From: Bacteroidia bacterium
GTDB taxonomy: Bacteria; Bacteroidota; Bacteroidia; Chitinophagales; Saprospiraceae
Reading direction: 5' to 3'
Length of the DNA: 64,000 bases
NCBI GenBank assembly: GCA_030430845.1
Contig: JAUIKE010000006.1
Span: forward strand, 1 to 64,000
The first letter of the stretch is position 1, and each line of letters opens with the position of its first letter. The notes under the pieces were generated by a model that made no database searches, was not told where the DNA came from, and saw only the letters and a program-made list of their open reading frames with translations. Of the stretch, positions 1 to 64,000 are shown one piece after another. A program made the position numbers and the translations under genes.

Positions 1-60
1 CTATAAATAAGCGGGTGATTTTTATGGGTTTAAATTAGAGAGCGGTCTCATATAAAACAA

Positions 61-94
61 AAGCCCTTGCAAGTCAACAACTTGCAAGGGCTTT
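61..94 (-). terminator. Terminator of the tRNA-Gly/tRNA-Leu operon
   Basis: A 13-bp perfect stem (AAGCCCTTGCAAG with its complement) has a 7-nt loop. On the minus strand it is followed by a T-rich run. It lies 6 nt past the 3' end of tRNA-Leu, where a rho-independent terminator for that operon is expected. Positions 1-60 hold nothing I recognise. Confidence 0.85.
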
Positions 95-99
95 AAAAG

Positions 100-520
100 T
101 ACCCGGAGCGGGAATCGAACCCGCACGGCCGCAATGGCCACAGGATTTTCTTACCATCTACAGCTTTCGCTGCTGCCGACAATATCGTCAGCATTTGTGG
201 TCTGGACTATCTCTTCAACCTGTCAGTTGCCAGTTATTAGTTGTCAGTTGATAGGGAAAGTCCGATCAACGAACAACCAGGAACGAACAACCAATTTAGC
301 TGCCTGCCGTCTAGTCTCTACACCTTCTCCGTACGCCGTAGCCTTTGCGAAGGCGTACCGGAACTTGGCTCGGGATTGCCATACCGGATATTTTATTTGG
401 CCAAAGGCCAACATCCAGCGTCAGGTTTCCCCGAATTTGACAGGTTCTACTCCAAGGATTTCTCCAAGGGCACTCAAATTAGCTTAAGTCCTGCGTGTCT
501 ACCAATTCCACCACCCGGGC
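100..520 (-). tRNA. tRNA-Leu(UAA), interrupted by a group I intron
   Basis: The 5' exon is 520-486 (35 nt) and the 3' exon 149-100 (50 nt). Joined, they give an 85-nt class II tRNA. The acceptor stem is GCCCGGG with CCGGGT, the D-loop contains AATTGGTAGAC, the variable arm is long, and the T-arm is GCGGG-TTCGATT-CCCGC. The spliced anticodon loop is CTTAAAA inside the stem CAGGA/TCCTG, so the anticodon is UAA. CCA is not encoded. The gap falls between U34 and A35, the site of the cyanobacterial/plastid tRNA-Leu intron. The gene lies 16 nt downstream of tRNA-Gly and shares its promoter. A scanner without an intron model would probably miss it or call it broken. Exon pairing is seen directly; splicing is inferred. 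Confidence 0.93.
150..485 (-). ncRNA. Group I (IC3-like) self-splicing intron in tRNA-Leu(UAA)
   Basis: The intron is 336 nt and ends in the expected terminal G (position 150). P1: the exon end CUU plus AA pairs with UUGAG (477-473), giving the conserved U-G wobble at the 5' splice site. P2 is a hairpin at 451-469. P3 is CCUGUC with GGCAGG. P4 is UCGGG with CCCGA, inside AAUCCCGAGCCAAG, a string close to what I recall of the Anabaena intron. P6 has a GC-rich extension (CGGTACGCC/GGCGTACGG, about 331-359). P7 is GACUA with UAGUC, flanked by GUAGAGACUAGACGG and GAGAUAGUCC. P9 and P9a end in GCAGCAGCGAAAGCUG, again like the cyanobacterial form. No homing endonuclease ORF is present. P8 (about 215-300) is enlarged by repeat-like sequence. 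Confidence 0.92.
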
Positions 521-536
521 GTTTGATTGGTATTCG

Positions 537-609
537 AGCGGATGACGAGATTCGAACCCGCGACCTCAACCTTGGCAAGGTTGCGCTCTACCAGCTGAGC
601 TACATCCGC
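537..609 (-). tRNA. tRNA-Gly(GCC)
   Basis: A complete 73-nt cloverleaf: acceptor stem GCGGATG/CATCCGC, D-arm TAGCTCAGCTGGTAGAG, anticodon loop TTGCCAA (anticodon GCC), T-arm GCGGG-TTCGAAT-CTCGT with one G-U type mismatch, discriminator T. It is the first gene of the minus-strand operon and is followed after 16 nt by the intron-containing tRNA-Leu. Confidence 0.96.
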
Positions 610-630
610 TTGTTGCTTTCAAAAGCAGGG

Positions 631-663
631 CAAATTTACATACATTGATTCGATTTTGTCAAA
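631..663 (-). promoter_or_regulatory. Promoter of the tRNA-Gly/tRNA-Leu operon
   Basis: Read on the minus strand there is a -33 box TTTG (663-660), a 21-bp spacer, and a -7 box TAAATTTG (638-631). This matches the Bacteroidota primary sigma consensus. Transcription should begin about 15 nt before tRNA-Gly. Confidence 0.8.
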
Positions 664-759
664 CTTCTGCGCCTGTTTTTTATAAATAATTGCTATCCTC
701 TTTTTAATTACCTGATTATGGGAGCATTAGTTCCCATAGAATTTTTACACAACCCCCAC

Positions 760-2826
760 CTAACTCTCCAACTTCCTCTTTATATAATAATACGTCTCAA
801 TCTGCGAGCGAATCGCGAGGTCAGACTCATTCTTCCGATACGTATTCGTCAAGCCCTGATCCAACTCCCGAGCTTTTACATTATCCGTCAATTGAATGTT
901 GATGTAATCCCGAATCTCTTTTTTGATCTGTGGGTCAAAAATGGGGAAGGCCGTTTCTACCCGGTAATTCAGATTGCGGACCATCCAGTCGGCCGAGGAG
1001 AGATACATCAGTTCATCGCCTTTGTTGTGGAAAAGGAAGACTCGGGCATGTTCCAAAAATCGATCCACAATACTGATGGCTTCTATATTTTCACTGATAC
1101 CCTTCACGCCGGGAACCGGACTACAGATTCCTCTGATAATCATCTTGATCTGAACACCGGCCTGACTGGCTTCATACAATTTTTCGGTGATCGGGCGGTC
1201 CTGAATACTGTTCATCTTCAGGATGATCTGGGCGGGTCGGCCTGCCTTGGCCTCCTCGATTTCCTGCTCGATGAGGGATTCGAGCTCGGTCCGTAAGTTG
1301 AACTGCCCGACCAGCAGATGCTCAAAGCTTTGCATGGGGACTTTGACGGTTTCCAAAAAAGAAAAGACCCTCGTGACCTCACTCACCAGACGTTCGTCGG
1401 TGGTGAATAAACCAAAATCGGAATAAACTTTAGCCGTTACCTCATGGAAATTACCGGTAGAGAGGTAACTGTAAAAATGTGGTACCCCTTTCTCCATCCT
1501 ACGGATGAGGGCAATTTTCGCGTGTACCTTCACACCCGGGAAGCTGTAATGCACCGTCACGCCGGCTTGTTCCAGCTTTTCTCCCCATCGAAGATTGGCC
1601 TCTTCATCAAAGCGAGCTTTTACTTCTATAAAAACAGAAACTTGCTTGCCGGCCTTTACCGCATCCATCAATGCAGTCATGATCCTGGATTTGCGAGCCA
1701 CCCGGTATTGTGTGATCTTGATGTGTGTGACGTCCGGATCGGCCGCTGCCTCTTCAAAAAAGCGGACGACCGATTCGTAAGAATGATACGGGACGTGGAT
1801 TAAGTGATCTTTTCCCTTAATTGCAGAGAAATAATCTTTCGCATCCTCCAATGGGGTGTAAGGCAGGGGAGGGAGTGGTGGATTTTTCAGATGGCTCATC
1901 CCAAAATCGGGAAAACTGAAAAAATCAAAATTATTGTGATAGCGCCCCTCCCGAAGAATATCATATTTTTCTAACTCAAAGGTTTCCATCAAAAACTCCA
2001 ATAACTCCTTGGGCATTTCCCGGTCATAAACGAAACGAGAGGCCGGCCCGACCTGCCGTTTGGTCAAACTGGAGCGGATCTTTTGGATCAGATCTCCCGA
2101 AAACTCATCATCTATGTACAATTCGGCATCCCGGGTGAGTTTGATCGAAAAGGTATCCAAAATGTTGTAGCCGGGAAACATGGTTGAGACGTTATGCCGA
2201 ACTATGTCATCTAAAATAATCAGATCGTGTGTTTCGCCACTCGAAGGAAGTTGGATAAAGCGCGGTAAGTAATTGGAAGGGATCGTCACCAGCGCATATC
2301 GATCGGCCCCTTTCGGATCATCCTTGGGCTTCATCCATAAGGTTAGGTACAAGGCGGCATTGTTCAGGAAAGGACGGATCTTATGTTTGACTAACAAGAC
2401 CGGCTGTACATATGGCAGCATGTGATCATTGAAATAGTTTTCTACAAAAATGACCTGTTCGTCGCTAAGGTTAAGCCGTCGTAAAATGCGGATATTGTGA
2501 TCCTCCAACTCTGGTATGATGGTGTTTTCAAACAGATCACTGAACACTTCCTGCTGCCGGTTAACGATTCTCTGGATCTCCTTGACGGTTTGTTTTGGCG
2601 AAATCTCCAGTTCCTTTTTTGTTTTTTTTCCTACCCGCAAAAGGTTTCTGTGGTTGGCCATCCGGACCCGGAAAAATTCGTCCAAATTTGAGGAGTAGAT
2701 CGCCAGGAATTTAATCCGCTCAAATAGCGGAACGGTAGGGTCCATAGCTTCCTGCAAAACCCGGTAATTGAAAGATAACCAACTGACATCCCGATGGATA
2801 AAGGGGATCTTATCATTGGTATACAT
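760..2826 (-). CDS. ppk1: Polyphosphate kinase (PPK1)
   Basis: Makes polyphosphate from ATP, reversibly, at the membrane or in the cytosol. The N-terminus (FIHRDVSWLSFNYRVLQEA, then SNLDEFFRVRM) is the PPK N domain. The middle and C-terminal parts form the two phospholipase-D-like domains. VKVHAKIALI carries the autophosphorylated histidine, and FLEHARVFLFHN carries the second conserved histidine region. At about 688 aa the length is normal. I chose the ATG at 2826 because the protein then begins a few residues before the conserved FIHRD block; a GTG at 2862 would add 12 residues. It is a stand-alone gene with no ppx beside it. Family assignment is secure from motifs. Confidence 0.96.
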   Translation of the reverse strand: MYTNDKIPFIHRDVSWLSFNYRVLQEAMDPTVPLFERIKFLAIYSSNLDEFFRVRMANHRNLLRVGKKTKKELEISPKQTVKEIQRIVNRQQEVFSDLFENTIIPELEDHNIRILRRLNLSDEQVIFVENYFNDHMLPYVQPVLLVKHKIRPFLNNAALYLTLWMKPKDDPKGADRYALVTIPSNYLPRFIQLPSSGETHDLIILDDIVRHNVSTMFPGYNILDTFSIKLTRDAELYIDDEFSGDLIQKIRSSLTKRQVGPASRFVYDREMPKELLEFLMETFELEKYDILREGRYHNNFDFFSFPDFGMSHLKNPPLPPLPYTPLEDAKDYFSAIKGKDHLIHVPYHSYESVVRFFEEAAADPDVTHIKITQYRVARKSRIMTALMDAVKAGKQVSVFIEVKARFDEEANLRWGEKLEQAGVTVHYSFPGVKVHAKIALIRRMEKGVPHFYSYLSTGNFHEVTAKVYSDFGLFTTDERLVSEVTRVFSFLETVKVPMQSFEHLLVGQFNLRTELESLIEQEIEEAKAGRPAQIILKMNSIQDRPITEKLYEASQAGVQIKMIIRGICSPVPGVKGISENIEAISIVDRFLEHARVFLFHNKGDELMYLSSADWMVRNLNYRVETAFPIFDPQIKKEIRDYINIQLTDNVKARELDQGLTNTYRKNESDLAIRSQIETYYYIKRKLES

Positions 2827-2891
2827 GAGTTCCTGATGCGGTTTGATGTTGGCTGTCGTCACAGTAGATTATTAGTTGGTGGTTAATATAT

Positions 2892-2999
2892 TGGTTCAGG
2901 GTTCAGGGTTTTGGGTTCAGAGTTTTGGGTTCAGGGTTCAGGTTTTTTTAGATTATAGTTCGGTACAAGCTATAAACTCTGAACCCTGAACTATGAACC
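2892..2999. repeat. R5: inverted short-repeat element between ppk1 and DUF72
   Basis: The left side holds variants of GGTTCAGGGTT in tandem. The right side holds the inverse (CTGAACCCTGAACTATGAACC). The whole stretch is an imperfect palindrome of about 108 bp, bounded by TTGGTTCA and TGAACCAA. It has the same design as R2 but a different sequence. No coding signal is seen. Confidence 0.6.
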
Positions 3000-3002
3000 A
3001 AA

Positions 3003-3926
3003 TTAAAACAGAGACATTTGTTGTCCTTCCTGATTGTCCGGGTCTTCTAATTTTGGACCGCGCACCTTAATATCGGGAAAATCGCTTAGTTTTTTTAGGA
3101 TGTAAGCTGCTAATTCGGGGGCCTGAATATTATCGGGTTCGTGCGGGAAAAAATAGATGGTTACTAATCCTTCCTGCTGCCAATTTCGGATGCGTTCAAT
3201 CCAGGCGTCAATTCGGGAAAAATCGGTCGGGTGCAGCCCATTACCCACAAAGCGCACCATGGCAGTAGGGGTGGTCAGTCGCATATGGAGTACATCTCTA
3301 CGGCCGGCTACATCGGTGATAACTGGAGAAACATGATACTTTTCCAGTAATTCAAAAAGTGCTGATTGATGGTCTGGGTGATTAAACCAGCTTTCGTGTC
3401 GCAGTTCAACAGCCAGCGGAATGTGGTTGGGAAAATGTTGTAGAAACTTTTCCAGCAAAGCCAGGCGCTTATAATCGAAGTAGGGAGGGAGTTGCATAAA
3501 ACAACATCCCAGTTTTTCTTTTAATTCCTGAATATTCTCGCAGAATTGAATTAATGAATCGCTCCCTACACCTAAATTTCGACTGTGGCTGATACTCTGC
3601 GGTATTTTTGGGCAAAACTTAAAATCGGCTGGCGTTTCGTTCCTCCATTTCAAAATAGTTTCTTCCGTAGGAATGCGGTAATGAGTTGTATTGAGCTCGA
3701 TGGAATTGAATTGCCGGCCGTAAGCTCTTAGGAAGTCTTTGGTCTTCGCATTGGACGGATAAACCTTTCCCACCCATTCTTTCATGGACCAACCTGTACA
3801 ACCCATGTAAAATTGCAATTGCCCCGTTTTTAAATTGTATCTTTTTAAAAGCCGGACGTTTTCTTCCGGATCTGGTGGCAGGCTAAAATCTACTTTTTCT
3901 ATGTTCTGTAACTTCCCGAATTTCAT
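3003..3926 (-). CDS. DUF72 (YecE-like) family protein
   Basis: A TIM-barrel-like family of unknown function, about 307 aa here. Typical blocks are QFYMGCTGWSMKEWVG near the start, then FNSIELNTTHYRIP, a KFCPKIPQSISHSRNL region, FMQLPPYFD, LAVELRHESWF, and an MVRFVGNG block near residue 220. The ATG at 3926 (MKFGKLQNIE) is preferred. An upstream in-frame start at 3965 would add 13 residues with no family support. It is transcribed away from the 4287 gene. No biochemical role can be read from the sequence; only the family call is firm. Confidence 0.88.
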   Translation of the reverse strand: MKFGKLQNIEKVDFSLPPDPEENVRLLKRYNLKTGQLQFYMGCTGWSMKEWVGKVYPSNAKTKDFLRAYGRQFNSIELNTTHYRIPTEETILKWRNETPADFKFCPKIPQSISHSRNLGVGSDSLIQFCENIQELKEKLGCCFMQLPPYFDYKRLALLEKFLQHFPNHIPLAVELRHESWFNHPDHQSALFELLEKYHVSPVITDVAGRRDVLHMRLTTPTAMVRFVGNGLHPTDFSRIDAWIERIRNWQQEGLVTIYFFPHEPDNIQAPELAAYILKKLSDFPDIKVRGPKLEDPDNQEGQQMSLF

Positions 3927-4087
3927 AAGTTCCCGACATGAGTTGAATACAAAACGAATGTACAAAATTTAACGTTTATCTGCTTGTTTAGTTTTTTTCA
4001 TATTGTAAAAAGTACACTTACCTTTATTCTTATTTCGCATTACCAATTTAATACCTATATTCGCTTTGGACGGTTTTCGAACCGTTT

Positions 4088-4258
4088 TGGGACTGTCTTA
4101 TCCATACGGGTTCGCCAGCCAATAATATTCTTTCCTGCCGGCCGGCCGGCGGGTAGGAGGCGGTTATTGATGAAAAACGAAGTTTTTCATCAATAACCGC
4201 CTCCTAAAAAAAATATATGGGGGGTCGAATCCGCTAGAAGCGGAGGAGACAGTACCAT
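4088..4258. repeat. R1 element copy A, carrying a 20-bp GC palindrome
   Basis: This fills most of the 3966-4286 gap. The core reads CCAATAATATTC, then a 51-bp near-perfect palindrome at 4155-4205 (GGAGGCGGTT ... AACCGCCTCC), then AAAAAAAATATATGG. The same order is seen at 13813-13992 and, reversed, at 61655-61811. The outer ends differ from those copies: a weak inverted repeat GGGACTGTCTTATCC (about 4089) faces GGAGGAGACAGTACC (about 4242). The GC-rich block CCTGCCGGCCGGCCGGCGGG at 4134-4153 interrupts an otherwise matching segment. No gene is seen in the gap. Confidence 0.75.
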
Positions 4259-4286
4259 AGGATATTTTTAAACACACACTAACCAA

Positions 4287-4874
4287 ATGATCCTAAGAAT
4301 CATTATTATCCTGGGCTGCGTCCTTTTTTTTATTAATGGATGTAGCAGCCTGGTTTCCAGTCTTGTGGGAACTCATAAATTGCGTACCATGTCCATGGAA
4401 GATGTTCGACAGACCGGATTGGGGGATGCTGATTTTGTGGCCATCACTGGGACCTGGTCCTCCGGAGATTATATTTACGAACCTCATCGCAATGCTTCCT
4501 GGCCAGGCTTTGTTCAGTGGCCGGTTCTGGAGGCTTCACAGATTGATTCCCTGGAAAAAGGCCGGTCTGTTACTGTAAGTGTGTATGCCTGGACAAAGCA
4601 ATATGAGAAAGATTGTGTTGAAGCCCGGAATTGTGTTCAAAAAGGGCCGGTTGAATTGAAAGGTTTAGTCAGGCCATTGAATAAAAAATTCAATAAAATG
4701 GATACTTTCCCGGACCAGAAATACATCATGGCAGAGCATCCGGTTTTTATTGAATACAATCGTCAGCCCTTGGCCTGGTATTGGAATCTGGCTATAATGA
4801 CCGGAGCAGCTGCTGTAGTTTTACTATTGGAGCGCTGGAGAGTCCGAAAAGAGGGAAGGGCACAAAAGATATAA
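4287..4874 (+). CDS. Hypothetical lipoprotein/membrane protein
   Basis: I do not recognise this 195-aa protein. The N-terminus is hydrophobic and ends in INGCSS, which could be a lipobox. A second hydrophobic stretch (WNLAIMTGAAAVVLLLERW) lies near residues 165-183, followed by a basic tail (RVRKEGRAQKI). The middle part is soluble and contains two cysteines in YEKDCVEARNCVQKG. If the N-terminus is a lipoprotein signal, the C-terminal helix would then anchor the protein as well, an unusual combination. The alternative is a protein with two transmembrane helices and a periplasmic middle. It precedes tpiA by 78 bp in the same direction and might be cotranscribed with it. Confidence 0.6.
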   Translation: MILRIIIILGCVLFFINGCSSLVSSLVGTHKLRTMSMEDVRQTGLGDADFVAITGTWSSGDYIYEPHRNASWPGFVQWPVLEASQIDSLEKGRSVTVSVYAWTKQYEKDCVEARNCVQKGPVELKGLVRPLNKKFNKMDTFPDQKYIMAEHPVFIEYNRQPLAWYWNLAIMTGAAAVVLLLERWRVRKEGRAQKI

Positions 4875-4952
4875 GCCTTCTCTGCATCCCGAAGTAATAA
4901 AGTGTTTACCTTTAAAAAAGATCCTTAAAACATAAACAAAACACCAACGATT

Positions 4953-5717
4953 ATGGCAACAGCAAAGCGCAAACATATTGTAGCGGGCAATTGGAAAATG
5001 AATAAGAGTTATGATGAAGGAAGGGACCTTGTGAAATCAATTGTTGAGAACTTACAGAACACAGATGTGATGGTTATTCTTTGTCCACCATTTATACATC
5101 TGTACAATGCCCATGCCAAGACTAATGACATGGCCAACTTATTTATTGGTGCCCAAAACTGCCATCAGGAAGTAAGTGGAGCCTACACGGGAGAAGTTTC
5201 CGCTGAGATGGTCAAATCAACCGGCGCTTCTTTTGTGATTCTGGGGCATTCAGAACGCAGAGCCTACTATAATGAGACGGATGAGCTAATCGGTCAAAAA
5301 GTTAAAGCGGCTTTGGCGAATGGTTTGCAACCTATTTTTTGTTGTGGTGAACTACTGGAAGTCAGAGAAGCCGGTAAGCATGAAAAACTGGTTGAAGAGC
5401 AAGTAAAAAAAGCACTCTTCGATCTGGACGAGGTAGATATTAAAAAGGTAGTGATTGCTTATGAGCCGGTTTGGGCGATCGGAACCGGAAAAACCGCATC
5501 TCCCGAGCAGGCCCAGGAAATGCATCATCACATTCGTCAGTTGGTGGATAAAAAATATGGAAAAGCGGTAGCAGAAGGAATGAGCATTCTTTACGGAGGT
5601 AGTGTAAAACCCGCTAATGCCAAAGAGATCTTTGCCCAGCCGGATGTGGATGGCGGACTGATCGGCGGAGCTTCCCTGAAATCCGCTGACTTTTTAGCAA
5701 TTGTTGATAGCTTTTAA
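4953..5717 (+). CDS. tpiA: Triosephosphate isomerase
   Basis: Interconverts dihydroxyacetone phosphate and glyceraldehyde 3-phosphate in glycolysis. The 254-aa length is typical. Visible motifs are GNWKMNK (substrate Lys), ILGHSERR (catalytic His), [16 protein letters not shown] (catalytic Glu and mobile loop), and [11 protein letters not shown] plus [10 protein letters not shown] (phosphate binding). In many Bacteroidota tpiA lies near the DUF1599/BT_3928 genes. In this genome those are at 27.8-28.3 kb, so the link has been broken or was never formed. Confidence 0.98.
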
Positions 5718-5730
5718 GATGGTTTCAGTG

Positions 5731-5756
5731 TTTCCTGTGGCGACAGCCACAGGAAA
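5731..5756. terminator. Hairpin after tpiA
   Basis: An 11-bp perfect stem TTTCCTGTGGC/GCCACAGGAAA with a 4-nt loop starts 14 nt after the tpiA stop. There is no strong T-run behind it, so it may act as an mRNA 3' end or a weak terminator. The rest of 5757-5930 holds a CTTCGTC-type short tandem stretch (about 5858-5890) and the palindromic piece CCGCTGAAGCC...GCGGA, with no gene. Confidence 0.55.
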
Positions 5757-5953
5757 TGCTAAAATAAGGTTTGAAGCTTACCAATCCCTCCATTTTATTT
5801 CGGGCTTGGTAATCTTCCCCTTCCCCGTCCGCTGAAGCCTTGGCGAAAGCGGACCGCCCTTCGTCCTTCGCCCTTCGTCCTTCGTCCTTCAAAAAGTATC
5901 ACTTATTTGTGTAAAAAACAGGCTTGTGTCCTCTAATTAATAAACAAATTTGT

Positions 5954-5961
5954 TAGATTTG
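5954..5961 (+). promoter_or_regulatory. Candidate -7 box for the S24 regulator gene
   Basis: TAGATTTG matches TAnnTTTG and lies about 80 nt before the start codon. It sits inside a pair of direct repeats (AAATTTGTTAGATTTGTTAA, about 5947-5965), which could be a binding site for the S24 protein itself. No good -33 box is present. Autoregulation is only an inference. Confidence 0.4.
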
Positions 5962-6041
5962 TTAAATGACAGGTATTTCCATGGATTAAAGGTCCACTAC
6001 TCGTCAACCGCTCTTTTCCTCATAACCACAAGCACTGCCAC

Positions 6042-6875
6042 ATGAATAGTATTGTAACACAGCGTTTTATTAAATGCCATGATAAACTGAGAGCTGAAAA
6101 CCGGGTGCGTTCCAGCCGTCAGTTTGCTTTGTCGCTGGATTATTTGCCGCAAAGTTTAAGTGAGATACTGAAGGGGAGAAGAGATGTTACCATAGAATTA
6201 TTGAGGAAGGCGGTGGAGAAATACAAGATCAATCCGGTATTCGTTTATACCGGGGAAGGTCCGATGTTTATGAGCGAGGAGGACCACACCAGCTTTCGCT
6301 TGCTTACCATTGTTACGAATACAGAAGAAGATGAGCGCATTGTGCATGTACCGGTGCCGGCCCAGGCAGGTTATGCAGGTGAATTATCCAACCCTACTTT
6401 TATCCAGGATTTACCGACGTATACATTGCCGGACTACAAGTACAAAGTTGGAACACATCGCTCTTTCGACGTGGCCGGTGATAGTATGGAACCCACGCTG
6501 TTTGAGGGAGATAAGGTGGTATGCAGCTTTGTAGAGCCGGCCCTGTGGGAAACTTCTCTCAAGGATAATTATGTGTATGTGGTGGTGACTCGGGCAGATG
6601 TGCTGGTAAAAAGAATAACCAACAAAATTAAAGAAGAAAAACGCCTTGAATTGGTATCCGACAACCAATATTACGATCCGTATACCGTGAATATCAACGA
6701 TGTTAGAGAAATGTGGTATGTGCGGGCAAAGGTCAGTCCTTTCTTACCCTCTCCTCAAAATATTCAAAACTATCTGATAGACGAGATCCGTGAATTGAAG
6801 CAAACGCTCAAACAGCAAACAGAATTAATTAAAGCCTTGAATCAGACGGTTCGGGAATCTACCCGAATGAAGTAA
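6042..6875 (+). CDS. S24-family LexA-like transcriptional regulator
   Basis: The 277-aa protein has an N-terminal helix-turn-helix (about residues 20-60, with SRQFALSLDYLPQSLSEIL and GRRDVTIELL). A C-terminal S24 peptidase fold follows. The catalytic serine is in FDVAGDSMEPTLFEGD and the partner lysine in DVLVKRITN. An Ala-Gly pair in PAQAGYAGELS, between the domains, is a plausible self-cleavage site. A coiled coil (about 240-270, rich in Q, L and K) ends the protein. In LexA/CI-like proteins DNA damage triggers self-cleavage; whether that holds here is unknown. No phage genes surround it, so it looks like a chromosomal regulator. Confidence 0.85.
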   Translation: MNSIVTQRFIKCHDKLRAENRVRSSRQFALSLDYLPQSLSEILKGRRDVTIELLRKAVEKYKINPVFVYTGEGPMFMSEEDHTSFRLLTIVTNTEEDERIVHVPVPAQAGYAGELSNPTFIQDLPTYTLPDYKYKVGTHRSFDVAGDSMEPTLFEGDKVVCSFVEPALWETSLKDNYVYVVVTRADVLVKRITNKIKEEKRLELVSDNQYYDPYTVNINDVREMWYVRAKVSPFLPSPQNIQNYLIDEIRELKQTLKQQTELIKALNQTVRESTRMK

Positions 6876-6997
6876 GGAGAAGCCTGTTGTATTATCGTTT
6901 GTCTAGCAATTCAAGTATTTCAAGGAAAAAAGAAGCAGCTTACAGTAAAATTTTTCATTTTACCTGGAAATCGTAATTGTACAGCAAAATATCAAAC

Positions 6998-7225
6998 ATG
7001 AAAAAACATACCATAAAAGGAACCGTCAATTACCATAATCTGGAAGGTGGATTTTGGGGTATCACCGATGCAAGTGGTGGCAAATGGCTTCCGGTCAACT
7101 TGCCTGAGCAGCTAAAGATGGAAAACCGAATGGTCAAAGTGAAGGTGAAAGAACTGGATGAGGAAAGCATGATCATGTGGGGAACCTTAGTGAAGGTTAT
7201 TTCTTTTGAAACCATAACCCCCTAA
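6998..7225 (+). CDS. Small conserved-looking hypothetical protein
   Basis: A 75-aa protein starting MKKHTIKGTVNYHNLEGGFWGI. It is all-beta in appearance, with a GGKWLPVNLPEQL block and a VKVKVKELDEESMIMWGTLVKV end. This resembles a small OB- or SH3-like barrel, but I cannot name the family. The ATG at 6998 is chosen over a non-ATG start at 6977. A strong terminator follows 6 nt after the stop, so it is probably a monocistronic gene, or the second gene after the S24 regulator (122-bp gap). Confidence 0.65.
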   Translation: MKKHTIKGTVNYHNLEGGFWGITDASGGKWLPVNLPEQLKMENRMVKVKVKELDEESMIMWGTLVKVISFETITP

Positions 7226-7230
7226 TTTAA

Positions 7231-7264
7231 AGAGTGGGACCGGCCCGCGGGCCGGTCCCACTCT
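7231..7264. terminator. Bidirectional terminator
   Basis: A 16-bp perfect GC-rich stem (AGAGTGGGACCGGCCC and complement) with a 2-nt apparent loop is followed by AATTTTT. It separates the convergent 6998 gene and accC. Confidence 0.85.
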
Positions 7265-7269
7265 AATTT

Positions 7270-8739
7270 TTACCTGTTTTTCAACCAGGCTGTTTCCTGA
7301 GTTTTAAATGACTTCAGTTGTTTTCGATCTTTCATTAACAAGTGCAGTCCTATTTGAGCTGCGATGGCAGCCTCCTCTTCACTTTGAATTTTTAATGCTT
7401 CCGGCGTAAAGTAATTTTTCACGAAGTGTGTATCAAATTGCCCGCTGGTAAAAGCTTCATGTTGACAAACAAAGGTGCCAAAAGGCAGGGTGGTAGCTAC
7501 TCCGTCGATCTCGTACATCTGAATGGCTTCGATCATCCGCTGTATAGCTGCTTCTCTGGTATCCCCATAGGTGATTAGTTTAGCGATCATTGGATCATAG
7601 TAGATCGGGATATCCATTCCTTCTTCATATCCATCGTCCAATCGAATATTCTCTCCTACCGGACGTCGGTACACTTGTAAGTTACCAACCGAAGGTAAAA
7701 AGTTGTTGAGTGGGTCTTCTGCATATACCCTTAACTCAACGGCATGCCCCTTAATTTGGAGGTCTTCCTGTGAAAAGGAAAGCGGCTGATTACGTGCAAT
7801 CTTTATTTGTTCTTCAACGAGGTCAACGCCGGTTACCCATTCGGTTACAGGGTGTTCTACCTGAAGGCGGGTATTCATTTCCAGAAAGTAATAATTCATA
7901 TCCGCATCCATGAGGAATTCTACCGTACCGGCACCTACATAATCGCAGGCCTTTGCTACATTAACGGCATCCTGGCCCATGGCGGACCTTATTTCTGGCG
8001 TTAGAATAGCGGAGGGGGCTTCTTCGACGACCTTTTGATGGCGGCGCTGGATGCTGCACTCTCGCTCAAAGAGGTGTACCACATTACCGTGCTGATCAGC
8101 CAGTACCTGAATTTCAATGTGGCGGGGAGAACTGACATATTTTTCGATAAATACGGAGCCATCACCAAAAGCTGATTGAGCCTCACTAATGGCCCGCTTC
8201 ATTTGTTCTTCCAGTTCCTCTTCATTTTCCACGATGCGCATTCCTTTACCGCCACCACCGGCGGATGCTTTGATCAGAATGGGAAATCCGATTTTTTTGG
8301 CAATGTCCATAGCTACCGATGGGTCATCAACGGCTTCATCAATACCCGGGACCATAGGAATGTCGTATTTCTTGACAGCATCTTTAGCGGCTAATTTACT
8401 ACCCATCACTCGGATAGCATGAGGTCTGGGACCGATAAAGATCAGGCCGTTATCGGTGACTGCTTGAGCAAACTGAGCATTTTCACTTAAAAAACCATAG
8501 CCTGGATGGATTCCATCTACATTCAACTCTTTGGCCACTTCAATAATTTTGTTCATGTTCAGGTAAGACTGGCTGGAAGGAGCCGGGCCGATGCAAACGG
8601 CTTCATCTGCAAAGCGAACGTGTGGAGAAAAACGGTCGGGTTCAGAGAAAACAGCTACGGTTTGGATTCCCATTTTACGGGCTGAGCGCATGACCCGTAA
8701 AGCAATTTCACCTCGGTTGGCAACAAGTATTTTTTTCAT
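7270..8739 (-). CDS. accC: Biotin carboxylase subunit of an acyl-CoA carboxylase
   Basis: ATP-dependent carboxylation of biotin, the first half-reaction of acetyl-CoA or propionyl-CoA carboxylase. At 489 aa it matches AccC-type proteins. Motifs: KKILVANRGEIALRVMR at the start, the ATP-grasp glycine loop ASAGGGGKGMRIV, ERECSIQRRHQKVVEEAPS, FLEMNTRLQVEHPVTE, and GHAVELRVYAEDP. The carboxyl end past about 450 is a little longer than in E. coli AccC, as in propionyl/methylcrotonyl carboxylase subunits. No biotin carrier or carboxyltransferase gene is adjacent, so the substrate cannot be read from context. Confidence 0.93.
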   Translation of the reverse strand: MKKILVANRGEIALRVMRSARKMGIQTVAVFSEPDRFSPHVRFADEAVCIGPAPSSQSYLNMNKIIEVAKELNVDGIHPGYGFLSENAQFAQAVTDNGLIFIGPRPHAIRVMGSKLAAKDAVKKYDIPMVPGIDEAVDDPSVAMDIAKKIGFPILIKASAGGGGKGMRIVENEEELEEQMKRAISEAQSAFGDGSVFIEKYVSSPRHIEIQVLADQHGNVVHLFERECSIQRRHQKVVEEAPSAILTPEIRSAMGQDAVNVAKACDYVGAGTVEFLMDADMNYYFLEMNTRLQVEHPVTEWVTGVDLVEEQIKIARNQPLSFSQEDLQIKGHAVELRVYAEDPLNNFLPSVGNLQVYRRPVGENIRLDDGYEEGMDIPIYYDPMIAKLITYGDTREAAIQRMIEAIQMYEIDGVATTLPFGTFVCQHEAFTSGQFDTHFVKNYFTPEALKIQSEEEAAIAAQIGLHLLMKDRKQLKSFKTQETAWLKNR

Positions 8740-9088
8740 AGTAAAGTTGGTTTTATCGTTAGAGCTAAGATAAGATATTTAGGTCAAGATAAAAGTTAGA
8801 AAGAGGTTTTCTATAAGCAGAATTTAAGGCTTTTGGAAGTGTAAAAAAGAGAAATTATACACCAAAGGAGTAAGAGAATTAATCTGTAGTTTTAGATTAA
8901 TCCTGAAGATTTTATCATTTTTCGAAAAAAAGGGGCGGATTCTTTGCAAATTTTCACTCTGAGAGCAAAGAAAATGTTAAAAAGGTGTATGGGGAAGTAC
9001 ATTTTTGAGCAAACAATGCCCCAAATTTTTCATTTTTTATAATAGATTCTATTTTTACACTTTTTTGAACCAAAAATATACACAAATC
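8740..9088. other. AT-rich intergenic region between divergent accC and TPR genes
   Basis: A 349-bp divergent promoter region. I see no gene, strong hairpin or clear TAnnTTTG box. A short inverted repeat (TTAATCTG ... TAGATTAA, about 8879-8900) is the only structure. It must hold both promoters. Confidence 0.5.
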
Positions 9089-9907
9089 ATGAGAAGTTTG
9101 ACCGTGCTTTTATTTTTGCTAGGATTTGCAACGATGAGTTTTGCCCAGGAAGAGGCCTCTGCAGCCAGCTTATATAATGACGGATTAGCTAAATTGAAAG
9201 CTAAAGATTATGCATCTGCACTTCCTTTAATGGTAAAAGCTATTGAAACAGCAGACCCTGAATCTGAAACCGATGCAAAAGTAATTGGTTATGCCAAGCG
9301 AAATGGTGCCATTGCGGCTTATTATGTGGGTGGAAAACACCGCAAGGCTAAAGAATATGATGCCGCTATCGATGCTTTCAAAAAGGGAATGGATATGAAT
9401 CCTGATTTTTACGCTAATTACATTGGCTATGCTCAGGCTCTGGATGGCAAAGGCGATGACATGGAAGCTGTCAAGGCATATGTTGGGGCTGCAAAAGTAG
9501 CTGCCAAGTCTCCTAAACAAAAGAGCAAAGCAGAAGATTACATTTCTGCAGCCGAAACTAAAATCAAAAATGCGACCATTAAAAAAGAGTATGATACTTC
9601 TATCTCTTTAGGTAAGGCTTACATGGAAGCGAGAGGAGAGGAAGTAGAAACCTATTCTCCACGATTCCACTACTACTTTGGATCTGCATTGAAAGAGAAA
9701 GGCGAAGTAAGCGAGGCACTGGCTCACGCGGATAAAGCTATTTCTGCAGTAGCGGAAGGAGAAGATTCCAGCAGATATTATCTGCTGAAAGGCGAATGCC
9801 ACCAGTCTCTCGGACAGAAAGGTGAAGCGATCGAAGCTTACAAAATGGTAAAATCCGGAGATTATAAGAAAGTTGCTGACTATAATATCCAGCAACTATC
9901 CAAATAA
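9089..9907 (+). CDS. Secreted TPR-repeat protein
   Basis: A 272-aa protein with a clear signal peptide (MRSLTVLLFLLGFATMSFAQ, cleaved after Ala-Gln or just before). Tetratricopeptide-like units follow, visible in SLYNDGLAKLKAKDYASALP, YDAAIDAFKKGMDMNPDFYA and LLKGECHQSLGQKGEAIEAY. TPRs bind partner proteins; the partner here is unknown. The ATG at 9089 is chosen because it starts the signal peptide; the reading frame is open upstream but poor. A strong terminator follows directly. Confidence 0.82.
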   Translation: MRSLTVLLFLLGFATMSFAQEEASAASLYNDGLAKLKAKDYASALPLMVKAIETADPESETDAKVIGYAKRNGAIAAYYVGGKHRKAKEYDAAIDAFKKGMDMNPDFYANYIGYAQALDGKGDDMEAVKAYVGAAKVAAKSPKQKSKAEDYISAAETKIKNATIKKEYDTSISLGKAYMEARGEEVETYSPRFHYYFGSALKEKGEVSEALAHADKAISAVAEGEDSSRYYLLKGECHQSLGQKGEAIEAYKMVKSGDYKKVADYNIQQLSK

Positions 9908-9911
9908 AAAA

Positions 9912-9941
9912 AAAGAAAGTGCCCATTTGGGCACTTTCTTT
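9912..9941. terminator. Bidirectional terminator
   Basis: A 13-bp stem AAAGAAAGTGCCC/GGGCACTTTCTTT with a 4-nt loop. It has an A-run on the left and a T-run on the right, between the convergent TPR and lipoprotein genes. Confidence 0.9.
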
Positions 9942-9945
9942 TTTT

Positions 9946-10743
9946 TTAACTTTCTTCTGCGGGATCCGCTGCCAAGGTAAACTTCCTTGTCACCGGATTG
10001 AGTGGTGTATCCACTTTGCTTCCCTCTGAGTCAACGAGGGTGAGCGTGATCGTGTTTTCTCCCATAGGTAAGCCCTCAATGTAGTAAGGCTGCCAGCTGT
10101 TTATCATGTGCTCCTCTCCATTGATCTCTGCTTTTACCAGGTAGTCGCTTCCCAGTGTAGCATTCAGCAGATAAAAGTCCAGCATGACCTTTTTGGTGTC
10201 CTTTTCTCCTACATAGGTCCCTTTAGGGCGGCTGTAAAACAGCATAGGCTCCGTAATGTCCTCCATTTCAGCAATAAAACCTTCTACTACTTCTATTTTT
10301 TTGGCCAGATGCGCTTCCTTCGTTTTGATGCTTTCATGATAAGAACGCGAGAGAAAAGCCAACATATAGTGTTCTCCCTCGTCCAGGTCATAGCTAAAAC
10401 TAGGCGTATATTTGGCCGCATAAGGTTCATTGTTTAAAATCAAATGGATGTGCTGGCCTTCTGCGGAATTGGCACACATTTTTTGAGGGGCATCTTCTGT
10501 TTGTGCTCCCAACTCGTAATTGGAAACCTCAAACTCAAATGATCCTTCCTCATATTTAACATCACTCAAAGTGGCGCCAGGGAACGAGGCCGAAGGTGTA
10601 AAAGGCGTCAGCACATATTGTTTAGGAGCTTCTTCCTGCATCTCCTCTGTAGTGGTTTCTTCTTCTGTAGAGGATTCGGTGCCGGAATTTTGACAGGCCG
10701 TAAACAATAGAGCTAAGACAAATAGAATACTTAATGTTCTCAT
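9946..10743 (-). CDS. Hypothetical lipoprotein
   Basis: A 265-aa protein with a lipoprotein signal (MRTLSILFVLALLFTACQNS, lipobox FTAC). A Glu/Thr-rich linker (about residues 22-42) and a beta-rich body follow. The block GQHIHLILNNEPYAA resembles secreted domains that bind small ligands, but I cannot name the family. HYMLAFLSRSYHESIK and EPMLFYSRPKGTY are other distinctive stretches. The C-terminus (LPMGENTITLTLVDSEG) looks like an Ig-like strand pattern. It would sit in the outer or inner membrane. The neighbours do not suggest a role. Confidence 0.7.
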   Translation of the reverse strand: MRTLSILFVLALLFTACQNSGTESSTEEETTTEEMQEEAPKQYVLTPFTPSASFPGATLSDVKYEEGSFEFEVSNYELGAQTEDAPQKMCANSAEGQHIHLILNNEPYAAKYTPSFSYDLDEGEHYMLAFLSRSYHESIKTKEAHLAKKIEVVEGFIAEMEDITEPMLFYSRPKGTYVGEKDTKKVMLDFYLLNATLGSDYLVKAEINGEEHMINSWQPYYIEGLPMGENTITLTLVDSEGSKVDTPLNPVTRKFTLAADPAEES

Positions 10744-10930
10744 TAGTGATCAAATTTTTGTTAAGTTTTGTTCTTGTATGTACATGGGACGCCAAAGCGA
10801 AAAATGGGCATAAAAGATGTTTTTGCAGCCCAGTGAGAAAACCTTAAACAACTTCAATATATGAAATAATGGTTTTTTAATACCCACTGGAACAAAAAAC
10901 TATTAATTGGACTAGAGGCATACTAATAGT

Positions 10931-10954
10931 AAAAGTAGAATATTGCTACTTTTG
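10931..10954 (+). promoter_or_regulatory. Operator-like inverted repeat over the copper ATPase promoter
   Basis: AAAAGTAG and CTACTTTT form a perfect 8-bp inverted repeat with a 7-bp spacer (10931-10953). The right arm overlaps the -7 box TACTTTTG (10947-10954). A second inverted repeat, ACTATTA/TAATAGT (10899-10905 and 10924-10930), lies just upstream. Such a site over the promoter suggests a metal-responsive regulator, encoded outside this window. Confidence 0.5.
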
Positions 10955-10982
10955 TTTAGTGAAGCATAAGGAATTAAATATT

Positions 10983-13100
10983 ATGACTAAAAATCTGATA
11001 GAACTCAAAGTTGATGGAATGGATTGCGCCAATTGTGCAGCTGGAATTACCAAATTTCTGCAGCGCAAAGGCCTGGAGGATGTTTATGTGAACTTCCAAA
11101 CAAAGGAGGTGCGCTTTCAGTTAGGAGAATCGGACTTTACTATTGAGAAAGTAAAGCAAGGCATACAAAAACTGGGTTATACCGTAATCGAAGAAGATCA
11201 GCCCGCAGAATGGTGGACACTGGAACGTAAATTATGGATATCCGCTATTTTTACCTTTCCTTTGCTAGCCAATCATTTATTGATGATGGCGGGGTATGCT
11301 ATTCCTTTACTGGGTAATTTCTGGGTGCAATTCTTTTTGTGTCTGCCCGTCTTTGCGATCGGCTTCTTTCATTTTGGAGCCAGTGCTTTCCGCTCGGTAA
11401 GAGCCGGAGTGCCTAATATGGACGTCCTGATCTTTATTGGTAGTACAGCTGCCTTTATCTACAGCTTGATCGGGACCTTAATGTGGGAGGCCAACTACAT
11501 TTTTTATGAAACCAGTGCGACCATCATTACGCTTGTGCTGGTAGGGAACTGGATGGAACACCGGGCGGTGCAACAAACAACCAACTCCATAAAAGAATTG
11601 GCCAAATTACAGGTCGAAGAAGCTAAAAGAATCATGCCTTCCGGTACCATCGTTAAGATTAAAACAGACGAGATCAGAAAAGGACATATCCTACAGGTTA
11701 ACGAAGGGGACAAGATCCCAACCGACGGGATCCTGCTTAAAGGCAATGCATCCGTAGATGAATCCATGATCACCGGGGAAAGTATTCCAGTTGAGAAAGG
11801 TGAAAATGAAAGCTTGATAGGAGGTTCTCTGGTGCTTTCCGGCAATATTCAAATGAAGGTGAGTGCCACCGGAAAGGATACGGTTTTGCAGCAGATGATC
11901 GAGTTGGTGAAATCGGCTCAGGAAGATAAGCCGAACATTCAGCGCCTGGCTGATCGCATCAGTGCTATCTTCGTGCCCGTGGTACTCGGAATAGCTTTAC
12001 TAACTCTTTTACTGGGACATTTTGCCTTTGGGCTTAGTTTCCAGCAAGCCTTAATGAATGCTATTGCTGTATTGGTGATCTCCTGCCCTTGTGCGATGGG
12101 CCTGGCCACACCTACCGCAGTTATGGTTGGAGTAGGACGTATGGCCCGAAATGGCATTTTAGTTAAAGGTGGACAAACGGTAGAGGTGTTTTCTAATGTT
12201 AAAAATATGGTTTTCGATAAAACGGGAACTCTTACCACTGGTTCTTTCCGAATCAAGGAAATCGATTATTTCACAGAGGATGTCAACAAGGCGAATACCC
12301 TCATTTATGTGATGGAACAACGTTCTTCTCATCCGATCGCGGCTTCTTTACTCAAAGAAATGGAACCCAGGGTGAATGGACAGTTGGAAAAATATCAGCA
12401 TCTGGATATTGTCGAAGAGAAGGGGAAGGGCATACTGGCGCATGATCATCTTGGAAATTCTTTTGAGTTGGGATCTATTCGAATTTTAAAAGAGCCCCAG
12501 CCGGAAAAGCCTTATCAGGTGTATCTGACGGAGAATGACCGTCTGATCGCCGCTATTGCATTAGAGGATGAAATAAAAAAAGATGCACCGGAAACCATCC
12601 AGTATCTAAAAGACAAAGGCATAAAGAGCATTATCCTGAGCGGCGACAAAAAAGAAAAAACGGCGGATGTATCGGCCGTTCTGGGCGTTGATGAATATTA
12701 TGCCGAGCAATTGCCTGCTGAAAAGCTGGAAAAGATCGGAACTTTAAGCAAGGAGAGCCAAACAGCAATGGTTGGTGATGGGATCAATGATGCACCGGCC
12801 TTAGCCAAAGCTACAGTAGGTGTATCTTTGAGTAACGCCTCCCAGGCGGCTATCCAATCCGCTCAGATCGTTTTGCTGAACGGCAATCTGGAGAAGTTGC
12901 AAAAGGCTTTTTCCATCAGCCGGATGACGGTGTCGACCATTAAGCAAAACTTATTTTGGGCCTTTATTTACAATGTAGTCGCTATTCCCATTGCAGCAGT
13001 CGGCTTGCTCAACCCCATGTGGGGAGCTTTGTTTATGGCTTTTTCAGATGTTGTGGTGATCGGTAATTCTATTCGTTTGAATTACAAGAAGATTAAATAA
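10983..13100 (+). CDS. copA: Copper-type P1B ATPase (CopA-like)
   Basis: Pumps monovalent copper, or a similar soft metal, out of the cytosol. About 705 aa. There is one N-terminal HMA domain with GMDCANCAAG (CxxC), then eight predicted helices. Helix 6 has SCPCAMGLATPTA (CPC). The phosphorylation site is DKTGTLTTG, the actuator loop SMITGESIPVEKG, and the hinge GDGINDAPAL. Helix 7 reads NLFWAFIYNVVAIP, which fits the copper pattern NxxxxxxYNxxxxP. Helix 8 reads MAFSDVVVIGN, where copper pumps usually have MxxSS. The ATG at 10983 is chosen over a GTG at 10959. The downstream Rossmann gene is 9 bp away and likely cotranscribed. Confidence 0.92.
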   Translation: MTKNLIELKVDGMDCANCAAGITKFLQRKGLEDVYVNFQTKEVRFQLGESDFTIEKVKQGIQKLGYTVIEEDQPAEWWTLERKLWISAIFTFPLLANHLLMMAGYAIPLLGNFWVQFFLCLPVFAIGFFHFGASAFRSVRAGVPNMDVLIFIGSTAAFIYSLIGTLMWEANYIFYETSATIITLVLVGNWMEHRAVQQTTNSIKELAKLQVEEAKRIMPSGTIVKIKTDEIRKGHILQVNEGDKIPTDGILLKGNASVDESMITGESIPVEKGENESLIGGSLVLSGNIQMKVSATGKDTVLQQMIELVKSAQEDKPNIQRLADRISAIFVPVVLGIALLTLLLGHFAFGLSFQQALMNAIAVLVISCPCAMGLATPTAVMVGVGRMARNGILVKGGQTVEVFSNVKNMVFDKTGTLTTGSFRIKEIDYFTEDVNKANTLIYVMEQRSSHPIAASLLKEMEPRVNGQLEKYQHLDIVEEKGKGILAHDHLGNSFELGSIRILKEPQPEKPYQVYLTENDRLIAAIALEDEIKKDAPETIQYLKDKGIKSIILSGDKKEKTADVSAVLGVDEYYAEQLPAEKLEKIGTLSKESQTAMVGDGINDAPALAKATVGVSLSNASQAAIQSAQIVLLNGNLEKLQKAFSISRMTVSTIKQNLFWAFIYNVVAIPIAAVGLLNPMWGALFMAFSDVVVIGNSIRLNYKKIK

Positions 13101-13109
13101 GAGCGAAGC

Positions 13110-13799
13110 ATGGAACTGATAAAGGGACAAAAGTCGGCCATACTCGTAGAGCCCACCAGCCTGGTGGGCCGTTTCTGCCTGGATTATTTGCTGGAGCATA
13201 AAGCTTATGAGTTAGTGCTGGTTTTTTCCGAAAAAAACAAAAAGCGAGCGCATCCAAAATTGAAATGGGTTAGGATAAACTACAGTAATTTGGATAATCT
13301 GATCGATCATGTGAAGGGGCACGATCTTTTTTGGTGCAGAAGTAGTTTCAAAGACTGGGAAGATATCACCGATGCCGGAAGTGTCAGGGAATCCCTTCCT
13401 TTTAAATTTGCCTGGGCGGCCCTTCAGAATGAAGTGAGCCAGTTCTTGTTGTTATCCTCCGTTCTTATTGGAAAATCAAGCTGGCTGCCCGTATTAAAAC
13501 AGCGCATCGAACTGGAAAAATACCTCAAAGAATTACCATTCTGGGCCACCCATATTTTCAAACCTCCGCTTATGGTTGATCAGGGGCCTGCTAATCGATG
13601 GGGAGAAGGGATGGCTAAGCGTCTTTCTGATCTTATGGGGGGCGTATTGGATAATTACCGGCCTTTGGAAGCGGAAGTCGTAGCCAAAGCCATGGTAGAC
13701 AGTGCCCAGCAATTCCACAAGGGCTTGGTCACCTATTCTGCCGAAGATCTTCAAAAACTGGCAGAAGAGTTCTTTCCCAAAACCCCCAGGAAGTTATAA
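13110..13799 (+). CDS. Rossmann-fold NAD(P)-binding (atypical SDR) protein
   Basis: A 229-aa protein with a nucleotide-binding start (SAILVEPTSLVGRFCLDYLLEHKAY). This corresponds to the GxTGxxG loop of atypical short-chain dehydrogenases, but the glycines are degenerate (EPTSLVG). FLLLSSVLIG and ILVEPTS-like strands match the HTATIP2/YbjT-type fold. KQRIELEKYLKEL is the usual catalytic-helix region. Loss of the first two glycines makes strong cofactor binding doubtful. It lies 9 bp after copA. A role in copper handling is possible but unsupported. Confidence 0.65.
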   Translation: MELIKGQKSAILVEPTSLVGRFCLDYLLEHKAYELVLVFSEKNKKRAHPKLKWVRINYSNLDNLIDHVKGHDLFWCRSSFKDWEDITDAGSVRESLPFKFAWAALQNEVSQFLLLSSVLIGKSSWLPVLKQRIELEKYLKELPFWATHIFKPPLMVDQGPANRWGEGMAKRLSDLMGGVLDNYRPLEAEVVAKAMVDSAQQFHKGLVTYSAEDLQKLAEEFFPKTPRKL

Positions 13800-13812
13800 T
13801 ATTATGGAGTTT

Positions 13813-13992
13813 ATGGAGTTTATGGGGTTGTGTAAAAAGTCCTTCGGCCTTTTCACACAACCAATAATATGTTTTTTGGAGGCGGTTTAAAGAAAAAAAC
13901 AAAGTTTTTTTCTTTAAACCGCCTCCAAAACAAAATTATCTGGGGTGGGTAAAAACGAGGAACGAGTTTTCACACAACCCCATAAACTCCAT
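13813..13992. repeat. R1 element copy B (180 bp)
   Basis: The clearest whole copy. Outer inverted repeats are ATGGAGTTTATGGGGTTG and its near-complement ending at 13992. The left end hairpin (GGTTGTGTAAAAAG / CTTTTCACACAACC) and the right end hairpin (TAAAAACGAGGAACGAGTTTT) flank a core. The core reads CCAATAATAT, then a central palindrome at about 13873-13927 (GGAGGCGGTTTAAAG and complement), then AAAATTATCTGG. Hairpins just inside both ends recall IS200/IS605 ends. The right end abuts the gldC promoter. Confidence 0.8.
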
Positions 13993-14004
13993 TCGATAAA
14001 ATAT

Positions 14005-14012
14005 TATCTTTG
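14005..14012 (+). promoter_or_regulatory. -7 box of gldC
   Basis: TATCTTTG matches TAnnTTTG, 33 nt before the gldC start. The region where a -33 box belongs (about 13981-13985) is the right end of R1 copy B and has no TTTG. The element may therefore have replaced the upstream promoter part. Confidence 0.6.
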
Positions 14013-14045
14013 CAAAATTTAAAAATTTAAACAGACAATACCACA

Positions 14046-14396
14046 ATGGTCAAACGAACATCCACCATAGAAATAAAAGTAGGATTAGACGAAAACAATG
14101 TGCCCGAGCGGATCCAATGGAAGGCTGAAGACAAGGGCAAAAAAGCTACTCCTTCTAAGGCAAAGGCCCTGCTCCTGTCCGTTTTTGATGAGGAGAATCT
14201 GGAAACCTTAAAAATAGATCTTTGGACGAAGGAAATGCAGGTCATTGAGATGGATCGTTTTTTTTTCCAGACGATGAGGGCCATGGCTGACACCTATTTC
14301 AAGGCCACCCAAAATACGGAGTTAGCTACTGATATGCAGCGCTTTGTACAATATTTTGGCGAAAAAACGGAGATCATACCAAAGGGAGAAAAGTAA
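14046..14396 (+). CDS. gldC: Gliding motility protein GldC
   Basis: A 116-aa cytosolic protein. TSTIEIKVGLDENNVPERIQW near the start, ATPSKAKALLLSVFDEEN in the middle, and LRIDLWTKEM-like plus FQTMRAMADTYFKAT are the hallmark blocks of GldC. The family is found in Bacteroidota and was named from Flavobacterium gliding mutants, where it supports GldB. GldC also occurs in non-gliding relatives, so motility cannot be assumed. No other gld gene is in the window. The SRP RNA follows. Confidence 0.9.
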   Translation: MVKRTSTIEIKVGLDENNVPERIQWKAEDKGKKATPSKAKALLLSVFDEENLETLKIDLWTKEMQVIEMDRFFFQTMRAMADTYFKATQNTELATDMQRFVQYFGEKTEIIPKGEK

Positions 14397-14433
14397 ACTG
14401 AATGTCATCAAAACCCCTTTTTTCTAAATATAG

Positions 14434-14465
14434 TTTGTCAGATGACAGAAAACCTTTTATATTTG
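14434..14465 (+). promoter_or_regulatory. Promoter of the SRP RNA
   Basis: -33 box TTTG (14434-14437), 20-bp spacer, -7 box TATATTTG (14458-14465). The predicted start about 6-7 nt downstream coincides with the base of the SRP RNA stem. This is the best-formed promoter in the window besides that of the tRNA operon. Confidence 0.85.
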
Positions 14466-14471
14466 CACCCT

Positions 14472-14560
14472 GAGCGGCACACGACCAGCTCCCTCTGAAC
14501 TCCCCCAGGGCGGAAACGCAGCAAGGGTAGGAGGTTGTAGCGGTGCGATGTGTCCGCTCT
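14472..14560 (+). ncRNA. ffs: Small signal recognition particle RNA (4.5S type)
   Basis: A single long hairpin of about 89 nt. The base GAGCGGACAC-type stem forms from GAGCGG-CACAC (14472) and GTGT-CCGCTC (14550-14559). The apical domain holds the conserved Ffh-binding loop, CCAGGGCGGAAACGCAGCAAGGGTAGG in two pieces: the GGAA tetraloop region flanked by CAGG and the AGCA bulge. It lacks the Alu domain, as expected outside some Gram-positives. It works with Ffh and FtsY in membrane protein targeting. Confidence 0.92.
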
Positions 14561-14601
14561 TCTTGTTTTAGAACATTTCGCCCTTTCATAACATTAACTT
14601 A

Positions 14602-14636
14602 AATAGAACCATTCGAAAATATCGGATGGTTCTATT
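14602..14636 (+). terminator. Hairpin between SRP RNA and transaldolase
   Basis: An 11-bp perfect stem AATAGAACCAT/ATGGTTCTATT with a 13-nt loop, followed by AGTTTT. It could end read-through from the SRP RNA gene. Confidence 0.55.
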
Positions 14637-14684
14637 AGTTTTGGGGTTCTATTTACATTTTCTGCACTTTAAAATTCAATTCAA

Positions 14685-15344
14685 ATGAAATTCTTTATTG
14701 ATACTGCAAGCCTTGATCAGATCAAAGAAGCCAAAGATCTGGGAATTTTGGATGGAGTGACTACTAATCCGTCGCTGATGGCTAAAGAAGGGATTACCGG
14801 ATACGATAATATTATGAAACACTACAAGGATATTTGTGACATTGTAGAGGACGGTGATGTAAGTGCGGAAGTCATCTCAACTGATTTCAATGGGATCGTG
14901 GAGGAAGGAATGCGCCTTGCGGATATCGCTCCCAATATTGTTGTAAAAGTACCTATGATCAAAGAGGGAATCAAAGCGATTGCCCATTTCACCGAAATTG
15001 GCATCTCCACGAACTGCACCCTGGTTTTCTCTGCCGGACAGGCCATTCTGGCCGCCAAAGCCGGAGCGACTTACCTGTCTCCCTTTATTGGTAGGGTCGA
15101 CGATATCAACTGGGACGGAGTTGGCCTGATTGAAGAAATTGCTGAGATTTATAGCATCCAGGGCTACGAAACCGAGATCCTGGCTGCTTCTATTCGTAAT
15201 TCTAAGCATATCGTAGATTCAGCCAGAGCCGGAGCGGATGTGGTTACTTGCCCACTGGATGCCATTTTGGGGCTGCTCAAACACCCATTAACTGATATTG
15301 GATTGGAAAAATTCCTGGCGGATTATCGCAAAGGGAATCAATAG
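14685..15344 (+). CDS. Transaldolase, small fructose-6-phosphate aldolase-like type
   Basis: Transfers a dihydroxyacetone unit in the non-oxidative pentose phosphate pathway. The 219-aa length is that of the TalC/FSA subfamily, not the 316-aa TalB type. Motifs: [41 protein letters not shown] (Schiff-base Lys), [26 protein letters not shown] and [11 protein letters not shown]. Sequence alone does not separate transaldolase from fructose-6-phosphate aldolase activity; the former is usual in Bacteroidota. A terminator follows. Confidence 0.92.
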
Positions 15345-15350
15345 TCGTTT

Positions 15351-15380
15351 AAGGGAAAAAGGCAACCGCCTTTTTCCCTT
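15351..15380. terminator. Bidirectional terminator
   Basis: A 13-bp stem AAGGGAAAAAGGC/GCCTTTTTCCCTT with loop AACC lies between the convergent transaldolase and nucleoside phosphorylase genes. Confidence 0.85.
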
Positions 15381-15385
15381 AATTA

Positions 15386-16273
15386 TTAGCTATCGTGCTC
15401 ACTGATCAACTCTAACACCTGAGCGATTAAGTTATCCACCGCTTTTTTGGGGTCTTTGGAAAATTGCTGGGCCGCCCGGTTAGCAATGATGGTGTTGAAC
15501 GAGAGACTTCTGTGCCCAAGTAAGTTAGACAGCCCGTAAATCGCTGAAGTTTCCATCTCAAAGTTGGTGATCTTAATCCCTCTGAAATCAAAATCGGCGA
15601 AAACGTCTAAATTTTGCATGGGCGAGATGGGATCAAGTCGAATTTTGCGCCCCTGAGGCCCGTAAAAACCAGGTGCAGTCAGGGTGATCCCCTTCCTCAC
15701 ATTTTTTGCCAGACTGAGTAGTAGATGGGGGTGGGCAGCTGCTACATAGGTCGGGTTGGGTAGTCGGATGTGCTGCCGCTCATAATCCTGCCATTTTTTT
15801 TGTAACTCTTCCTCTCTTTCATTCAAATCTCTTTGATAGAAAGCCAGCAAATTATCCAGACCAAGGCCAAAGGACGAGGCTACAAAGGTATCAACGGGAA
15901 TATCTTTTTGGAGGCTTCCACTGGTACCCACCCTGATGAAGTTCAAACTGCGGGTTTGTTCTTTTAACGTACGGTTTTTCAAGTCGACATTCACCAGGGC
16001 ATCCAATTCATTGATAGCAATATCGATATTGGCCGTGCTGATGCCGGTAGAGAGTACATTGAGCCTTTTTTTTCCTAACCATCCAATATGCGTGACAAAC
16101 TCACGTTTTTGAACCTTCTTATCGATCCGGTCAAAGTGCTTGGAAATCCTCTCTACCCGATCCGGATCTCCAACCAGAATGATCGTGTCCGCTACATCTT
16201 CCGGAAATAGGTCCATGTGGTAAATGCTGCCGTTAGGGTTGAGTACAAAATCAGCTTCTGAAGTTAATCGCAT
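15386..16273 (-). CDS. Nucleoside phosphorylase (uridine phosphorylase-like)
   Basis: A 295-aa member of the PNP/UDP family, which splits nucleosides with phosphate in salvage. Motifs: TIILVGDPDRVERIS (phosphate-binding GD-DR), NVLSTGISTANIDIAINEL, FIRVGTSGSLQKDIPVDTFV, GITLTAPGFYGPQGR, and ITNFEMETSAIYGLSNLLGH (the MExE-like ribose-binding Glu pair). The substrate is probably a pyrimidine or purine nucleoside and cannot be fixed by eye. It is longer than E. coli Udp (253 aa), with an insertion around residues 150-180 (a Glu/Gln-rich helix). Confidence 0.87.
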   Translation of the reverse strand: MRLTSEADFVLNPNGSIYHMDLFPEDVADTIILVGDPDRVERISKHFDRIDKKVQKREFVTHIGWLGKKRLNVLSTGISTANIDIAINELDALVNVDLKNRTLKEQTRSLNFIRVGTSGSLQKDIPVDTFVASSFGLGLDNLLAFYQRDLNEREEELQKKWQDYERQHIRLPNPTYVAAAHPHLLLSLAKNVRKGITLTAPGFYGPQGRKIRLDPISPMQNLDVFADFDFRGIKITNFEMETSAIYGLSNLLGHRSLSFNTIIANRAAQQFSKDPKKAVDNLIAQVLELISEHDS

Positions 16274-16343
16274 ATTTTATGGCTTTATCATTACTTTTTA
16301 AAGAGATCTCTTGTTTATTTTTGTTCCTTAAAAGCACCAAATT

Positions 16344-16697
16344 ATGAAAAAAATCTATCACTTATCGACCTGTAATACTTGTAAAAAGATCATTGCTCAG
16401 TTGAATAATGGAGAGGGCTTTGAGTTACAGGATATTAAAACAGAAGCCATTACCGAGGCACAGCTGGATTTTCTAAAAGAAAAAGTCGGCAGCTATGAAG
16501 ACTTGTTTAGTAGAAGGGCTATGAAATATCGTTCGATGAAGTTAAATGAGCGGGAACTTTCAGAAGCTGATTATCGATCACTCATCCTAGAGGAATATAC
16601 CTTTTTGAAGCGCCCGGTAGTCGTCATCGGAGAAGAGGTGTTTGTTGGCAGCGCCAAAAAGGCGGTTCAGGGGGCCTTAGAAAAGCTAAAGAGCTAA
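16344..16697 (+). CDS. ArsC/Spx-family thioredoxin-fold protein
   Basis: A 117-aa protein starting MKKIYHLSTCNTCKKIIAQL. The CxxC at residues 10-13 is at the site where ArsC has a single catalytic Cys and Spx a CxxC redox switch. The C-terminal TFLKRPVVVIGEEVFVGS matches the RP motif of this family. Candidate roles are arsenate reductase, YffB-like thiol reductase or Spx-like regulator. There is no ars operon here, and hemF follows by 12 bp in the same direction, so a redox or general thiol role seems as likely as arsenate reduction. Confidence 0.85.
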   Translation: MKKIYHLSTCNTCKKIIAQLNNGEGFELQDIKTEAITEAQLDFLKEKVGSYEDLFSRRAMKYRSMKLNERELSEADYRSLILEEYTFLKRPVVVIGEEVFVGSAKKAVQGALEKLKS

Positions 16698-16709
16698 AAA
16701 ACAAAGAGC

Positions 16710-17603
16710 ATGATCAACAAAGAAAATATTGCCGAATACTTCAAGCAGCTGCAGGATAGCATTTGTGCCCAGCTTGAGAAGGGAGATGGACAGGGTATCT
16801 TCCAGGAAGATCAATGGACTCGTGAGGGCGGCGGCGGCGGCCGGTCCCGGGTAATAATGGGGGAACATATTGCGAAAGGAGGTGTGAACTTTTCTGCGGT
16901 TCACGGTCCCATGCCGGAAAAAATAAGCAACGCTTTGAAAATTGAGGCGGGGTCTTTCTTTGCCACCGGCGTTTCCATTGTGCTGCACCCGGATAATCCC
17001 TGGGTGCCCATCATCCACATGAACGTCCGGTATTTTGAAATGGATAACGGCCTGTGGTGGTTCGGCGGGGGCATTGATCTGACTCCCCATTTTATTGTGA
17101 AAGAGGAGGCCCGGTTTTTCCATCAACAGCTAAAAAGCGTTTGTGATCGACACCATCCGGATTTTTATCCGAGGTTTAAAAAGTGGGCCGATGATTATTT
17201 TTTCCTGAAGCATCGCGATGAGACGAGAGGGGTCGGAGGCATCTTTTTCGACCGATTGAATGAAAAGGAAGGCCTTACAAAGGAAGCGCTTTTTGACTTT
17301 GTCAAAGAGGTCGGCGAAGCATTCGCGCCTGTTTACCTGGCCCTGTTAGAAAAAAATAAGGATAGAGCCTACACGGACTCGGAGAAAAAATGGCAATTAC
17401 TCAGGCGGGGAAGGTACGTAGAGTTTAACCTGGTTTGGGATAAAGGCACCAAATTCGGTTTGGATACCAATGGCCGTACCGAATCTATTTTGATGAGTAT
17501 GCCGCCGCATGCGGATTGGGTGTATAATTATCAGCCGGCACCGGATTCCAAAGAAGCAGAGACTTTGTCGCTGTTAAAGAAAAACATAAACTGGTGTAGT
17601 TAA
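16710..17603 (+). CDS. hemF: Oxygen-dependent coproporphyrinogen III oxidase
   Basis: Converts coproporphyrinogen III to protoporphyrinogen IX using O2, in heme synthesis. 297 aa, full length. Motifs: GGGGRSRVIMGEHIAKGGVN (split here as a glycine-rich loop), NFSAVHGPMPE, FGGGIDLTPHFI, RGVGGIFFDRLNE and GRYVEFNLVWDKGTKFGL ending TESILMSMPP. Presence of the aerobic enzyme implies life with oxygen. It follows the ArsC-like gene by 12 bp and probably forms an operon with it. Confidence 0.97.
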   Translation: MINKENIAEYFKQLQDSICAQLEKGDGQGIFQEDQWTREGGGGGRSRVIMGEHIAKGGVNFSAVHGPMPEKISNALKIEAGSFFATGVSIVLHPDNPWVPIIHMNVRYFEMDNGLWWFGGGIDLTPHFIVKEEARFFHQQLKSVCDRHHPDFYPRFKKWADDYFFLKHRDETRGVGGIFFDRLNEKEGLTKEALFDFVKEVGEAFAPVYLALLEKNKDRAYTDSEKKWQLLRRGRYVEFNLVWDKGTKFGLDTNGRTESILMSMPPHADWVYNYQPAPDSKEAETLSLLKKNINWCS

Positions 17604-17610
17604 ATATTTA

Positions 17611-17800
17611 GGAGGCATTTCGAATTTTTGAGATAATTTATAAAGAGGAGGGGTATATGTTTAGGCTTTGTTGTTCGTTGTCAGTTGCTCGTAACCCACG
17701 ATTAAACGGACAACTAGCAACGGACAACGAATTGACAATCACGGTTTAGTTGAATTGCTGTTTTTTCTAAAAACTCTTTTTAAAAATAGGACATAACTTA
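17611..17800. repeat. R2 element copy 1 (degenerate)
   Basis: This shares with 20225-20416 the left block CGAATTTTTGAG-AATTTATAAAG, the internal motif GTTGTTCGTTG, the string CGATTAAACGGACAACTAGC followed by AACGGACAACGAATT, and the right block TTTTTCTAA. Terminal inverted repeats are eroded. It occupies the whole gap between hemF and the 17804 gene. Confidence 0.7.
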
Positions 17801-17803
17801 TTT

Positions 17804-18310
17804 TCAATTACACAAAACCGTAATCGGCTCTGTTTGTACCGTATTGCTTATATTCCCGGCCCGGTCGCGCAATTGTATCGTGAAATAGAATTCGTCGGTG
17901 GGAAACTGATCATTTGGAAGACAAGCAGGAGCACCGTTAGGGTAGGTACAACAGATTTGAAATGGGGTATTGGGAATTTTTACCGTTATTTCACCGGAAA
18001 TTCCATTACCGACGCCTTGTGTGGGAAGAATCGGCAGCTTGAAGGTCGTTTGGAAGCCATCCCGGCTGTCGGTAAGAAAGACATCCATAGAGTCGCTCTC
18101 AGAGCTTAGGTTGCCATCTCCATCCGTAAAGCCGAAGGTAATCTTTAGGGTATCCGGCTGGGCGTTTTGATTACCCTGTGCAATCGCATTTTTGTTCATT
18201 CTAAGGTACTCGATGACAGGCTCATTCGGGTAGTCAGGAGGCGTAGAACATCCTGTTATCAGCAAACCCGTTAAAATAACGAGCCACGAGAAGTTTATCA
18301 ATTGTCTCAT
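17804..18310 (-). CDS. Hypothetical lipoprotein with an Ig-like beta domain
   Basis: A 168-aa protein with a lipoprotein signal (LINFSWLVILTGLLITGCST, lipobox ITGC). The rest is a single beta-sandwich-like domain. LKITFGFTDGDGNLSSESDS is typical of cadherin/Ig-like secreted domains in this phylum, and FYFTIQLRDRAGNISNTV matches their last strands. Three cysteines (CCTYPNGAPAC) may form disulfides. No specific function can be assigned. It stands alone between repeat-rich gaps. Confidence 0.72.
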   Translation of the reverse strand: MRQLINFSWLVILTGLLITGCSTPPDYPNEPVIEYLRMNKNAIAQGNQNAQPDTLKITFGFTDGDGNLSSESDSMDVFLTDSRDGFQTTFKLPILPTQGVGNGISGEITVKIPNTPFQICCTYPNGAPACLPNDQFPTDEFYFTIQLRDRAGNISNTVQTEPITVLCN

Positions 18311-18414
18311 TAACTTTGTTTATTTAAGGAAGAATGTAGGAATAATTAGGTAAAAGGAAAAAACCAATTTAATTTTGATTCGAGCGTCTTGAAAATTTTG
18401 TCATGCTACTTTTC

Positions 18415-18530
18415 CTGACCGACTAATTGGCATTAAAAAAATAATCGCCTAATCGGACAGCAAGCTTCAGCTTGCCAGGAAAGCGAGCTAAATTCGGCGG
18501 TTAAAAATTAAACGCCAATCAGGCGGTTAC
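18415..18530. repeat. Cluster of short palindromes upstream of the LuxE-like gene
   Basis: Several small inverted repeats sit together: CCGACTAATTGGC facing GCCTAATCGG (18419-18456), GCAAGCTTCAGCTTGC (about 18461-18476) and GGCGGTTAAAAATTAAACGCC-like (about 18496-18516, one mismatch). They look like a decayed palindromic element. No gene is visible. Confidence 0.45.
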
Positions 18531-18580
18531 CTTATACTTTCTACATCAATAACAATATAACCAATTTTCCTTATAAAAAT

Positions 18581-19582
18581 ATGGATTGGCAGTCATCTAG
18601 CAGTCAATTACGCAAGAAAATCAGAGCCGTTAGGGCCGACAATTTTGAAAGCCTGGCACTGGAAGTATTTCATCATCAATTCAGGTACAATCCCCTTTAT
18701 CGAGCGTATGTTCAACTTCTACATATAGATGCCGAAAAAGTTCAAAAACTTTCAGAGATTCCATTCCTGCCTATCCAGTTTTTTAAAACACATACCATTC
18801 AGACAGGGGACTGGAAGCCGGAGCTTTTTTTCAGCAGCAGCGGCACCGGCAAGGCTCCAACTAACAGCCGGCATGCCGTTCGTTCTGTAGATTGGTATCT
18901 GGAAATGACGGAGAACATTTTTCAAACTTTTTACGGACAACTCGAAGATTTTTGTGTCCTAGCCTTGCTGCCTGCTTACCTGGAACGGCAGGGATCCTCT
19001 CTGGTGTTAATGGCACAGCATTTTATCGATCGGTCACAGCACCCCCGCTCTGGTTTTTTTCTGTACAATTATCCTGAATTGTTGGAAGTGGTCCGGGAAT
19101 GCCAGGCCACTAAAACGGCTTTTCTGCTACTTGGAGTTAGTTTTGCCTTGTGGGAACTATCCGAGCAATTTCCTGAAAACCTAAATAATGGTATCATTAT
19201 GGAAACAGGAGGGATGAAAGGGCGGCGCAAAGAAATTACCCGAGAAGAGTTGCATAGAATACTTCAGGATGCTTTTCAAGTATCGGCCATACACTCCGAA
19301 TACGGCATGACAGAGCTCTTCTCACAAGCCTATTCTGAAGGGAATGGATTGTTCCACCCTGCTCCGACTATGCGGATCCTGACAAGAGAGCTGACTGATC
19401 CATTATGTCAGCAAAGAGCTGGCAAGACGGGGGCTATCAACATCATTGACTTAGCTAATTTGGATACTATTAGTTTTATTGCTACAGATGATGTGGGCAG
19501 GGTTTATGAGGACGGCTCTTTTGAAGTATTGGGGCGTATGGATTCGAGTGACATCCGGGGGTGTAACTTGTTACTTTATTAG
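18581..19582 (+). CDS. LuxE-like acyl-protein synthetase
   Basis: A 333-aa protein of the LuxE/acyl-adenylate ligase family. LuxE activates fatty acids as acyl-AMP and then holds them on a cysteine. Motifs: IPFLPIQFFKTH, the adenylate-binding loop ELFFSSSGTGKAPT, IIMETGGMKGRRKEITREEL, and IHSEYGMTELFSQAY. A cysteine six residues from the end (IRGCNLLLY, Cys328) matches the position of the acyl-accepting Cys of LuxE. There is no LuxC reductase or luciferase nearby, so bioluminescence is not suggested. The 3' end overlaps the convergent TrmH-family gene by 12 bp. Confidence 0.83.
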   Translation: MDWQSSSSQLRKKIRAVRADNFESLALEVFHHQFRYNPLYRAYVQLLHIDAEKVQKLSEIPFLPIQFFKTHTIQTGDWKPELFFSSSGTGKAPTNSRHAVRSVDWYLEMTENIFQTFYGQLEDFCVLALLPAYLERQGSSLVLMAQHFIDRSQHPRSGFFLYNYPELLEVVRECQATKTAFLLLGVSFALWELSEQFPENLNNGIIMETGGMKGRRKEITREELHRILQDAFQVSAIHSEYGMTELFSQAYSEGNGLFHPAPTMRILTRELTDPLCQQRAGKTGAINIIDLANLDTISFIATDDVGRVYEDGSFEVLGRMDSSDIRGCNLLLY

Positions 19583-20206
19583 ATCGGAGAACTCACCTCT
19601 TTCCCCATCTTCATGCCGTCGTATATATTCTTTCAGCAAATCTTCCTTTTGAAGCTCAGAGATCTTGGGGTTGTAGGTATAAAAACCTTGTTGATCTCTT
19701 TGTCGATAGGCTTCATATAAGCTCACTGCGCAGGCAACGGAGATGTTGAGGCTGCGAGCCATCCCGGTTTGTGGGATAATGAAGTTGCCATCGGCATGGG
19801 CGAGGGTCTCGGGGGTGATGCCGCTTTGTTCATTTCCAAACAAGAGGGCGACGGACTTGGTGAGGTCAAGATCATACAGGGACTTGGATGTGCCGGATAA
19901 ATAGGTTCCCCAAACTTTATCATAGGTTTTTCGGACATGCTGAAAGCAGGCTTCCACATCCTGATAATAATGAACATCCACCCATTTTCTGGTACCTGCG
20001 GATGTCTTTTTTCCGAGTACCAAGCGCGAAAAGTGCAGATCCTTACGGGTTTGTAAAATAAAAATTTCGCAAATGCCCACGGAATCACAAGACCTCAATA
20101 CGGCCCCGATATTATGCATATCGTGTACATTCTCCAGGATAACGCTTAGGTTGGGTTGACGCCTGGAGACGACTTCCTTGAACAGTGCTTCTCTTTCAGG
20201 TGTCAT
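19571..20206 (-). CDS. SpoU/TrmH-family RNA 2'-O-methyltransferase
   Basis: A SPOUT methyltransferase of 211 aa that adds a 2'-O-methyl group to tRNA or rRNA using S-adenosylmethionine. Motif 1 is LENVHDMHNIGAVLRSCD, motif 2 is VALLFGNEQSGIT, and motif 3 is IPQTGMARSLNISVACAVSL, forming the trefoil knot. The C-terminal tail (YIRRHEDGERG) resembles TrmH. I chose the ATG at 20206; the upstream in-frame start at 20251 lies inside repeat R2, which begins at 20225. The target is probably Gm18 of tRNA, but rRNA cannot be excluded. Confidence 0.9.
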   Translation of the reverse strand: MTPEREALFKEVVSRRQPNLSVILENVHDMHNIGAVLRSCDSVGICEIFILQTRKDLHFSRLVLGKKTSAGTRKWVDVHYYQDVEACFQHVRKTYDKVWGTYLSGTSKSLYDLDLTKSVALLFGNEQSGITPETLAHADGNFIIPQTGMARSLNISVACAVSLYEAYRQRDQQGFYTYNPKISELQKEDLLKEYIRRHEDGERGEFSDLIK

Positions 20207-20224
20207 AATAAGAGGGTGAAAACA

Positions 20225-20416
20225 TGAGTCATTCCGAATTTTTTGAGGCAATTTATAAAGCCATACCTTTCATTTATTTAGCTTTCGTTGTTCGTTGTTC
20301 GTTGTTCGTTGTCCTCGATTAAACGGACAACTAGCAACGGACAACGAATTAAAAATTAATGTTTAGTGGATAGTCAGTTTTTCTAACCCCTCTTATAAAA
20401 AATAGGGAATGACTCA
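20225..20416. repeat. R2 element copy 2, intact MITE-like (192 bp)
   Basis: Perfect 11-bp terminal inverted repeats TGAGTCATTCC (20225-20235) and GGAATGACTCA (20406-20416). Inside is an imperfect palindrome of GTTGTTCGTTG units facing CAACGGACAACGAATT. A related degenerate copy lies at 17611. It fills the gap between the TrmH-family gene and the periplasmic binding lipoprotein. Confidence 0.78.
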
Positions 20417-20431
20417 TTTGTATGTAAAGGT

Positions 20432-21934
20432 TTAATTGACTCTTTGGAAACGGTAATTTTTAAACTGAAGGATATTCACATACTTGTTTTCAAACTGTTC
20501 GATCGGCAGGTTTTCAACGCCTGAAGTAGGGGTCGGATGAACCACTCGCTCGAATTCAAATTTGGTATGTAAATATAGAGGAGATTCTTTTTCCAGATGG
20601 TATTGGAATTTATTGCCATACCGTTGCATCATTCTTCCGGAAAACAGCATGACATCATAGCCGAGATAAGCTTCAAAAGGCGCGATGACCCCATATTGAT
20701 CGTAGAAGTCACGTTTGAATTGTTGGATTTGGGTAGAATTCTCGTCTAAGTAGGCATTGCTGCTGATATGTACATTGAGCTTCTCAAAATAGTCGAGGTC
20801 AATGCGATCATATTGTTGCCATTGCGGCAAACCGTACAACTCAAGGTACTGAAAGGGATCTCGATCGAGGTCTATTTGAGACATCATCGTATACACAAAG
20901 TTCTGGTCAGCAGAAGACCAGGCCGGAATGATGATGGCCACTGAATCTTTGTCTCCCAGAACGCTAGAAAGGTCCATATCATCCACAGACGGTAATTCAT
21001 CTGCGGGGAAGGTCATCTCAGTCAGAGGCATAGCCATGGGATCCTCGGAGTACAATTTGTTGGCTTCCTGAAAGTATTGGACGGTTTGCTGCTTAGCCGG
21101 GCTGTCCTGATACAGGATAACAATTTGCTCCGGACGGAATTTTTTTCTCGCATTAAAAATGATGGCCCGGCAGTGGGCTTCCAGGCTGGGACTTACCTGC
21201 AGATAAAATGGGTTGTCATCAGTCAGGTTGGCAGAGGCGCTGTACGGAGATATCATGGATATTTCATTTCGCTTGGCAAACTCAGCGACCATGCGGATAT
21301 TGTCCCGACGATAGGGGCCGATGATCAGATCCGCATTTTTAACGGACATATTGTTTTGAAGCAGGCGATTAACGTCACTTTCGGAACCCTTAGAATCCAG
21401 AACGTTGACTTTCAGGCTAAGGCCTTCTTTTTCGAGTTGCTTAAGGGCCATTTGTGTTCCGCCGTAATAATTCAGGGTCCATTTGGAAATGTTACTGAAC
21501 TGATCGGCGATCGGGTCAAACTGATTTGCGAGGAATGGCAGCATGAGCACTACGTTGTAGCTGGATTTTTTTTCCGAACCAAAATTGTCCCTTTCCACGA
21601 TCCCTATATCCGGTGTGCCACTGGAAATACCACCGGAATTACTAGGAATGGAGGTAATAGGCGGATATTGATTAGCAGCAATTAAGGTCCATTGGACGGT
21701 GTCCATTTTCTCCGTGGGTGTCTCTGCACTTACTCTGACCCATTCATTGCGAATGGGGTCATAAACGAGCGGACTTTGCATGCTGTCCATCTCGTCTTCT
21801 TTTTTCTCTCTTGCGCTTGGTGCGTCCTGGGCTTTCTTGAACAATTCGCAACCGGAGCTTAGGAGTAGGATAAAAAGTAAAATGGGGAGTTTATTCCCAC
21901 TCAATAGTCGACGGTGGTTTGGTACTAATATCAT
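20432..21934 (-). CDS. Periplasmic binding protein-like lipoprotein (type 1 fold)
   Basis: About 500 aa. A lipoprotein signal ([17 protein letters not shown], lipobox SSGC), a low-complexity charged linker (about 35-100), and then a type 1 periplasmic binding fold: [50 protein letters not shown], and [20 protein letters not shown]. This is the Leu/Ile/Val-binding or LpoA-like layout. Bacteroidota use such lipoproteins in the envelope without an ABC transporter, and none is adjacent here. The ATG at 21934 overlaps the end of guaA by 44 bp. A TTG near 21904 would start just before the signal peptide and overlap only slightly. It is probably cotranscribed with guaA. Confidence 0.8.
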
Positions 21935-23432
21935 AAACGACTCGATTTATTCCTTTGACATTGTTAATGATTTCACTGGATACGGTAGCCAGGAATTCAT
22001 ACGGTAAATGGCTCCATTCGGCGGTCATCCCATCTGTTGAGTTGACTGCTCTTAGCGTAACAGCCTGCTCGTAGGTTCGTTCATCACCCATCACTCCGAC
22101 TGATTGGACCGGTAATAAAATAACGCCGGCCTGCCATACCTTATCGTACAAGTTATACTTTTTTAGGTTATTTATAAAAATTGCGTCTGCTTCTTGTAAT
22201 AAACTCACCTTTTCCGGACTAATATCTCCTAAAATCCGGATACCCAGGCCCGGGCCTGGGAAGGGGTGCCTGCCTATGATGGCTTCTGGTATATTCAGTT
22301 CTCTGCCGACCCTGCGGACTTCATCTTTAAACAACATGCGCAGCGGCTCAATTATTTTGAGCTTTAACATATCCGGCAGCCCACCAACATTATGATGCGA
22401 CTTGATAGTGACGGATGGGCCATGAACAGAAACAGATTCGATGACATCCGGGTAAATAGTGCCCTGGCCGAGCCAGTCGATATTGCTCAGCTTATGTGCT
22501 TCCTCTTCAAATACCTCTATGAAAACCCGGCCGATGATCTTCCGTTTTCCTTCGGGGCTTTTTTCTCCTTTTAATTCCCGGTAGAATTGTTCTCTGGCAT
22601 CAATTCCGACGACATTGAGGCCCATGCTTTTGTAAGACTCCAGTACATCGTGAAATTCGTTTTTGCGCAGCAGGCCGTTATCCACAAAAAAGCAGATCAG
22701 TCGGTCTCCTATGGCCCGGTGCAAAAGCTCAGCAGCTACCGTGGAATCAACGCCACCGGATAGGCCCATCAGAACGCGTTGCTCTCCGATAGTCGCCTGA
22801 AGCTCTTCAATGGTATGTTCAACAAAACTGGCCGGCGTCCAGGTTCCGGCACATCCGGATACATCATATACGAAATTTTGCAAAAGCTTCTTCCCGTCGA
22901 GGCTATGAGTGACCTCAGGATGGAATTGCAGGCAGTAAACAGGATGTTGAAAGGCGCCGTTTTTAGATCTGAAGGCCGCTACCTCAATGCTTTCCGTACC
23001 GGCAATCAGCTCGAATTGATCGGGTATGTGCATGATGGTATCTCCGTGTGACATCCAGACCTGGCTGTTCTCGGGGATATTATGCAACAGATCATCATCC
23101 TGGTTGATCTGGGTCAGGAGTGCTTTGCCGTATTCCCGCTTATTGGAAGGGGCTACTTCGCCGCCAAGTTGTTGTGCAATGTACTGAGCTCCATAACAGA
23201 CGCCCAGGACCGGGCGTTTGCCTATGATCTTTTCCAGATCGACCTGGAGTGCTTTTTCATCCGTAACGGAAAAGGGGCTACCCGAAAGAATGATGCCTTT
23301 GTAGGAGGCATCCAGTTCCGGAATTTTATTGAAGGGTACGATCTCGCTATAAACATTCAACTCCCGAATTCTTCTTGCAATGAGCTGAGTATACTGAGAT
23401 CCAAAGTCTAAAATCAGTATTTTGTCTTCCAT
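21891..23432 (-). CDS. guaA: GMP synthase (glutamine-hydrolysing)
   Basis: Makes GMP from XMP, ATP and glutamine. 513 aa, full length. The glutamine amidotransferase domain is first ([21 protein letters not shown] with the catalytic Cys, QFHPEVTHS with the His). The ATP pyrophosphatase domain has the P-loop [12 protein letters not shown]. The C-terminal dimerisation domain has [14 protein letters not shown] and ends [10 protein letters not shown] -7 box TATATTTG lies on the minus strand at 23444-23437, only about 5 nt before the start, so the mRNA may be nearly leaderless or use another promoter. Confidence 0.98.
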
Positions 23433-23469
23433 CCCGCAAATATATATCTGACGAGGGATTTATTGTTAT

Positions 23470-23526
23470 AAAACGGCATAAAAAACAACAGCCGCCGAAG
23501 GCAGCTGTTGTTTTTTATGCCGTTTT
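23470..23526. terminator. Long bidirectional hairpin upstream of guaA
   Basis: A 23-bp perfect stem beginning AAAACGGCATAAAAAACAAC has an 11-nt loop. It ends transcription of the upstream OmpA/TSP3 gene (minus strand) before guaA. Confidence 0.85.
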
Positions 23527-23537
23527 GACAACGAGCT

Positions 23538-24977
23538 TTAATTTTCTTTAAGGAAAATATCGAATTCTACCCGTCTGTTTTGCTCACGACCGGCCGCCGT
23601 GCTATTGGTAGCAATCGGCCGCAGTTCTCCGTAACCGGTGAAGTTCATCCGGCTGGGGCTGATACCTTTGGACAGGAAGTAGTCATAGCACGATTTGGCT
23701 CTTCTTTCCGACAGGGCCTGGTTCGTATCTTCACCACCCTGGCTATCTGTGTGGCCGTTGATGTCGACGCTATAGTCAGGATATCTGCGCAGGATTTCCA
23801 CTACCTGGTCCAGAATAGGGTAGGAAGTAGTACGAAGAGATGCGCTACCCGTACGGAATTCGATGGATCGGGTGGCAAATTCGAGGACTTCTTTATCTTC
23901 TTCTGTAATTTCAGGACATCCATTATTGGAGGCTGGTCCGGCATTTTCAGGGCATCTATCATCCGGATCGGCGATGCCGTCTCCATCTGAATCCGGGCAG
24001 CCGTTCATGTTGATGGAGCCAGGGGTGTTCGGGCATCGATCATCCTTATCGGCGATGCCGTCACTATCTCTGTCAGGGCAACCGTTAAGTGCGGCCGTAC
24101 CGGCTTCGTTAGGGCACTGATCCTGATCATCCGGAACGCCGTCGTTATCTGCATCTCTGACCGGGCATCCGTTGTTAGCGGCAGTACCGGCTTCTTCCGG
24201 GCATTCATCATCCTTATCCGGAATTCCATCACCATCGGTATCCGGACAACCTTTGAAGGCTAGGACACCGGCCACTTCCGGACATTCGTCATCTTTATCG
24301 GCTATATTATCTCCATCCGTGTCGGGGCAGCCGCTGAAACGGGAATCTCCGGCGACGTCCGGACAGGCATCATATATGTCAGCAATACCGTCTCCGTCCG
24401 TGTCTGTTACAGGCGGTACAGGAGGTAATTCAACAGGACCGTCTCCAAACAGGAATTTGAATCCGATGCCTGCCTGAATGTTGTTTCTCAGGTCCTCAAA
24501 GCCAACTCTGTATTCTGCTTTGCTGGTGAGGTAGAAATGCCGGCCAAGTCTGAAATCAATGCCGACCCCAAGAGGTGCCTGGAAGCCGAATTCATCAAAA
24601 TCTTCCCAGGTGGTTCCCAGGCCTGCATGTAAGCTTGGGACAATAAAGGCGGTTTCTTTAAAAAATTGCAATTGCAGTAAGGCATCGAGGCTGACGAAGC
24701 CTGACTCATTGAAATTACCCATCATGTCGGTAGGTAATTTTGCTTTTCCTAACTTTAATGGTAATAACAAGTTGAAGTGCTTTCCCAGATAGCGTGAATA
24801 TTCCACTTCCATGGCGGCCGTAAAATCGAAACGGTTAATTTCTTCAGTAAAAGGGAATTGATAATCCATAGTGATCCCACGGACACTAAAACCATCTTTG
24901 GCTAGTTCATACTGTCCTTGCACATTTTGTACAGATAGAATAAAAATTAAGCAAAGGACGGGTAGAAGGATTCTCAT
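23538..24977 (-). CDS. OmpA-family outer membrane protein with thrombospondin type 3 repeats
   Basis: About 479 aa. The signal peptide is MRILLPVLCLIFILSVQNVQ. An outer-membrane beta-barrel region follows (about 25-190). Six to seven calcium-binding TSP3 repeats come next (DTDGDGIADIYDACPD, DKDDECPE, DADNDGVPDDQDQCPN and similar, about 195-360). Last is an OmpA peptidoglycan-binding domain (IEFRTGSASLRTTSYPILDQ, DINGHTDSQGGEDTNQALSE, RRVEFDIFLKEN). The TSP3 stalk would set the distance between outer membrane and cell wall. The ATG at 24977 is chosen as the signal peptide start. The downstream hairpin at 23470 terminates it. Confidence 0.93.
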   Translation of the reverse strand: MRILLPVLCLIFILSVQNVQGQYELAKDGFSVRGITMDYQFPFTEEINRFDFTAAMEVEYSRYLGKHFNLLLPLKLGKAKLPTDMMGNFNESGFVSLDALLQLQFFKETAFIVPSLHAGLGTTWEDFDEFGFQAPLGVGIDFRLGRHFYLTSKAEYRVGFEDLRNNIQAGIGFKFLFGDGPVELPPVPPVTDTDGDGIADIYDACPDVAGDSRFSGCPDTDGDNIADKDDECPEVAGVLAFKGCPDTDGDGIPDKDDECPEEAGTAANNGCPVRDADNDGVPDDQDQCPNEAGTAALNGCPDRDSDGIADKDDRCPNTPGSINMNGCPDSDGDGIADPDDRCPENAGPASNNGCPEITEEDKEVLEFATRSIEFRTGSASLRTTSYPILDQVVEILRRYPDYSVDINGHTDSQGGEDTNQALSERRAKSCYDYFLSKGISPSRMNFTGYGELRPIATNSTAAGREQNRRVEFDIFLKEN

Positions 24978-25130
24978 AATGAAATTGTTTGAGGTTAAAA
25001 TAAAATTAGCTATTGACAATTGGGTCAATTGTTTTTTAGAATATGGATTATGGAAAAAGATAATTTCAGGGAAGTCGGATGGAATGCTTAATCGATACTG
25101 AAATATACACAATTTCAGTAAAAAAAATAA

Positions 25131-25154
25131 AAAAACAGCTTTTAAGCTGTTTTT
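25131..25154 (-). terminator. Terminator of nusB
   Basis: Stem AAAAACAGCT/AGCTGTTTTT with a 4-nt loop and flanking A/T runs sits immediately after the nusB stop codon on the minus strand. Confidence 0.8.
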
Positions 25155-25155
25155 T

Positions 25156-26091
25156 TTAATCCAAAAGCCCGCGGCCTTTTTTGTTGATCTTTCCTTCTTT
25201 GTTAAGCTTTTTCATCAGTCGGTCGAGGATACCGTTAATGAAGTCTTTACTTTTATCTGTGCTGTACACTTTGGAGATATCCACAAATTCATTAAGTGTT
25301 ACTTTGGCTGGAATGGTAGGGAAGTCCAACAATTCACAAAGCGCCATCTTAAGCAGGATCATATCGATGATGGCTACTCTTTCGGCGTCCCAGTTTTTTA
25401 GGCTTGGTTCGATGATATCTAATAACTCTTTGTCAGTTTCAAACACTTTTTTAAGCAGCTGCTCACCAAAATCTTTCGTGGTTTCAATAGTCGGGCGATA
25501 GCTTTCATAAAACATAGGGGTGGCAGGGAGGGCCTTGATGGTTTTTTTGATGGCTCCGACAACCAGAGATTTGTCGACTGACCATTGAGGGGAGTAGTCT
25601 TCCATTTTTTCCTCAAAGGTTTCACTGCCGGTACAATGTTTGTAGAGATTCAGCAAGATCTTTTGATGGTCTTCCTGTTGAGCTTCTGCCAAGTCGATAT
25701 AGCTTTTGTATTCTTCCGATTTAGCAAACTCGGTATAAACGAGCCGAACCGTATCTTCATCCATGGCCTTATCAAATTGATAAGTTTTGACCAGGCGAAG
25801 GAAACCCTCGTTTTTGAGTAAGGAAAGGGAAAGAAGGTTGCTTGCAATTTTGGCTTTAAACTTTTGATCTTCTTCTGTGGGTAGAAATTTAGCCTCTCTA
25901 TTGGCAAGATCCTGGCGGGCATAATTCAAAACCTGGGTAAAGGCATACAAATTATAAAGATATAACTCAAAAGATCGGTTGATACTTTTCTGATATCTAT
26001 TAACAGCTTCACCTATTTCTAATTTTTCATCTCTACTCATCGAGTAGAGGATCTGCATAACTTTAATGCGGATGTTCCTTCTACTTAGCAT
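25156..26091 (-). CDS. nusB: Transcription antitermination factor NusB
   Basis: Works with NusE (S10) and NusA/G on rRNA operons. 311 aa, about twice the length of E. coli NusB. Bacteroidota versions have a long N-terminal extension, and this one begins MLSRRNIRIKVMQILYSMSR. The C-terminal NusB fold is seen in LLKKVFETDKELLDIIEPSL, ERVAIIDMILLKMALCEL, FPTIPAKVTLNEFVDISKVY and KSKDFINGILDRLMKKL. The basic C-tail (NKEGKINKKGRGLLD) may touch RNA. It is monocistronic between two hairpins. Confidence 0.95.
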   Translation of the reverse strand: MLSRRNIRIKVMQILYSMSRDEKLEIGEAVNRYQKSINRSFELYLYNLYAFTQVLNYARQDLANREAKFLPTEEDQKFKAKIASNLLSLSLLKNEGFLRLVKTYQFDKAMDEDTVRLVYTEFAKSEEYKSYIDLAEAQQEDHQKILLNLYKHCTGSETFEEKMEDYSPQWSVDKSLVVGAIKKTIKALPATPMFYESYRPTIETTKDFGEQLLKKVFETDKELLDIIEPSLKNWDAERVAIIDMILLKMALCELLDFPTIPAKVTLNEFVDISKVYSTDKSKDFINGILDRLMKKLNKEGKINKKGRGLLD

Positions 26092-26128
26092 ATATTCAAC
26101 TGCTCATTCAGGTGGAAAATATTTAATT

Positions 26129-26166
26129 ACCTAAGGTTTGCCGTCAATCGGCGGCAAACCTTAGGT
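26129..26166. terminator. Hairpin between BT_3928-like gene and nusB
   Basis: A 15-bp stem ACCTAAGGTTTGCCG and complement with an 8-nt loop. It could terminate the DUF1599/BT_3928 operon, although it lies about 125 bp past that stop, or belong to a repeat. Confidence 0.6.
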
Positions 26167-26290
26167 CAATCAATTTTTGTTCCAAAGTACATGATTGCAA
26201 AGAAAAGGTAATTTTTATAAAAACGCAGGCTCCTAGCTTTTTATTTATAAAAAAGTGTAGGTAAGCTGGATGTCCTACTTTACATTTACC

Positions 26291-27778
26291 TTATTTTAAA
26301 TACTTTGATTTGATTTGTTCAAAGTCCTCCGGCAGTTTTTTAATGTGCCACTTCTTAAGGATCTTACCATTGTGCAGGAGCACTACTCCCGGATTAGACC
26401 GAATGATGGTTTTTAACAAAATATCATCTGCCGTGTATACAGGATAATCGGCGCCGATGGCCTGCCTGAAATCAGCAAGCTTTGAGGTAGTTGCCGGACC
26501 GGTGATGCCATATACTTTTACATTTTCCTGTATGGCTGCTTCCATGATGGGGTTCACCTTTTCTTTCCAAAGTTGGGTATAATTCTCATTCCAGGTATAT
26601 ACATCCACTGTTGTGGGGTTTTCCTGGATCTCTGCAATTTTTCTTTCTACGATTTGTTCCTCTCCATTTTGCAGTGTGTCTAACTCAAAGATGGTATCTC
26701 TCACTATTACCTCCTGCGAGCTGGCTTTCCCGATTAATTTATGGGCGACGATCATGAAACTGTAGCCGGGTTCGGAAAGGATGTCTTCCGTAACGCCATA
26801 GCCCTCTGCATCAGAAACATCAAATTCGCTGATCTTATTGATGGCGATATCAGGCTCGGATTTGATCTGTTCGCTTTCCCAAACTTCTTTATCCGAGTAG
26901 TTTTTATATTCTTTCAGGTACTGATCAAAAGGAATTTCCACGACCTGGCCGGTTTCTTTATTGGTTAATTTATATGCCGTTACCGTGATATTGCTAATGG
27001 CGTCATCCTGCTTGGCTTTTTCTTCTGCCAGGTTCACTCCTTCTTTGAAGGGGCGAAAATCAGTATGAGGTAAGTCCCAACTGTAGTTGCTCAGACAATA
27101 TAGGATTAGGCCGGCCAGTGCAATCCAGAGTATGCCTCTTCTAACACCGGCACTCAGAACCTGGTGCATAGACTTGTGGAAGAAAAGGAAAATAAGTGAA
27201 GGAACCAGTAGGAAAACATCCTTCATGAAAGACGTTTTGGGCTCTAATTTGATAAAGTCTCCAAAACAGCCGCAATCCGTCACTTTCATATTGGTATCTA
27301 CATAGGGGCCCCATTGTCCGAACTGGAAGAAGTTCACGCCTTCCGGTACGTAGCCTGTCAAATAGGTGAAACCAGTCAGGAATGTGAAAAAGGCTACTAG
27401 CAGGAAGAAAGCCCAGCTCGTAAACTTAGGCCAGGAGCCCAGCAAAAGCATCAAGCCCAGGATGATCTCAAAAATGATCATGGCTACCGAAAAGCCGATG
27501 GCATATTCAGAAAGGGTAGGGAAGATGGGCGCCAGGAAAGACATGGCCGTATCTTCAAAAGTACCCTGAAACTCGGCAAAATATTGCTCCATCTTATAAG
27601 CGGTGCCAAGTGGATCCACGGCTTTTACCCAGCCGGAGAAAATGAATAACACCCCGCAAAAGTTTTGAAGCAGACTGACAATCCAGTTGTTCATGTCATC
27701 CTTAAAAAAAATGCCAATGAGGACGGTCAGTAAAACGGCAGCGATTGCAACGATCAACACTAAGGTTCCTAATGTCAT
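26291..27778 (-). CDS. BT_3928/DoxX-like membrane protein with thioredoxin-like end
   Basis: A 495-aa inner-membrane protein. Several N-terminal helices (about 5-230) have a DoxX/MauE look: FCGVLFIFSGWVKAVDPLGT, GFSVAMIIFEIILGLMLLLG and FFLLVAFFTFLTGFTYLTGY. A conserved VTDCGCFGDFIKL block (CxC) is typical of the BT_3928 family. A soluble periplasmic part (about 250-495) ends in a thioredoxin-like region (VDVYTWNENYTQLWKEK, PGVVLLHNGKILKKW). The layout suggests membrane redox work, but the function is unknown. It overlaps the DUF1599 gene by 4 bp, so translation is coupled. Confidence 0.85.
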   Translation of the reverse strand: MTLGTLVLIVAIAAVLLTVLIGIFFKDDMNNWIVSLLQNFCGVLFIFSGWVKAVDPLGTAYKMEQYFAEFQGTFEDTAMSFLAPIFPTLSEYAIGFSVAMIIFEIILGLMLLLGSWPKFTSWAFFLLVAFFTFLTGFTYLTGYVPEGVNFFQFGQWGPYVDTNMKVTDCGCFGDFIKLEPKTSFMKDVFLLVPSLIFLFFHKSMHQVLSAGVRRGILWIALAGLILYCLSNYSWDLPHTDFRPFKEGVNLAEEKAKQDDAISNITVTAYKLTNKETGQVVEIPFDQYLKEYKNYSDKEVWESEQIKSEPDIAINKISEFDVSDAEGYGVTEDILSEPGYSFMIVAHKLIGKASSQEVIVRDTIFELDTLQNGEEQIVERKIAEIQENPTTVDVYTWNENYTQLWKEKVNPIMEAAIQENVKVYGITGPATTSKLADFRQAIGADYPVYTADDILLKTIIRSNPGVVLLHNGKILKKWHIKKLPEDFEQIKSKYLK

Positions 27779-28341
27779 GCTTCTTCAGATTTAAGTTGTA
27801 AACGGTTTTCTTCTATTTTGATTAATGCAAAAATAGCATAGTTAATGATATCTCTGTAATTGGCATCCATGCCTTCGGAGATCAGGGTTTTTCCCTGATT
27901 ATCCTCAATTTGTTTGACGCGCAGGAGTTTCATCAGGATCAGATCCGTGTAGGAACTGATGCGCATATCCCGCCAGGCCTCTCCGTAGTCGTGATTTTTC
28001 TGGTCAAGTAGTTGCCGGGTTATGTTTACTTCCTTGTCATACAACTCTTCGACCTGCCCGGGATCCATTTCGAGCGGAAGCCCCTCAGCGGCCTCCAACT
28101 GGATCAGCGCCATAATGGCATAATTGATGATGCCGACATACTCGGTTTCGACTGAATCATTAATTTTTTGATGCTCCAGTTCTTCGATATTTCTTATACG
28201 CTTGGCCTTAATGTATAGCTGATCCGTTAGTGACCTGGAACGCAGGATCCGCCAGGCGGTACCATAGTCCTTAGTCTTTTGAATGAAAATATGCTTGCAT
28301 TTATCAATAGCCTGGTCGAATTGTTGGAGCGTGTCTTGCAC
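27775..28341 (-). CDS. DUF1599 protein (tandem domain)
   Basis: About 188 aa with two copies of one domain. Copy 1 has CKHIFIQKTKDYGTAWRIL and SLTDQLYIKAKRIRNIEE. Copy 2 has QLLDQKNHDYGEAWRDM and SYTDLILMKLLRVKQIED. Each ends with an INYAI-ALI block. The function is unknown; the fold resembles MazG-like all-alpha nucleotide hydrolases, an inference. I chose the GTG at 28341 because a -7 box TATCTTTG (28365-28358, minus) lies just upstream and the protein then begins right at the domain. An upstream TTG at 28443 would run through a palindrome shared with the next gene's leader. Confidence 0.83.
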   Translation of the reverse strand: MQDTLQQFDQAIDKCKHIFIQKTKDYGTAWRILRSRSLTDQLYIKAKRIRNIEELEHQKINDSVETEYVGIINYAIMALIQLEAAEGLPLEMDPGQVEELYDKEVNITRQLLDQKNHDYGEAWRDMRISSYTDLILMKLLRVKQIEDNQGKTLISEGMDANYRDIINYAIFALIKIEENRLQLKSEEA

Positions 28342-28435
28342 AATTACAATTTTTTCCCAAAGATATAAATTACCCTTTCGTTTTTGGCTTATTAGGATGT
28401 CAAACTTTGTTAACAAGTCGTGAATGTTGTTTTTG

Positions 28436-28465
28436 GACTTCAAAAGTCTCGAGACTTTTGAAGTC
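28436..28465. repeat. Palindrome P1 of a matched pair around the DMT transporter gene
   Basis: A 30-bp perfect palindrome, GACTTCAAAAGTCTC and its complement. It differs from the palindrome at 29384 at only a few paired positions and lies between divergent genes. Confidence 0.7.
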
Positions 28466-28511
28466 TAAGAAAAAGTCTAATATTGCTGCAGTAATCAAAA
28501 CACGACCTGAA

Positions 28512-29384
28512 GTGATCTATTTAATCCTATCCATATTATGTTCTACAGCCATTGTATTAATCTTTAAGCTATTCCAGCAGTGGAAGGTGCATACTTTCCA
28601 GGCCATTGTTTTTAACTATGTGACCTGCGTGATTTGTGGCTGGGCCGCTCTTGGAAGGTTTCCTATTGAAGAAGGGTTTTGGCAGACGGTTTGGTTTCCC
28701 TGGGCATTGTTCTTAGGTTTTGTGTTCATTACCGGTTTTAATATCGTGGCCCTAACTGTTCAGAAGTTTAATGTGACCATGGCGACGGTGATGCAAAAGA
28801 TGTCCCTGTTGCTGACAGTTGTATTTGCCTTTGTCTTTTACCAGGAATCCTTCAATGTGCTTAAGGCCGCCGGGGTGGTGACGGCCGTGGCAGCCATATT
28901 ATTGGTTAATCTTTCAGCAAAGGGGAAGTTGTTTGAGTGGAATATTTCGCCGCGCTATTGGCTCTTCTTGCCTATTCTGACCTGGTTGGTGAGTGCAACT
29001 ATTGAGATTGTTTTTTTACATCTGGAAAAGCAGACAGGGGCGAGCTCAGATATTGGTTTTGTGAGCTTTCTATTCGGAACGGCGGCCGTGCTGGGTGGGA
29101 TTCCACTGCTGATTGGTTACATCAGAGGCCGGTTCAAATTTGACTGGAAGAGTTTGGGAGCGGGCGTTTTCCTGGGAATCCCTAATTTTGGCTCGATTTA
29201 TTTTTTACTTAAGTCGTTGGGTATTGGGTTGGATGGTTCGGTCGTTTTTCCGATAAACAATGTTTCGATCATTGCTTTGTCGAGCTTGGCAGCCCTACTA
29301 TTTTTTAGAGAAAAATTAAATAGATATAATATTATTGGGGTGTTGGTCGCTATTTTTTCTATTTTATTGATAGCATTATCCTAG
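28512..29384 (+). CDS. DMT-superfamily (EamA-like) transporter
   Basis: About 290 aa with ten predicted helices in two EamA-type halves (VTCVICGWAALG, MATVMQKMSLLLTVVFAFVF, NFGSIYFLLKSLGIGLDGSV, FPINNVSIIALSSLAALLFF). The substrate is unknown; relatives export amino acids, nucleosides or drugs. The open frame reaches back to 28407, but the first part overlaps the divergent gene's leader and a palindrome. A GTG at 28512 starts cleanly at helix 1 (VIYLILSILCSTAIVL). No ATG lies near there, so the start is uncertain. The stop codon merges with the second palindrome. Confidence 0.8.
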   Translation: MIYLILSILCSTAIVLIFKLFQQWKVHTFQAIVFNYVTCVICGWAALGRFPIEEGFWQTVWFPWALFLGFVFITGFNIVALTVQKFNVTMATVMQKMSLLLTVVFAFVFYQESFNVLKAAGVVTAVAAILLVNLSAKGKLFEWNISPRYWLFLPILTWLVSATIEIVFLHLEKQTGASSDIGFVSFLFGTAAVLGGIPLLIGYIRGRFKFDWKSLGAGVFLGIPNFGSIYFLLKSLGIGLDGSVVFPINNVSIIALSSLAALLFFREKLNRYNIIGVLVAIFSILLIALS

Positions 29385-29413
29385 ACCTCAAAGGTCTCGA
29401 GACCTTTGAGGTC
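29384..29413. repeat. Palindrome P2 of a matched pair; likely terminator
   Basis: A 30-bp perfect palindrome, GACCTCAAAGGTCTC and its complement, starts at the last base of the DMT transporter stop codon. Its partner is at 28436. Confidence 0.7.
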
Positions 29414-29432
29414 TTAAAACAGCAGTTGCTAA

Positions 29433-30086
29433 ATGATTGACCATTACAAAACCATTGCCGGGCCCTCAACAGGCGAGTTTAAGGATCGCGGCAGTAAGTT
29501 CTTCGCCTATGCCTTTCCTGTTTTTACCGAAGCGGAATGGCAGGAAGAATTGGAAAAAATAAAAAAAGAACATTTCAAAGCCCGGCATCATTGTTACGCA
29601 TACCGCCTTGGTGTCGACCAGAATGACTTCCGGGCCAATGACGACGGCGAGCCCAGCGGCACTGCCGGCCGGCCCATCCTGGGTCAGATCGATAGCTTCG
29701 AACTGACCAATGTGATCGTCATCGTTGTGCGATATTTCGGTGGAACCAAACTGGGCACCTCAGGCCTCATCAATGCCTACAAGCTCAGCGCTGCCGCTGC
29801 CCTCGAAAATGCAGTGATCGAAGAACGACTCATTGAAGACGTCTATAGCCTGGATTTTGATTACCAGCTCATGCCCAATGTGATGAACGCTCTGAAAAAA
29901 ATGGAACTGAATGTCATAAAACAGGATTTTGGGAACAAAGGACATATTCAAATCGCTATCCGGCAAAGCGAAGTGGAGTCCACGCTTACTCAACTGAAAG
30001 CACTGATCGCCAATGTGCATCTGGAAGAAGTGGAAGGATTGGAGGAAATTGAAGGATTAGAACTGGACTTATCTTATACAAGGTAA
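29433..30086 (+). CDS. YigZ/IMPACT family protein
   Basis: A 217-aa member of the UPF0029 family. The N-terminal half has the hallmark FKARHHCYAYRLG, NDDGEPSGTAGRPILGQI and IVVVRYFGGTKLGTSGLINA. The C-terminal half is a small ferredoxin-like DUF1949 domain (YQLMPNVMNALKKMELNVIK). Eukaryotic IMPACT binds Gcn1; the bacterial role is not settled and may involve ribosomes or RNA. It lies 19 bp after the palindrome, and the hairpin at 30087 ends the transcript. Confidence 0.93.
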   Translation: MIDHYKTIAGPSTGEFKDRGSKFFAYAFPVFTEAEWQEELEKIKKEHFKARHHCYAYRLGVDQNDFRANDDGEPSGTAGRPILGQIDSFELTNVIVIVVRYFGGTKLGTSGLINAYKLSAAAALENAVIEERLIEDVYSLDFDYQLMPNVMNALKKMELNVIKQDFGNKGHIQIAIRQSEVESTLTQLKALIANVHLEEVEGLEEIEGLELDLSYTR

Positions 30087-30120
30087 GAAGTTATCCTGGG
30101 GCTCGCCCCAGGATAACTTC
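30087..30120. terminator. Bidirectional terminator
   Basis: A 15-bp perfect stem GAAGTTATCCTGGGG and complement with loop CTCG, between convergent genes. Confidence 0.85.
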
Positions 30121-30123
30121 TTG

Positions 30124-30948
30124 TTATTTAGAAATCACTAATCGTGTGCTGATTCTGGCTGCTCCCTTACTTAAAGAAACAATATACATTCCTTCACTCA
30201 ACTGCTCTCCCTCGAAAGCAATTCGATTCTGCCCTTCAAACAATCGCACATTTTGGTGGAGTACCCGCTCTCCTAAAACGTTAAAGGCCTCCAGTGTATA
30301 TTGCCCGCTTTCCAGACTTTCAATCTGTAACTCTGCCCGGCCGTTAGTAGGGTTCGGACTGATATTGAAACCATAAATCTCCTCCAGTTCATTTACCCCG
30401 GTTGTCATACATTGGGTCGCATCTTCGCCAAAAACGTAAAGCGAGTAGCTGCCAGGGAATAAAGCCGGGTCCGGAAAGCTGATAGGCAACATTAAGCCAG
30501 GTAACCATACGGCGGCCTGAATGGATAGAGGATTGTCCCCTACATTGGCAGCATTCGTTGGTGTACCGTATAAAACAATACATCCAATTACCTCTTCTGA
30601 AGAGAAGGAGCAATTCGGAGGATTACAAGCATAGGAAATCCCATCCGGCAGCCCACCAACGGCTGTATCAACAGGGATGGTTATTGAATCCAAGGCGGCT
30701 CTAAGCGTTATGGGACCTACCGGAATAGAAATACTATCGGGGGTTACCACCGTAAAAACAAAGTTAAACGCCTGGTTCAAACAAGCTGAATCCGTAATAC
30801 CCTGATCCGGAAACATTTCGGATACCGGCAAAGGATATACACCGGCATCGGCTTCTCTAAGCGTTGTATCCGGCATACAAGCAGGATCCTGAGCTTGTAG
30901 CTGAAAAGCAAAAACCATTAAAACACCAAGAAGTAGAATGTTCTTCAT
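30124..30948 (-). CDS. Secreted protein with C-terminal T9SS sorting domain
   Basis: 274 aa. Signal peptide MKNILLLGVLMVFAFQLQAQ. The middle is beta-rich with paired cysteines (ACNPPNCSFSSEEVIGC). The end is a type A sorting domain: FNISPNPTNGRAELQIESL, YTLEAFNVLGERVLHQNV, and EGMYIVSLSKGAARISTRLV. The sorting domain sends the protein through the type IX secretion system to the cell surface or outside. The function of the cargo part is not recognised. Confidence 0.85.
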   Translation of the reverse strand: MKNILLLGVLMVFAFQLQAQDPACMPDTTLREADAGVYPLPVSEMFPDQGITDSACLNQAFNFVFTVVTPDSISIPVGPITLRAALDSITIPVDTAVGGLPDGISYACNPPNCSFSSEEVIGCIVLYGTPTNAANVGDNPLSIQAAVWLPGLMLPISFPDPALFPGSYSLYVFGEDATQCMTTGVNELEEIYGFNISPNPTNGRAELQIESLESGQYTLEAFNVLGERVLHQNVRLFEGQNRIAFEGEQLSEGMYIVSLSKGAARISTRLVISK

Positions 30949-31121
30949 TTTGGGAAATTTAAAATGAATAAATGTTTTTTGAGAAAATAACTTAAACCAT
31001 TTCCATTTTTATTCTCCCCCAATATAAAATATTTGTCGGAAGTGTAACCAAAAAAATAAAATTTTGATCCCTTTGGGCTGAAACCTTAACAGAAAGCTTA
31101 TATTTAATCATTCAATAAATG

Positions 31122-31161
31122 ATTGGTAGGTGTTGGCGGCCGCCCGCCAACACCTACCAAT
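31122..31161 (+). repeat. 40-bp palindrome in the TonB receptor leader
   Basis: An 18-bp arm, ATTGGTAGGTGTTGGCGG, and its perfect complement lie 20 bp before the start codon. On RNA this would be a very stable hairpin just upstream of the start, so it could restrict translation. It may also be a transposed palindrome. No riboswitch core is visible in 30949-31121. Confidence 0.65.
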
Positions 31162-31180
31162 CTCAAATAGTTTATTGGGC

Positions 31181-33493
31181 ATGAACACAAAAGCGACCCT
31201 TCTGTTTTCTTTAATATTTTGTTGCCTTGCTTTTACTTCCAAGGCTCAGTACTCAGTCATTTCAGGGAATATTACAGATGCTAAAAGTGCAGAACCTCTC
31301 ATTGGAGCAAGTGTCCGGGTATCGAGTGATATCGGCACGATCACCGATGTCAACGGGTATTATGAATTGCGTATGCCTCATGGCGACTATACGGTAGTCA
31401 TATCTTACGTGGGATATGAGACTATTCGAAAAAAAATCAGCTTGCTGCCTCCCGGAGAAAGTGTTTTGTTGAATTTCGAGCTCCAAACAGCATCAGAAGT
31501 GTTGAACACAGTTACGGTTACTTCAGGGAAATATGAAAAACCCCTGGGAGAAGTCACTGTTTCTTTAGAGGTTTTACAGCCGGGACTGATTGAAAGTAGC
31601 AACAAGCAGACCCTCGACCAGGCCATCGAAAAAATTCCCGGTGTGCAGGTCATCGATGGGCAAGCCAATATCCGAGGTGGCTCAGGCTATTCTTTTGGAG
31701 CCGGTAGCCGGGTATTATTATTACAAGATGATATCCCCATTCTGCAGCAAGATGTAGGTTTTCCCAACTGGTTTGATGTGCCAATGGAAAATGTCGCTCA
31801 GATTGAAGTAGTAAAGGGAGCTGCTTCAGCCCTTTACGGTTCGGCGGCTCTGAATGGGATCGTCAACTTCCGAACTGCTTTTGCTAAAGAAAAACCCGAA
31901 ACTAAGGCTTCCGTTTTTTACACCCACTTTATGAATCCGCCGGAAGAGTCGTTGAAATGGTGGGATAAAAGTGCCCCTTACTCGGGCGGCCTAAGCCTGA
32001 CGCACAAGCAAAAGTTCGATAAATTAGACTTGGTTCTGGGGGGAGCTTATCAGAATCAACAGCCTCATTTGAAAAATGCGTACCGCAAATTTGGTCGATT
32101 CAATTTGAATACCCGATACCGCTTCACCGATCGCTTGTCGGCGGGCTTGAACGCTAACCTAACCTCAGGGGGCAATAATATTTTCTTTTACTGGATAGGC
32201 AGAGATCAGGCCTACGAGGAATTTCCAGGCACTAACTCCCGGTCTGATTTTACCCGATATAATATTGATCCTTATATTACGTACTTCGATGGTTCCGGAA
32301 ACAGGCATAAGCTGATGGGCCGGATCTACAGCGTCGACAATAAAGTCAGCAGCGGCCGCTCCAATGCTTCTACAACGGCCTATGCAGAATATCAGTTTCA
32401 GCGCCAAATAACTGAATGGGAACTTGTGGCGACGGCCGGCTTGGTCTATTCTAATACCAAAGGAACGGCTGCACTTTATGGCGATACCACTATGTACTCC
32501 CGAAATCTGGCTGCTTATGCCCAATTAGATAAAAAGTTTTTTGACCGACTTAATCTATCCGTCGGCTTTCGCTTTGAAGAAAACCGGATCGATAACCCGG
32601 GCTTTGAGTTGAGTTTCCTGACCGTAGAGCCTTCTCTGGAACAGGAATCGAATCCCGTCTGGCGTTTTGGAATGAATTACCAGGCGCTTGATTACACCTT
32701 TTTGCGGGCTTCTTATGGACAGGGCTATAGATTCCCGACTATTGGAGAGAAATTTATTTTTACGGATGTAGGAGGTTTTTCAGTGGTTCCGAACCCAAGT
32801 TTACGCTCTGAAACGGCCTGGTCGGCCGAAATCGGACTGAAACAAGGCTTTAAGGTGTCCTCCTTCGAGGGCTTTCTGGATATTTCTGCTTTCTGGACCA
32901 AATATATGGATATGATGGAGTTTAACCTGCTCCGGGTCCCTGATCTGAATATTCTGGGTTTTCAATCCATTAATATTGGAGACACCAGGATCAATGGTTA
33001 TGAAATATCCGTCACTGGTCGCGGTAACTTTTTTGGCCTGGAAACGCAAATCCTGGCCGGCTATTTGAATATTGATCCCCGCTTCCTTAGTTTTGATCCA
33101 AGCCCCCCTCAGGGAGAACCGACCGTCGGGCAAATCAACGCCAATAATTCTTCTTCAGATGAAGATATTCTTAAGTACCGTTCCAGAGAATCTTTTAAGC
33201 TGGATATTCAGTCAAAGTATAAACGCTTCACGCTTGGCGCGGCTTTCTTTTATGCTAGCCACCAGGAAGCTATTGATGCCATTTTTAATTTGATCATCCC
33301 TGGCTTACAGAAATTCAGAGAAGAAAATGATACAGGATATCGCTATTTAAATGCCCGCCTGTCTTATCAGGCCAGCGAACAAATAAAAGTGTCGCTCTTG
33401 ATGAATAATGTGTTTAATACTTTGTATATCCTAAGACCGGGCCTGATGGAGGCCCCCAGGAATCTGACGATCAGGGTGGATGGAAGTTTTTAA
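31181..33493 (+). CDS. TonB-dependent outer membrane receptor
   Basis: About 770 aa. Signal peptide (TLLFSLIFCCLAFTSKAQ), then a carboxypeptidase-like regulatory domain (SGNITDAKSAEPLIGASVRV, VISYVGYETIRKKI, about 25-105). A plug domain follows (IEKIPGVQVIDGQANIRGGS, VLLLQDDIPI, VEVVKGAASALYGSAALNG-type block) and a 22-strand barrel to the end. Such receptors import siderophores, cobalamin, metals or glycans. No SusD partner gene follows, so a siderophore or metal substrate is more likely than glycan, by inference. The ATG at 31181 starts the signal peptide. Confidence 0.93.
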   Translation: MNTKATLLFSLIFCCLAFTSKAQYSVISGNITDAKSAEPLIGASVRVSSDIGTITDVNGYYELRMPHGDYTVVISYVGYETIRKKISLLPPGESVLLNFELQTASEVLNTVTVTSGKYEKPLGEVTVSLEVLQPGLIESSNKQTLDQAIEKIPGVQVIDGQANIRGGSGYSFGAGSRVLLLQDDIPILQQDVGFPNWFDVPMENVAQIEVVKGAASALYGSAALNGIVNFRTAFAKEKPETKASVFYTHFMNPPEESLKWWDKSAPYSGGLSLTHKQKFDKLDLVLGGAYQNQQPHLKNAYRKFGRFNLNTRYRFTDRLSAGLNANLTSGGNNIFFYWIGRDQAYEEFPGTNSRSDFTRYNIDPYITYFDGSGNRHKLMGRIYSVDNKVSSGRSNASTTAYAEYQFQRQITEWELVATAGLVYSNTKGTAALYGDTTMYSRNLAAYAQLDKKFFDRLNLSVGFRFEENRIDNPGFELSFLTVEPSLEQESNPVWRFGMNYQALDYTFLRASYGQGYRFPTIGEKFIFTDVGGFSVVPNPSLRSETAWSAEIGLKQGFKVSSFEGFLDISAFWTKYMDMMEFNLLRVPDLNILGFQSINIGDTRINGYEISVTGRGNFFGLETQILAGYLNIDPRFLSFDPSPPQGEPTVGQINANNSSSDEDILKYRSRESFKLDIQSKYKRFTLGAAFFYASHQEAIDAIFNLIIPGLQKFREENDTGYRYLNARLSYQASEQIKVSLLMNNVFNTLYILRPGLMEAPRNLTIRVDGSF

Positions 33494-33498
33494 GTAAG

Positions 33499-33547
33499 TA
33501 AGGGGTTGTGTAAAAACGAGGAACGAGTTTTTACACAACCCCCTTAT
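33499..33547. terminator. R1-type lone hairpin used as bidirectional terminator
   Basis: The stem contains GGGGTTGTGTAAAAAC facing GTTTTTACACAACCCC, around the loop GAGGAAC. Stem and loop match the right end hairpin of R1 copy B. It lies 6 bp after the TonB receptor stop and 7 bp before the convergent gene's stop, so it serves as the terminator for both. Confidence 0.8.
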
Positions 33548-33553
33548 TATTAT

Positions 33554-34072
33554 CTATTGCTGAACTAAAAACCTCAAGCTCCCTGCCAGTTGCCCTCGGC
33601 TATCTACTATCCGAATGAAATAATGGCCTCCCGGCAGATCATTCAACTCAAACTGTAGACGGCGTTCAATTCCGGGATCGAGATCTACTCCTCTGCGGCT
33701 TTTCCACCTTTTTCCCAACACATCAAAGATCTCAATGTTGTAATTATCCTCCTTTTTGGTAGTAATATCCACATAGATCCGTTCAGAAGCCGGATTGGGA
33801 AAAGTGCTTATGGATTCGATGAGGTCCGGCGATTGATAGCTGCTTGTAAAGTCTTCCTTCTCAGGTTGTTGAAAGCCTTGGGTTAAAACAAGCGTTTCAG
33901 TTGATAGGGTAGTGACCATCACCTCACCTATAGTAGCAGAGAGTTGGATCTGGTCATTTTTGAAGTCATGCCCCCCGGAGGCGACGACAGAGCGGCTAAT
34001 CTCCGTCTGTGCCCAGGTTGAGGAAGCTAGGCATATGCAAAAAAGAAAGATAAAACTGTATTTTAATATCAT
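33554..34072 (-). CDS. Small secreted protein with T9SS sorting domain
   Basis: 172 aa. Signal peptide (SFIFLFCICLASSTWAQ), a short N-terminal part (SRSVVASGGHDFKNDQIQLS, IGEVMVTTLSTETLVLTQGF), and a type A sorting domain (SISTFPNPASERIYVDIT, YNIEIFDVLGKRW, DLPGGHYFIRIVDSRG). The N-terminal piece is a common small module found before sorting domains in this phylum; its function is unknown. It lies 75 bp after the 34148 gene on the same strand and probably forms an operon with it. Confidence 0.85.
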   Translation of the reverse strand: MILKYSFIFLFCICLASSTWAQTEISRSVVASGGHDFKNDQIQLSATIGEVMVTTLSTETLVLTQGFQQPEKEDFTSSYQSPDLIESISTFPNPASERIYVDITTKKEDNYNIEIFDVLGKRWKSRRGVDLDPGIERRLQFELNDLPGGHYFIRIVDSRGQLAGSLRFLVQQ

Positions 34073-34091
34073 AATGTTAAAGTTTTTTAGT

Positions 34092-34151
34092 TTAAAGCAA
34101 GATTCATAAATGTAACATAATCAATTTGTTGTGTGTTTGATCTTGCTTTAA
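34092..34151 (-). promoter_or_regulatory. Inverted repeat between the two secreted-protein genes
   Basis: TTAAAGCAAGAT (34092-34103) and ATCTTGCTTTAA (34140-34151) are perfect 12-bp arms with a 36-bp loop. The right arm overlaps the stop codon of the upstream gene. It could be an mRNA processing or attenuation structure inside the operon. Confidence 0.45.
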
Positions 34152-34963
34152 TAAGTGTATTCAACCACGGCTCCTTTGATGGCCTTGGTACCTGGGGCAT
34201 CCCAATCGCTGACAAAAACGCGTATTAGGTAACCATAAGTGCTATTATCAACTACATGGTCGATATCTATTGAGTCACTGCGCCACCCAGACTCATTGCC
34301 CGTGGTGATAATCTCGGTTACCTTAGAGAATATTCCACCTATCAGTACTTCTCTTTGCAATTGAATGACCATGTCCTGTTCCGAAGCGTCTTGGAAAAAG
34401 ACAGTAAATTTAGTCAGCTTTGCTCCATGTGGCAAAGTGATGGGCGCATCCAGGACATTGGTAGCGGTGCCGCCCTCAACCGTGATCTCCGCACCACCTG
34501 CCCCTACAGATGCATACCAGCCATTTACGTTGGTATTCGGATAAAAAACAGCCCCCGGAACACTGGCGATCCCTTTTCTCGGAGCAGTTGAGAGGGCATA
34601 AGGAACACTTAGAAATTGAGAGGTGCCTATAACCACCTCGTTAATGCTTACTTGTAAAAAGTAGCTGTCGGAAGCCCAGGCAATGTCTGCAAATACACCG
34701 CTGACCACCGTTCCCTGCCCAATGACAGCAGTAAACAGTCCCTGAGCACTGGTAGTCAAATCATGCGTTTCGGAATAAACCGGCGGGCCGTCTGTAGAAC
34801 CTGCCAGAATATCAAACTGTACCGCAATGGCCGTTTCGGCCAGCAGATTTCCGTCACCATCTCTGGCAACGGCCTGGTAATGGATGCCTTGCGGCGTTTG
34901 AGCTTGTACTTGTAATAAGGAAAAACAAAATAGGAAGGTCAGGAAAAGGAAACTTTTCTTCAT
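34148..34963 (-). CDS. Secreted hypothetical protein
   Basis: 271 aa. Signal peptide (SFLFLTFLFCFSLLQVQAQ) followed by QTPQGIHYQAVARDGDGNLL, YSETHDLTTSAQGLFTAVIG and YFLQVSINEVVIGTSQFLSV. This opening is very common in Bacteroidota secreted proteins, often ahead of collagen-like or tail-fibre-like parts. Here a short unknown C-terminal domain (about 140-271) follows instead. It carries no sorting domain of its own, but the next gene does. The function is unknown; an adhesin or surface role is a guess. Confidence 0.78.
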   Translation of the reverse strand: MKKSFLFLTFLFCFSLLQVQAQTPQGIHYQAVARDGDGNLLAETAIAVQFDILAGSTDGPPVYSETHDLTTSAQGLFTAVIGQGTVVSGVFADIAWASDSYFLQVSINEVVIGTSQFLSVPYALSTAPRKGIASVPGAVFYPNTNVNGWYASVGAGGAEITVEGGTATNVLDAPITLPHGAKLTKFTVFFQDASEQDMVIQLQREVLIGGIFSKVTEIITTGNESGWRSDSIDIDHVVDNSTYGYLIRVFVSDWDAPGTKAIKGAVVEYTY

Positions 34964-35000
34964 GATGTTTTGGTTTTTGGAATTAAAAAAAAAGTAATAT

Positions 35001-35032
35001 AAAAAACAGTGGCCAAATGACCACTGTTTTTT
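35001..35032. terminator. Terminator after the DUF4349 lipoprotein gene
   Basis: A 12-bp stem AAAAAACAGTGG/CCACTGTTTTTT with an 8-nt loop directly follows the stop of the minus-strand gene at 35037. Confidence 0.85.
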
Positions 35033-35036
35033 AAAG

Positions 35037-35864
35037 CTAATTTTTTGCTTTTTGCCTTCTTCTCCTCACAAACAGGACGATCCCCACAAGAATTAAAAGC
35101 GTAAACGGCCAGATCTCAAAGAAAAACACGATCACATTGAGGAACACCTGCCAGCCGCCTTTCAAAGCATTGCCGATCCTTTTTCCAAAAGAAGGCCCGG
35201 AACTGGTCACCCGCTCGATAGGTTCGTAAAAGGTCAGGTACAGAGTGCTTTTCCCAACTTGGTTACTCAAATACCGCAGTTGAGCTTCGGTGGATTCAAT
35301 TTCTTCGGTGACCTTGCGAAGGTTTTCTTCTACTTCAAGCACTTCCGTTACATTTTTGGCTTGCTGAAGTAGTTGTTGATAGCGCTCAATTACCGCTCTT
35401 TTGGATTCCAATCTGGTTTCCAGATCGATATACTGGCGAGTGACATCCTCCGTTTCCACTGCTTTTCGCTCCACATTTCGGGCCAGTTCCGCAACGCGCT
35501 CTACGAGCCCGTCCAGGCGTTCCGGCAGCACGCGGATGGTTATCTCGGTTTGCTTGCGATAGTTAGAAGAGCGATCCTCGCTTCGTTCAATGGTGCCATC
35601 GCTAGCTTCCACCAGCTTCAGGATCTCTTCCCGGGCTTTGTCATAATCGTTGACCTCCATGTCGAGGTAGGCTTTGCGGATGAGCTTGCGTTCGGCGGCC
35701 ATATCCTCTGATTGGGCTTGCGTCTGGTCCTGGTCCATTTCCGAGACCATCTTGGCTCTGGAAGATTCTTCCATGTCCATCATGCGCTCTCCGGTGGCTT
35801 GATTCCCGGACTGGTTACAGGCCAGCAGGAGGGTAAGAGAAAATAAAATTAGGATGCGTTTCAT
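35037..35864 (-). CDS. DUF4349 lipoprotein
   Basis: 275 aa. Lipobox LLACNQ. A DUF4349 body starts with RKLIRKAYLDMEVNDYDKAREE. It has a long coiled coil (about 140-205, RQYIDLETRLESKRAVIERY and TEVLEVEENLRKVTEEIEST) and a C-terminal membrane helix (VIVFFFEIWPFTLLILVGIVLF, about 240-265) with a basic tail. Lipid at one end and a helix at the other is the usual arrangement for this family. The role is unknown. It is monocistronic. Confidence 0.86.
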   Translation of the reverse strand: MKRILILFSLTLLLACNQSGNQATGERMMDMEESSRAKMVSEMDQDQTQAQSEDMAAERKLIRKAYLDMEVNDYDKAREEILKLVEASDGTIERSEDRSSNYRKQTEITIRVLPERLDGLVERVAELARNVERKAVETEDVTRQYIDLETRLESKRAVIERYQQLLQQAKNVTEVLEVEENLRKVTEEIESTEAQLRYLSNQVGKSTLYLTFYEPIERVTSSGPSFGKRIGNALKGGWQVFLNVIVFFFEIWPFTLLILVGIVLFVRRRRQKAKN

Positions 35865-35894
35865 TGATTTTTGAGTTTTGATGGTTGATGGTTG

Positions 35895-36005
35895 TTTGAA
35901 CCGCGGATTCTCACTAATTCAGTGGAACTCACAGATAAGATTTTTGCCGACGGCAAAAATCATTTCTGTGCCATCAGTTAAATCAGGAGGAATCTGCGGT
36001 TCAAA
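35895..36005. repeat. R4: MITE-like element upstream of miaB
   Basis: The terminal inverted repeats are TTTGAACCGCGGATTC and GAATCTGCGGTTCAAA (15 of 16 paired). Inside is the perfect palindrome ATTTTTGCCG-A-CGGCAAAAAT (35940-35960), flanked by a second nested pair (CTCACAGATAAG and ATTTCTGTG). It is 111 bp and non-coding. The rest of the 35865-36179 gap holds the miaB promoter. Confidence 0.65.
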
Positions 36006-36113
36006 CACACTCTAATATCCTTATTTCCCAACTAAGATGCACTAAATTCAATAATTACATAAACTACTTCCCAAAAAAACTGTCAAATTGTCACACGGGA
36101 CTTCAATTTTCCT

Positions 36114-36121
36114 TATTTTTG
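36114..36121 (+). promoter_or_regulatory. -7 box of the miaB operon
   Basis: TATTTTTG matches TAnnTTTG. The best -33 candidate is only ATTG near 36087. The start codon is 58 nt downstream. Confidence 0.5.
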
Positions 36122-36179
36122 CCCTTCGAATTTTGAACTAAATTATTTGCAAAAGCCTTTTAGAAAAAAAGAGGAAGAG

Positions 36180-37622
36180 ATGTATAATGATAATCCAACA
36201 TTAGAAGGGCTAAAAAATGAAATCGTCGAGTGTAAGCAGGGCGAGGTTTTTCATAAAGAAAATCCCGAACCAACGCCTGATGCCGATACTCGTAAGTTTT
36301 ATATCGAAAGCTATGGCTGCCAGATGAACTTCAGCGATAGCGAGATCGTGGCGTCTATTTTGTCAGAAGTGGGCTTCCAGTCGACCCGCAACATGGAAGA
36401 ATCTGATCTGATCCTGATCAATACCTGTTCGATCCGCGAAAAGGCAGAAGACACTGTCCGTAAACGTCTGAGAGTATTTGATAAGGTGAAAGAAACGAGG
36501 CCAGGTACTTTGGTAGGCGTATTAGGTTGTATGGCGGAAAGATTGAAGACCAAACTACTGGATGAAGAAAAGCTCGTTGATTTGGTCATCGGCCCGGACG
36601 CTTATCGCGATTTGCCCAAGCTGGTCGCTGAGGCGGATGATGGAGAAAAGGGCATCAATGTTTTCTTGTCACGGGAAGAAACCTATGCCGATATCAGCCC
36701 GATGCGGCTGGATTCCAATGGAGTATCGGCCTTTATCTCTATCATGCGTGGATGCGATAATATGTGTTCTTTCTGTGTAGTTCCATTTACCAGAGGGCGG
36801 GAGCGCAGCCGTGATGCTTTTAGCATCGTAGCGGAAGCAGTGGATCTATATAATAAGGGGTACCGGGAAGTGACGCTACTGGGACAAAACGTAGATTCAT
36901 ATAAATGGGAAAACCCGGAGACGGGTAATCGGGTTTCCTTCGCTGAGTTATTGGAAATGGTAGCCCAGGTATATCCTGATCTGCGGGTTCGCTTTTCAAC
37001 TTCTCATCCGAAAGATATGACAGATGAGGTATTGCATACCATGGCCAAGTATGAAAATATTTGTAAATACATTCACCTGCCGGTCCAGTCAGGTAACAGC
37101 CGCGTCCTCGATCTGATGAACCGCACTTACGATCGCGAATGGTATATTGACCGTTTGGAAGCTATCAAACGCATTATTCCGGATTGTGCGATCTCTTCTG
37201 ACATCATCGCTGGTTTTTGTACCGAAACTGAGGAGGAACATCAGGATACTTTGAGTATGATCGAGCTGGCGAATTACAGCATGTCCTACATGTTCTTTTA
37301 TTCAGAACGCCCAGGGACCGTAGCTGCCAGAAAGCTGGAGGATGATATTCCGCTGGAAGTGAAAAAACGCCGATTACAGGAAGTCATTCGTCTTCAAACT
37401 CAAATCTCCTACCGCCATAATCAGCGGGATATCGGCAAAACCTTTAAGGTACTCATCGAAGGGGATTCCAAAAAATCTGATCAGGACTTTAAAGGAAGAA
37501 ACTCCCAGAATAAAATGGTCGTTTTCCCCAAGCAGGAAGGCTTGAAGCCCGGAGAATATACCTGGGTGAAGATTCATGATGCTACCAGCGCCACCTTGAA
37601 AGGGGAAATAGTAGAAAAATAG
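36180..37622 (+). CDS. miaB: tRNA-2-methylthio-N6-dimethylallyladenosine synthase
   Basis: Radical-SAM enzyme that adds the methylthio group to i6A37 of tRNAs reading codons that start with U. About 480 aa. The N-terminal UPF0004 domain has three Cys ligands in [21 protein letters not shown] and [11 protein letters not shown]. The radical-SAM motif is [19 protein letters not shown] (CxxxCxxC). A TRAM domain ends the protein. MiaB modifies, among others, the tRNA-Leu(UAA) encoded at the left end of this window. The ATG at 36180 is chosen over a TTG at 36147. It is the first gene of the miaB/activator/lptE operon. Confidence 0.96.
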
Positions 37623-37699
37623 CCGACAACAAATGGCTTGAAAACAAGCTGTTTTCTTTTGAAGGCCAAACAGATACACGTTTTTTAAACAATAACTTT

Positions 37700-38989
37700 A
37701 TGGATGCCAACCTCCAATCGATCAAACAACGCTTCGGCATCATTGGTAGGTCAGAATTACTGGATAGAGCTTTGGGAACTGCTGTACGGGTAGCCAATAC
37801 AGATCTGTCGGTGCTGATCTCCGGAGAGAGTGGGGTAGGTAAGGAGGTGTTTTCAAAGATCATCCATGCACTGAGCCCTCGTAAACACAATAATTTTATT
37901 GCTATCAACTGCGGAGCCATACCCGAGGGTACCATCAACTCAGAATTATTTGGGCACGAAAAAGGCGCCTTTACCGGGGCAACCGGTGAGCGAAAAGGCT
38001 ATTTTGAGACCTATGACGGCGGGACGATCTTCCTGGATGAAATAGGGGAAATGCCTCTAGATACGCAAGCTTTTTTGCTTAGGGTGTTGGAGTCTGGGGA
38101 GTTTATCCGAGTCGGTTCTTCCAAAGTGCTAAAAACGGATGTGCGTATTATTGCCGCCACCAATGTTGAACTAAAGGGGAAAGTAAAAAGCGGTAAATTC
38201 AGAGAAGACCTCTATTTTCGTCTCAATACCGTCCCTATCAATGTGCCGGCACTAAGGGAACGCAAGGAAGATATTTATTTACTCTTCAGAAAGTTCGTGG
38301 TAGATTTTGCCGAAAAATACCGGACTACGCCCATCCAATTGGATGAAAGAGGAAGATTATTGCTTGAAAACTATTCCTGGCCGGGGAACATCCGGGAATT
38401 AAAAAACATAGCTGAGCAATTATCTGTATTGAGTGAAGATAAAAGAGTAAGCGCCGAAGAAATTGTCCGCCTGGTTCCTAATATTACTCAAAGAAACTTG
38501 CCGGCCATCGCCGATCAGAGCAGTAAAACGCGCTTTGAAGAACGGGATATCCTTTATAACCTCCTGTTCGATATGAAACACGATCTGAATGAATTGAAAA
38601 GCCTGGTTTTTGAGCTCATCCGCTCAAATGACCTCCGGGTACAAAATCCACAACGACTTAAAGCGCTTAAGACGGGTGACTTTTCGATGGACTTTAACGG
38701 TGGCGAAACCTATCCGACTTCTCTGCCGCAGCCGGATACCTCTTTTGATCATTATGATGCGGAGGATGAAGATGAAAATGACCTTCGCCCCATCATAATT
38801 GACGAAAAAATAAAAGAGCAATATTCTGATACCGAAGTAGTAGAAGAAAACCTTTCCCTGGAAGAAAATGAAAAAGAACTGATCAAAAAGGCGCTTCGCA
38901 AGCACAATGGTCGAAGAAAAGAGGCTGCCCAGGACCTGGGAATCTCTGAGCGAACGCTTTACAGAAAAATAAAGCAATACGAGTTATGA
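37700..38989 (+). CDS. Sigma-54-dependent transcriptional activator lacking a receiver domain
   Basis: 429 aa. The AAA+ sigma-54 interaction domain starts almost at residue 1: Walker A GESGVGKE (42-49), GAFTGA loop (89-94), Walker B FLDEIGE (about 111-117), and an R-finger region in EDLYFRLNTVPINVPALRER. A long acidic linker (about 300-395, with DAEDEDENDLRP) leads to a Fis-type helix-turn-helix (HNGRRKEAAQDLGISERTLYRKI). No sensory domain is present, so control must come from expression level or a partner. Its place between miaB and lptE is, as I recall, conserved in Bacteroidota. It overlaps lptE by 4 bp. Confidence 0.92.
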   Translation: MDANLQSIKQRFGIIGRSELLDRALGTAVRVANTDLSVLISGESGVGKEVFSKIIHALSPRKHNNFIAINCGAIPEGTINSELFGHEKGAFTGATGERKGYFETYDGGTIFLDEIGEMPLDTQAFLLRVLESGEFIRVGSSKVLKTDVRIIAATNVELKGKVKSGKFREDLYFRLNTVPINVPALRERKEDIYLLFRKFVVDFAEKYRTTPIQLDERGRLLLENYSWPGNIRELKNIAEQLSVLSEDKRVSAEEIVRLVPNITQRNLPAIADQSSKTRFEERDILYNLLFDMKHDLNELKSLVFELIRSNDLRVQNPQRLKALKTGDFSMDFNGGETYPTSLPQPDTSFDHYDAEDEDENDLRPIIIDEKIKEQYSDTEVVEENLSLEENEKELIKKALRKHNGRRKEAAQDLGISERTLYRKIKQYEL

Positions 38990-39492
38990 GTAATCTGCGA
39001 AAGTTATTGGGGGGGATCACCTTGGCTGCCCTCATTCTGCTCAGTGGCTGCTATTCCTTTAGCGGCATTACCATAGATCCCAATGTTCAAACCTATAAAG
39101 TGAACCTTTATGAGGACAACACCCTCGACGCGCTGCCCGGGCTCGATCAAATCTTTACGGAGGACCTGAAAGAAAAAATCCGGACCCAGTCCCGACTGGT
39201 GTATGCCGATCAAAATCCGGATGTAGAGTTCTCTGGCGCCATTGTAGATTATCGGATCACATCAGAGGCTCCGCAGCAGGGTGAAACGACTGCCATTAAC
39301 CGACTGACCATCAAGGTGCTGGTAGAGTTTACCAATAGTGTCAATCCGGAAAAGAACTGGAAGAAAAACTTTGATTTCTTTTATGACTGGGACACCGAAA
39401 CGGACTTCATCAGTGTTCAGGATGAAGCCATTGAAGCCATTTCGACTCAAATTAATGAGTATATTTTTAATGAGGCGTTTAATGATTGGTAA
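38986..39492 (+). CDS. lptE: LptE-like lipopolysaccharide assembly lipoprotein
   Basis: 168 aa. Lipobox LLSGCYSFSG. The body has VQTYKVNLYEDNTLDALPGL, LKEKIRTQSRLVYADQNPDV and FSGAIVDYRITSEAPQQ, the usual order for the Bacteroidota LptE family. LptE plugs the LptD barrel that delivers LPS to the outer leaflet. The start overlaps the activator stop (ATGA), so translation is coupled. A strong terminator follows. Confidence 0.87.
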   Translation: MSNLRKLLGGITLAALILLSGCYSFSGITIDPNVQTYKVNLYEDNTLDALPGLDQIFTEDLKEKIRTQSRLVYADQNPDVEFSGAIVDYRITSEAPQQGETTAINRLTIKVLVEFTNSVNPEKNWKKNFDFFYDWDTETDFISVQDEAIEAISTQINEYIFNEAFNDW

Positions 39493-39501
39493 AAATACTG
39501 G

Positions 39502-39536
39502 GAAGGATAGCCGTCGGGTAGCGACGGCTATCCTTC
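39502..39536. terminator. Bidirectional terminator after lptE
   Basis: A 15-bp perfect stem GAAGGATAGCCGTCG and complement with a 5-nt loop lies between convergent lptE and aacS. The right arm overlaps the end of aacS. Confidence 0.85.
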
Positions 39537-41513
39537 GATTTGTTCCCTAAACTTCACAAAAAACTCCAAGGACTCCGGATTCCGCATCGCTCCTTCATTC
39601 GCTGATTTTTCCACCGGCCGGCCCATCAAAATTTTCTTAACGGGCGTTTCCATCTTTTTGCCACTTATGGTGTAAGGCAGGTCCTCCACTTCAATGATCT
39701 CATCCGGTACGTGGCGAGGGGAATAGTCGGACCTTAGTTGTTGTTTGATTTTGTCCTTAATCTCATCCGTCAGCTCTTCGTTTTCCTGCATCAGGACAAA
39801 AAGAGGCATGTAGTGGCGTCCTCCGCTCAACTCAAGGTTGACGATCAGGCTATCCTTGATCTCCTCAATTTTATCAACGGAGCGATAAATTTCGGCTGTA
39901 CCGATCCTGACGCCTTGCCGGTTTAGGGTTGCATCGGAACGGCCAAGGATGACGAGAGAATTACGAGAGGTAATTTTTACCCAGTCTCCATGACGCCATA
40001 TTCCGGCGTAATCCTCAAAATAACTGCCCAGATAACGCTTGTAATCTTTATCATTCCAGAAGTAAATGGGCATGGAAGGCATAGGGCGGGTAATCACCAT
40101 TTCGCCGACTTCATCAATGACTTCATGGCCCTCTTCATCAAAGGCGTACAAGGCGCAACCCAGGGCCCTGCACTGAATTTCTCCCATATAAACAGGATAG
40201 GTCGGGCAGCCGCCCACAAAAGCCGTACAAACATCCGTCCCACCGCTCATCGAACACAGCCATAGGTCCTCCTTTATTTCCTGATAAATCCATTCAAAGG
40301 CTTCGGGTGGGAGAGGAGCGCCGGTAGAACTTAAGCTGCGAAGGCTGCTAAGGTCATAATCCGATCCAGGGGTTAATCCTCTTTTCATACAGGCTACAAG
40401 GTAGGGGGCGCTGGTCCCGAAATGTTCTAATCGGGTATTTTCTGCCATTTTCCAAAGTACATTTAGGTCGGGAAAACCCGGACTTCCGTCATAGAGTACG
40501 ATGGTGGCCCCTTTTAGGAGGGCCGCTTGTACAAAATTCCACATCATCCAGCCGGTGGTACTGAACCAAAAGAATTTTTCTCCGGCTTTCACATCGTTGT
40601 GAAAACTGAGATACTTCAAATGCTCGAGTAGTACCCCGCCATGCGAATGGGTGATCGCCTTCGGCTTTCCGGTGGTGCCCGAAGAAAATAACACCCAGAT
40701 CGGATGTCCAAAAGGGACGGCTTCGAAACGGAGTTGGCCTGCCTGTTTACTCAAAGCTTCATCCCAGTCGATGGCTTTTGGAAAAACAGAGACATCTGCC
40801 TCCGGGTCCAGGTAAGGAACCAGGATCACTTTTTCGAGACTGGTAAGCCGTCTGGTCAAATCGGTCACTACCTCTGTTTTATCATAAAACTTCCCGCCGT
40901 ATTGGTAGCCATCCACGGCGATCAGCACTTTAGGCTCAATTTGTTCAAACCGATCTATCACACTTTCGGCTCCGAAATCAGGCGAACAACTAGACCAAAT
41001 GGCCCCGATCGAGCAGGTAGCAAGAAAGCCAATAGTGGCTTCCGGAATATTAGGCAAAAAAGCGACCACCCGATCTCCTTTTTTTACTCCAATAGAACGC
41101 AGATAAGCGGCCATCCGGCCGACTCGCTCTTCGAGCTGCTCCCAGCTGGTCGCTTCCATCAAATGAGCTTCCGATTCAAAAAGAATGGCGGGTCGACCGG
41201 CTTGTTTTTGTGAAAAAATGTGTTCTGCATAGTTGAGCGTCGCGCCTTCAAACCATTTGACATAGGGCATATCATCTTCGGAGATGACTTCTTTGTAGGG
41301 GCTGTGGAATTTTACCTCAAAATACTCCACAAGGCTTTCCCAAAAGGCACTGACTTCATTGACCGACCATTCCCAGAGTTGATAGTAGCTTGAGAAGGTC
41401 AGTCCCTTGTGTGCTGACAACCAATTGATATAGTGTTGTAAGTTACTGTTTTGAATAAAGGAATCAGAAGGATTCCAGAGGATTTGGGGAAGGTCAAAAT
41501 TAGTGCTATCCAT
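39528..41513 (-). CDS. Acetoacetyl-CoA synthetase
   Basis: Activates acetoacetate to acetoacetyl-CoA with ATP. 661 aa. The N-terminus (QILWNPSDSFIQNSNLQHYI, then YYQLWEWSVNEVSAFWESL) and WFEGATLNYAEHIF are characteristic of AacS rather than acetyl-CoA synthetase. The adenylate-forming core has FSSGTTGKPKAITHSHGG, WFSTTGWMMWNF, SMSGGTDVCTAFVGG, WRHGDWVKI and GRSDATLNRQGVRIGTAEIY. The acylation Lys lies in TISGKKMETPVKK. It allows use of ketone bodies or of acetoacetate from leucine and lipid breakdown. It is monocistronic. Confidence 0.93.
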   Translation of the reverse strand: MDSTNFDLPQILWNPSDSFIQNSNLQHYINWLSAHKGLTFSSYYQLWEWSVNEVSAFWESLVEYFEVKFHSPYKEVISEDDMPYVKWFEGATLNYAEHIFSQKQAGRPAILFESEAHLMEATSWEQLEERVGRMAAYLRSIGVKKGDRVVAFLPNIPEATIGFLATCSIGAIWSSCSPDFGAESVIDRFEQIEPKVLIAVDGYQYGGKFYDKTEVVTDLTRRLTSLEKVILVPYLDPEADVSVFPKAIDWDEALSKQAGQLRFEAVPFGHPIWVLFSSGTTGKPKAITHSHGGVLLEHLKYLSFHNDVKAGEKFFWFSTTGWMMWNFVQAALLKGATIVLYDGSPGFPDLNVLWKMAENTRLEHFGTSAPYLVACMKRGLTPGSDYDLSSLRSLSSTGAPLPPEAFEWIYQEIKEDLWLCSMSGGTDVCTAFVGGCPTYPVYMGEIQCRALGCALYAFDEEGHEVIDEVGEMVITRPMPSMPIYFWNDKDYKRYLGSYFEDYAGIWRHGDWVKITSRNSLVILGRSDATLNRQGVRIGTAEIYRSVDKIEEIKDSLIVNLELSGGRHYMPLFVLMQENEELTDEIKDKIKQQLRSDYSPRHVPDEIIEVEDLPYTISGKKMETPVKKILMGRPVEKSANEGAMRNPESLEFFVKFREQIEG

Positions 41514-41689
41514 TGATTGGTTTTGCTTATTTGGTCAGAGAATGAAGTGCTTCAATATATAAATACATCTTCAACAATAGTAGACTTTTAGGATAGAATT
41601 TGATGTGCTGGGGTAGAATGTTCTACCTTTTACTTGAAGGGGCCATTAAACCTAGAGGCATAGTCATGGATGTGAAAGCAGCGGACTGT

Positions 41690-41860
41690 TAAGTTCTAAT
41701 CATCAAGAGCCTCAGAGAGGCGAAATACCTGCCTGCCGGCGAGGCAGGTCGGTAACAAAGTCCGGTGCCTAGTCTCCTAAGCTCCGGCGGAGCGTCATGT
41801 TAAACATCGTTTTGGCGAGCATATAACGCTCCGCCGGAGCTTTGATTCTAAGAACTTAAC
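41690..41860. repeat. R3 element copy 1
   Basis: This holds the inverted repeat GCTCCGGCGGAGCG (about 41785-41800) facing CGCTCCGCCGGAGC (about 41826-41845), plus the blocks CTCAGAGAGGCGAAATAC and TCGGTAACAAAG. A related order (AGAGCGCCATAT, TGGTAACAAG, AAGCTCCGG, GGAGCGTTATATGGTCGC) is seen at 57530-57712. A GC-rich palindromic piece, CCTGCCTGCCGGCGAGGCAG (41728), interrupts it. The gap 41514-41973 has no gene. Confidence 0.55.
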
Positions 41861-41973
41861 AGCCCTGCCGGGACTGTTGGCAATGCCCACAAGTTCAACG
41901 GTCTTTACATTTACTTTCTATAAGCAAATAGCATCGAACCCTAAATTATTTAGTTTTATTAAACAATAAAAAC

Positions 41974-42045
41974 GGGGTTGTGTAAAAAGTCCTTCGGCCT
42001 TCCTGCCGGCCGGCCGGCGGGTTCACACAACCAATAATATATTTT
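41974..42045. repeat. R1 end with inserted 20-bp GC palindrome, abutting tnpB remnant
   Basis: This is the left R1 end hairpin, GGGGTTGTGTAAAAAGTCCT ... TTCACACAACC, followed by AATAATATATTTTTTGG. Relative to copy B the hairpin loop carries CCTGCCGGCCGGCCGGCGGG (42002-42021) and is otherwise the same. The tnpB remnant starts at once after it, already past the usual N-terminus. Confidence 0.75.
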
Positions 42046-42668
42046 TTGGAGCTTCGCAAAAACAGGTATAAGGAAAAGGGCCGGTCGATGAGTTGGTTTG
42101 ACTGTAATCGGGAAGCAAAAGCATTGAAACAACAGGATGATTTTAGCTGGCTGAAAGAAGTGAACTCACAGTCCTTAAACAGTAGCCTGAAAAATTTGCA
42201 CCGGGCCTTTGTCAATTTTTTTGAAGGGCGGTCGCGATTTCCCCGTTTTAAAAGCAGGCGAAGCCAACAGTCGTTTCACTGTCCACAGCATTGTGAGGTG
42301 AAAGGAAATCGTCTTTTGATCCCAAAGTTTAGAGGAGGGATTCGCATTCGCCTACACCGGCCGCTAGAAGGGGTGATCAAAAATGTGACGATCAAAAAGA
42401 CCGTTTTTGGAGCCTACTATACCTGTATACAGGTGGAGGTGGAAAAGATACCTCAGCCTGCTAAAACGGGGAAAAGTGTAGGCCTGGACCTGGGACTGCA
42501 TCACCTGATCACGACGATGATGGAGAGCAGGTCGCACATCCGAGGACGTTGTGGCGTTTTGGAAAACAGTTATCGAAAGCATGCCGGGATTTGAGTAGAA
42601 AACAAAGGGGCAGCCATCGTTATGAGAACCAAAGGCGAAAGGTAGCCCGACTGCATCAGAGGATCCCC
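42046..42668 (+). pseudogene. Decayed tnpB (IS200/IS605-family transposon nuclease)
   Basis: The reading frame begins about 40 residues into a TnpB-like protein (NRYKEKGRSMSWFDCNREAK). It continues through SQSLNSSLKNLHRAFVNFFE and SRFPRFKSRRSQQSFHCPQ to the RuvC-I motif GLDLGLHHLITT. A frameshift occurs near 42545-42555: the next frame continues as FGKQLSKACRDLSRKQRGSH and ENQRRKVARLHQRI, which is TnpB again. It then stops abruptly near 42665, where serine-hydrolase sequence begins on the other strand. RuvC-II, the zinc finger and RuvC-III are missing. No tnpA or omega-RNA end is seen. The protein cannot be active. Confidence 0.85.
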
Positions 42669-42908
42669 ACAAGAGCTGAGGTGAAACTTTTAGTGACCGA
42701 CCACAGGTTGGTACTTTTGTCAGTCCCTCCGTCACCGTAATAATTCTCATATACCAGGTATCCATCTTTAATGACCAGTAATGGACGGGCTAGCGGGTCT
42801 TCCTCTGCAAATTGATGGGCGAGCTCCATTTTGCCGGCATCCATTCCGTGAGCATCCAGAGAAGCTTCTTTCCAACCGTCGGTGGGCCAATAGGGCCTTT
42901 CATCCTCT
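42664..42908 (-). pseudogene. Fragment of a beta-lactamase-family serine hydrolase lipoprotein
   Basis: About 80 codons are open, reading in pieces CEKEDERPYWPTDGWKEASL, DAHGMDAGKMELAHQF, RPLLVIKDGYLVYENYYGD and NLWSVTKSFTSALVGIL. SVTK is the SxxK catalytic motif of class C beta-lactamase-like hydrolases. The start looks like a mature lipoprotein N-terminus (Cys first), but its signal peptide is missing because the TPR gene's stop lies at 42912. The C-terminal three quarters are replaced by the tnpB remnant. Both edges are deletion or insertion scars. Confidence 0.8.
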
Positions 42909-42911
42909 TTC

Positions 42912-43742
42912 TCACATACTCGGCAACTTCAACGCCTCGACAATCTCCTGATAGCCCGGCTGATCACTCAAGGCAGCCAAAATCGGATTTTTCTCGATCC
43001 AGGGAATATAAGGATGCTTTTGGTCAAAAGCCTTTTGTACCCATTCCATCGCCTTTTCTTTATCACCTAATGTAGAATAGATTTCTGCTATACCCCAGAG
43101 GTTCCAGGTTTCGCCGGTATCGACTAGCTGCTGGGCAATTTCCAAGGCTTTGTCTGTATTTCCCGCCTTGGCATGCCCGACTCCCAGGCCGAAAACAAAC
43201 ATGGGGTCTTTGGCGGCCATTTCCATATGCTCAAGAGCTTTTGTGAAATCTCCTCTGTCGGCATAAACTGTACCAATAATATAATGAGAAACAGAAAAAG
43301 AAGTGTCGACTTCCAAGCCACCCTGAGCTGCCTCAATGGCTTCAGCTCCATCCTCTTTCCACAGTAACATCCATCCTTTCCAGGCATGCCAGAGCGGGTT
43401 CTGAGGCTCTGCCTGGATGGCTAGTTCCATTTCCGTTATGCCCTGCGCCACATCCCCACGAAGTTGATGTAGCCACCCATAATGTGCATGGGCCCGGCCC
43501 AGGCTAGGATCCAATTCAAGGGCCTTTTTGAAGTACGCTTCGGCTCCTTCCCAATTCCAAAGCACATATTGCATCATCTGTGCGGTATCGGCCAAGGCAG
43601 CCGCTTGTGCTTTGGTTTCTTCTTCATTGACAGGCTCCTCCGCTTCTTCAGCATCTTTGCTTCCTCCACAATAACTCAGGCCCAGGAGAAGAGAAAAAAG
43701 GAGTAGAAACTTCAAAGGGGTAAATAGGTGTTTGATCTGCAT
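42912..43742 (-). CDS. TPR-repeat lipoprotein
   Basis: 276 aa. Lipobox LSYCGGS, an acidic linker (DAEEAEEPVNEEETKA), and six or so TPR units (GAEAYFKKALELDPSLGRAH, ISEMELAIQAEP-like, FTKALEHMEMAAKDP, TDKALEIAQQLVDTGETWNL). It starts 15 bp after the cyclase-TPR gene and shares its C-terminal TPR style (PYIPWIEKNPILAALSDQPG against PWFDPIRNEPEFQALLDQIG in the cyclase), so the pair is an operon and perhaps a duplication. It likely presents TPRs in the periplasm or on the outer membrane. The end adjoins a deletion scar, but the last residues look natural. Confidence 0.82.
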   Translation of the reverse strand: MQIKHLFTPLKFLLLFSLLLGLSYCGGSKDAEEAEEPVNEEETKAQAAALADTAQMMQYVLWNWEGAEAYFKKALELDPSLGRAHAHYGWLHQLRGDVAQGITEMELAIQAEPQNPLWHAWKGWMLLWKEDGAEAIEAAQGGLEVDTSFSVSHYIIGTVYADRGDFTKALEHMEMAAKDPMFVFGLGVGHAKAGNTDKALEIAQQLVDTGETWNLWGIAEIYSTLGDKEKAMEWVQKAFDQKHPYIPWIEKNPILAALSDQPGYQEIVEALKLPSM

Positions 43743-43757
43743 GATGAAAGTTTTAGG

Positions 43758-45824
43758 TTAAAAAATAGGGTGTAATTGAATGGTATCGGTTTTGGCCAGG
43801 CCTATTTGATCCAACAGCGCTTGAAATTCAGGTTCATTTCTAATCGGATCAAACCAGGGCGCCATTTTGATGGTATACATTAAATAAAAGGAACGCTGAC
43901 CAACATTTTGCGTTATAACTTTTAAGGCTTCCTCTTTATTTCCCAGAGCCATGTGGATCTGTGCGGTATTAAAATTCCCTCCTTCTTCCAGGTTTTGTGC
44001 AATTTTTATAGCGTAGTCTCGATTACCGAATAAGGCATTGGCATATGCTTCAATCACCTTGATGTGGGCGTCGTCCTCGGGGTATTTCAACCGCCTTTTT
44101 TCCAGATCTGCCAGGATAGCTTCGGAACCGGCTCCTGTTTTTATAGCTTCATTTATCCGAATGTAAAAATCTAAAAGTATATGGTAGGGGCAGTCGGTGC
44201 CATGCTGTTCGAATAATTTGACCAATTCCTTTTTTGCCAGGTCTGTTTGCTCGTCGAAATAATAGGCCCAGGCCAGATCACATCTGGCAAAATGGGCTTC
44301 CGGATCTACTTCCACACTTTTTTCTGCTGCCGAAATGCTTTCCTCCATCCGGCCGATCGCCCACATGAGTTGGCTATAAGAATCATAAGGTTCCCAACTG
44401 TCGGGGGCTTCTCTGATTGCTAAACGGAGTTCCTGTGCTGCCGCCGACCAATCCCAATCGCTGAAAATCTTGATCATGGCTAATTGATGATGATCCTTGG
44501 CAAAGGCCTCATCTAAATCAATTGCTTTTTGAAGGTAGATCCTAAATTGTGCATACGCTTCCTGAGAATTAAGCACCCCAAAACCCTGTAGCAAAAAACT
44601 TTCCACCAAACCGGAATAAGCCGGACCATAGCTTGGATCTATTTCTAAAACTTTTTCGTAAAAATCGATGGCTTTATAAATATCATCAATGGAGCCTCTA
44701 TTGGAATGGTACCGCCCTTGTAAGTAAAGTTCATAAACCCGTGGATTGACCGCCTCCGCTTCATTTAATCGTTGAACAGCCTCAGGGGTTAAGGCTAATT
44801 CGATCTTATCTACCAGGGAGCGGACCACATCCCGGTACAAGAATTGGATGTTGGACAATCGTTCCTGGCTTTCAAAGGGTTTCATCAGATATTCATCATT
44901 AGTACCGCTAATGAGTTGTACTCTTATTTTAAATTCGTTGCCGACTTTATAGACGGAGCCTTCCACCAATGCATCCACCTTTAGTTCCTGAGCAATTTGA
45001 CGAGCAGTCTTTTGGGTTCCCACATATTGTTTCATGGTGGTATAGGGGCGGACCTTCAATCCGGTTTGAGCTAACTTGATAATGAGCTCTTCGTGCATGC
45101 CGTCGACTATGTATTCCTGGTCATCCAGCTCAATACGGTTTTCAAAAGGCAAGACTGCCAGTCGGTCGATTTTCGTGCCGGATGCAATGATGCTCAAAAA
45201 ACCAAATATGCCCAACAGAACTAATGCGATGGTACTTAGGGCTAAAGGAAGCCGCTTTCTGAGCCAAGGTCTTTTTTGGGGCTTCTTTAACTTTCCTTTT
45301 AAGTCAATAGGTTCGGGCACGACCAATCCCTCATGAGCCATCGCGTAAATGGTTCGGGGGTGGGCATCGTTCTTAAAATGAAATTTTCCTAATGAGGTGA
45401 CTGGAAAGCCCTCCTTGTTTTTTATTTCCTGAAAAACCTTTTCCGATATCAATACACTTCCGGATACGCCTAAGGATTCTACACGGGAGGCCAGGTTGAC
45501 ACTATCTCCAATAATATCGGCTTCGTCCATTAAAATATCCCCAACATGAATGCCTATTCGAACTGGAATGGAAGGAGCTTGCCTGAACTGAAGTTGCATG
45601 TCAACGCCACACTTAACAGCATCCACACAGCTGTCAAAAATGCTGAGTGTGCCGTCACCGTAGTATTGAATAATTTCCCCTTTATGTTTGAGGGTGGTGG
45701 GTTCAAAAATAGATCGGTGGTGGGAACGCACTTTAAGGCCTTCTGCTTCGCTCTTTTGCATCAAGCGGGTGTATCCTTGGATGTCAGTAAACATGATGGC
45801 TGCCAGTCGGCGTTTGTATCCCAT
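43758..45824 (-). CDS. Class III nucleotide cyclase domain / TPR membrane protein
   Basis: 688 aa. A class III cyclase homology domain (1-170) comes first: metal Asp14 in MFTDIQGYT, Asp57 in YYGDGTLSIF, and Asn110/Arg114 in GDSVNLASRVES. A membrane helix follows (about 195-215, LALSTIALVLLGIFGFLSII), then a TolB/FlgO-like domain (DRLAVLPFENRIELDDQEY, GMHEELIIKLAQTGLKV), and about seven TPRs to the end. The position that is Lys in adenylyl cyclases (before the second Asp) is Gln53 here (IIQYYGD), so ATP specificity is in doubt. The cyclase would be cytosolic and the TPRs periplasmic. It is first in an operon with the TPR lipoprotein. Confidence 0.87.
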   Translation of the reverse strand: MGYKRRLAAIMFTDIQGYTRLMQKSEAEGLKVRSHHRSIFEPTTLKHKGEIIQYYGDGTLSIFDSCVDAVKCGVDMQLQFRQAPSIPVRIGIHVGDILMDEADIIGDSVNLASRVESLGVSGSVLISEKVFQEIKNKEGFPVTSLGKFHFKNDAHPRTIYAMAHEGLVVPEPIDLKGKLKKPQKRPWLRKRLPLALSTIALVLLGIFGFLSIIASGTKIDRLAVLPFENRIELDDQEYIVDGMHEELIIKLAQTGLKVRPYTTMKQYVGTQKTARQIAQELKVDALVEGSVYKVGNEFKIRVQLISGTNDEYLMKPFESQERLSNIQFLYRDVVRSLVDKIELALTPEAVQRLNEAEAVNPRVYELYLQGRYHSNRGSIDDIYKAIDFYEKVLEIDPSYGPAYSGLVESFLLQGFGVLNSQEAYAQFRIYLQKAIDLDEAFAKDHHQLAMIKIFSDWDWSAAAQELRLAIREAPDSWEPYDSYSQLMWAIGRMEESISAAEKSVEVDPEAHFARCDLAWAYYFDEQTDLAKKELVKLFEQHGTDCPYHILLDFYIRINEAIKTGAGSEAILADLEKRRLKYPEDDAHIKVIEAYANALFGNRDYAIKIAQNLEEGGNFNTAQIHMALGNKEEALKVITQNVGQRSFYLMYTIKMAPWFDPIRNEPEFQALLDQIGLAKTDTIQLHPIF

Positions 45825-45855
45825 GACGAGGATTAGGGTTTCTTACAAGATACGA

Positions 45856-45904
45856 AAAAATAAAGAACACGACAGCTGAACCAGCTGTCGTGTTCTTTAT
45901 TTTT
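45856..45904. terminator. Long bidirectional-looking hairpin
   Basis: A 23-bp perfect stem starting AAAAATAAAGAACACGACAG with a 3-nt loop. It lies downstream of the 45930 gene (minus) and upstream of the cyclase gene, so it most likely terminates the former. Confidence 0.85.
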
Positions 45905-45929
45905 TCTAAAAATTACGCTCCGACTCGAA

Positions 45930-46340
45930 TCAATTCAACCGAAACGCCATATCCCCAACTCCCGCAAGTTTCGTTACCATCGGATCAACTTCCGTAACAA
46001 TAGAACAGCCCATCATTTCTCCTATTCCAATTCCCTTAAATTTACGAGTCGTTCCCAGTCCGCCTTCACTGGCAAAGGTGGTGAACTTGAAAGAGCCCTC
46101 TACAATGCAGCCTGGTTGGAGTTTATATCTGGACAGCCCCCCAGGATTTGTGAGCTTGGCTGATATTTTTTGTCCTTTGGAAGAAACAAAGGAGATTACT
46201 TCTATCGTCCGGTTTTTCTGAACCTTTAATTTTACTTTAAAAGATTCCTTGGTGATGGGATGTGATTTTCCATCCGATTGAGCCGTTAAAGTAAAATTGG
46301 TCAGAAATATTAGACTAAACACTAATGTGATCGTTTTCAT
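45930..46340 (-). CDS. Small secreted hypothetical protein
   Basis: 136 aa with a signal peptide (MKTITLVFSLIFLTNFTLTA, then QSDGK). The mature part is a small beta protein (KVKLKVQKNRTIEVISFVSS, ISAKLTNPGGLSRYKL, FKGIGIGEMMGCSIV). I do not recognise the family. It is monocistronic and divergent from the PAS gene. The 46341-46563 gap between them is AT-rich and shows no structure I can name. Confidence 0.65.
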   Translation of the reverse strand: MKTITLVFSLIFLTNFTLTAQSDGKSHPITKESFKVKLKVQKNRTIEVISFVSSKGQKISAKLTNPGGLSRYKLQPGCIVEGSFKFTTFASEGGLGTTRKFKGIGIGEMMGCSIVTEVDPMVTKLAGVGDMAFRLN

Positions 46341-46563
46341 TTTTTGTAGGATTTTTTTAAAATGATTTCAAAATTTATAATTCAATTTAGCCAATCGGGA
46401 TTCACCTTACATCACCTGAAAGTATGAAATGGCCCAATTCACTGATTATGGTGAGGAGAATAATATTGGAATAGTGGTAAGTGCCTACAATTTGCTGCTT
46501 CTGAAAATCAGCATATATGCGTTTATTTTTTTAATTTCATTATTTTAATCATACCCAACCAAT

Positions 46564-46968
46564 ATGGCAGGATCTGAAATAGAAATTATTCTAAGCCGGC
46601 AATTAGCAGATTGCTTGTCCGTCCCCGTTTTTATTGTAGACCCTAAAGGGAATTTATTGTTTTACAACGAGCCCGCCGAAGAGATACTTGGTAAGAAGTA
46701 TGAGGATACCGGGGAGATGCCCGTTAGCGAATGGTCAACCATGTTTACACCTAAAGACAAAGAGGGTAACTTATTACCCCCGGAACAATTACCTTTGGTA
46801 AAAACACTTAGTCAACAAAAACCTGCACATGGATCGTTTTGGATCAAGAGTTTGAATGGGCAGGATTACGAAATTTCAGTGACGGCTTACCCAATTATAG
46901 GTAGGTCCAAAGTTTTTACAGGCGCAGTAGCAATTTTTTGGATGAACAGCGATCAGGATGAAGTTTAA
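46564..46968 (+). CDS. Stand-alone PAS-domain protein
   Basis: 134 aa, a single PAS domain with no output domain: VPVFIVDPKGNLLFYNEPAE at the start, ILGKKYEDTGEM, and a C-terminal beta pair YEISVTAYPIIGRSKVFTGA. PAS domains sense ligands, redox or light. The gene overlaps the MBL-fold hydrolase gene by 11 bp, so the two proteins are made together. The PAS protein may regulate or sense the product of that hydrolase, by inference. No histidine kinase is near. Confidence 0.85.
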   Translation: MAGSEIEIILSRQLADCLSVPVFIVDPKGNLLFYNEPAEEILGKKYEDTGEMPVSEWSTMFTPKDKEGNLLPPEQLPLVKTLSQQKPAHGSFWIKSLNGQDYEISVTAYPIIGRSKVFTGAVAIFWMNSDQDEV

Positions 46969-47791
46969 GTTTTTAGGAACAAGGGGCTCTTATCCGTCTC
47001 AAAAAGAGGAGCACCTCTCTTATGGGGGCAATACCTCTTGTGTGGAACTCAGTAATCATCAGCACCGACTGATTCTGGATGCCGGGACGGGTATTCTGGG
47101 CCTTGATTTTGAATTGTATGCCAACTTGCCCCGGATTGACATTCTGCTCACCCATCTGCATATGGACCATATTCAGGGGCTGGCTTTTTTTAAACCGCTT
47201 TTTAAAAAGAACCTGGAAGTTCATATTTGGGGGCCCGGAGGGACGTCCAATAGTTTGCGGTCCCACCTCAACCGATATTTTTCTCCTCCTTTATTTCCTG
47301 TACCTATTAGAGAGTTGCCTTGTCAACTTCACATTCACGAAATTTCCAATAGCACCTTTACAATCGGAGCTTTCGAGATTACTACCGCTTTTGTAATCCA
47401 TCCCGGCCCGACCCTTGGGTATCGAATAAAAAATGGAGCGAAGGTCATTACCTATATCCCGGATCACGAACCGATGGTCGGCTCCCAGAAGCTGTATAAT
47501 AAAGACAAGTGGGTCTCTGGGTTCTCTTTGTGTAAAAATGCGGACGTCCTCATCCATGATTCGATGTATACTAAAGAGGAGTATCCTTCCAAAATAGGCT
47601 GGGGGCACAGTTCCACAGAACATGTTATTCAATTGGCCAGGCGTGCAGGAGTAAAGCAACTATTTCTTTTCCATCATAATCCGGAGTATCCGGACAACTT
47701 TCTGGAGCAAAGATTAGATCGAATAAGGCAAAACCACCACGAGCCATATGATATACTGCTAGCAACTCAGGGAATGGAATACGAATTGTAG
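46958..47791 (+). CDS. MBL-fold metallo-hydrolase
   Basis: 277 aa. The metal site is THLHMDHIQG (His66, His68, Asp70, His71), with further ligands in VIHPGPT, VLIHDSMYT, WGHSSTEHV and FHHNPEY. The start, FKFLGTRGSYP then YGGNTSCVEL and LILDAGTG, marks the PhnP/RNase Z-like branch that acts on phosphodiesters. Candidate substrates include cyclic nucleotides or RNA; neither is shown. It overlaps the PAS gene by 11 bp. The cyclase-like gene lies about 1.1 kb away on the other strand, making a cyclic-nucleotide circuit conceivable but unproven. Confidence 0.87.
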   Translation: MKFKFLGTRGSYPSQKEEHLSYGGNTSCVELSNHQHRLILDAGTGILGLDFELYANLPRIDILLTHLHMDHIQGLAFFKPLFKKNLEVHIWGPGGTSNSLRSHLNRYFSPPLFPVPIRELPCQLHIHEISNSTFTIGAFEITTAFVIHPGPTLGYRIKNGAKVITYIPDHEPMVGSQKLYNKDKWVSGFSLCKNADVLIHDSMYTKEEYPSKIGWGHSSTEHVIQLARRAGVKQLFLFHHNPEYPDNFLEQRLDRIRQNHHEPYDILLATQGMEYEL

Positions 47792-47927
47792 TAATCGTTT
47801 CTTAACCCACCTTATCTGTTTCTCACCGAATTCAATGATTCTATCACATTGGTACTTTAGGGTGATTCCGAGAGTCCGTTTTTACCGCATTTTTGAATCA
47901 TTGTTTAATGATGAAAAAAAATATACT

Positions 47928-48476
47928 GTGAAAAATAGAAGAAGCTTTTTAAAAGATAGCCTTTACTTGGCCGGCGCTTTGGTCATGGCCAATCCTTTTT
48001 CCGATCTATTGAATACGCTGGAAAATAAAGCAGTTGACAAAGAAATTAAATTCAGACTTAAATTAAAGTCCAGGCTTTTTGGTATCAAAATAGGGGAGAA
48101 GAGAGGAAAGAACTACTTGAGTATTCGTTCCTTAAGCGGCGGAAAAGAAAAGCGGGTGTTTACATTCGAGCCTGGCCAAATTGAAAGGATCTATAAAAAG
48201 GACTTAAGAAAAAATACGCTTTCCTTTGAGTCATCGGGTAAGTTATTTTCAGTTAGCTTGGATCGGAATAGGTTTGATACTGATTTCCCAGGGGCTTCTT
48301 TTCCGGATCCTGTCCCCCCACAGGGAGAAATTTTAGGGATTCTTGCCTTTTTAGTGGTCGCGGTGGTGGCTATTTGCTGGGGAGCTTATATCTCAGAGAT
48401 GGTTAAGGGTAAACCAAAATCATCAGGATTTATGCTGGAACCTGGTCTGGAAGAAGAACCAACGGTATGGTATTGA
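47928..48476 (+). CDS. Hypothetical protein with Tat-like signal and C-terminal helix
   Basis: About 182 aa from a GTG at 47928; an ATG at 47835 would add 31 residues. I prefer the GTG because it gives KNRRSFLKDSLYLAGALVMA, a twin-arginine-like signal (RRSFLK plus a hydrophobic stretch) right at the N-terminus. The middle is basic (KFRLKLKSRLFGIKIGEKRG). A helix follows (GILAFLVVAVVAICWGAYI, about 138-158). No cofactor motif is seen, so Tat export is only suggested. Neither family nor function is recognised. It stands between the MBL gene and another small secreted protein. Confidence 0.58.
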   Translation: MKNRRSFLKDSLYLAGALVMANPFSDLLNTLENKAVDKEIKFRLKLKSRLFGIKIGEKRGKNYLSIRSLSGGKEKRVFTFEPGQIERIYKKDLRKNTLSFESSGKLFSVSLDRNRFDTDFPGASFPDPVPPQGEILGILAFLVVAVVAICWGAYISEMVKGKPKSSGFMLEPGLEEEPTVWY

Positions 48477-48500
48477 TTCATTTTTTCTCAAAAAAATATT

Positions 48501-48908
48501 ATGAAAACAATTAATCTTTTTTCGTTTCTATTAGTGTTACTTTTTTTATTTGGAATAAATAATCAGGCCAGTGCCCAACTTAGAGAAGCCAACACTTCAG
48601 ATGCTGATATCGGCCCGGTTTTTGTCAAATTTAATAAAGAAGGAATCGCAAAGTACACGCTGAAAATTCCTGCAAAAGGTGAAAAAACTTTCGAACTGGA
48701 TGGGAAAACCTTCAAACAGGTGGAAATCAGACAGCTGAAAGGCTCCAAGGTGAAGTATAAACTTTTTAGAGGAAGTTCACTGCTTTCTTATGGACATACC
48801 ACAGGGGTAATAAAAAACATCAAAAGCGACGGACGGTCGACTTATTACCTTTCCGTTATAGCAGAGGATGTGATCGATACGATTACCTTGCAGTGGAAAA
48901 GAAAGTGA
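48501..48908 (+). CDS. Small secreted hypothetical protein
   Basis: 135 aa with a signal peptide (LFSFLLVLLFLFGINNQASA). The mature part is beta-rich and basic (YTLKIPAKGEKTFELDGKTF, VEIRQLKGSKVKYKLFRGSS). It lies 24 bp after the Tat-like gene and is probably cotranscribed with it. An R1-like lone hairpin follows the stop. Function is not recognised. Confidence 0.65.
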   Translation: MKTINLFSFLLVLLFLFGINNQASAQLREANTSDADIGPVFVKFNKEGIAKYTLKIPAKGEKTFELDGKTFKQVEIRQLKGSKVKYKLFRGSSLLSYGHTTGVIKNIKSDGRSTYYLSVIAEDVIDTITLQWKRK

Positions 48909-48911
48909 CCT

Positions 48912-48975
48912 TTGAGTAAAAAGTCTTTCCCACGGAAGGACTTTTTACTCAATCCCAACCATAATATACTTTTAC
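48912..48975. repeat. R1-related lone hairpin and flank, acting as terminator
   Basis: The hairpin TTGAGTAAAAAGTCTTTCC/GGAAGGACTTTTTACTCAA (48912-48952) is followed by CAACCATAATATACTTTT. This matches the R1 left end order, a GTAAAAAGTCCTTC hairpin and then CAACCAATAATAT. It lies between convergent genes. Confidence 0.6.
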
Positions 48976-50711
48976 TATATCCTACTCTGATAAGTATACA
49001 GATCATAATACCTTCCTTTCTTAGCCAACAATTCTTCATGTTGGCCCTCTTCTACAATTCTTCCATCTTCAATAACCAAGATCTGGTCGGCTTTTTGGAT
49101 GGTACTTAAGCGGTGAGCGATCACGAAGGTCGTTCGATCCTTCATCAGATCATTCAAACTTTTTTGGATAAATAATTCGCTTTCGGTATCGAGATTGGAG
49201 GTCGCTTCATCCAGGATAATAATTTTCGGATTGGCCAGTAAGGCTCTGGCGATGGAAATTCGCTGGCGTTGACCACCGGATAGCTTGACGCCTCGCTCTC
49301 CAATTAGCGTATCCAGCCCCTCATCAAATTTGTCAGTGAATTCATCAACATAAGCTCCTTTTACGGCCGCCAATAATTCTTCCTCTGTGGCATCCGGCCG
49401 AGGGAAAAGGATGTTTTCCCGGATGGTCCCCTCATATAAAAAGTCGTCTTGTAGCACCACGCCTAGGTCCTTTCGGTACGAATTCAGGTTAACTGTTGAC
49501 AGGTCTGTCCCATCAATCGTTACCGTTCCGGATATCGGCGTCAGGAAGGAAGCCGCCAGACTGGCAATAGTCGTCTTACCTGAACCCGATGAACCCACCA
49601 AGGCAACAACATTTCCCCTGGGAGCATGGAAAGAAACATTGTGCAGGACCTCTTTATTTTCCTCATATGCAAAGCTTACGTTATCAAACACGATATCGCC
49701 ATGGATATCTTCTAAGACTACTGTTCTTTGTTCGGGATCATCCTCTTCATTCATATGCATCAATTCTTCCGTGCGATCCAGGCCGGCCATGGCCTCTGTC
49801 AATTGTGATCCGATATTTCCCATTTGGACAATAGGGGCAATCATGAAGCCTAAAAACAAGGTGAAGGATAAGAATTCACCGGTAGTCATGTCGCCGCCCA
49901 TCATATAATACCCACCAATTCCCATAATACTCGCCGAAGCCAAGCCTATTAAAAAGGTAGAGGAACTGGTCATTAAAGCGGTAGCGGTCAAACTTTTTTT
50001 CACGTTCAGGAAAAGGCGGTTGGCACCTTCTTCAAAAAGTTCACTTTCCTGCTGTTCGGCATTAAATCCTTTTATCACCCTAACCCCGTTTAAAGTTTCT
50101 GTTAAACGGCCCGTAACTTCGGCATTGATCTTCCCTCTTACTCTGAAAATAGGTCGGATATAACCAAAGGCCTTGAAGGCGATGAAGGCAAAAATGATAA
50201 CCGGAACAATAACAAATAGAGTCATCCAGGCATTCATCCGGATCAAAATGATCAGAGATAATATGGAGGTGACGGACCCACCGATTAATTGAACTAGGCC
50301 GGTGCCTACCAGGTTTCGGACTCCTTCAACATCCGTCATGACTCTGGATACCAGCGCACCAGACTTGTTGTTATCAAAGAAGCTCACGGGCAGGGTCAGT
50401 AGTTTTTTCTGAACCTTCGTTCTTAAAACCTTGATCAAATGCTGGGCCTCTACGCTTAGCAAGCGGACGAGAGCAAAGGAGGTCGTTGCCTGAACAATAA
50501 TGGAAGCCACCACAATGATTAGGAGCAAGGTAAGAGCCTGCCGGTCCTTTTGAGGAATGATGTCATCCAACAGAAATTTACTCGCATAGGGTAGGACCAG
50601 TCCGGAAAGACTGCGGATCAGGATTAAGATCAAACCTATGGATACAATTCCTCTTCTTGGCCAGATAAATTCTTTGAATGCCCAACCGAAGGATACTTTC
50701 TTTTTACTCAT
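48975..50711 (-). CDS. ABC exporter, fused permease and ATPase (MsbA-like)
   Basis: About 578 aa. Six transmembrane helices (about 20-300) come first. The ATPase domain follows: Walker A VGSSGSGKTTIASL, Q-loop VVLQDDFLYEGTI, signature KLSGGQRQRISIARAL, Walker B IIILDEATSNLDTE and H-loop VIAHRLSTI. It works as a homodimer. Relatives export lipids, LPS precursors, peptides or drugs; the substrate cannot be told. The ATG at 50711 (MSKKKVSFGWAFKEF) is preferred over one 13 codons upstream. No accessory HlyD-like gene is adjacent. Confidence 0.93.
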   Translation of the reverse strand: MSKKKVSFGWAFKEFIWPRRGIVSIGLILILIRSLSGLVLPYASKFLLDDIIPQKDRQALTLLLIIVVASIIVQATTSFALVRLLSVEAQHLIKVLRTKVQKKLLTLPVSFFDNNKSGALVSRVMTDVEGVRNLVGTGLVQLIGGSVTSILSLIILIRMNAWMTLFVIVPVIIFAFIAFKAFGYIRPIFRVRGKINAEVTGRLTETLNGVRVIKGFNAEQQESELFEEGANRLFLNVKKSLTATALMTSSSTFLIGLASASIMGIGGYYMMGGDMTTGEFLSFTLFLGFMIAPIVQMGNIGSQLTEAMAGLDRTEELMHMNEEDDPEQRTVVLEDIHGDIVFDNVSFAYEENKEVLHNVSFHAPRGNVVALVGSSGSGKTTIASLAASFLTPISGTVTIDGTDLSTVNLNSYRKDLGVVLQDDFLYEGTIRENILFPRPDATEEELLAAVKGAYVDEFTDKFDEGLDTLIGERGVKLSGGQRQRISIARALLANPKIIILDEATSNLDTESELFIQKSLNDLMKDRTTFVIAHRLSTIQKADQILVIEDGRIVEEGQHEELLAKKGRYYDLYTYQSRI

Positions 50712-50797
50712 GATATGTAATTGAAGTTCTCTAGAGATGTCAAATTTCAAGCCAAGATAGTTAATGTGACAAAAAGGCAGATTTAGAGATTATGGAG

Positions 50798-50867
50798 TTT
50801 GTTGCGTTTTGTTGCGATTTGTATTGATTGTTGGATAATTCTGTAGTATATTAGTTTTTGTTGCAAA
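50798..50867 (+). promoter_or_regulatory. Three TTTGTTGC repeats upstream of the HTH gene
   Basis: TTTGTTGCG occurs at about 50798 and 50808, and TTTGTTGCAAA at 50857. The last lies just before the start codon, near a weak -7-like TAGTTTTTG. Three copies over the promoter suggest an operator, perhaps for the HTH protein itself. Confidence 0.4.
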
Positions 50868-50881
50868 TAAAAAATAAGGCT

Positions 50882-51409
50882 ATGGATCCAAAAAAAATTC
50901 TTGCTGCGGCAAAAGCTGCCCCCTCAAAAGTGCAGATTGAAGAACATCGGGAGGCTGTAAAACTACTACGGGAAAAGGGATATACCTGGCGGGAAATTGC
51001 CGATTTTCTTAATAAGCAGGGTATTCAAACGGATCACACGCGTGTTTACCGGACCTTTGGTAAGTCGCCCAGGCAACGTCCCACAGAAACTCGAGAGGTA
51101 CAAATTTCAAAGATTACCTATTTGGGCGTACGCAAGTCCAAGAAAAACAATGCCTGGAATGTGATGGAAATTGAACTTCCCTCAAAATTGGGTCAACCGA
51201 TCACCGTGATCGGTTATGCGTGGGGAACGGGCGATGCTAATTTCGTTCTTGAAAACGAGCATGAAATTGCTTCTCAGAATGCCACTCTTGTCGTCAAATC
51301 AGGGGATAAATTTCCTACGGCCTATCTTAAAGTGGAACTTAAGATGGAAGGAGATGTGTGGATGGAAAGTGAAGTGTATATTATGCCTAAGTGGGAGATT
51401 CTGTTATAG
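50882..51409 (+). CDS. Helix-turn-helix protein, otherwise unrecognised
   Basis: About 175 aa. The N-terminal third has EHREAVKLLREKGYTWREIA then DFLNKQGIQTDHTRVYRTFG. This reads as a Hin/resolvase-like helix-turn-helix of the kind found in small plasmid and recombination proteins (a recombinase-type arrangement of rows tested by tryptophan-arginine at the turn). The C-terminal two thirds look like a beta barrel (TREVQISKITYLGVRKSKKN, NVMEIELPSKLGQPITVIGY). I cannot name the family. The ATG at 50882 is preferred. It borders the DUF559/DUF6090 fragment region, so it could be part of mobile DNA. Confidence 0.6.
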   Translation: MDPKKILAAAKAAPSKVQIEEHREAVKLLREKGYTWREIADFLNKQGIQTDHTRVYRTFGKSPRQRPTETREVQISKITYLGVRKSKKNNAWNVMEIELPSKLGQPITVIGYAWGTGDANFVLENEHEIASQNATLVVKSGDKFPTAYLKVELKMEGDVWMESEVYIMPKWEILL

Positions 51410-51418
51410 AATGGCTCT

Positions 51419-51702
51419 CCCGCGCCCTTTAATTCCCTAAAGGGTAGCCGCCCGCAAGTTTTAAATATTGAGAATGAAAAATATGGATGAATTAGGCATG
51501 CATGCAGGAGCCAAACCAGAAATATTTCGGTTTGCCGAAAGCCTTAGAGCCAATATGACAGAAGAGGAAAGGAAGCTTTGGGAATATCTAAGATTAAAAC
51601 CAAAGGGCTTTAAGTTTAAAAACATCATTAATGGTTATTTAGATAAAACTTCTTCATAATAGGTGAGGGCTGGCCTCCCTATAGGGAATAAAAGGGCGCG
51701 GG
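51419..51702. mobile_element. Inverted-repeat unit enclosing a DUF559 fragment
   Basis: Arms of about 35 bp face each other. The left arm (51419-51453) starts CCCGCGCCCTTTAATTCCCT. The right arm (51667-51702), read in complement, starts CCCGCGCCCTTTTATTCCCT; both continue with AGGG and a CC-rich tail. Between them is only the DUF559 remnant. The arrangement suggests a small mobile cassette or its scar. Confidence 0.55.
51468..51659 (+). pseudogene. N-terminal fragment of a DUF559 (Vsr-like endonuclease fold) gene
   Basis: 63 codons. FAESLRANMTEEERKLWEYL and RLKPKGFKFKNIINGY match the N-terminus of DUF559 proteins. The catalytic part of the nuclease fold, usually after QHPIGKYIVDF, is missing: the frame ends in YLDKTSS. 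The fragment lies inside an inverted repeat. It is likely non-functional. Confidence 0.65.
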
Positions 51703-51745
51703 TGGGGATTATCATTGATTCAGCAACACCTAAATCAATTAACTC

Positions 51746-51892
51746 ATGCTAAAATTCTTTAGAAATATCAGAAAGTCATTGATTAATTCAGGAAATGCCA
51801 GAAAGTACACTCTTTATGCCATTGGAGAAATCGCTCTGGTAGTCATTGGAATTTTAATAGCACTCCAATTGAATAATTGGAATGAAAACCCG
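51746..51892 (+). pseudogene. N-terminal fragment of a DUF6090-like membrane protein
   Basis: MLKFFRNIRKSLINSGNARK, then YTLYAIGEIALVVIGILIAL and QLNNWNEN form the conserved opening of this Bacteroidota family (positive start, one helix, NNWNE). After NWNEN the sequence changes to unrelated DNA (51890 onward) that leads into the tRNA-His terminator. The remaining two thirds of the usual protein are absent. Confidence 0.7.
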
Positions 51893-51964
51893 TTCGCGGC
51901 GGTCTGTGAACGCCAGGCACCATCTCTATGCTTTTGCATTGTCACAGATAGAAATAATAAAAAA

Positions 51965-51991
51965 ACCGCCTTAGCTCGAAGAGCTAAGGCG
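51965..51991 (-). terminator. Terminator of tRNA-His
   Basis: Stem CCGCCTTAGCT/AGCTAAGGCGG with a 5-nt loop, followed on the minus strand by seven T residues. It starts 7 nt after the tRNA 3' end. Confidence 0.9.
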
Positions 51992-51997
51992 GGTGAT

Positions 51998-52072
51998 GGG
52001 TGCCTAACCGGATTTGAACCGGCGACCTCTAGAACCACAATCTAGCGTTCTAACCAACTGAACTATAGGCAC
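51998..52072 (-). tRNA. tRNA-His(GTG)
   Basis: Acceptor stem GTGCCTA/TAGGCAC, with the extra encoded G at -1 facing discriminator C (both diagnostic of tRNA-His). Anticodon loop TTGTGGT in stem CTAGA/TCTAG; T-arm GCCGG-TTCAAAT-CCGGT. CCA is not encoded. A -7 box TACTTTTG lies on the minus strand at 52108-52101. Confidence 0.96.
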
Positions 52073-52124
52073 CAGATTTGCTTTTTAAATTAAGCGATTG
52101 CAAAAGTAAAATATAAATTATAAA

Positions 52125-52538
52125 ATGGCAAGCACTTCACGAGTTTTAATTTTATCTATTTTTTTATTGCTTTCCTTTTCTTGTTCTAATTCTGATCATC
52201 AGGCAGAAGATCGAGTTTTGGAAGTGATGCTTCTGGAATGTAAACCTATTGAATGGCCGGATGGTTCCACTTCTTTCTCGATTTATGCCACTATCGGAAC
52301 GAATCAAACCAAGGTGGCTAATGCTCCTGCTTGCCAGGCTGTTGAAAAAATTCATTTTAAAGATCATTTCCCAGATAAGGAAATTGTTTCCCTATTAAAT
52401 TCTAGTGTGGGAGATTCTCTTTTGTTTTATTATTTGGAAAAAACAGCAGAAGGCCTAAGAGTCGGATTTTCTACAAAAAAGGAGACTAAGTCAAACATTA
52501 TTACTACTTATAAAAATGGAAAGTTTTTCTTTAAATAA
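52125..52538 (+). CDS. Hypothetical lipoprotein
   Basis: 137 aa. Signal VLILSIFLLLSFSCSNS with lipobox SFSC. The mature part contains VLEVMLLECKPIEWPDGSTS and VANAPACQAVEKIHFKDHFP; two cysteines may pair. I do not recognise the family. The start codon is only about 50 bp from the divergent tRNA-His, so their promoters overlap. Confidence 0.65.
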   Translation: MASTSRVLILSIFLLLSFSCSNSDHQAEDRVLEVMLLECKPIEWPDGSTSFSIYATIGTNQTKVANAPACQAVEKIHFKDHFPDKEIVSLLNSSVGDSLLFYYLEKTAEGLRVGFSTKKETKSNIITTYKNGKFFFK

Positions 52539-52896
52539 AAAAAAGGCCCCTCCCTGTGACGGAAGAGGCTATCCCAAAAACCGATTAAACATTTACAATT
52601 TATTCTTACGTATAACTTTAAAAAAAGTTGTATAAATTTTATGGGAATATAACTATTTTTTGTTCGCTTCCGTAAAAATCTTTCTTTTTTTCGAAATTAA
52701 AAAAATTATTATAGGTTATTTTTATAATGACCGGATTATTTATGGAATGGCGCATTATTGGAGTGAAACGGTGGACCTACGGAACTTTAAAACCTTTTGA
52801 GCTCTGGGCAGTTTGACTTTTCCACCGTTATACTGTTAGTAAAATGTGGAAAAAAGTTCTCCTTCGGCAATTCGGATTTTTCTATTTTTGTAGGCT
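52539..52896. other. Intergenic region upstream of smc
   Basis: 358 bp, AT-rich. An imperfect hairpin (GCCCCTCC ... GGAAGAGGC, about 52546-52570) may terminate the lipoprotein gene. A -7 box TATTTTTG at 52883-52890 ends only 6 nt before the smc start, which would give an almost leaderless mRNA. No small gene is visible. Confidence 0.5.
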
Positions 52897-55800
52897 ATGA
52901 GGTTAAAACAGCTCGAAATAAAAGGTTTTAAAAGTTTTGCCAACCACACAGTTATCAACTTTGAGGAGGATGTGATCGGCATCGTAGGGCCCAATGGTTC
53001 CGGCAAATCTAATATCGTGGATGCGATCCGCTGGGTATTGGGAGAACAAAAAAGCCGGGAGCTGCGCCTCGACCAGATGTCCAGCGTCATCTTTAACGGC
53101 ACCAAAAAGAGAAAAGCAGGTGGCTTAGCCCAGGTTTCACTTACCTTTGAGAACACTAAAAACCTGCTGCCCACCGAGTACCATACCGTCACCATAACCC
53201 GGATGCTCTATCGTACAGGTGAAAGTGAATATCAACTCAATGGCGTAACTTGCCGACTGAAGGATATTACCTCCCTGTTTTTAGACACAGGCATCGGCTC
53301 TAACTCTTATGCCATCATCGCCTTGGGTATGGTAGATGATATTTTAACCGATAAGGATAACTCGCGCCGAAAGATGTTCGAACAAGCGGCCGGGATCTCT
53401 AAATATAAGGTCCGCAAGCGCGAAACGATCAACAAACTGAATAGCACCAAGGCAGATCTGGATAGGGTAGAGGACCTCCTTTTTGAAATTGAGGGCAACC
53501 TGAAATCCCTGGAAAAGCAAGCTCGCCGTACCAAACGTTACTTTGAACTAAAAGCAGAGTACAAACAAAGCAGCATTGACCTGGCCTTGTTAAAAATATC
53601 CAGCCTCAAAGAAAAGCACAAATCCATTAAGCAAAAGCTGGAAACCGAACAGGATAAATACCGCCAGTTTGATGTCGATATCAACCAATTGGAATCCAAA
53701 CTGGAGTCGGAGAAAAAGGCGAATCTGGATAAAGAGAAAGCCTTGTCTGATCGCCAGCGAGAGCTCAATGAGATCATCAGCCGGATTAGAGGGATGGAAA
53801 ATGACAAGCGTATGCAGCATCAAAAGCTACAGTTTGTCGGTCAAAACCAGGAAAAACTGACCAAGGATATTGAATTGGCTGAACAAAAACTGAAACAACT
53901 CGAGGAGGATATCAACCGCTACCGGACCGAAGTCAATAGTGAAAAACGCGTCGAAATAGAACTGGAGGAAAAACTGGAAACGGCCAATCAGCAACTGGAT
54001 ACCATACGAAAGGATCATGGAGCGATCAAATCCGGAATGGATGCCGAGATCCAGGAGCAACAAGCTGCCGAGCGGGCCCTTTTTGAGTTGGAAAAACAAA
54101 AAGCCATCCTCAGTAATCAAATACAGGGCTATCGTCAAGAACTGGATCGCAGCGATGTGGATATTGAACAGCGGAGAAAGGAAGTAGCGGGACTTAAAGA
54201 AAAAATAGCCTACCTGGAGGAGGAAGAGCAGAAAAAACGCAAGCTGCTACACAGCCTTCAAATTGCCGAAGATCAACGCCAACAGGACTTATTACGAGTA
54301 CAACAACAACAGGAAGAGTTGCAGAAAAAAAGCACCCGGGTCAACCGAAGCCTGGACGCTTCTCGCAACGAACATAAGTTGATCAAAAGTATGGTCGAAA
54401 ACCTGGAGGGCTTCCCGGAATCCATCCGCTTTTTGAGCAATTCCCCCTGGAACAATAACGCACAGTTGTTGTCGGATCTCATCTATGTAAAGGAGGAGTA
54501 CCGCATTGCTATAGAAAACTATCTGGAGCCCTACCTGAATTATTACGTGGTTGAAAATGCCGCAGCGGCCTATGAAGCAATCCGCCTATTAGGTCAAGCT
54601 CAGCAGGGGAAAGCCAATTTCCTTATACTGGAAGCCTTTGAGGACTACAACCCACCTCTGATGATGGGCCCCGATATGCTGAATGCTATGGACCTGGTAG
54701 AAACAGATCCAGCTTATCGGAAACTAGTCAGCTATCTACTCGAAAATGTTGTCATCACCGAGTCAGAGGAAATCGGCGGCGCCCTGCCTGAAGCCAATAG
54801 AACCATCTTGAGTAAAAGCGGCCGGATCATCCGGAAAAAGCACAGCCTTTCCGGTGGCTCCGTAGGTTTGTTCGAAGGTAAAAAGATCGGTCGTAAAAAA
54901 AGTCTGGAAATTCTATCCAAGAAAATTAAAGAGCTGGAGATAGATGCCAAAAACCATGCGGACAAACAGTTTGAGCTCAAAAACAAAGAAAACCAACTTA
55001 AACAAAAAAGAGCTACTCCCGAAATTCAAAGAGAACAGGAAGAACTCAATAAAATTACCCAGGAAAAAATAACCTACCAGACTCGCCTGGAAAACTATGA
55101 GGCCTTCATTCAGACGGTTAATCAGAAAAAGGAAGAAATTCATAGAGGAATAGCAGAACTGCAGGCAGAAGAACGTGCCATTAATCGTCAATTGCTGGAA
55201 AAGGAAGACATCATTGATAAGATCAAAGAGAAGATCTCTTCGATGGATGGCTCCTTTCGCAAAGCAGCAGATGAATTAAGCCAGGCTTCTTCTGATTACA
55301 ATCAGAAAAATATTGATTTTATCCGCCAACAAAATAAGGTGGGAGCTATCCAGCGGGAGCTAAACTATCGGGAAACACAATTTAGTGAAACGGAGAGAGG
55401 CCTGGCAGATGCTCGCAAGGGAATCCGCGAGAACGACGAGGAAAAGGGCCAGATTAATGATCATCTCGAAGAACTGGAAAAACGCCTGCTTGCAGCTTAC
55501 GAAACCCGAAAAGAAAAAGAAGCTACCTTAACCTCCGCCGAGCAGACTTACTTTGATGCCCGGGGAGGCATCAACGCCATTGAAGATACGCTTCGTAAAC
55601 TCACCCGCAGCCAACAGGAAACCCAGATCCTGGTTAACCAGTTGAAAGAAAAATTCAATGACGTTAAATACCAAATCAGTGCAGTTGCTCAGCGATTAAA
55701 AATCGAGTTTGAGATCGATATCAACCAGATCGTGAATCAAGCTCCCCCTGAAGGCTTAGATATGACTGAGCTGGAAATGAAGGTGGAGCGGATGAAAAAC

Positions 55801-56448
55801 AGGCTTGACAACTATGGCGAGATCAACCCCATGGCCGTAGAAGCCTACGACGAAATGAAAGAACGTTTCGATAGTATCACCCAGCAAAGAGATGATATCC
55901 TACAGGCCAAAGAGTCCTTATTGCAAACGATCAAGGAAATAGAAGAAACCGCTACGGAACAGTTCCTTTCCGCTTTTGAAAAAGCCAGGCTTTACTTCAT
56001 CGACGTATTCCGCAGCCTCTTCACTGAGGACGACAACTGCGACCTAATGTTGCTGGAACCGGACAACCCACTGGAATCCAAGATCGAAATCGTGGCCAAG
56101 CCCAAAGGCAAACGCCCTCAAACGATCAGCCAGTTGTCGGGAGGAGAAAAAACACTGACAGCAACGGCCCTTTTGTTTGCCCTTTACCTGCTCAAACCGG
56201 CTCCTTTCTGTATTTTCGATGAGGTGGATGCTCCACTGGATGATGCCAATATCAATAAATTCAACAAGATCATTAAGAAATTCTCGAAAGACTCTCAATT
56301 CATCATTGTTACCCACAACAAACTGACCATGGCCGCCGTAGATACCATTTATGGAGTGTACATGGCCGAACAGGGCGTCTCCGGCGTCAGCCAGGTAGAT
56401 TTCCGAGATTACGATCATATGGCTACCTTTGAGCGGTCCGCCAACTAA
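52897..56448 (+). CDS. smc: Chromosome segregation ATPase SMC
   Basis: 1183 aa, full length. The N-terminal head has Walker A GIVGPNGSGKSNIVDAIRW. Long coiled coils (about 170-500 and 670-1000) surround the hinge (about 510-660, ENLEGFPESIRFLSNSPW, LIYVKEEYRIAIENYLEPY). The C-terminal head has signature ISQLSGGEKTLTATALLFAL and Walker B FCIFDEVDAPLDDANINKF. With ScpA and ScpB it extrudes DNA loops and aids chromosome segregation. No scp gene is adjacent. A strong hairpin follows. Confidence 0.97.
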   Translation: MRLKQLEIKGFKSFANHTVINFEEDVIGIVGPNGSGKSNIVDAIRWVLGEQKSRELRLDQMSSVIFNGTKKRKAGGLAQVSLTFENTKNLLPTEYHTVTITRMLYRTGESEYQLNGVTCRLKDITSLFLDTGIGSNSYAIIALGMVDDILTDKDNSRRKMFEQAAGISKYKVRKRETINKLNSTKADLDRVEDLLFEIEGNLKSLEKQARRTKRYFELKAEYKQSSIDLALLKISSLKEKHKSIKQKLETEQDKYRQFDVDINQLESKLESEKKANLDKEKALSDRQRELNEIISRIRGMENDKRMQHQKLQFVGQNQEKLTKDIELAEQKLKQLEEDINRYRTEVNSEKRVEIELEEKLETANQQLDTIRKDHGAIKSGMDAEIQEQQAAERALFELEKQKAILSNQIQGYRQELDRSDVDIEQRRKEVAGLKEKIAYLEEEEQKKRKLLHSLQIAEDQRQQDLLRVQQQQEELQKKSTRVNRSLDASRNEHKLIKSMVENLEGFPESIRFLSNSPWNNNAQLLSDLIYVKEEYRIAIENYLEPYLNYYVVENAAAAYEAIRLLGQAQQGKANFLILEAFEDYNPPLMMGPDMLNAMDLVETDPAYRKLVSYLLENVVITESEEIGGALPEANRTILSKSGRIIRKKHSLSGGSVGLFEGKKIGRKKSLEILSKKIKELEIDAKNHADKQFELKNKENQLKQKRATPEIQREQEELNKITQEKITYQTRLENYEAFIQTVNQKKEEIHRGIAELQAEERAINRQLLEKEDIIDKIKEKISSMDGSFRKAADELSQASSDYNQKNIDFIRQQNKVGAIQRELNYRETQFSETERGLADARKGIRENDEEKGQINDHLEELEKRLLAAYETRKEKEATLTSAEQTYFDARGGINAIEDTLRKLTRSQQETQILVNQLKEKFNDVKYQISAVAQRLKIEFEIDINQIVNQAPPEGLDMTELEMKVERMKNRLDNYGEINPMAVEAYDEMKERFDSITQQRDDILQAKESLLQTIKEIEETATEQFLSAFEKARLYFIDVFRSLFTEDDNCDLMLLEPDNPLESKIEIVAKPKGKRPQTISQLSGGEKTLTATALLFALYLLKPAPFCIFDEVDAPLDDANINKFNKIIKKFSKDSQFIIVTHNKLTMAAVDTIYGVYMAEQGVSGVSQVDFRDYDHMATFERSAN

Positions 56449-56451
56449 AAA

Positions 56452-56488
56452 AGAGCCGTCAATGCGCCGACGGCGCATTGACGGCTCT
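56452..56488 (+). terminator. Terminator after smc
   Basis: An 18-bp arm AGAGCCGTCAATGCGCCG and its complement form a near loopless palindrome, followed by eight A and preceded by six A. It sits 4 bp past the smc stop and 13 bp before the channel gene. Confidence 0.75.
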
Positions 56489-56500
56489 AAAAAAAAGAAC

Positions 56501-57517
56501 ATGGCCAGCGATTTTTCAGAATTTTTTAAACGCCTGCGTCCAATCGTATTTGCTTTCCTGTTTGTGCTGCTTGTGGGAACGGTGGGATATAAAATCATTG
56601 TGCCGGATGCCAGCTTTTTTGACGGCCTGTACATGACTTTTGTGACCGTTACCACGATCGGTTATTCCGAAGTGATTGCTCTGGAAAATAATACGGCCGG
56701 TCGGGTTTTTACCATTATAATTGCCTTCCTGGGTATAGGTGTATTGACTTACGGTCTGTCAAATACCGCTGCTTTTATTATAGAAACAGATCTTACCAAA
56801 CCTTTCAGAGAACGAAAAATGGAAAAAAAACTGAGTAAAATGAAAGGCCATTTCATCATTTGTGGTTGGAGTACGGTCGGCAGGCACGTAGCCGAAGAGT
56901 TAGAGCATACAAAACGCTCCTTTGTAGTGGGTGACTGGAACCAGGAAGTTGTTGACGAAGTCAATGAGCTTTATCAGTTTGGTATGGCCTTCAAGGGAGA
57001 CTGCACCGACGATGATTTTCTGAAAAAACTAAATGTGCAGGACGCAGAGGGTCTTTTTATCGCTACCAGGGATGATCATCAAAACATTGTTATTTGTGTG
57101 ACGGCCCGTCAGTTGAATAAAACCATGCGGATTGTGGCCCACTGTAAGGAATCGGATGCCCAGAAAAAACTCCATTTTGTAGGTGCAGACAGTGTGGTGT
57201 CTCCTTCCTCTATTGGTGGACTGAGAATGGCCTCAGAAATGGTGCGGCCCACTGTCACCGGTTTTTTGGATACCATGCTCAGGGATACCAATTTGAACTT
57301 GAGAATTGAAGAAGTTACGGTCGGGGAAAAATACGCCGGTAAAACTGTAGCTGACCTTCCTCTGGAAGGCCTTGATATGACACTGGTAATGGCTATTCGG
57401 GAAGGCGGACAGTGGACGTATAATCCTACCCGGGATCATTCCTTAAAACAATATGCCGTGATCATTTTGATGACCTCCCCGGAGGAGCTTAAAAAACTGA
57501 TTGCCAGGATGGGATAA
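56501..57517 (+). CDS. Two-helix potassium channel-like protein with RCK (TrkA) domains
   Basis: About 338 aa. Two helices (about 12-30 and 65-88) surround a pore loop reading FVTVTTIGYSEVIALE. A TrkA-N/RCK domain follows (GHFIICGWSTVGRHVAEELE, a GxxGxG-like nucleotide site; FKGDCTDDDFLKKLN). A TrkA-C domain is at the end (LRIEEVTVGEKYAGKTVADL). K+ channels usually have TVGYGD/E; here the second glycine is Ser (TIGYSE), so selectivity or conduction may differ. The ATG at 56501 is chosen; an upstream frame reads back through the terminator. Confidence 0.88.
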   Translation: MASDFSEFFKRLRPIVFAFLFVLLVGTVGYKIIVPDASFFDGLYMTFVTVTTIGYSEVIALENNTAGRVFTIIIAFLGIGVLTYGLSNTAAFIIETDLTKPFRERKMEKKLSKMKGHFIICGWSTVGRHVAEELEHTKRSFVVGDWNQEVVDEVNELYQFGMAFKGDCTDDDFLKKLNVQDAEGLFIATRDDHQNIVICVTARQLNKTMRIVAHCKESDAQKKLHFVGADSVVSPSSIGGLRMASEMVRPTVTGFLDTMLRDTNLNLRIEEVTVGEKYAGKTVADLPLEGLDMTLVMAIREGGQWTYNPTRDHSLKQYAVIILMTSPEELKKLIARMG

Positions 57518-57529
57518 TTATCCTATCCG

Positions 57530-57712
57530 TAACAAAATCTCGTAAACAGACCTTAGCTCTGGAAGAGCGCCATATTGGTAACAAGGGATAAGCAGCCCTC
57601 AGAAAAGCTCCGGCCATACGGCCCGCACGGGAGGAGCGTTATATGGTCGCTAACATGATCAATTGCTTTAGCGGCCTCTCGTGTGCGGTCCGAACGGCGA
57701 AAGCTTTATCGG
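57530..57712. repeat. R3 element copy 2
   Basis: Block order AGAGCGCCATATTGGTAACA, CCCTCAGAAAAGCTCCGG, then GGAGCGTTATATGGTCGC and TAACATGATC. This parallels 41690-41860. A different palindromic insert (CCATACGGCCCGCACGG facing CTCTCGTGTGCGGTCC) lies inside. It fills the gap between the convergent channel and BASS genes. No gene is seen. Confidence 0.5.
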
Positions 57713-57715
57713 AAA

Positions 57716-58618
57716 TTACAAACTAACTTTAGCTTTCTTCTCAGGAAAAAATCTCTCTCCATACCGCTTAAATAAATAGGCAAACAGCAGGGTAGTGAAG
57801 AATGAAAAAAGAGCATAAACCAAGGCCGGCTTAGTCATCTCATTATTTTGCAGAATATTATTGGTGATCAGTAAGGCCAGGGTGGTATTCTGTAAACCCA
57901 CCTCGATCGATATAGTCGTCGCTTTTAAGTTGTCCAACTTAAGTGCCCGGCTTGAAAAGTAGCTGAAAAAAACTGCGATCAGGTGGGCCAGCAATATTAG
58001 GGGAAGTAAGGAAAAAACTTCCTGACTGGAGATGCCACTTCCTCCGCTGGATTGGTCGGCAAAAAATTTGATGCCAAAAATGGTAGCTAGTAAAAGTGTG
58101 TTGATGTATTTAAGTGGCTGCTGAAGCTTTTCGGAAATTTTTGAAAACTGCCTGTTGAACATCAGGCCGAGGAAGGCCGGTAATAATACAATCAAAAATA
58201 CATGGGTGATCGTCTCTCCTGCAGATAGGCGGATTGCCTGGTCCATTTCCATAAAAAAATGCAGCGATAAATTAGTCAAGGTAGGTATGGTCAGGAGTAT
58301 CAAAAAGCTATTTAGAGCGGTCAAAGCGATACAAAGTGCCACATTCGCTCCAACAATATAGGTGATGAAGTTACTGGTAGTGCCTCCCGGGCACAAAGCG
58401 ATGATAAATAAGCCAACTTTTAGTTCAGGTGAAAAAGGAGATAGCCAGGCAATGATAAAAAACAGGATCGGCAAAAAGATCATCTGCAAAGTCAAACCTA
58501 TGCCCAGGCTCTTGGGATGCCTGAAGATCTCTTTGAAATCGGATAGCTTAAGAGAAGAACCTATCCCAAACATTATTAAGGCTAAAACGGCCCCTATCAG
58601 AAAGTCGATTAATTCCAT
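57716..58618 (-). CDS. Bile acid:sodium symporter (BASS) family transporter
   Basis: 300 aa with about nine to ten helices. DFLIGAVLALIMFGIGSSLK at the start and the Na+-binding crossover LKVGLFIIALCPGGTTSNFI are hallmarks. EVGLQNTTLALLITNNIL matches the second conserved block. Bacterial members move organic acids, pantoate or sterol-like molecules with sodium; the substrate is unknown here. It is monocistronic. Confidence 0.92.
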   Translation of the reverse strand: MELIDFLIGAVLALIMFGIGSSLKLSDFKEIFRHPKSLGIGLTLQMIFLPILFFIIAWLSPFSPELKVGLFIIALCPGGTTSNFITYIVGANVALCIALTALNSFLILLTIPTLTNLSLHFFMEMDQAIRLSAGETITHVFLIVLLPAFLGLMFNRQFSKISEKLQQPLKYINTLLLATIFGIKFFADQSSGGSGISSQEVFSLLPLILLAHLIAVFFSYFSSRALKLDNLKATTISIEVGLQNTTLALLITNNILQNNEMTKPALVYALFSFFTTLLFAYLFKRYGERFFPEKKAKVSL

Positions 58619-58667
58619 TGATTGTTTTGCTTTGACGCCAGCAAAGCTAATACATTATTCAACAATA

Positions 58668-58735
58668 AAGATGAGCTTGTGTAAAAAGTACGGGCGGCGA
58701 ACCGCCGCCCGTACTTTTTACACAAGCTCATCTTT
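58668..58735. terminator. 68-bp perfect palindrome with the R1 stem; terminator
   Basis: The arms begin AAGATGAGCTTGTGTAAAAA and continue GTACGGGCGGCG. The TTGTGTAAAAAGT part is the R1 end-hairpin stem; the GC-rich tip is different. It lies downstream of the 58736 gene (minus) and upstream of the BASS gene. Confidence 0.75.
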
Positions 58736-59167
58736 TTACATCAGTTCGCTGTCAAGAATATCGTCATTTTGAATGGGCAGCATTATATTTTCCTCAAGGG
58801 TTTTGGCTCCTTGAAAACCATTATACAAAGCTACTCCAATGACAATGTTAATAATGATTCCAAGTAGGCTAATGTTCAAAAGTGACCTTAAAAAAGCTAT
58901 TCCCACCAGGGCCAACCCTATCAGGAAGGCTATTTTAGGGTTTTTTAAGCTGAGAAAACCCAGTCCTATATATAGCAAAGGGGATAGAAGCGTTAGCAAA
59001 AATACAGGCGTAGCAATGACGCCGCTTCCTACCAATCTAAGTAATGGAATAGTGGTAATGAGCAGATAAACAATACCAATACCAAATAAGGCTACTCTGC
59101 CTTGAGTGATTTTATCCTGACTATTTTTTATCAGGCGCTGTTTGATGTAGCTGTTCTTTTTTTCCAT
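58736..59167 (-). CDS. Small membrane protein
   Basis: About 143 aa with a hydrophilic start (MEKKNSYIKQRLIKNSQDKI) and four predicted helices (ALFGIGIVYLLITTIPLLRL, VFLLTLLSPLLYIGLGFLSL, IAFLIGLALVGIAFLRSLLN, LLGIIINIVIGVALYNGF). The family is not recognised. The ATG at 59167 is chosen; a longer frame from 59215 adds an unlikely N-terminus. The last four residues overlap the edge of the palindrome region. Confidence 0.68.
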   Translation of the reverse strand: MEKKNSYIKQRLIKNSQDKITQGRVALFGIGIVYLLITTIPLLRLVGSGVIATPVFLLTLLSPLLYIGLGFLSLKNPKIAFLIGLALVGIAFLRSLLNISLLGIIINIVIGVALYNGFQGAKTLEENIMLPIQNDDILDSELM

Positions 59168-59301
59168 AATCTGAGGTATGTTCGGATGAAAGACAAAAAC
59201 TAATAGCAGATTCACCTCTTTGGTTCCTTTTAAAACGTTATTTGTTTAGATTTGAGGACAGACTCGGAGGTGTTTTATTTCTTCTTAAAATAAACAAACT
59301 G

Positions 59302-61545
59302 GTGAATAACAGACGTATTTATATTCCGATTTTATTATTTTTTTTTACATATCCCTTCTCTCTGAATGCTCAATCCTTCGGACCTTTGGTCATCGAAGGA
59401 AAAGTAAATGACCAAATCCTTTCCAATGCCTTCTCCGGCGGCCTCAACAGCCCCCAATTCAATAGCCTTGATATTGACAACGACGGAGAGGACGAGATTT
59501 GTGTATTCGACCGGGCCGGGAATGTTATGTTACCTTTTGTTTGGGAAAATGGCGCCTGGAAACATGAGCCAAGCCTGGCCTCTGTTTTTCCTGAGATTAA
59601 AGAATGGGTGATCCTGCGCGACTATAATGATGATGGTATTCAGGACCTGTTTACTTATTCGGACGTTCCTGGAATAGACGGCATCATTGTATATAAAGGC
59701 TTTTATGACAATGACCTCATTGCCTTTGAGCGAGTTCATTTTACAGACCCTTTTAATGTGTTGTTCTTCGAACTACCGGGAGGGGGAAGAACGAATCTAC
59801 GTGTTACCCGGATCGATTACCCGGCCATAGATGATATGGACTGTGACGGCGATTTGGATGTGCTGACCTTCAATGTGAGCGGCGGGCAGATTGAATTGTT
59901 CCAAAACATGTCTGTCGAACAAGGCTTCGAAAAAGATACCATCATTCTAAAATTAGTCGACTTTTGCTGGGGAGGCATCTTTGAAACCGGTTTTACCAAA
60001 GAAATTGACCTGGCACCGAAGCAGGGAGAATGTGCTTCTCCATCCAATCCTCTTGTTGAATTTCGTCATGCCGGCTCCACTATTTTGACGATGGACATAG
60101 ACAATGACGGAGATAAGGATGCCCTTTTGGGCGATCTTTCCTTTGACAATATCAACCTCCTCAAGAATGACGGAGATTGTGACGAGGCCTGGATCAGTGA
60201 GCAAGACATTAACTTTCCTTCTAATTCTCTGCCGGTGAATATTTTTTCTTTTCCCGCAGCTTTCTGGATGGACGTTGATCGAGACGGAATGAAAGACCTT
60301 GTAGCTGCCCCTAATCTGGCACGTGGAGGAGAAGATCGGCTAGTCGCCTGGTTGTATAAGAATACAGCGGATAATGAAACACCCGTTTTTGAATTTCAGA
60401 AAAACCGTTTTCTGGTAGAAGATATGATTGACCTGGGTAGTAATACCCATCCGGCATTTGTAGATGTCGACCAGGACGGCTTGCTGGACCTGGTGGTCGG
60501 TAATGCGGGCATATTCAATGACTTTGAGATTAGTCGCTCCGGACTGTTTTACTTCCGTAATATAGGGACGGCCAATGAACCCGCTTATGAATTAATTGAT
60601 TCTAATTATTTGAATATGAATCAGTTCAATCCGGATTTCTTTAATTTTGCTCCCAGCTTCGGCGACATTGACGGTGATCTGGATCTGGATATCATAGTGG
60701 GAGAGGAAGGAGGCGGTTTGTTTTTTGCCGAAAATACCGCCGGACCAGGCGTACCGATGTCTTTTGGTTCCTGGCAGTATTCCTTTCAAAATATTGTTGT
60801 GGGCTTATCCAGTACACCGCAGCTTTTTGATTTGAATGAAGATGGACTTCTGGATCTGATCGTAGGGGAAAAAGATGGTAATATCAATTATTTTCAAAAC
60901 CAGGGTAGTAGGGAAAACCCGGTTTTTGCCTCTGACCCGACCCAAGCACCCAATAACTTTTTCCTTGGGATGGTAGACACCCGGCAGCCAGGTTTTATTC
61001 AGGGAGCTTCACACCCATTTTTCTTTTATGATATGGATGAGTTGCTGTTAGTCACAGGTACGGAAAATAGTCGCCTCGAAGTCTATGAAGATATCCAGAG
61101 TACTTTAGACGGTAGTTTTACTTTTTCGGAAAAGTCTGCTGAACTTCCCCATACCGGCTTTCGAACAGCTCCGGCTCTGGCAGACATCAATAATGATGGC
61201 TTATTGGAGATGGTAGTTGGCAATGAAAGGGGAGGGCTCTCCTTTTTTTATACTCCATGGGAAAAAGGGCAAACCACCCCTGCGGAAGAAGTTTTTACAG
61301 AAGACCTATTTACTGTTTTTCCCAACCCGGTAAATCAACGGTTGACGGTAGTAAGGTCAGAAGGTGCTGGTGCCGAGCCCTGGCAGCTTGAACTGTATAA
61401 TATCAACGGGCAACTTATGAAAAACGCTATAATCGGAGAAAAGAATTTTGAGTGGAAATTGAGTGATTTACCAGCAGGTTTGTATGTACTGAAGGTTTTG
61501 AGTCCCGAAGGGGTTGGTAGTAAGAAGATCATGATTCAGCATTGA
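59302..61545 (+). CDS. FG-GAP/VCBS-repeat secreted protein with T9SS sorting domain
   Basis: About 747 aa. Signal peptide (IYIPILLFFFTYPFSLNAQ). Many FG-GAP-like calcium-binding repeats follow (SLDIDNDGEDEICVFDRAGN, DMDCDGDLDVLTFN, DINNDGLLEMVVGNERGG, about 40-640), which together fold as a beta-propeller. A type A sorting domain ends it (FTVFPNPVNQRLTVVRSEG, LELYNINGQLMKNAIIG, LPAGLYVLKVLSPEG). It is probably a surface adhesin or carbohydrate-binding protein. The start is a GTG at 59302 or a TTG at 59242; no ATG is present. The GTG begins just before the signal peptide. Confidence 0.85.
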   Translation: MNNRRIYIPILLFFFTYPFSLNAQSFGPLVIEGKVNDQILSNAFSGGLNSPQFNSLDIDNDGEDEICVFDRAGNVMLPFVWENGAWKHEPSLASVFPEIKEWVILRDYNDDGIQDLFTYSDVPGIDGIIVYKGFYDNDLIAFERVHFTDPFNVLFFELPGGGRTNLRVTRIDYPAIDDMDCDGDLDVLTFNVSGGQIELFQNMSVEQGFEKDTIILKLVDFCWGGIFETGFTKEIDLAPKQGECASPSNPLVEFRHAGSTILTMDIDNDGDKDALLGDLSFDNINLLKNDGDCDEAWISEQDINFPSNSLPVNIFSFPAAFWMDVDRDGMKDLVAAPNLARGGEDRLVAWLYKNTADNETPVFEFQKNRFLVEDMIDLGSNTHPAFVDVDQDGLLDLVVGNAGIFNDFEISRSGLFYFRNIGTANEPAYELIDSNYLNMNQFNPDFFNFAPSFGDIDGDLDLDIIVGEEGGGLFFAENTAGPGVPMSFGSWQYSFQNIVVGLSSTPQLFDLNEDGLLDLIVGEKDGNINYFQNQGSRENPVFASDPTQAPNNFFLGMVDTRQPGFIQGASHPFFFYDMDELLLVTGTENSRLEVYEDIQSTLDGSFTFSEKSAELPHTGFRTAPALADINNDGLLEMVVGNERGGLSFFYTPWEKGQTTPAEEVFTEDLFTVFPNPVNQRLTVVRSEGAGAEPWQLELYNINGQLMKNAIIGEKNFEWKLSDLPAGLYVLKVLSPEGVGSKKIMIQH

Positions 61546-61654
61546 TTGATAATATTAATAACTGATGTTACGCACTTTTGAAAAAATATATAATGTGCTG
61601 CTGCGCCCAGACGGGCCGTATGGCTGCAGCTCTATTTGTCCCCATCTTACTACA

Positions 61655-61811
61655 GGGTTGTGTAAAAACTCGTTCCTCGTTTTTACCCACCCCCGAAAAT
61701 TTTGTTTAGGAGGTTGTTTTAAGAAAAAAACGAAGTTTTTTTCTTAAAACAACCTCCTAAAAGAATATTATTGGTTGGGGGAAAAGGCCGAAGGACTTTT
61801 TACACAACCCC
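61655..61811. repeat. R1 element copy E, reverse orientation (157 bp)
   Basis: Ends GGGTTGTGTAAAAACTCGTT and ACTTTTTACACAACCCC. The core, read in complement, is CCAATAATATTCTTTTAGG, then the central palindrome (AGGAGGTTGTTTTAAG and complement, about 61709-61759), then AAACAAAATTTTCGGGGG. It matches copy B in reverse. It fills most of 61546-61883. A small hairpin CTCCGG/CCGGAG at 61861-61879 precedes the yggS stop. Confidence 0.8.
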
Positions 61812-61883
61812 GCAAGAAGCTGTCACCGCTTCGCGGTTTATAAGGCAAGTACAAAATCAACTCCGGGCGCCGTCCGGAGTGTA

Positions 61884-62558
61884 TTAAGTATTCCTTGCTC
61901 CGAATATCAAACTTCCTACTCTAACCATGGTACTTCCTTCCTCCAGTGCAATTTTATAATCGCCTGACATGCCCATGGAAATTTCCTTAAAACTGTCTTG
62001 TGCGGCAAAATAAGTTTCTTTGAGGTAATCAAAAATTTGCTTGAGCTGGCCAAACTCTTTTCTTACCTGAACCATATCGTCTGTAAAAGTAGCCATACCC
62101 ATGACGCCCAGGATGCGCACGTTTTTTAACTGAGTGAAAGTCTCCGAACTAAGCATTTCCTGAACCTCTATTTTATCAAAACCAAATTTGGACTCTTCCT
62201 CTGCAATGTGGAACTGAAGGAGACAGTCGATGATGCGCTCATTCTTTTCGGCCTGCTTGTTGATTTCTTTTAGCACCTTAAAACGATCCACAGAATGGAT
62301 GAGATGAATAAAGGGGGCGATATACTTTACCTTATTAGTTTGAAGATGACCGATCATATGCCAGCGAATATCCTGGGGGAGTTGTTCGTACTTTTCGGCC
62401 AGTTCCAGTGCTCTGTTTTCTCCAAAATCCCGCTGTCCTTTATCATAAAGGTCTTTAATCATAGCAGCAGGCTTGGTTTTGGATACGGCTATCAGGCTTG
62501 CCTGATTATGCTGGGTTTCCTGCAGGATCTGTTGGTACTCTTCTACTTGCGTTGGCAT
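61884..62558 (-). CDS. yggS: YggS-family pyridoxal phosphate homeostasis protein
   Basis: 224 aa. The PLP lysine is in SLIAVSKTKPAAMIKDLY. Other motifs: RDFGENRALELAEKYEQL, IRWHMIGHLQTNKVKY, HSVDRFKVLKEI, and the phosphate-binding SMGMSGDYKIALEEGSTMVR. The family controls free PLP levels and has no known catalytic reaction. Length is typical. It is monocistronic here. Confidence 0.96.
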   Translation of the reverse strand: MPTQVEEYQQILQETQHNQASLIAVSKTKPAAMIKDLYDKGQRDFGENRALELAEKYEQLPQDIRWHMIGHLQTNKVKYIAPFIHLIHSVDRFKVLKEINKQAEKNERIIDCLLQFHIAEEESKFGFDKIEVQEMLSSETFTQLKNVRILGVMGMATFTDDMVQVRKEFGQLKQIFDYLKETYFAAQDSFKEISMGMSGDYKIALEEGSTMVRVGSLIFGARNT

Positions 62559-62688
62559 CTTGATACTAGGTTTTACAATAGATAATGATTTAACATTCTT
62601 TTTTGTTCAGCCCAGATACATTTAACGGATTCTTTAAAATACTCCGCTTAGTTCAATCGTTCAATTGGACAAACAAACACACCCTATA

Positions 62689-62874
62689 ATGTTGTACGAA
62701 TCCAAATCGCGGCGGTCATCCAGGTGGAATAAAGCCAGGGCCATAACCATTACTATTATTATTCACTTTATATTATTGTTCGGGATCCTCACTTTTGGCG
62801 ATCAGGAAATCCCCGAAGCTCTTAAGGCTGTCTTTAAAGACGATACCCAAACGGAGCAGATCGTTAAACCTTAA
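62689..62874 (+). CDS. Small single-helix membrane protein
   Basis: 61 aa: basic start (MLYESKSRRSSRWNKARAIT), one helix (ITITIIIHFILLFGILTFG), acidic C-terminus (DDTQTEQIVKP). The layout is like the first 60 residues of a TonB or TonB-like energy transducer, but the Pro-rich linker and C-terminal domain are absent. It could be a truncated TonB relative or a genuine small protein. The ATG at 62689 is chosen over TTG at 62665. It overlaps the convergent kinase gene by 4 bp at the 3' end. Confidence 0.55.
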   Translation: MLYESKSRRSSRWNKARAITITIIIHFILLFGILTFGDQEIPEALKAVFKDDTQTEQIVKP

Positions 62875-63521
62875 AACAGGCCGTGCAATTCGGCGCTGAT
62901 CTTATTGATGATCTCGCCCATATCTTCAGGATTTTTTTCAAAATCCATCTCATCGGCATTGATGATCAGTAAGCGGCCGTCTGTTTCTTCATATTTGTCT
63001 ATCCAGTTTTCGTACCTTTCGTTGAGTCGTTTGAGGTAATCGAGGCTCATGCTGCCTTCGTAATCGCGTCCTCTGTGGTGGATATGCGACACGAGGGTAG
63101 GTATGCTGGCCCGAATGTAGATTAACAGATCCGGAGGTTGGATTTGGGAGGACATGGTCTTGAACAGAGAAAAGTAGTTTTCAAAATCTCTTTTGGATAA
63201 GAGCCCCATATCTCTCAGGTTGGGAGCAAATATGTAAGCATCCTCATAGATTGTCCGATCCTGGATCACTGTTTTATTACCATTTAGGATATTGAGTACC
63301 TGTTGATAGCGGCTATTGAGGAAATAGATCTGCAAATTAAAGGACCATCTTTGCATATCATCATAAAAGTCGCTCAGGTAGGGGTTGTGGTCGGTGGGTT
63401 CGTAATGTACTTCCCAACCAAAGTGCCTGCTCAATTTAGTAGAAAGGGTAGTTTTTCCCGCGCCGATGTTACCGGCAATAGCTACATGTTTTATAAGAGA
63501 TGTATTGAGTGTATCCGACAT
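62871..63521 (-). CDS. Deoxynucleoside kinase
   Basis: 216 aa of the dNK/dGK-dCK family, which phosphorylates deoxynucleosides for dNTP salvage. Walker A is AIAGNIGAGKTTLSTKLS. Also seen: HYEPTDHNPYLSDFYDD, RWSFNLQIYFLNSRYQQ, VIQDRTIYEDAYIFAPNL (DR motif) and the lid HHRGRDYEGSMSLDYLKRL. Substrate preference (dA, dG or dC) cannot be told by eye. It is a stand-alone gene. Confidence 0.93.
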   Translation of the reverse strand: MSDTLNTSLIKHVAIAGNIGAGKTTLSTKLSRHFGWEVHYEPTDHNPYLSDFYDDMQRWSFNLQIYFLNSRYQQVLNILNGNKTVIQDRTIYEDAYIFAPNLRDMGLLSKRDFENYFSLFKTMSSQIQPPDLLIYIRASIPTLVSHIHHRGRDYEGSMSLDYLKRLNERYENWIDKYEETDGRLLIINADEMDFEKNPEDMGEIINKISAELHGLF

Positions 63522-63841
63522 ATTTACATTTTCTGGTCCTTGATTACAGTTGTTTGAACAAAAATATTTGTAAATGTCTTTGTTCAGGTACCTTATTCAG
63601 CACGAAAATATTTAAATCCCTAGATTTTAGGTAAAATTTCTCCTGAAATAAATATTTTAGGGCCGAAGAATGAAAACTAATTTATCAAAGATGCGATAAC
63701 TCGCATTTTCCCCATTACCGGGTGCTTGCGGCGGAGCCGCAAGCACCCGGTAATAAAAAATAATTCAATTGCGAGCTTGATTGCAACTTGGAATAATTCT
63801 TATTCGACGATAAAACTCCCTTAAACTTCGAAAAAGTTACT
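63522..63841. other. Divergent intergenic region with a 41-bp palindrome
   Basis: 320 bp between the kinase and gatC. The only clear feature is the perfect palindrome at 63714-63754, with arm ATTACCGGGTGCTTGCGGC and a 3-nt loop. It lies about 88 bp before gatC. It may be a transposed palindrome or part of the gatC leader. No gene is visible. Confidence 0.55.
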
Positions 63842-64000
63842 ATGACCGTAGATGAAAAACTAATTTCAAGGCTCGAAAAACTGGCTAAGCTGGATCTGAC
63901 TACTTCAGAAAAGGAGAAGTTGCGCAAAGAATTGGACGATATTCTGAAGATGGTGGATAAACTGGAAGAGTTAGATACCGATGGGGTTGATCCGCTTATT
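63842..64000 (+). CDS. gatC: Asp/Glu-tRNA amidotransferase subunit C (partial, cut by window end)
   Basis: The first 53 codons are present. EKLISRLEKLAKLDLTTSEK and LRKELDDILKMVDKLEELDT match GatC, which ties GatA to GatB in the complex that turns Glu-tRNA(Gln) or Asp-tRNA(Asn) into the amide form. The frame is open to the edge, and about 45 more codons are expected outside. The start ATG is preceded by AT-rich leader with no clear promoter box. Confidence 0.9.
   Translation, partial: MTVDEKLISRLEKLAKLDLTTSEKEKLRKELDDILKMVDKLEELDTDGVDPLI

Follow-up and report, generated by a model that had tools for sequence, protein, structure and literature searches.

Results

An intron-split tRNA-Leu(UAA) gene

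The window, that is, the whole 64,000-nucleotide stretch analysed here (positions 1 to 64,000 of contig JAUIKE010000006.1, assembly GCA_030430845.1, a Bacteroidia bacterium of the Saprospiraceae), carries a split tRNA-Leu(UAA) gene at 520-100 on the minus strand, with exons of 35 and 50 nt. With its intron option on, ARAGORN places a tRNA-Leu(taa) gene at c[99,520] and gives its intron a length of 336 nt. The 5' exon (486..520, G1 to U34) and the 3' exon (100..149, A35 to A73, with an exact match in the whole-genome exon search) enclose the intron at 150..485. The joined exons, 520-486 and 149-100, fold into an 85-nt tRNA-Leu(UAA) plus one 3' base, with an anticodon loop that reads C32 U33 U34 A35 A36 A37 A38; CCA is encoded only in part. 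The junctions are ...GGACUU|AAGCUAAUUUGAG...GGUAAG|AAAAUCCUG, which places the insertion between U34 and A35 and gives the intron a terminal G. The original prediction, made from the letters of the window, had given the same site and the same 336-nt insert, and ARAGORN, the junctions and the joined-exon fold all agree with it. It had also called the tRNA perfect; the 85-nt fold with its UAA anticodon holds, but G1-U72 and G7-U66 are wobble pairs.

A tRNA-Gly(GCC) gene (536..609, minus strand, ARAGORN) lies 15 bases upstream of the Leu gene on the same strand, and this Gly-Leu gene order is seen again in relatives. Downstream of the Leu gene, at 60..94 on the minus strand, is a hairpin with a 16-pair stem that resembles an intrinsic terminator. 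Elsewhere in the window, a Bacteroidales-type small SRP RNA (RF04183, 77.6 bits) occupies 14465-14563 of the plus strand.

The insert matches the Rfam model RF00028 at 496-177 on the minus strand with 62.1 bits (E 2.4e-13) and so clears the curated covariance-model cut-off for group I introns, a gathering score of 50. The minimum free energy of the RNA fold has a z of -5.4 against shuffles. These results confirm that, as first proposed, the tRNA-Leu(UAA) gene of this Bacteroidota genome is interrupted by a true group I intron, and they place it on the minus strand. Its subgroup is expected to be IC3, from the intron family alone. A frame check of the intron found no homing endonuclease ORF, the longest open stretch on the sense strand being 58 codons; ORFs that cross the intron on the plus strand were dismissed as they are antisense and extend into the exons.

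Structure and covariation of the intron

We wrote a structure from the window sequence, with P1, P2, P3, P4, P5, P6, P6a, P7, P8, P9, P9a and P9b (51 pairs), and examined it in an alignment of 50 tRNA-Leu(UAA) introns whose hosts include Bacteroidota, proteobacteria and phages, among others. Over the 50 homologues, 95.6% of the cells were paired, compared with 80.4% in shuffles and 29-45% when the partners were slid, and double changes were found in 391 cells compared with 112 in shuffles. The same site and junction rules recur in more than 130 homologues.

All elements lie on the minus strand. P1 (469..489) pairs the exon sequence ACUU|AA with UUUGAGU, and its U.G at the 5' splice site is present in 50/50 homologues. 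The 5' strand of P3, CCUGUC, lies with J3/4 at 433..444 and its partner, GGCAGG, at 303-308; P3 is 100% paired in the 50 sequences, with double changes in 5/6 pairs. The P4-P5 region (364..435), in which P4 is 98.7% paired, includes an extension of P5 (379-425) and, at 364-377, the core string AAUCCCGAGCCAAG. In the P6a/P6 stem-loop (325..363), P6a is 89% paired with double changes in 3/3 pairs. The 5' strand of P7, GACUA, is at 307..318 with its partner UAGUC within 199-211; P7 is also 100% paired, and one of its pairs is A-U in 28 sequences and U-A in 22. P8, 99% paired, carries a long repeat-rich hairpin extension (219..302), and P9, P9a and P9b, with a GAAA tetraloop and the terminal G, fill 150..205, where P9 is 95.5% and P9b 99.2% paired, with double changes. 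The pseudoknotted core of P3 and P7 with P4-P6 is thus backed by compensatory change, namely the double changes in P3 and in one P7 pair.

The P1 U-G, P3, P4, P7, P9 and terminal G that had been read from the sequence at the outset are therefore all present, and the two core strings quoted with them were located at 364-377 and 161-176. The original prediction had staked itself on an RF00028 match in 150-485 and on the P3 and P7 pairings; given the score of that match and the covariation of both helices, it passed these tests.

The repeat-rich part of P8 (219-294; TTGTTCGTT / AACTGACAACTAATAACTG) is also found in the intron of the genus mate and is nearly absent elsewhere in the own genome. It is reminiscent of the P6b repeats known from trnL introns in Nostoc. 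A role as a dispersed repeat was rejected, since just two weak further matches occur in 9.1 Mb.

Predicted splicing and the probable dependence on it

The gene would give a precursor tRNA-Leu(UAA) with a group I ribozyme in its anticodon loop. The intron would fold into P3-P9 and P4-P6, with P1 formed between intron and 5' exon. Attack by a guanosine cofactor would cut the RNA behind U34; the exon end set free in this step would in turn attack behind the terminal G, so that U34 is joined to A35 and the intron is released. We predict that the window intron is very probably functional, and we infer that it is spliced in the cell.

The genome that contains the window is a draft of 9.1 Mb in 396 contigs, estimated to be 94.9% complete. 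Neither a tRNA search nor a blast of the joined exons found an uninterrupted tRNA-Leu(UAA) in this draft; the blast returned the two separate exons at 100% and other isoacceptors at about 76%. Intact tRNA-Leu genes are present for CAA, UAG, CAG and GAG. Because no uninterrupted gene was found in the draft assembly, the cell probably depends on splicing for UUA decoding, as the original prediction had put it for the case of a single UAA-Leu tRNA. With 396 contigs and 94.9% completeness, an intact UAA copy might lie in an assembly gap. One could thus suppose, from a draft assembly and a case for splicing drawn from sequence only, that the intron is inactive or that splicing is needless as an intact gene is hidden in an unassembled gap. 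We consider this very unlikely, because every core helix is retained and covarying, and because the gene is also split in the genus mate (99% complete) and in a relative assembled in 4 contigs. In each of these two genomes a blast of the joined exons gave two separated exons and contiguous matches of only 72-77% identity, with no high-identity contiguous copy of tRNA-Leu(UAA).

Further group I introns of the genome

RF00028 has three more matches in the own genome, none of which the original prediction had before it; their host genes were read from the exons. They split the initiator tRNA-fMet (contig C174, site U33|C34, intron L003), a second CAU tRNA (contig C193, site U36|A37, intron L002) and the tmRNA (contig C324, after T-loop base 7, intron L001). 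The second CAU tRNA resembles Ile2, and is called Ile2-like by that resemblance alone; the sole intact CAU tRNA found in this genome (L012) looks like an elongator Met. No tmRNA match other than the split one exceeds the cut-off, and no intact counterpart of the split fMet tRNA, Ile2-like CAU tRNA or tmRNA was found in the draft genome. Introns at T-loop position 8 of tmRNA have already been described as specific to Saprospiraceae (PMC11915505); the tmRNA intron of the own genome fits this description, whereas the window Leu intron belongs to a separate clade.

The list of other bacterial tRNA introns in the original prediction, tRNA-Arg and tRNA-Ile of proteobacteria, is incomplete, since introns are also known in tRNA-fMet of cyanobacteria and in tmRNA of 21 phyla (PMC8450103, PMC11915505). 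The cyanobacterial fMet intron that carries I-Ssp6803I has a counterpart here: an fMet intron is present in the own genome, and relatives of this intron encode a PF11645 endonuclease, of the PD-(D/E)XK type to which Synechocystis I-Ssp6803I belongs (PMC1995217). It differs from the window Leu intron in its site, U33|C34, and in its separate clade. Among other relatives, an Ile2 intron gave a weak HNH match and one Leu intron (L067) has an HNH domain. Elsewhere in the phylum, group I introns were seen in the anticodon loop of an apparent tRNA-Arg(UCU) in other Bacteroidota (L237, L240-L242, L244-L246, L260), recurrently in family f38, and RF00028 matches in an apparent 23S rRNA context in other genomes (L239, L257, L256, L258, L259).

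In a tree of 147 sequences, introns sorted by insertion site. The fMet, Ile2 and tmRNA introns formed one clade each, and among the Leu introns those of the window and of the genus mate formed a pair (100/98). Each of the four introns of the own genome therefore falls in a site-specific clade, with its closest relatives among same-site introns of other genomes, and we rejected the idea that they are copies of one another. An origin of the Leu intron from one of the other three (fMet, CAU-tRNA or tmRNA) inside this genome, through reverse splicing for instance, might be suggested by the occurrence of four group I introns together and by the relatedness of the fMet and Leu introns; we give it next to no credence, however, as each intron is nearest to same-site introns elsewhere and, in a second tree, a branch (99/94) separates all Leu introns from the fMet introns.

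Distribution among bacteria

RF00028 matches occurred in 39/199 Saprospiraceae genomes and in 30/395 genomes of a sample of the phylum. A split tRNA-Leu(UAA) was recognised by an exact pattern, whose counts are lower bounds, in at least 16/398 Saprospiraceae genomes (10/112 genera, a patchy distribution) and in at least 3/395 of the phylum sample. Both genomes of the window genus carry the Leu intron. A scan of named genomes found at least 117 Leu(UAA) introns at the U34/A35 site. Most of the matches listed were in Alphaproteobacteria (Bradyrhizobium, Rhizobium, Sphingobium, Rhodobacteraceae) and Gammaproteobacteria, and the matches listed also included Bacteroidota, a Bdellovibrionales, a Phycisphaerales, a Bacilli MAG and UASB270; some are MAG contigs, with the host given as binned. 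In nearly all of those listed, the exons join at U34/A35 and the intron ends in G. The pattern fixes the core variant CGGGGAAACC, which the Anabaena reference used here does not have, so that the lack of cyanobacteria among the listed matches says nothing about them. The wider, overlooked distribution that the original prediction had offered as one option is thus what we see, mainly in Alpha- and Gammaproteobacteria and also in phages and plasmids.

The alpha- and gammaproteobacterial introns (L100-L216) share with the window intron the site, the junction rules and a core identity of up to 77%. They differ in their hosts and, in many Gammaproteobacteria, in a length of about 690 nt. Several such loci (L107, L108, L111 and others) have introns of about 690 nt without a long sense-strand ORF, possibly with an antisense gene or a decayed endonuclease. 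A gammaproteobacterial tRNA-Leu(UAA) intron was reportedly described around 2002, and non-cyanobacterial introns of this kind are not wholly new. We found no literature report of one in Bacteroidota, in a search that most subscription papers lay outside.

Phage and plasmid carriers

The search matched 30 viral contigs (L070-L099), at least 2 of which are false positives. Most of these matches are a tRNA-Leu(UAA) with an intron of about 200 nt within a tRNA cluster, and three of the contigs (L087, L097, L080) also carry virion or tail genes. The isolated jumbo Agrobacterium phage Atu_ph07 has an unannotated tRNA-Leu(UAA) at about 113 kb with a 278-nt intron (L264), and a metagenomic phage of 735 kb carries an intron-split tRNA-Leu(UAA) as well. 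These introns of phage tRNA clusters share the site and core of the window intron; unlike it, they are in viral genomes, are usually about 200 nt long, and some contain HNH or other endonuclease-like ORFs (L072, L080, L082). A 2014 review knew phage introns in protein genes only, despite the presence of phage tRNAs (PMC3984707). Further viral group I introns were observed: contig IMGVR_UViG_3300035037_000204 (L094) has three in one tRNA cluster, L305, L310 and L311 have them in other tRNA genes (Thr- and CAU/Gln-like), and many in L291-L318 are apparently in tmRNA-like or protein genes.

Plasmids that carry a split tRNA-Leu include a Bradyrhizobium conjugative plasmid and an IncL/M plasmid. 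In plasmid pCTX-M3, an unannotated tRNA-Leu-like gene, interrupted by a group I-like intron, lies at about 61.8 kb (L262), near aac(3)-IId. Matches similar to this pCTX-M3 gene occur in 1333 plasmid records, of widespread enterobacterial plasmids.

One pair of loci connects a phage and a chromosome. L072 is a phage-like contig with many tRNAs and an HNH-like ORF inside the intron, and L164 is a chromosomal locus of a Schleiferiaceae with cellular genes on its flanks; their split Leu genes are 94-98% identical. The pair is direct evidence of exchange between a phage and Bacteroidota, in one direction or the other.

Relationships among the tRNA-Leu(UAA) introns

The tRNA-Leu(UAA) intron is the textbook old cyanobacterial intron handed to plastids. 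The window intron has in common with cyanobacterial and plastid trnL introns the tRNA, the U34/A35 site, the U.G at the 5' splice site, the terminal G and a similar core; it differs in its phylum, in its long P5 and P8 extensions and in a core identity that is lower than that to proteobacterial introns. Over 199 core columns, identity to the window intron was 86% for the genus mate, at most 78% for other Bacteroidota, and up to 77% for Alphaproteobacteria, 73% for Gammaproteobacteria, 72% for phage and 72% for fMet introns, compared with 63% for Azoarcus and 62% for Anabaena, both of these being unconfirmed reference sequences. The Anabaena reference, the sole cyanobacterial sequence compared, is on a long branch in the tree. 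A cyanobacterial-type core pattern had no match in plasmids, and in viral contigs it led to introns of phage tRNA, tmRNA-like and protein genes.

Direct acquisition from a cyanobacterium or plastid, along with the tRNA-Leu gene, would explain the shared tRNA, site and similar core, and the introns of these trnL genes are the best-known ones (PMC4476775). It is nevertheless improbable in our view, as the closest proteobacterial, phage and Bacteroidota cores are more similar to the window intron than the one, unconfirmed, cyanobacterial reference. The cyanobacterial source towards which the original prediction leaned finds no support in these identities, in the many introns at this site in Alpha- and Gammaproteobacteria, or in the phage and plasmid carriers.

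Deep branching among the Leu introns is weak. A single clade of Bacteroidota Leu introns was not rejected (p-AU 0.27, or 0.47 without L164), so that vertical descent with losses and repeated transfer are both possible. Vertical descent inside Bacteroidota, accompanied by numerous losses, is an alternative that concerns the history of the intron and not its nature. It fits these values and the presence of the intron in both genomes of the genus, but it must accommodate the patchy occurrence by exact pattern in the family and the phylum sample, and the L072/L164 pair indicates that transfer occurs. We regard it as a possibility to be taken seriously, if not the one we favour.

Discussion

Taken together, the data lead us to explain the element as a predicted self-splicing group I intron, a member of a widespread lineage and probably not of local origin, and we hold this explanation with high confidence. 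The window intron would be one of a tRNA-Leu(UAA) intron lineage found across Pseudomonadota, Bacteroidota, and their phages and plasmids, gained or kept up probably by transfer of whole tRNA genes or by endonuclease-driven homing in relatives, and not by copying from introns of its own genome.

A broader proposal is tentative, and we put its chance at a little short of even. It holds that the tRNA-Leu(UAA) introns form one mobile pool that extends across Pseudomonadota, Bacteroidota and other phyla by way of phage tRNA clusters and plasmids, helped by several endonuclease families, that the cyanobacterial and plastid intron is one branch of this pool, and that some Saprospiraceae depend on introns in four translation genes.

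The results add a genome in which four translation genes are split, together with a broad distribution of the intron that includes phages and plasmids as carriers. The wide occurrence in other phyla, phages and conjugative plasmids makes the origin of the tRNA-Leu(UAA) intron a testable question again. Splitting by introns accounts for tRNA annotations that are missing from such genomes, and the four split genes, for the initiator tRNA, tRNA-Leu(UAA), the second CAU tRNA and tmRNA, would offer a natural test of cellular reliance on RNA self-splicing.
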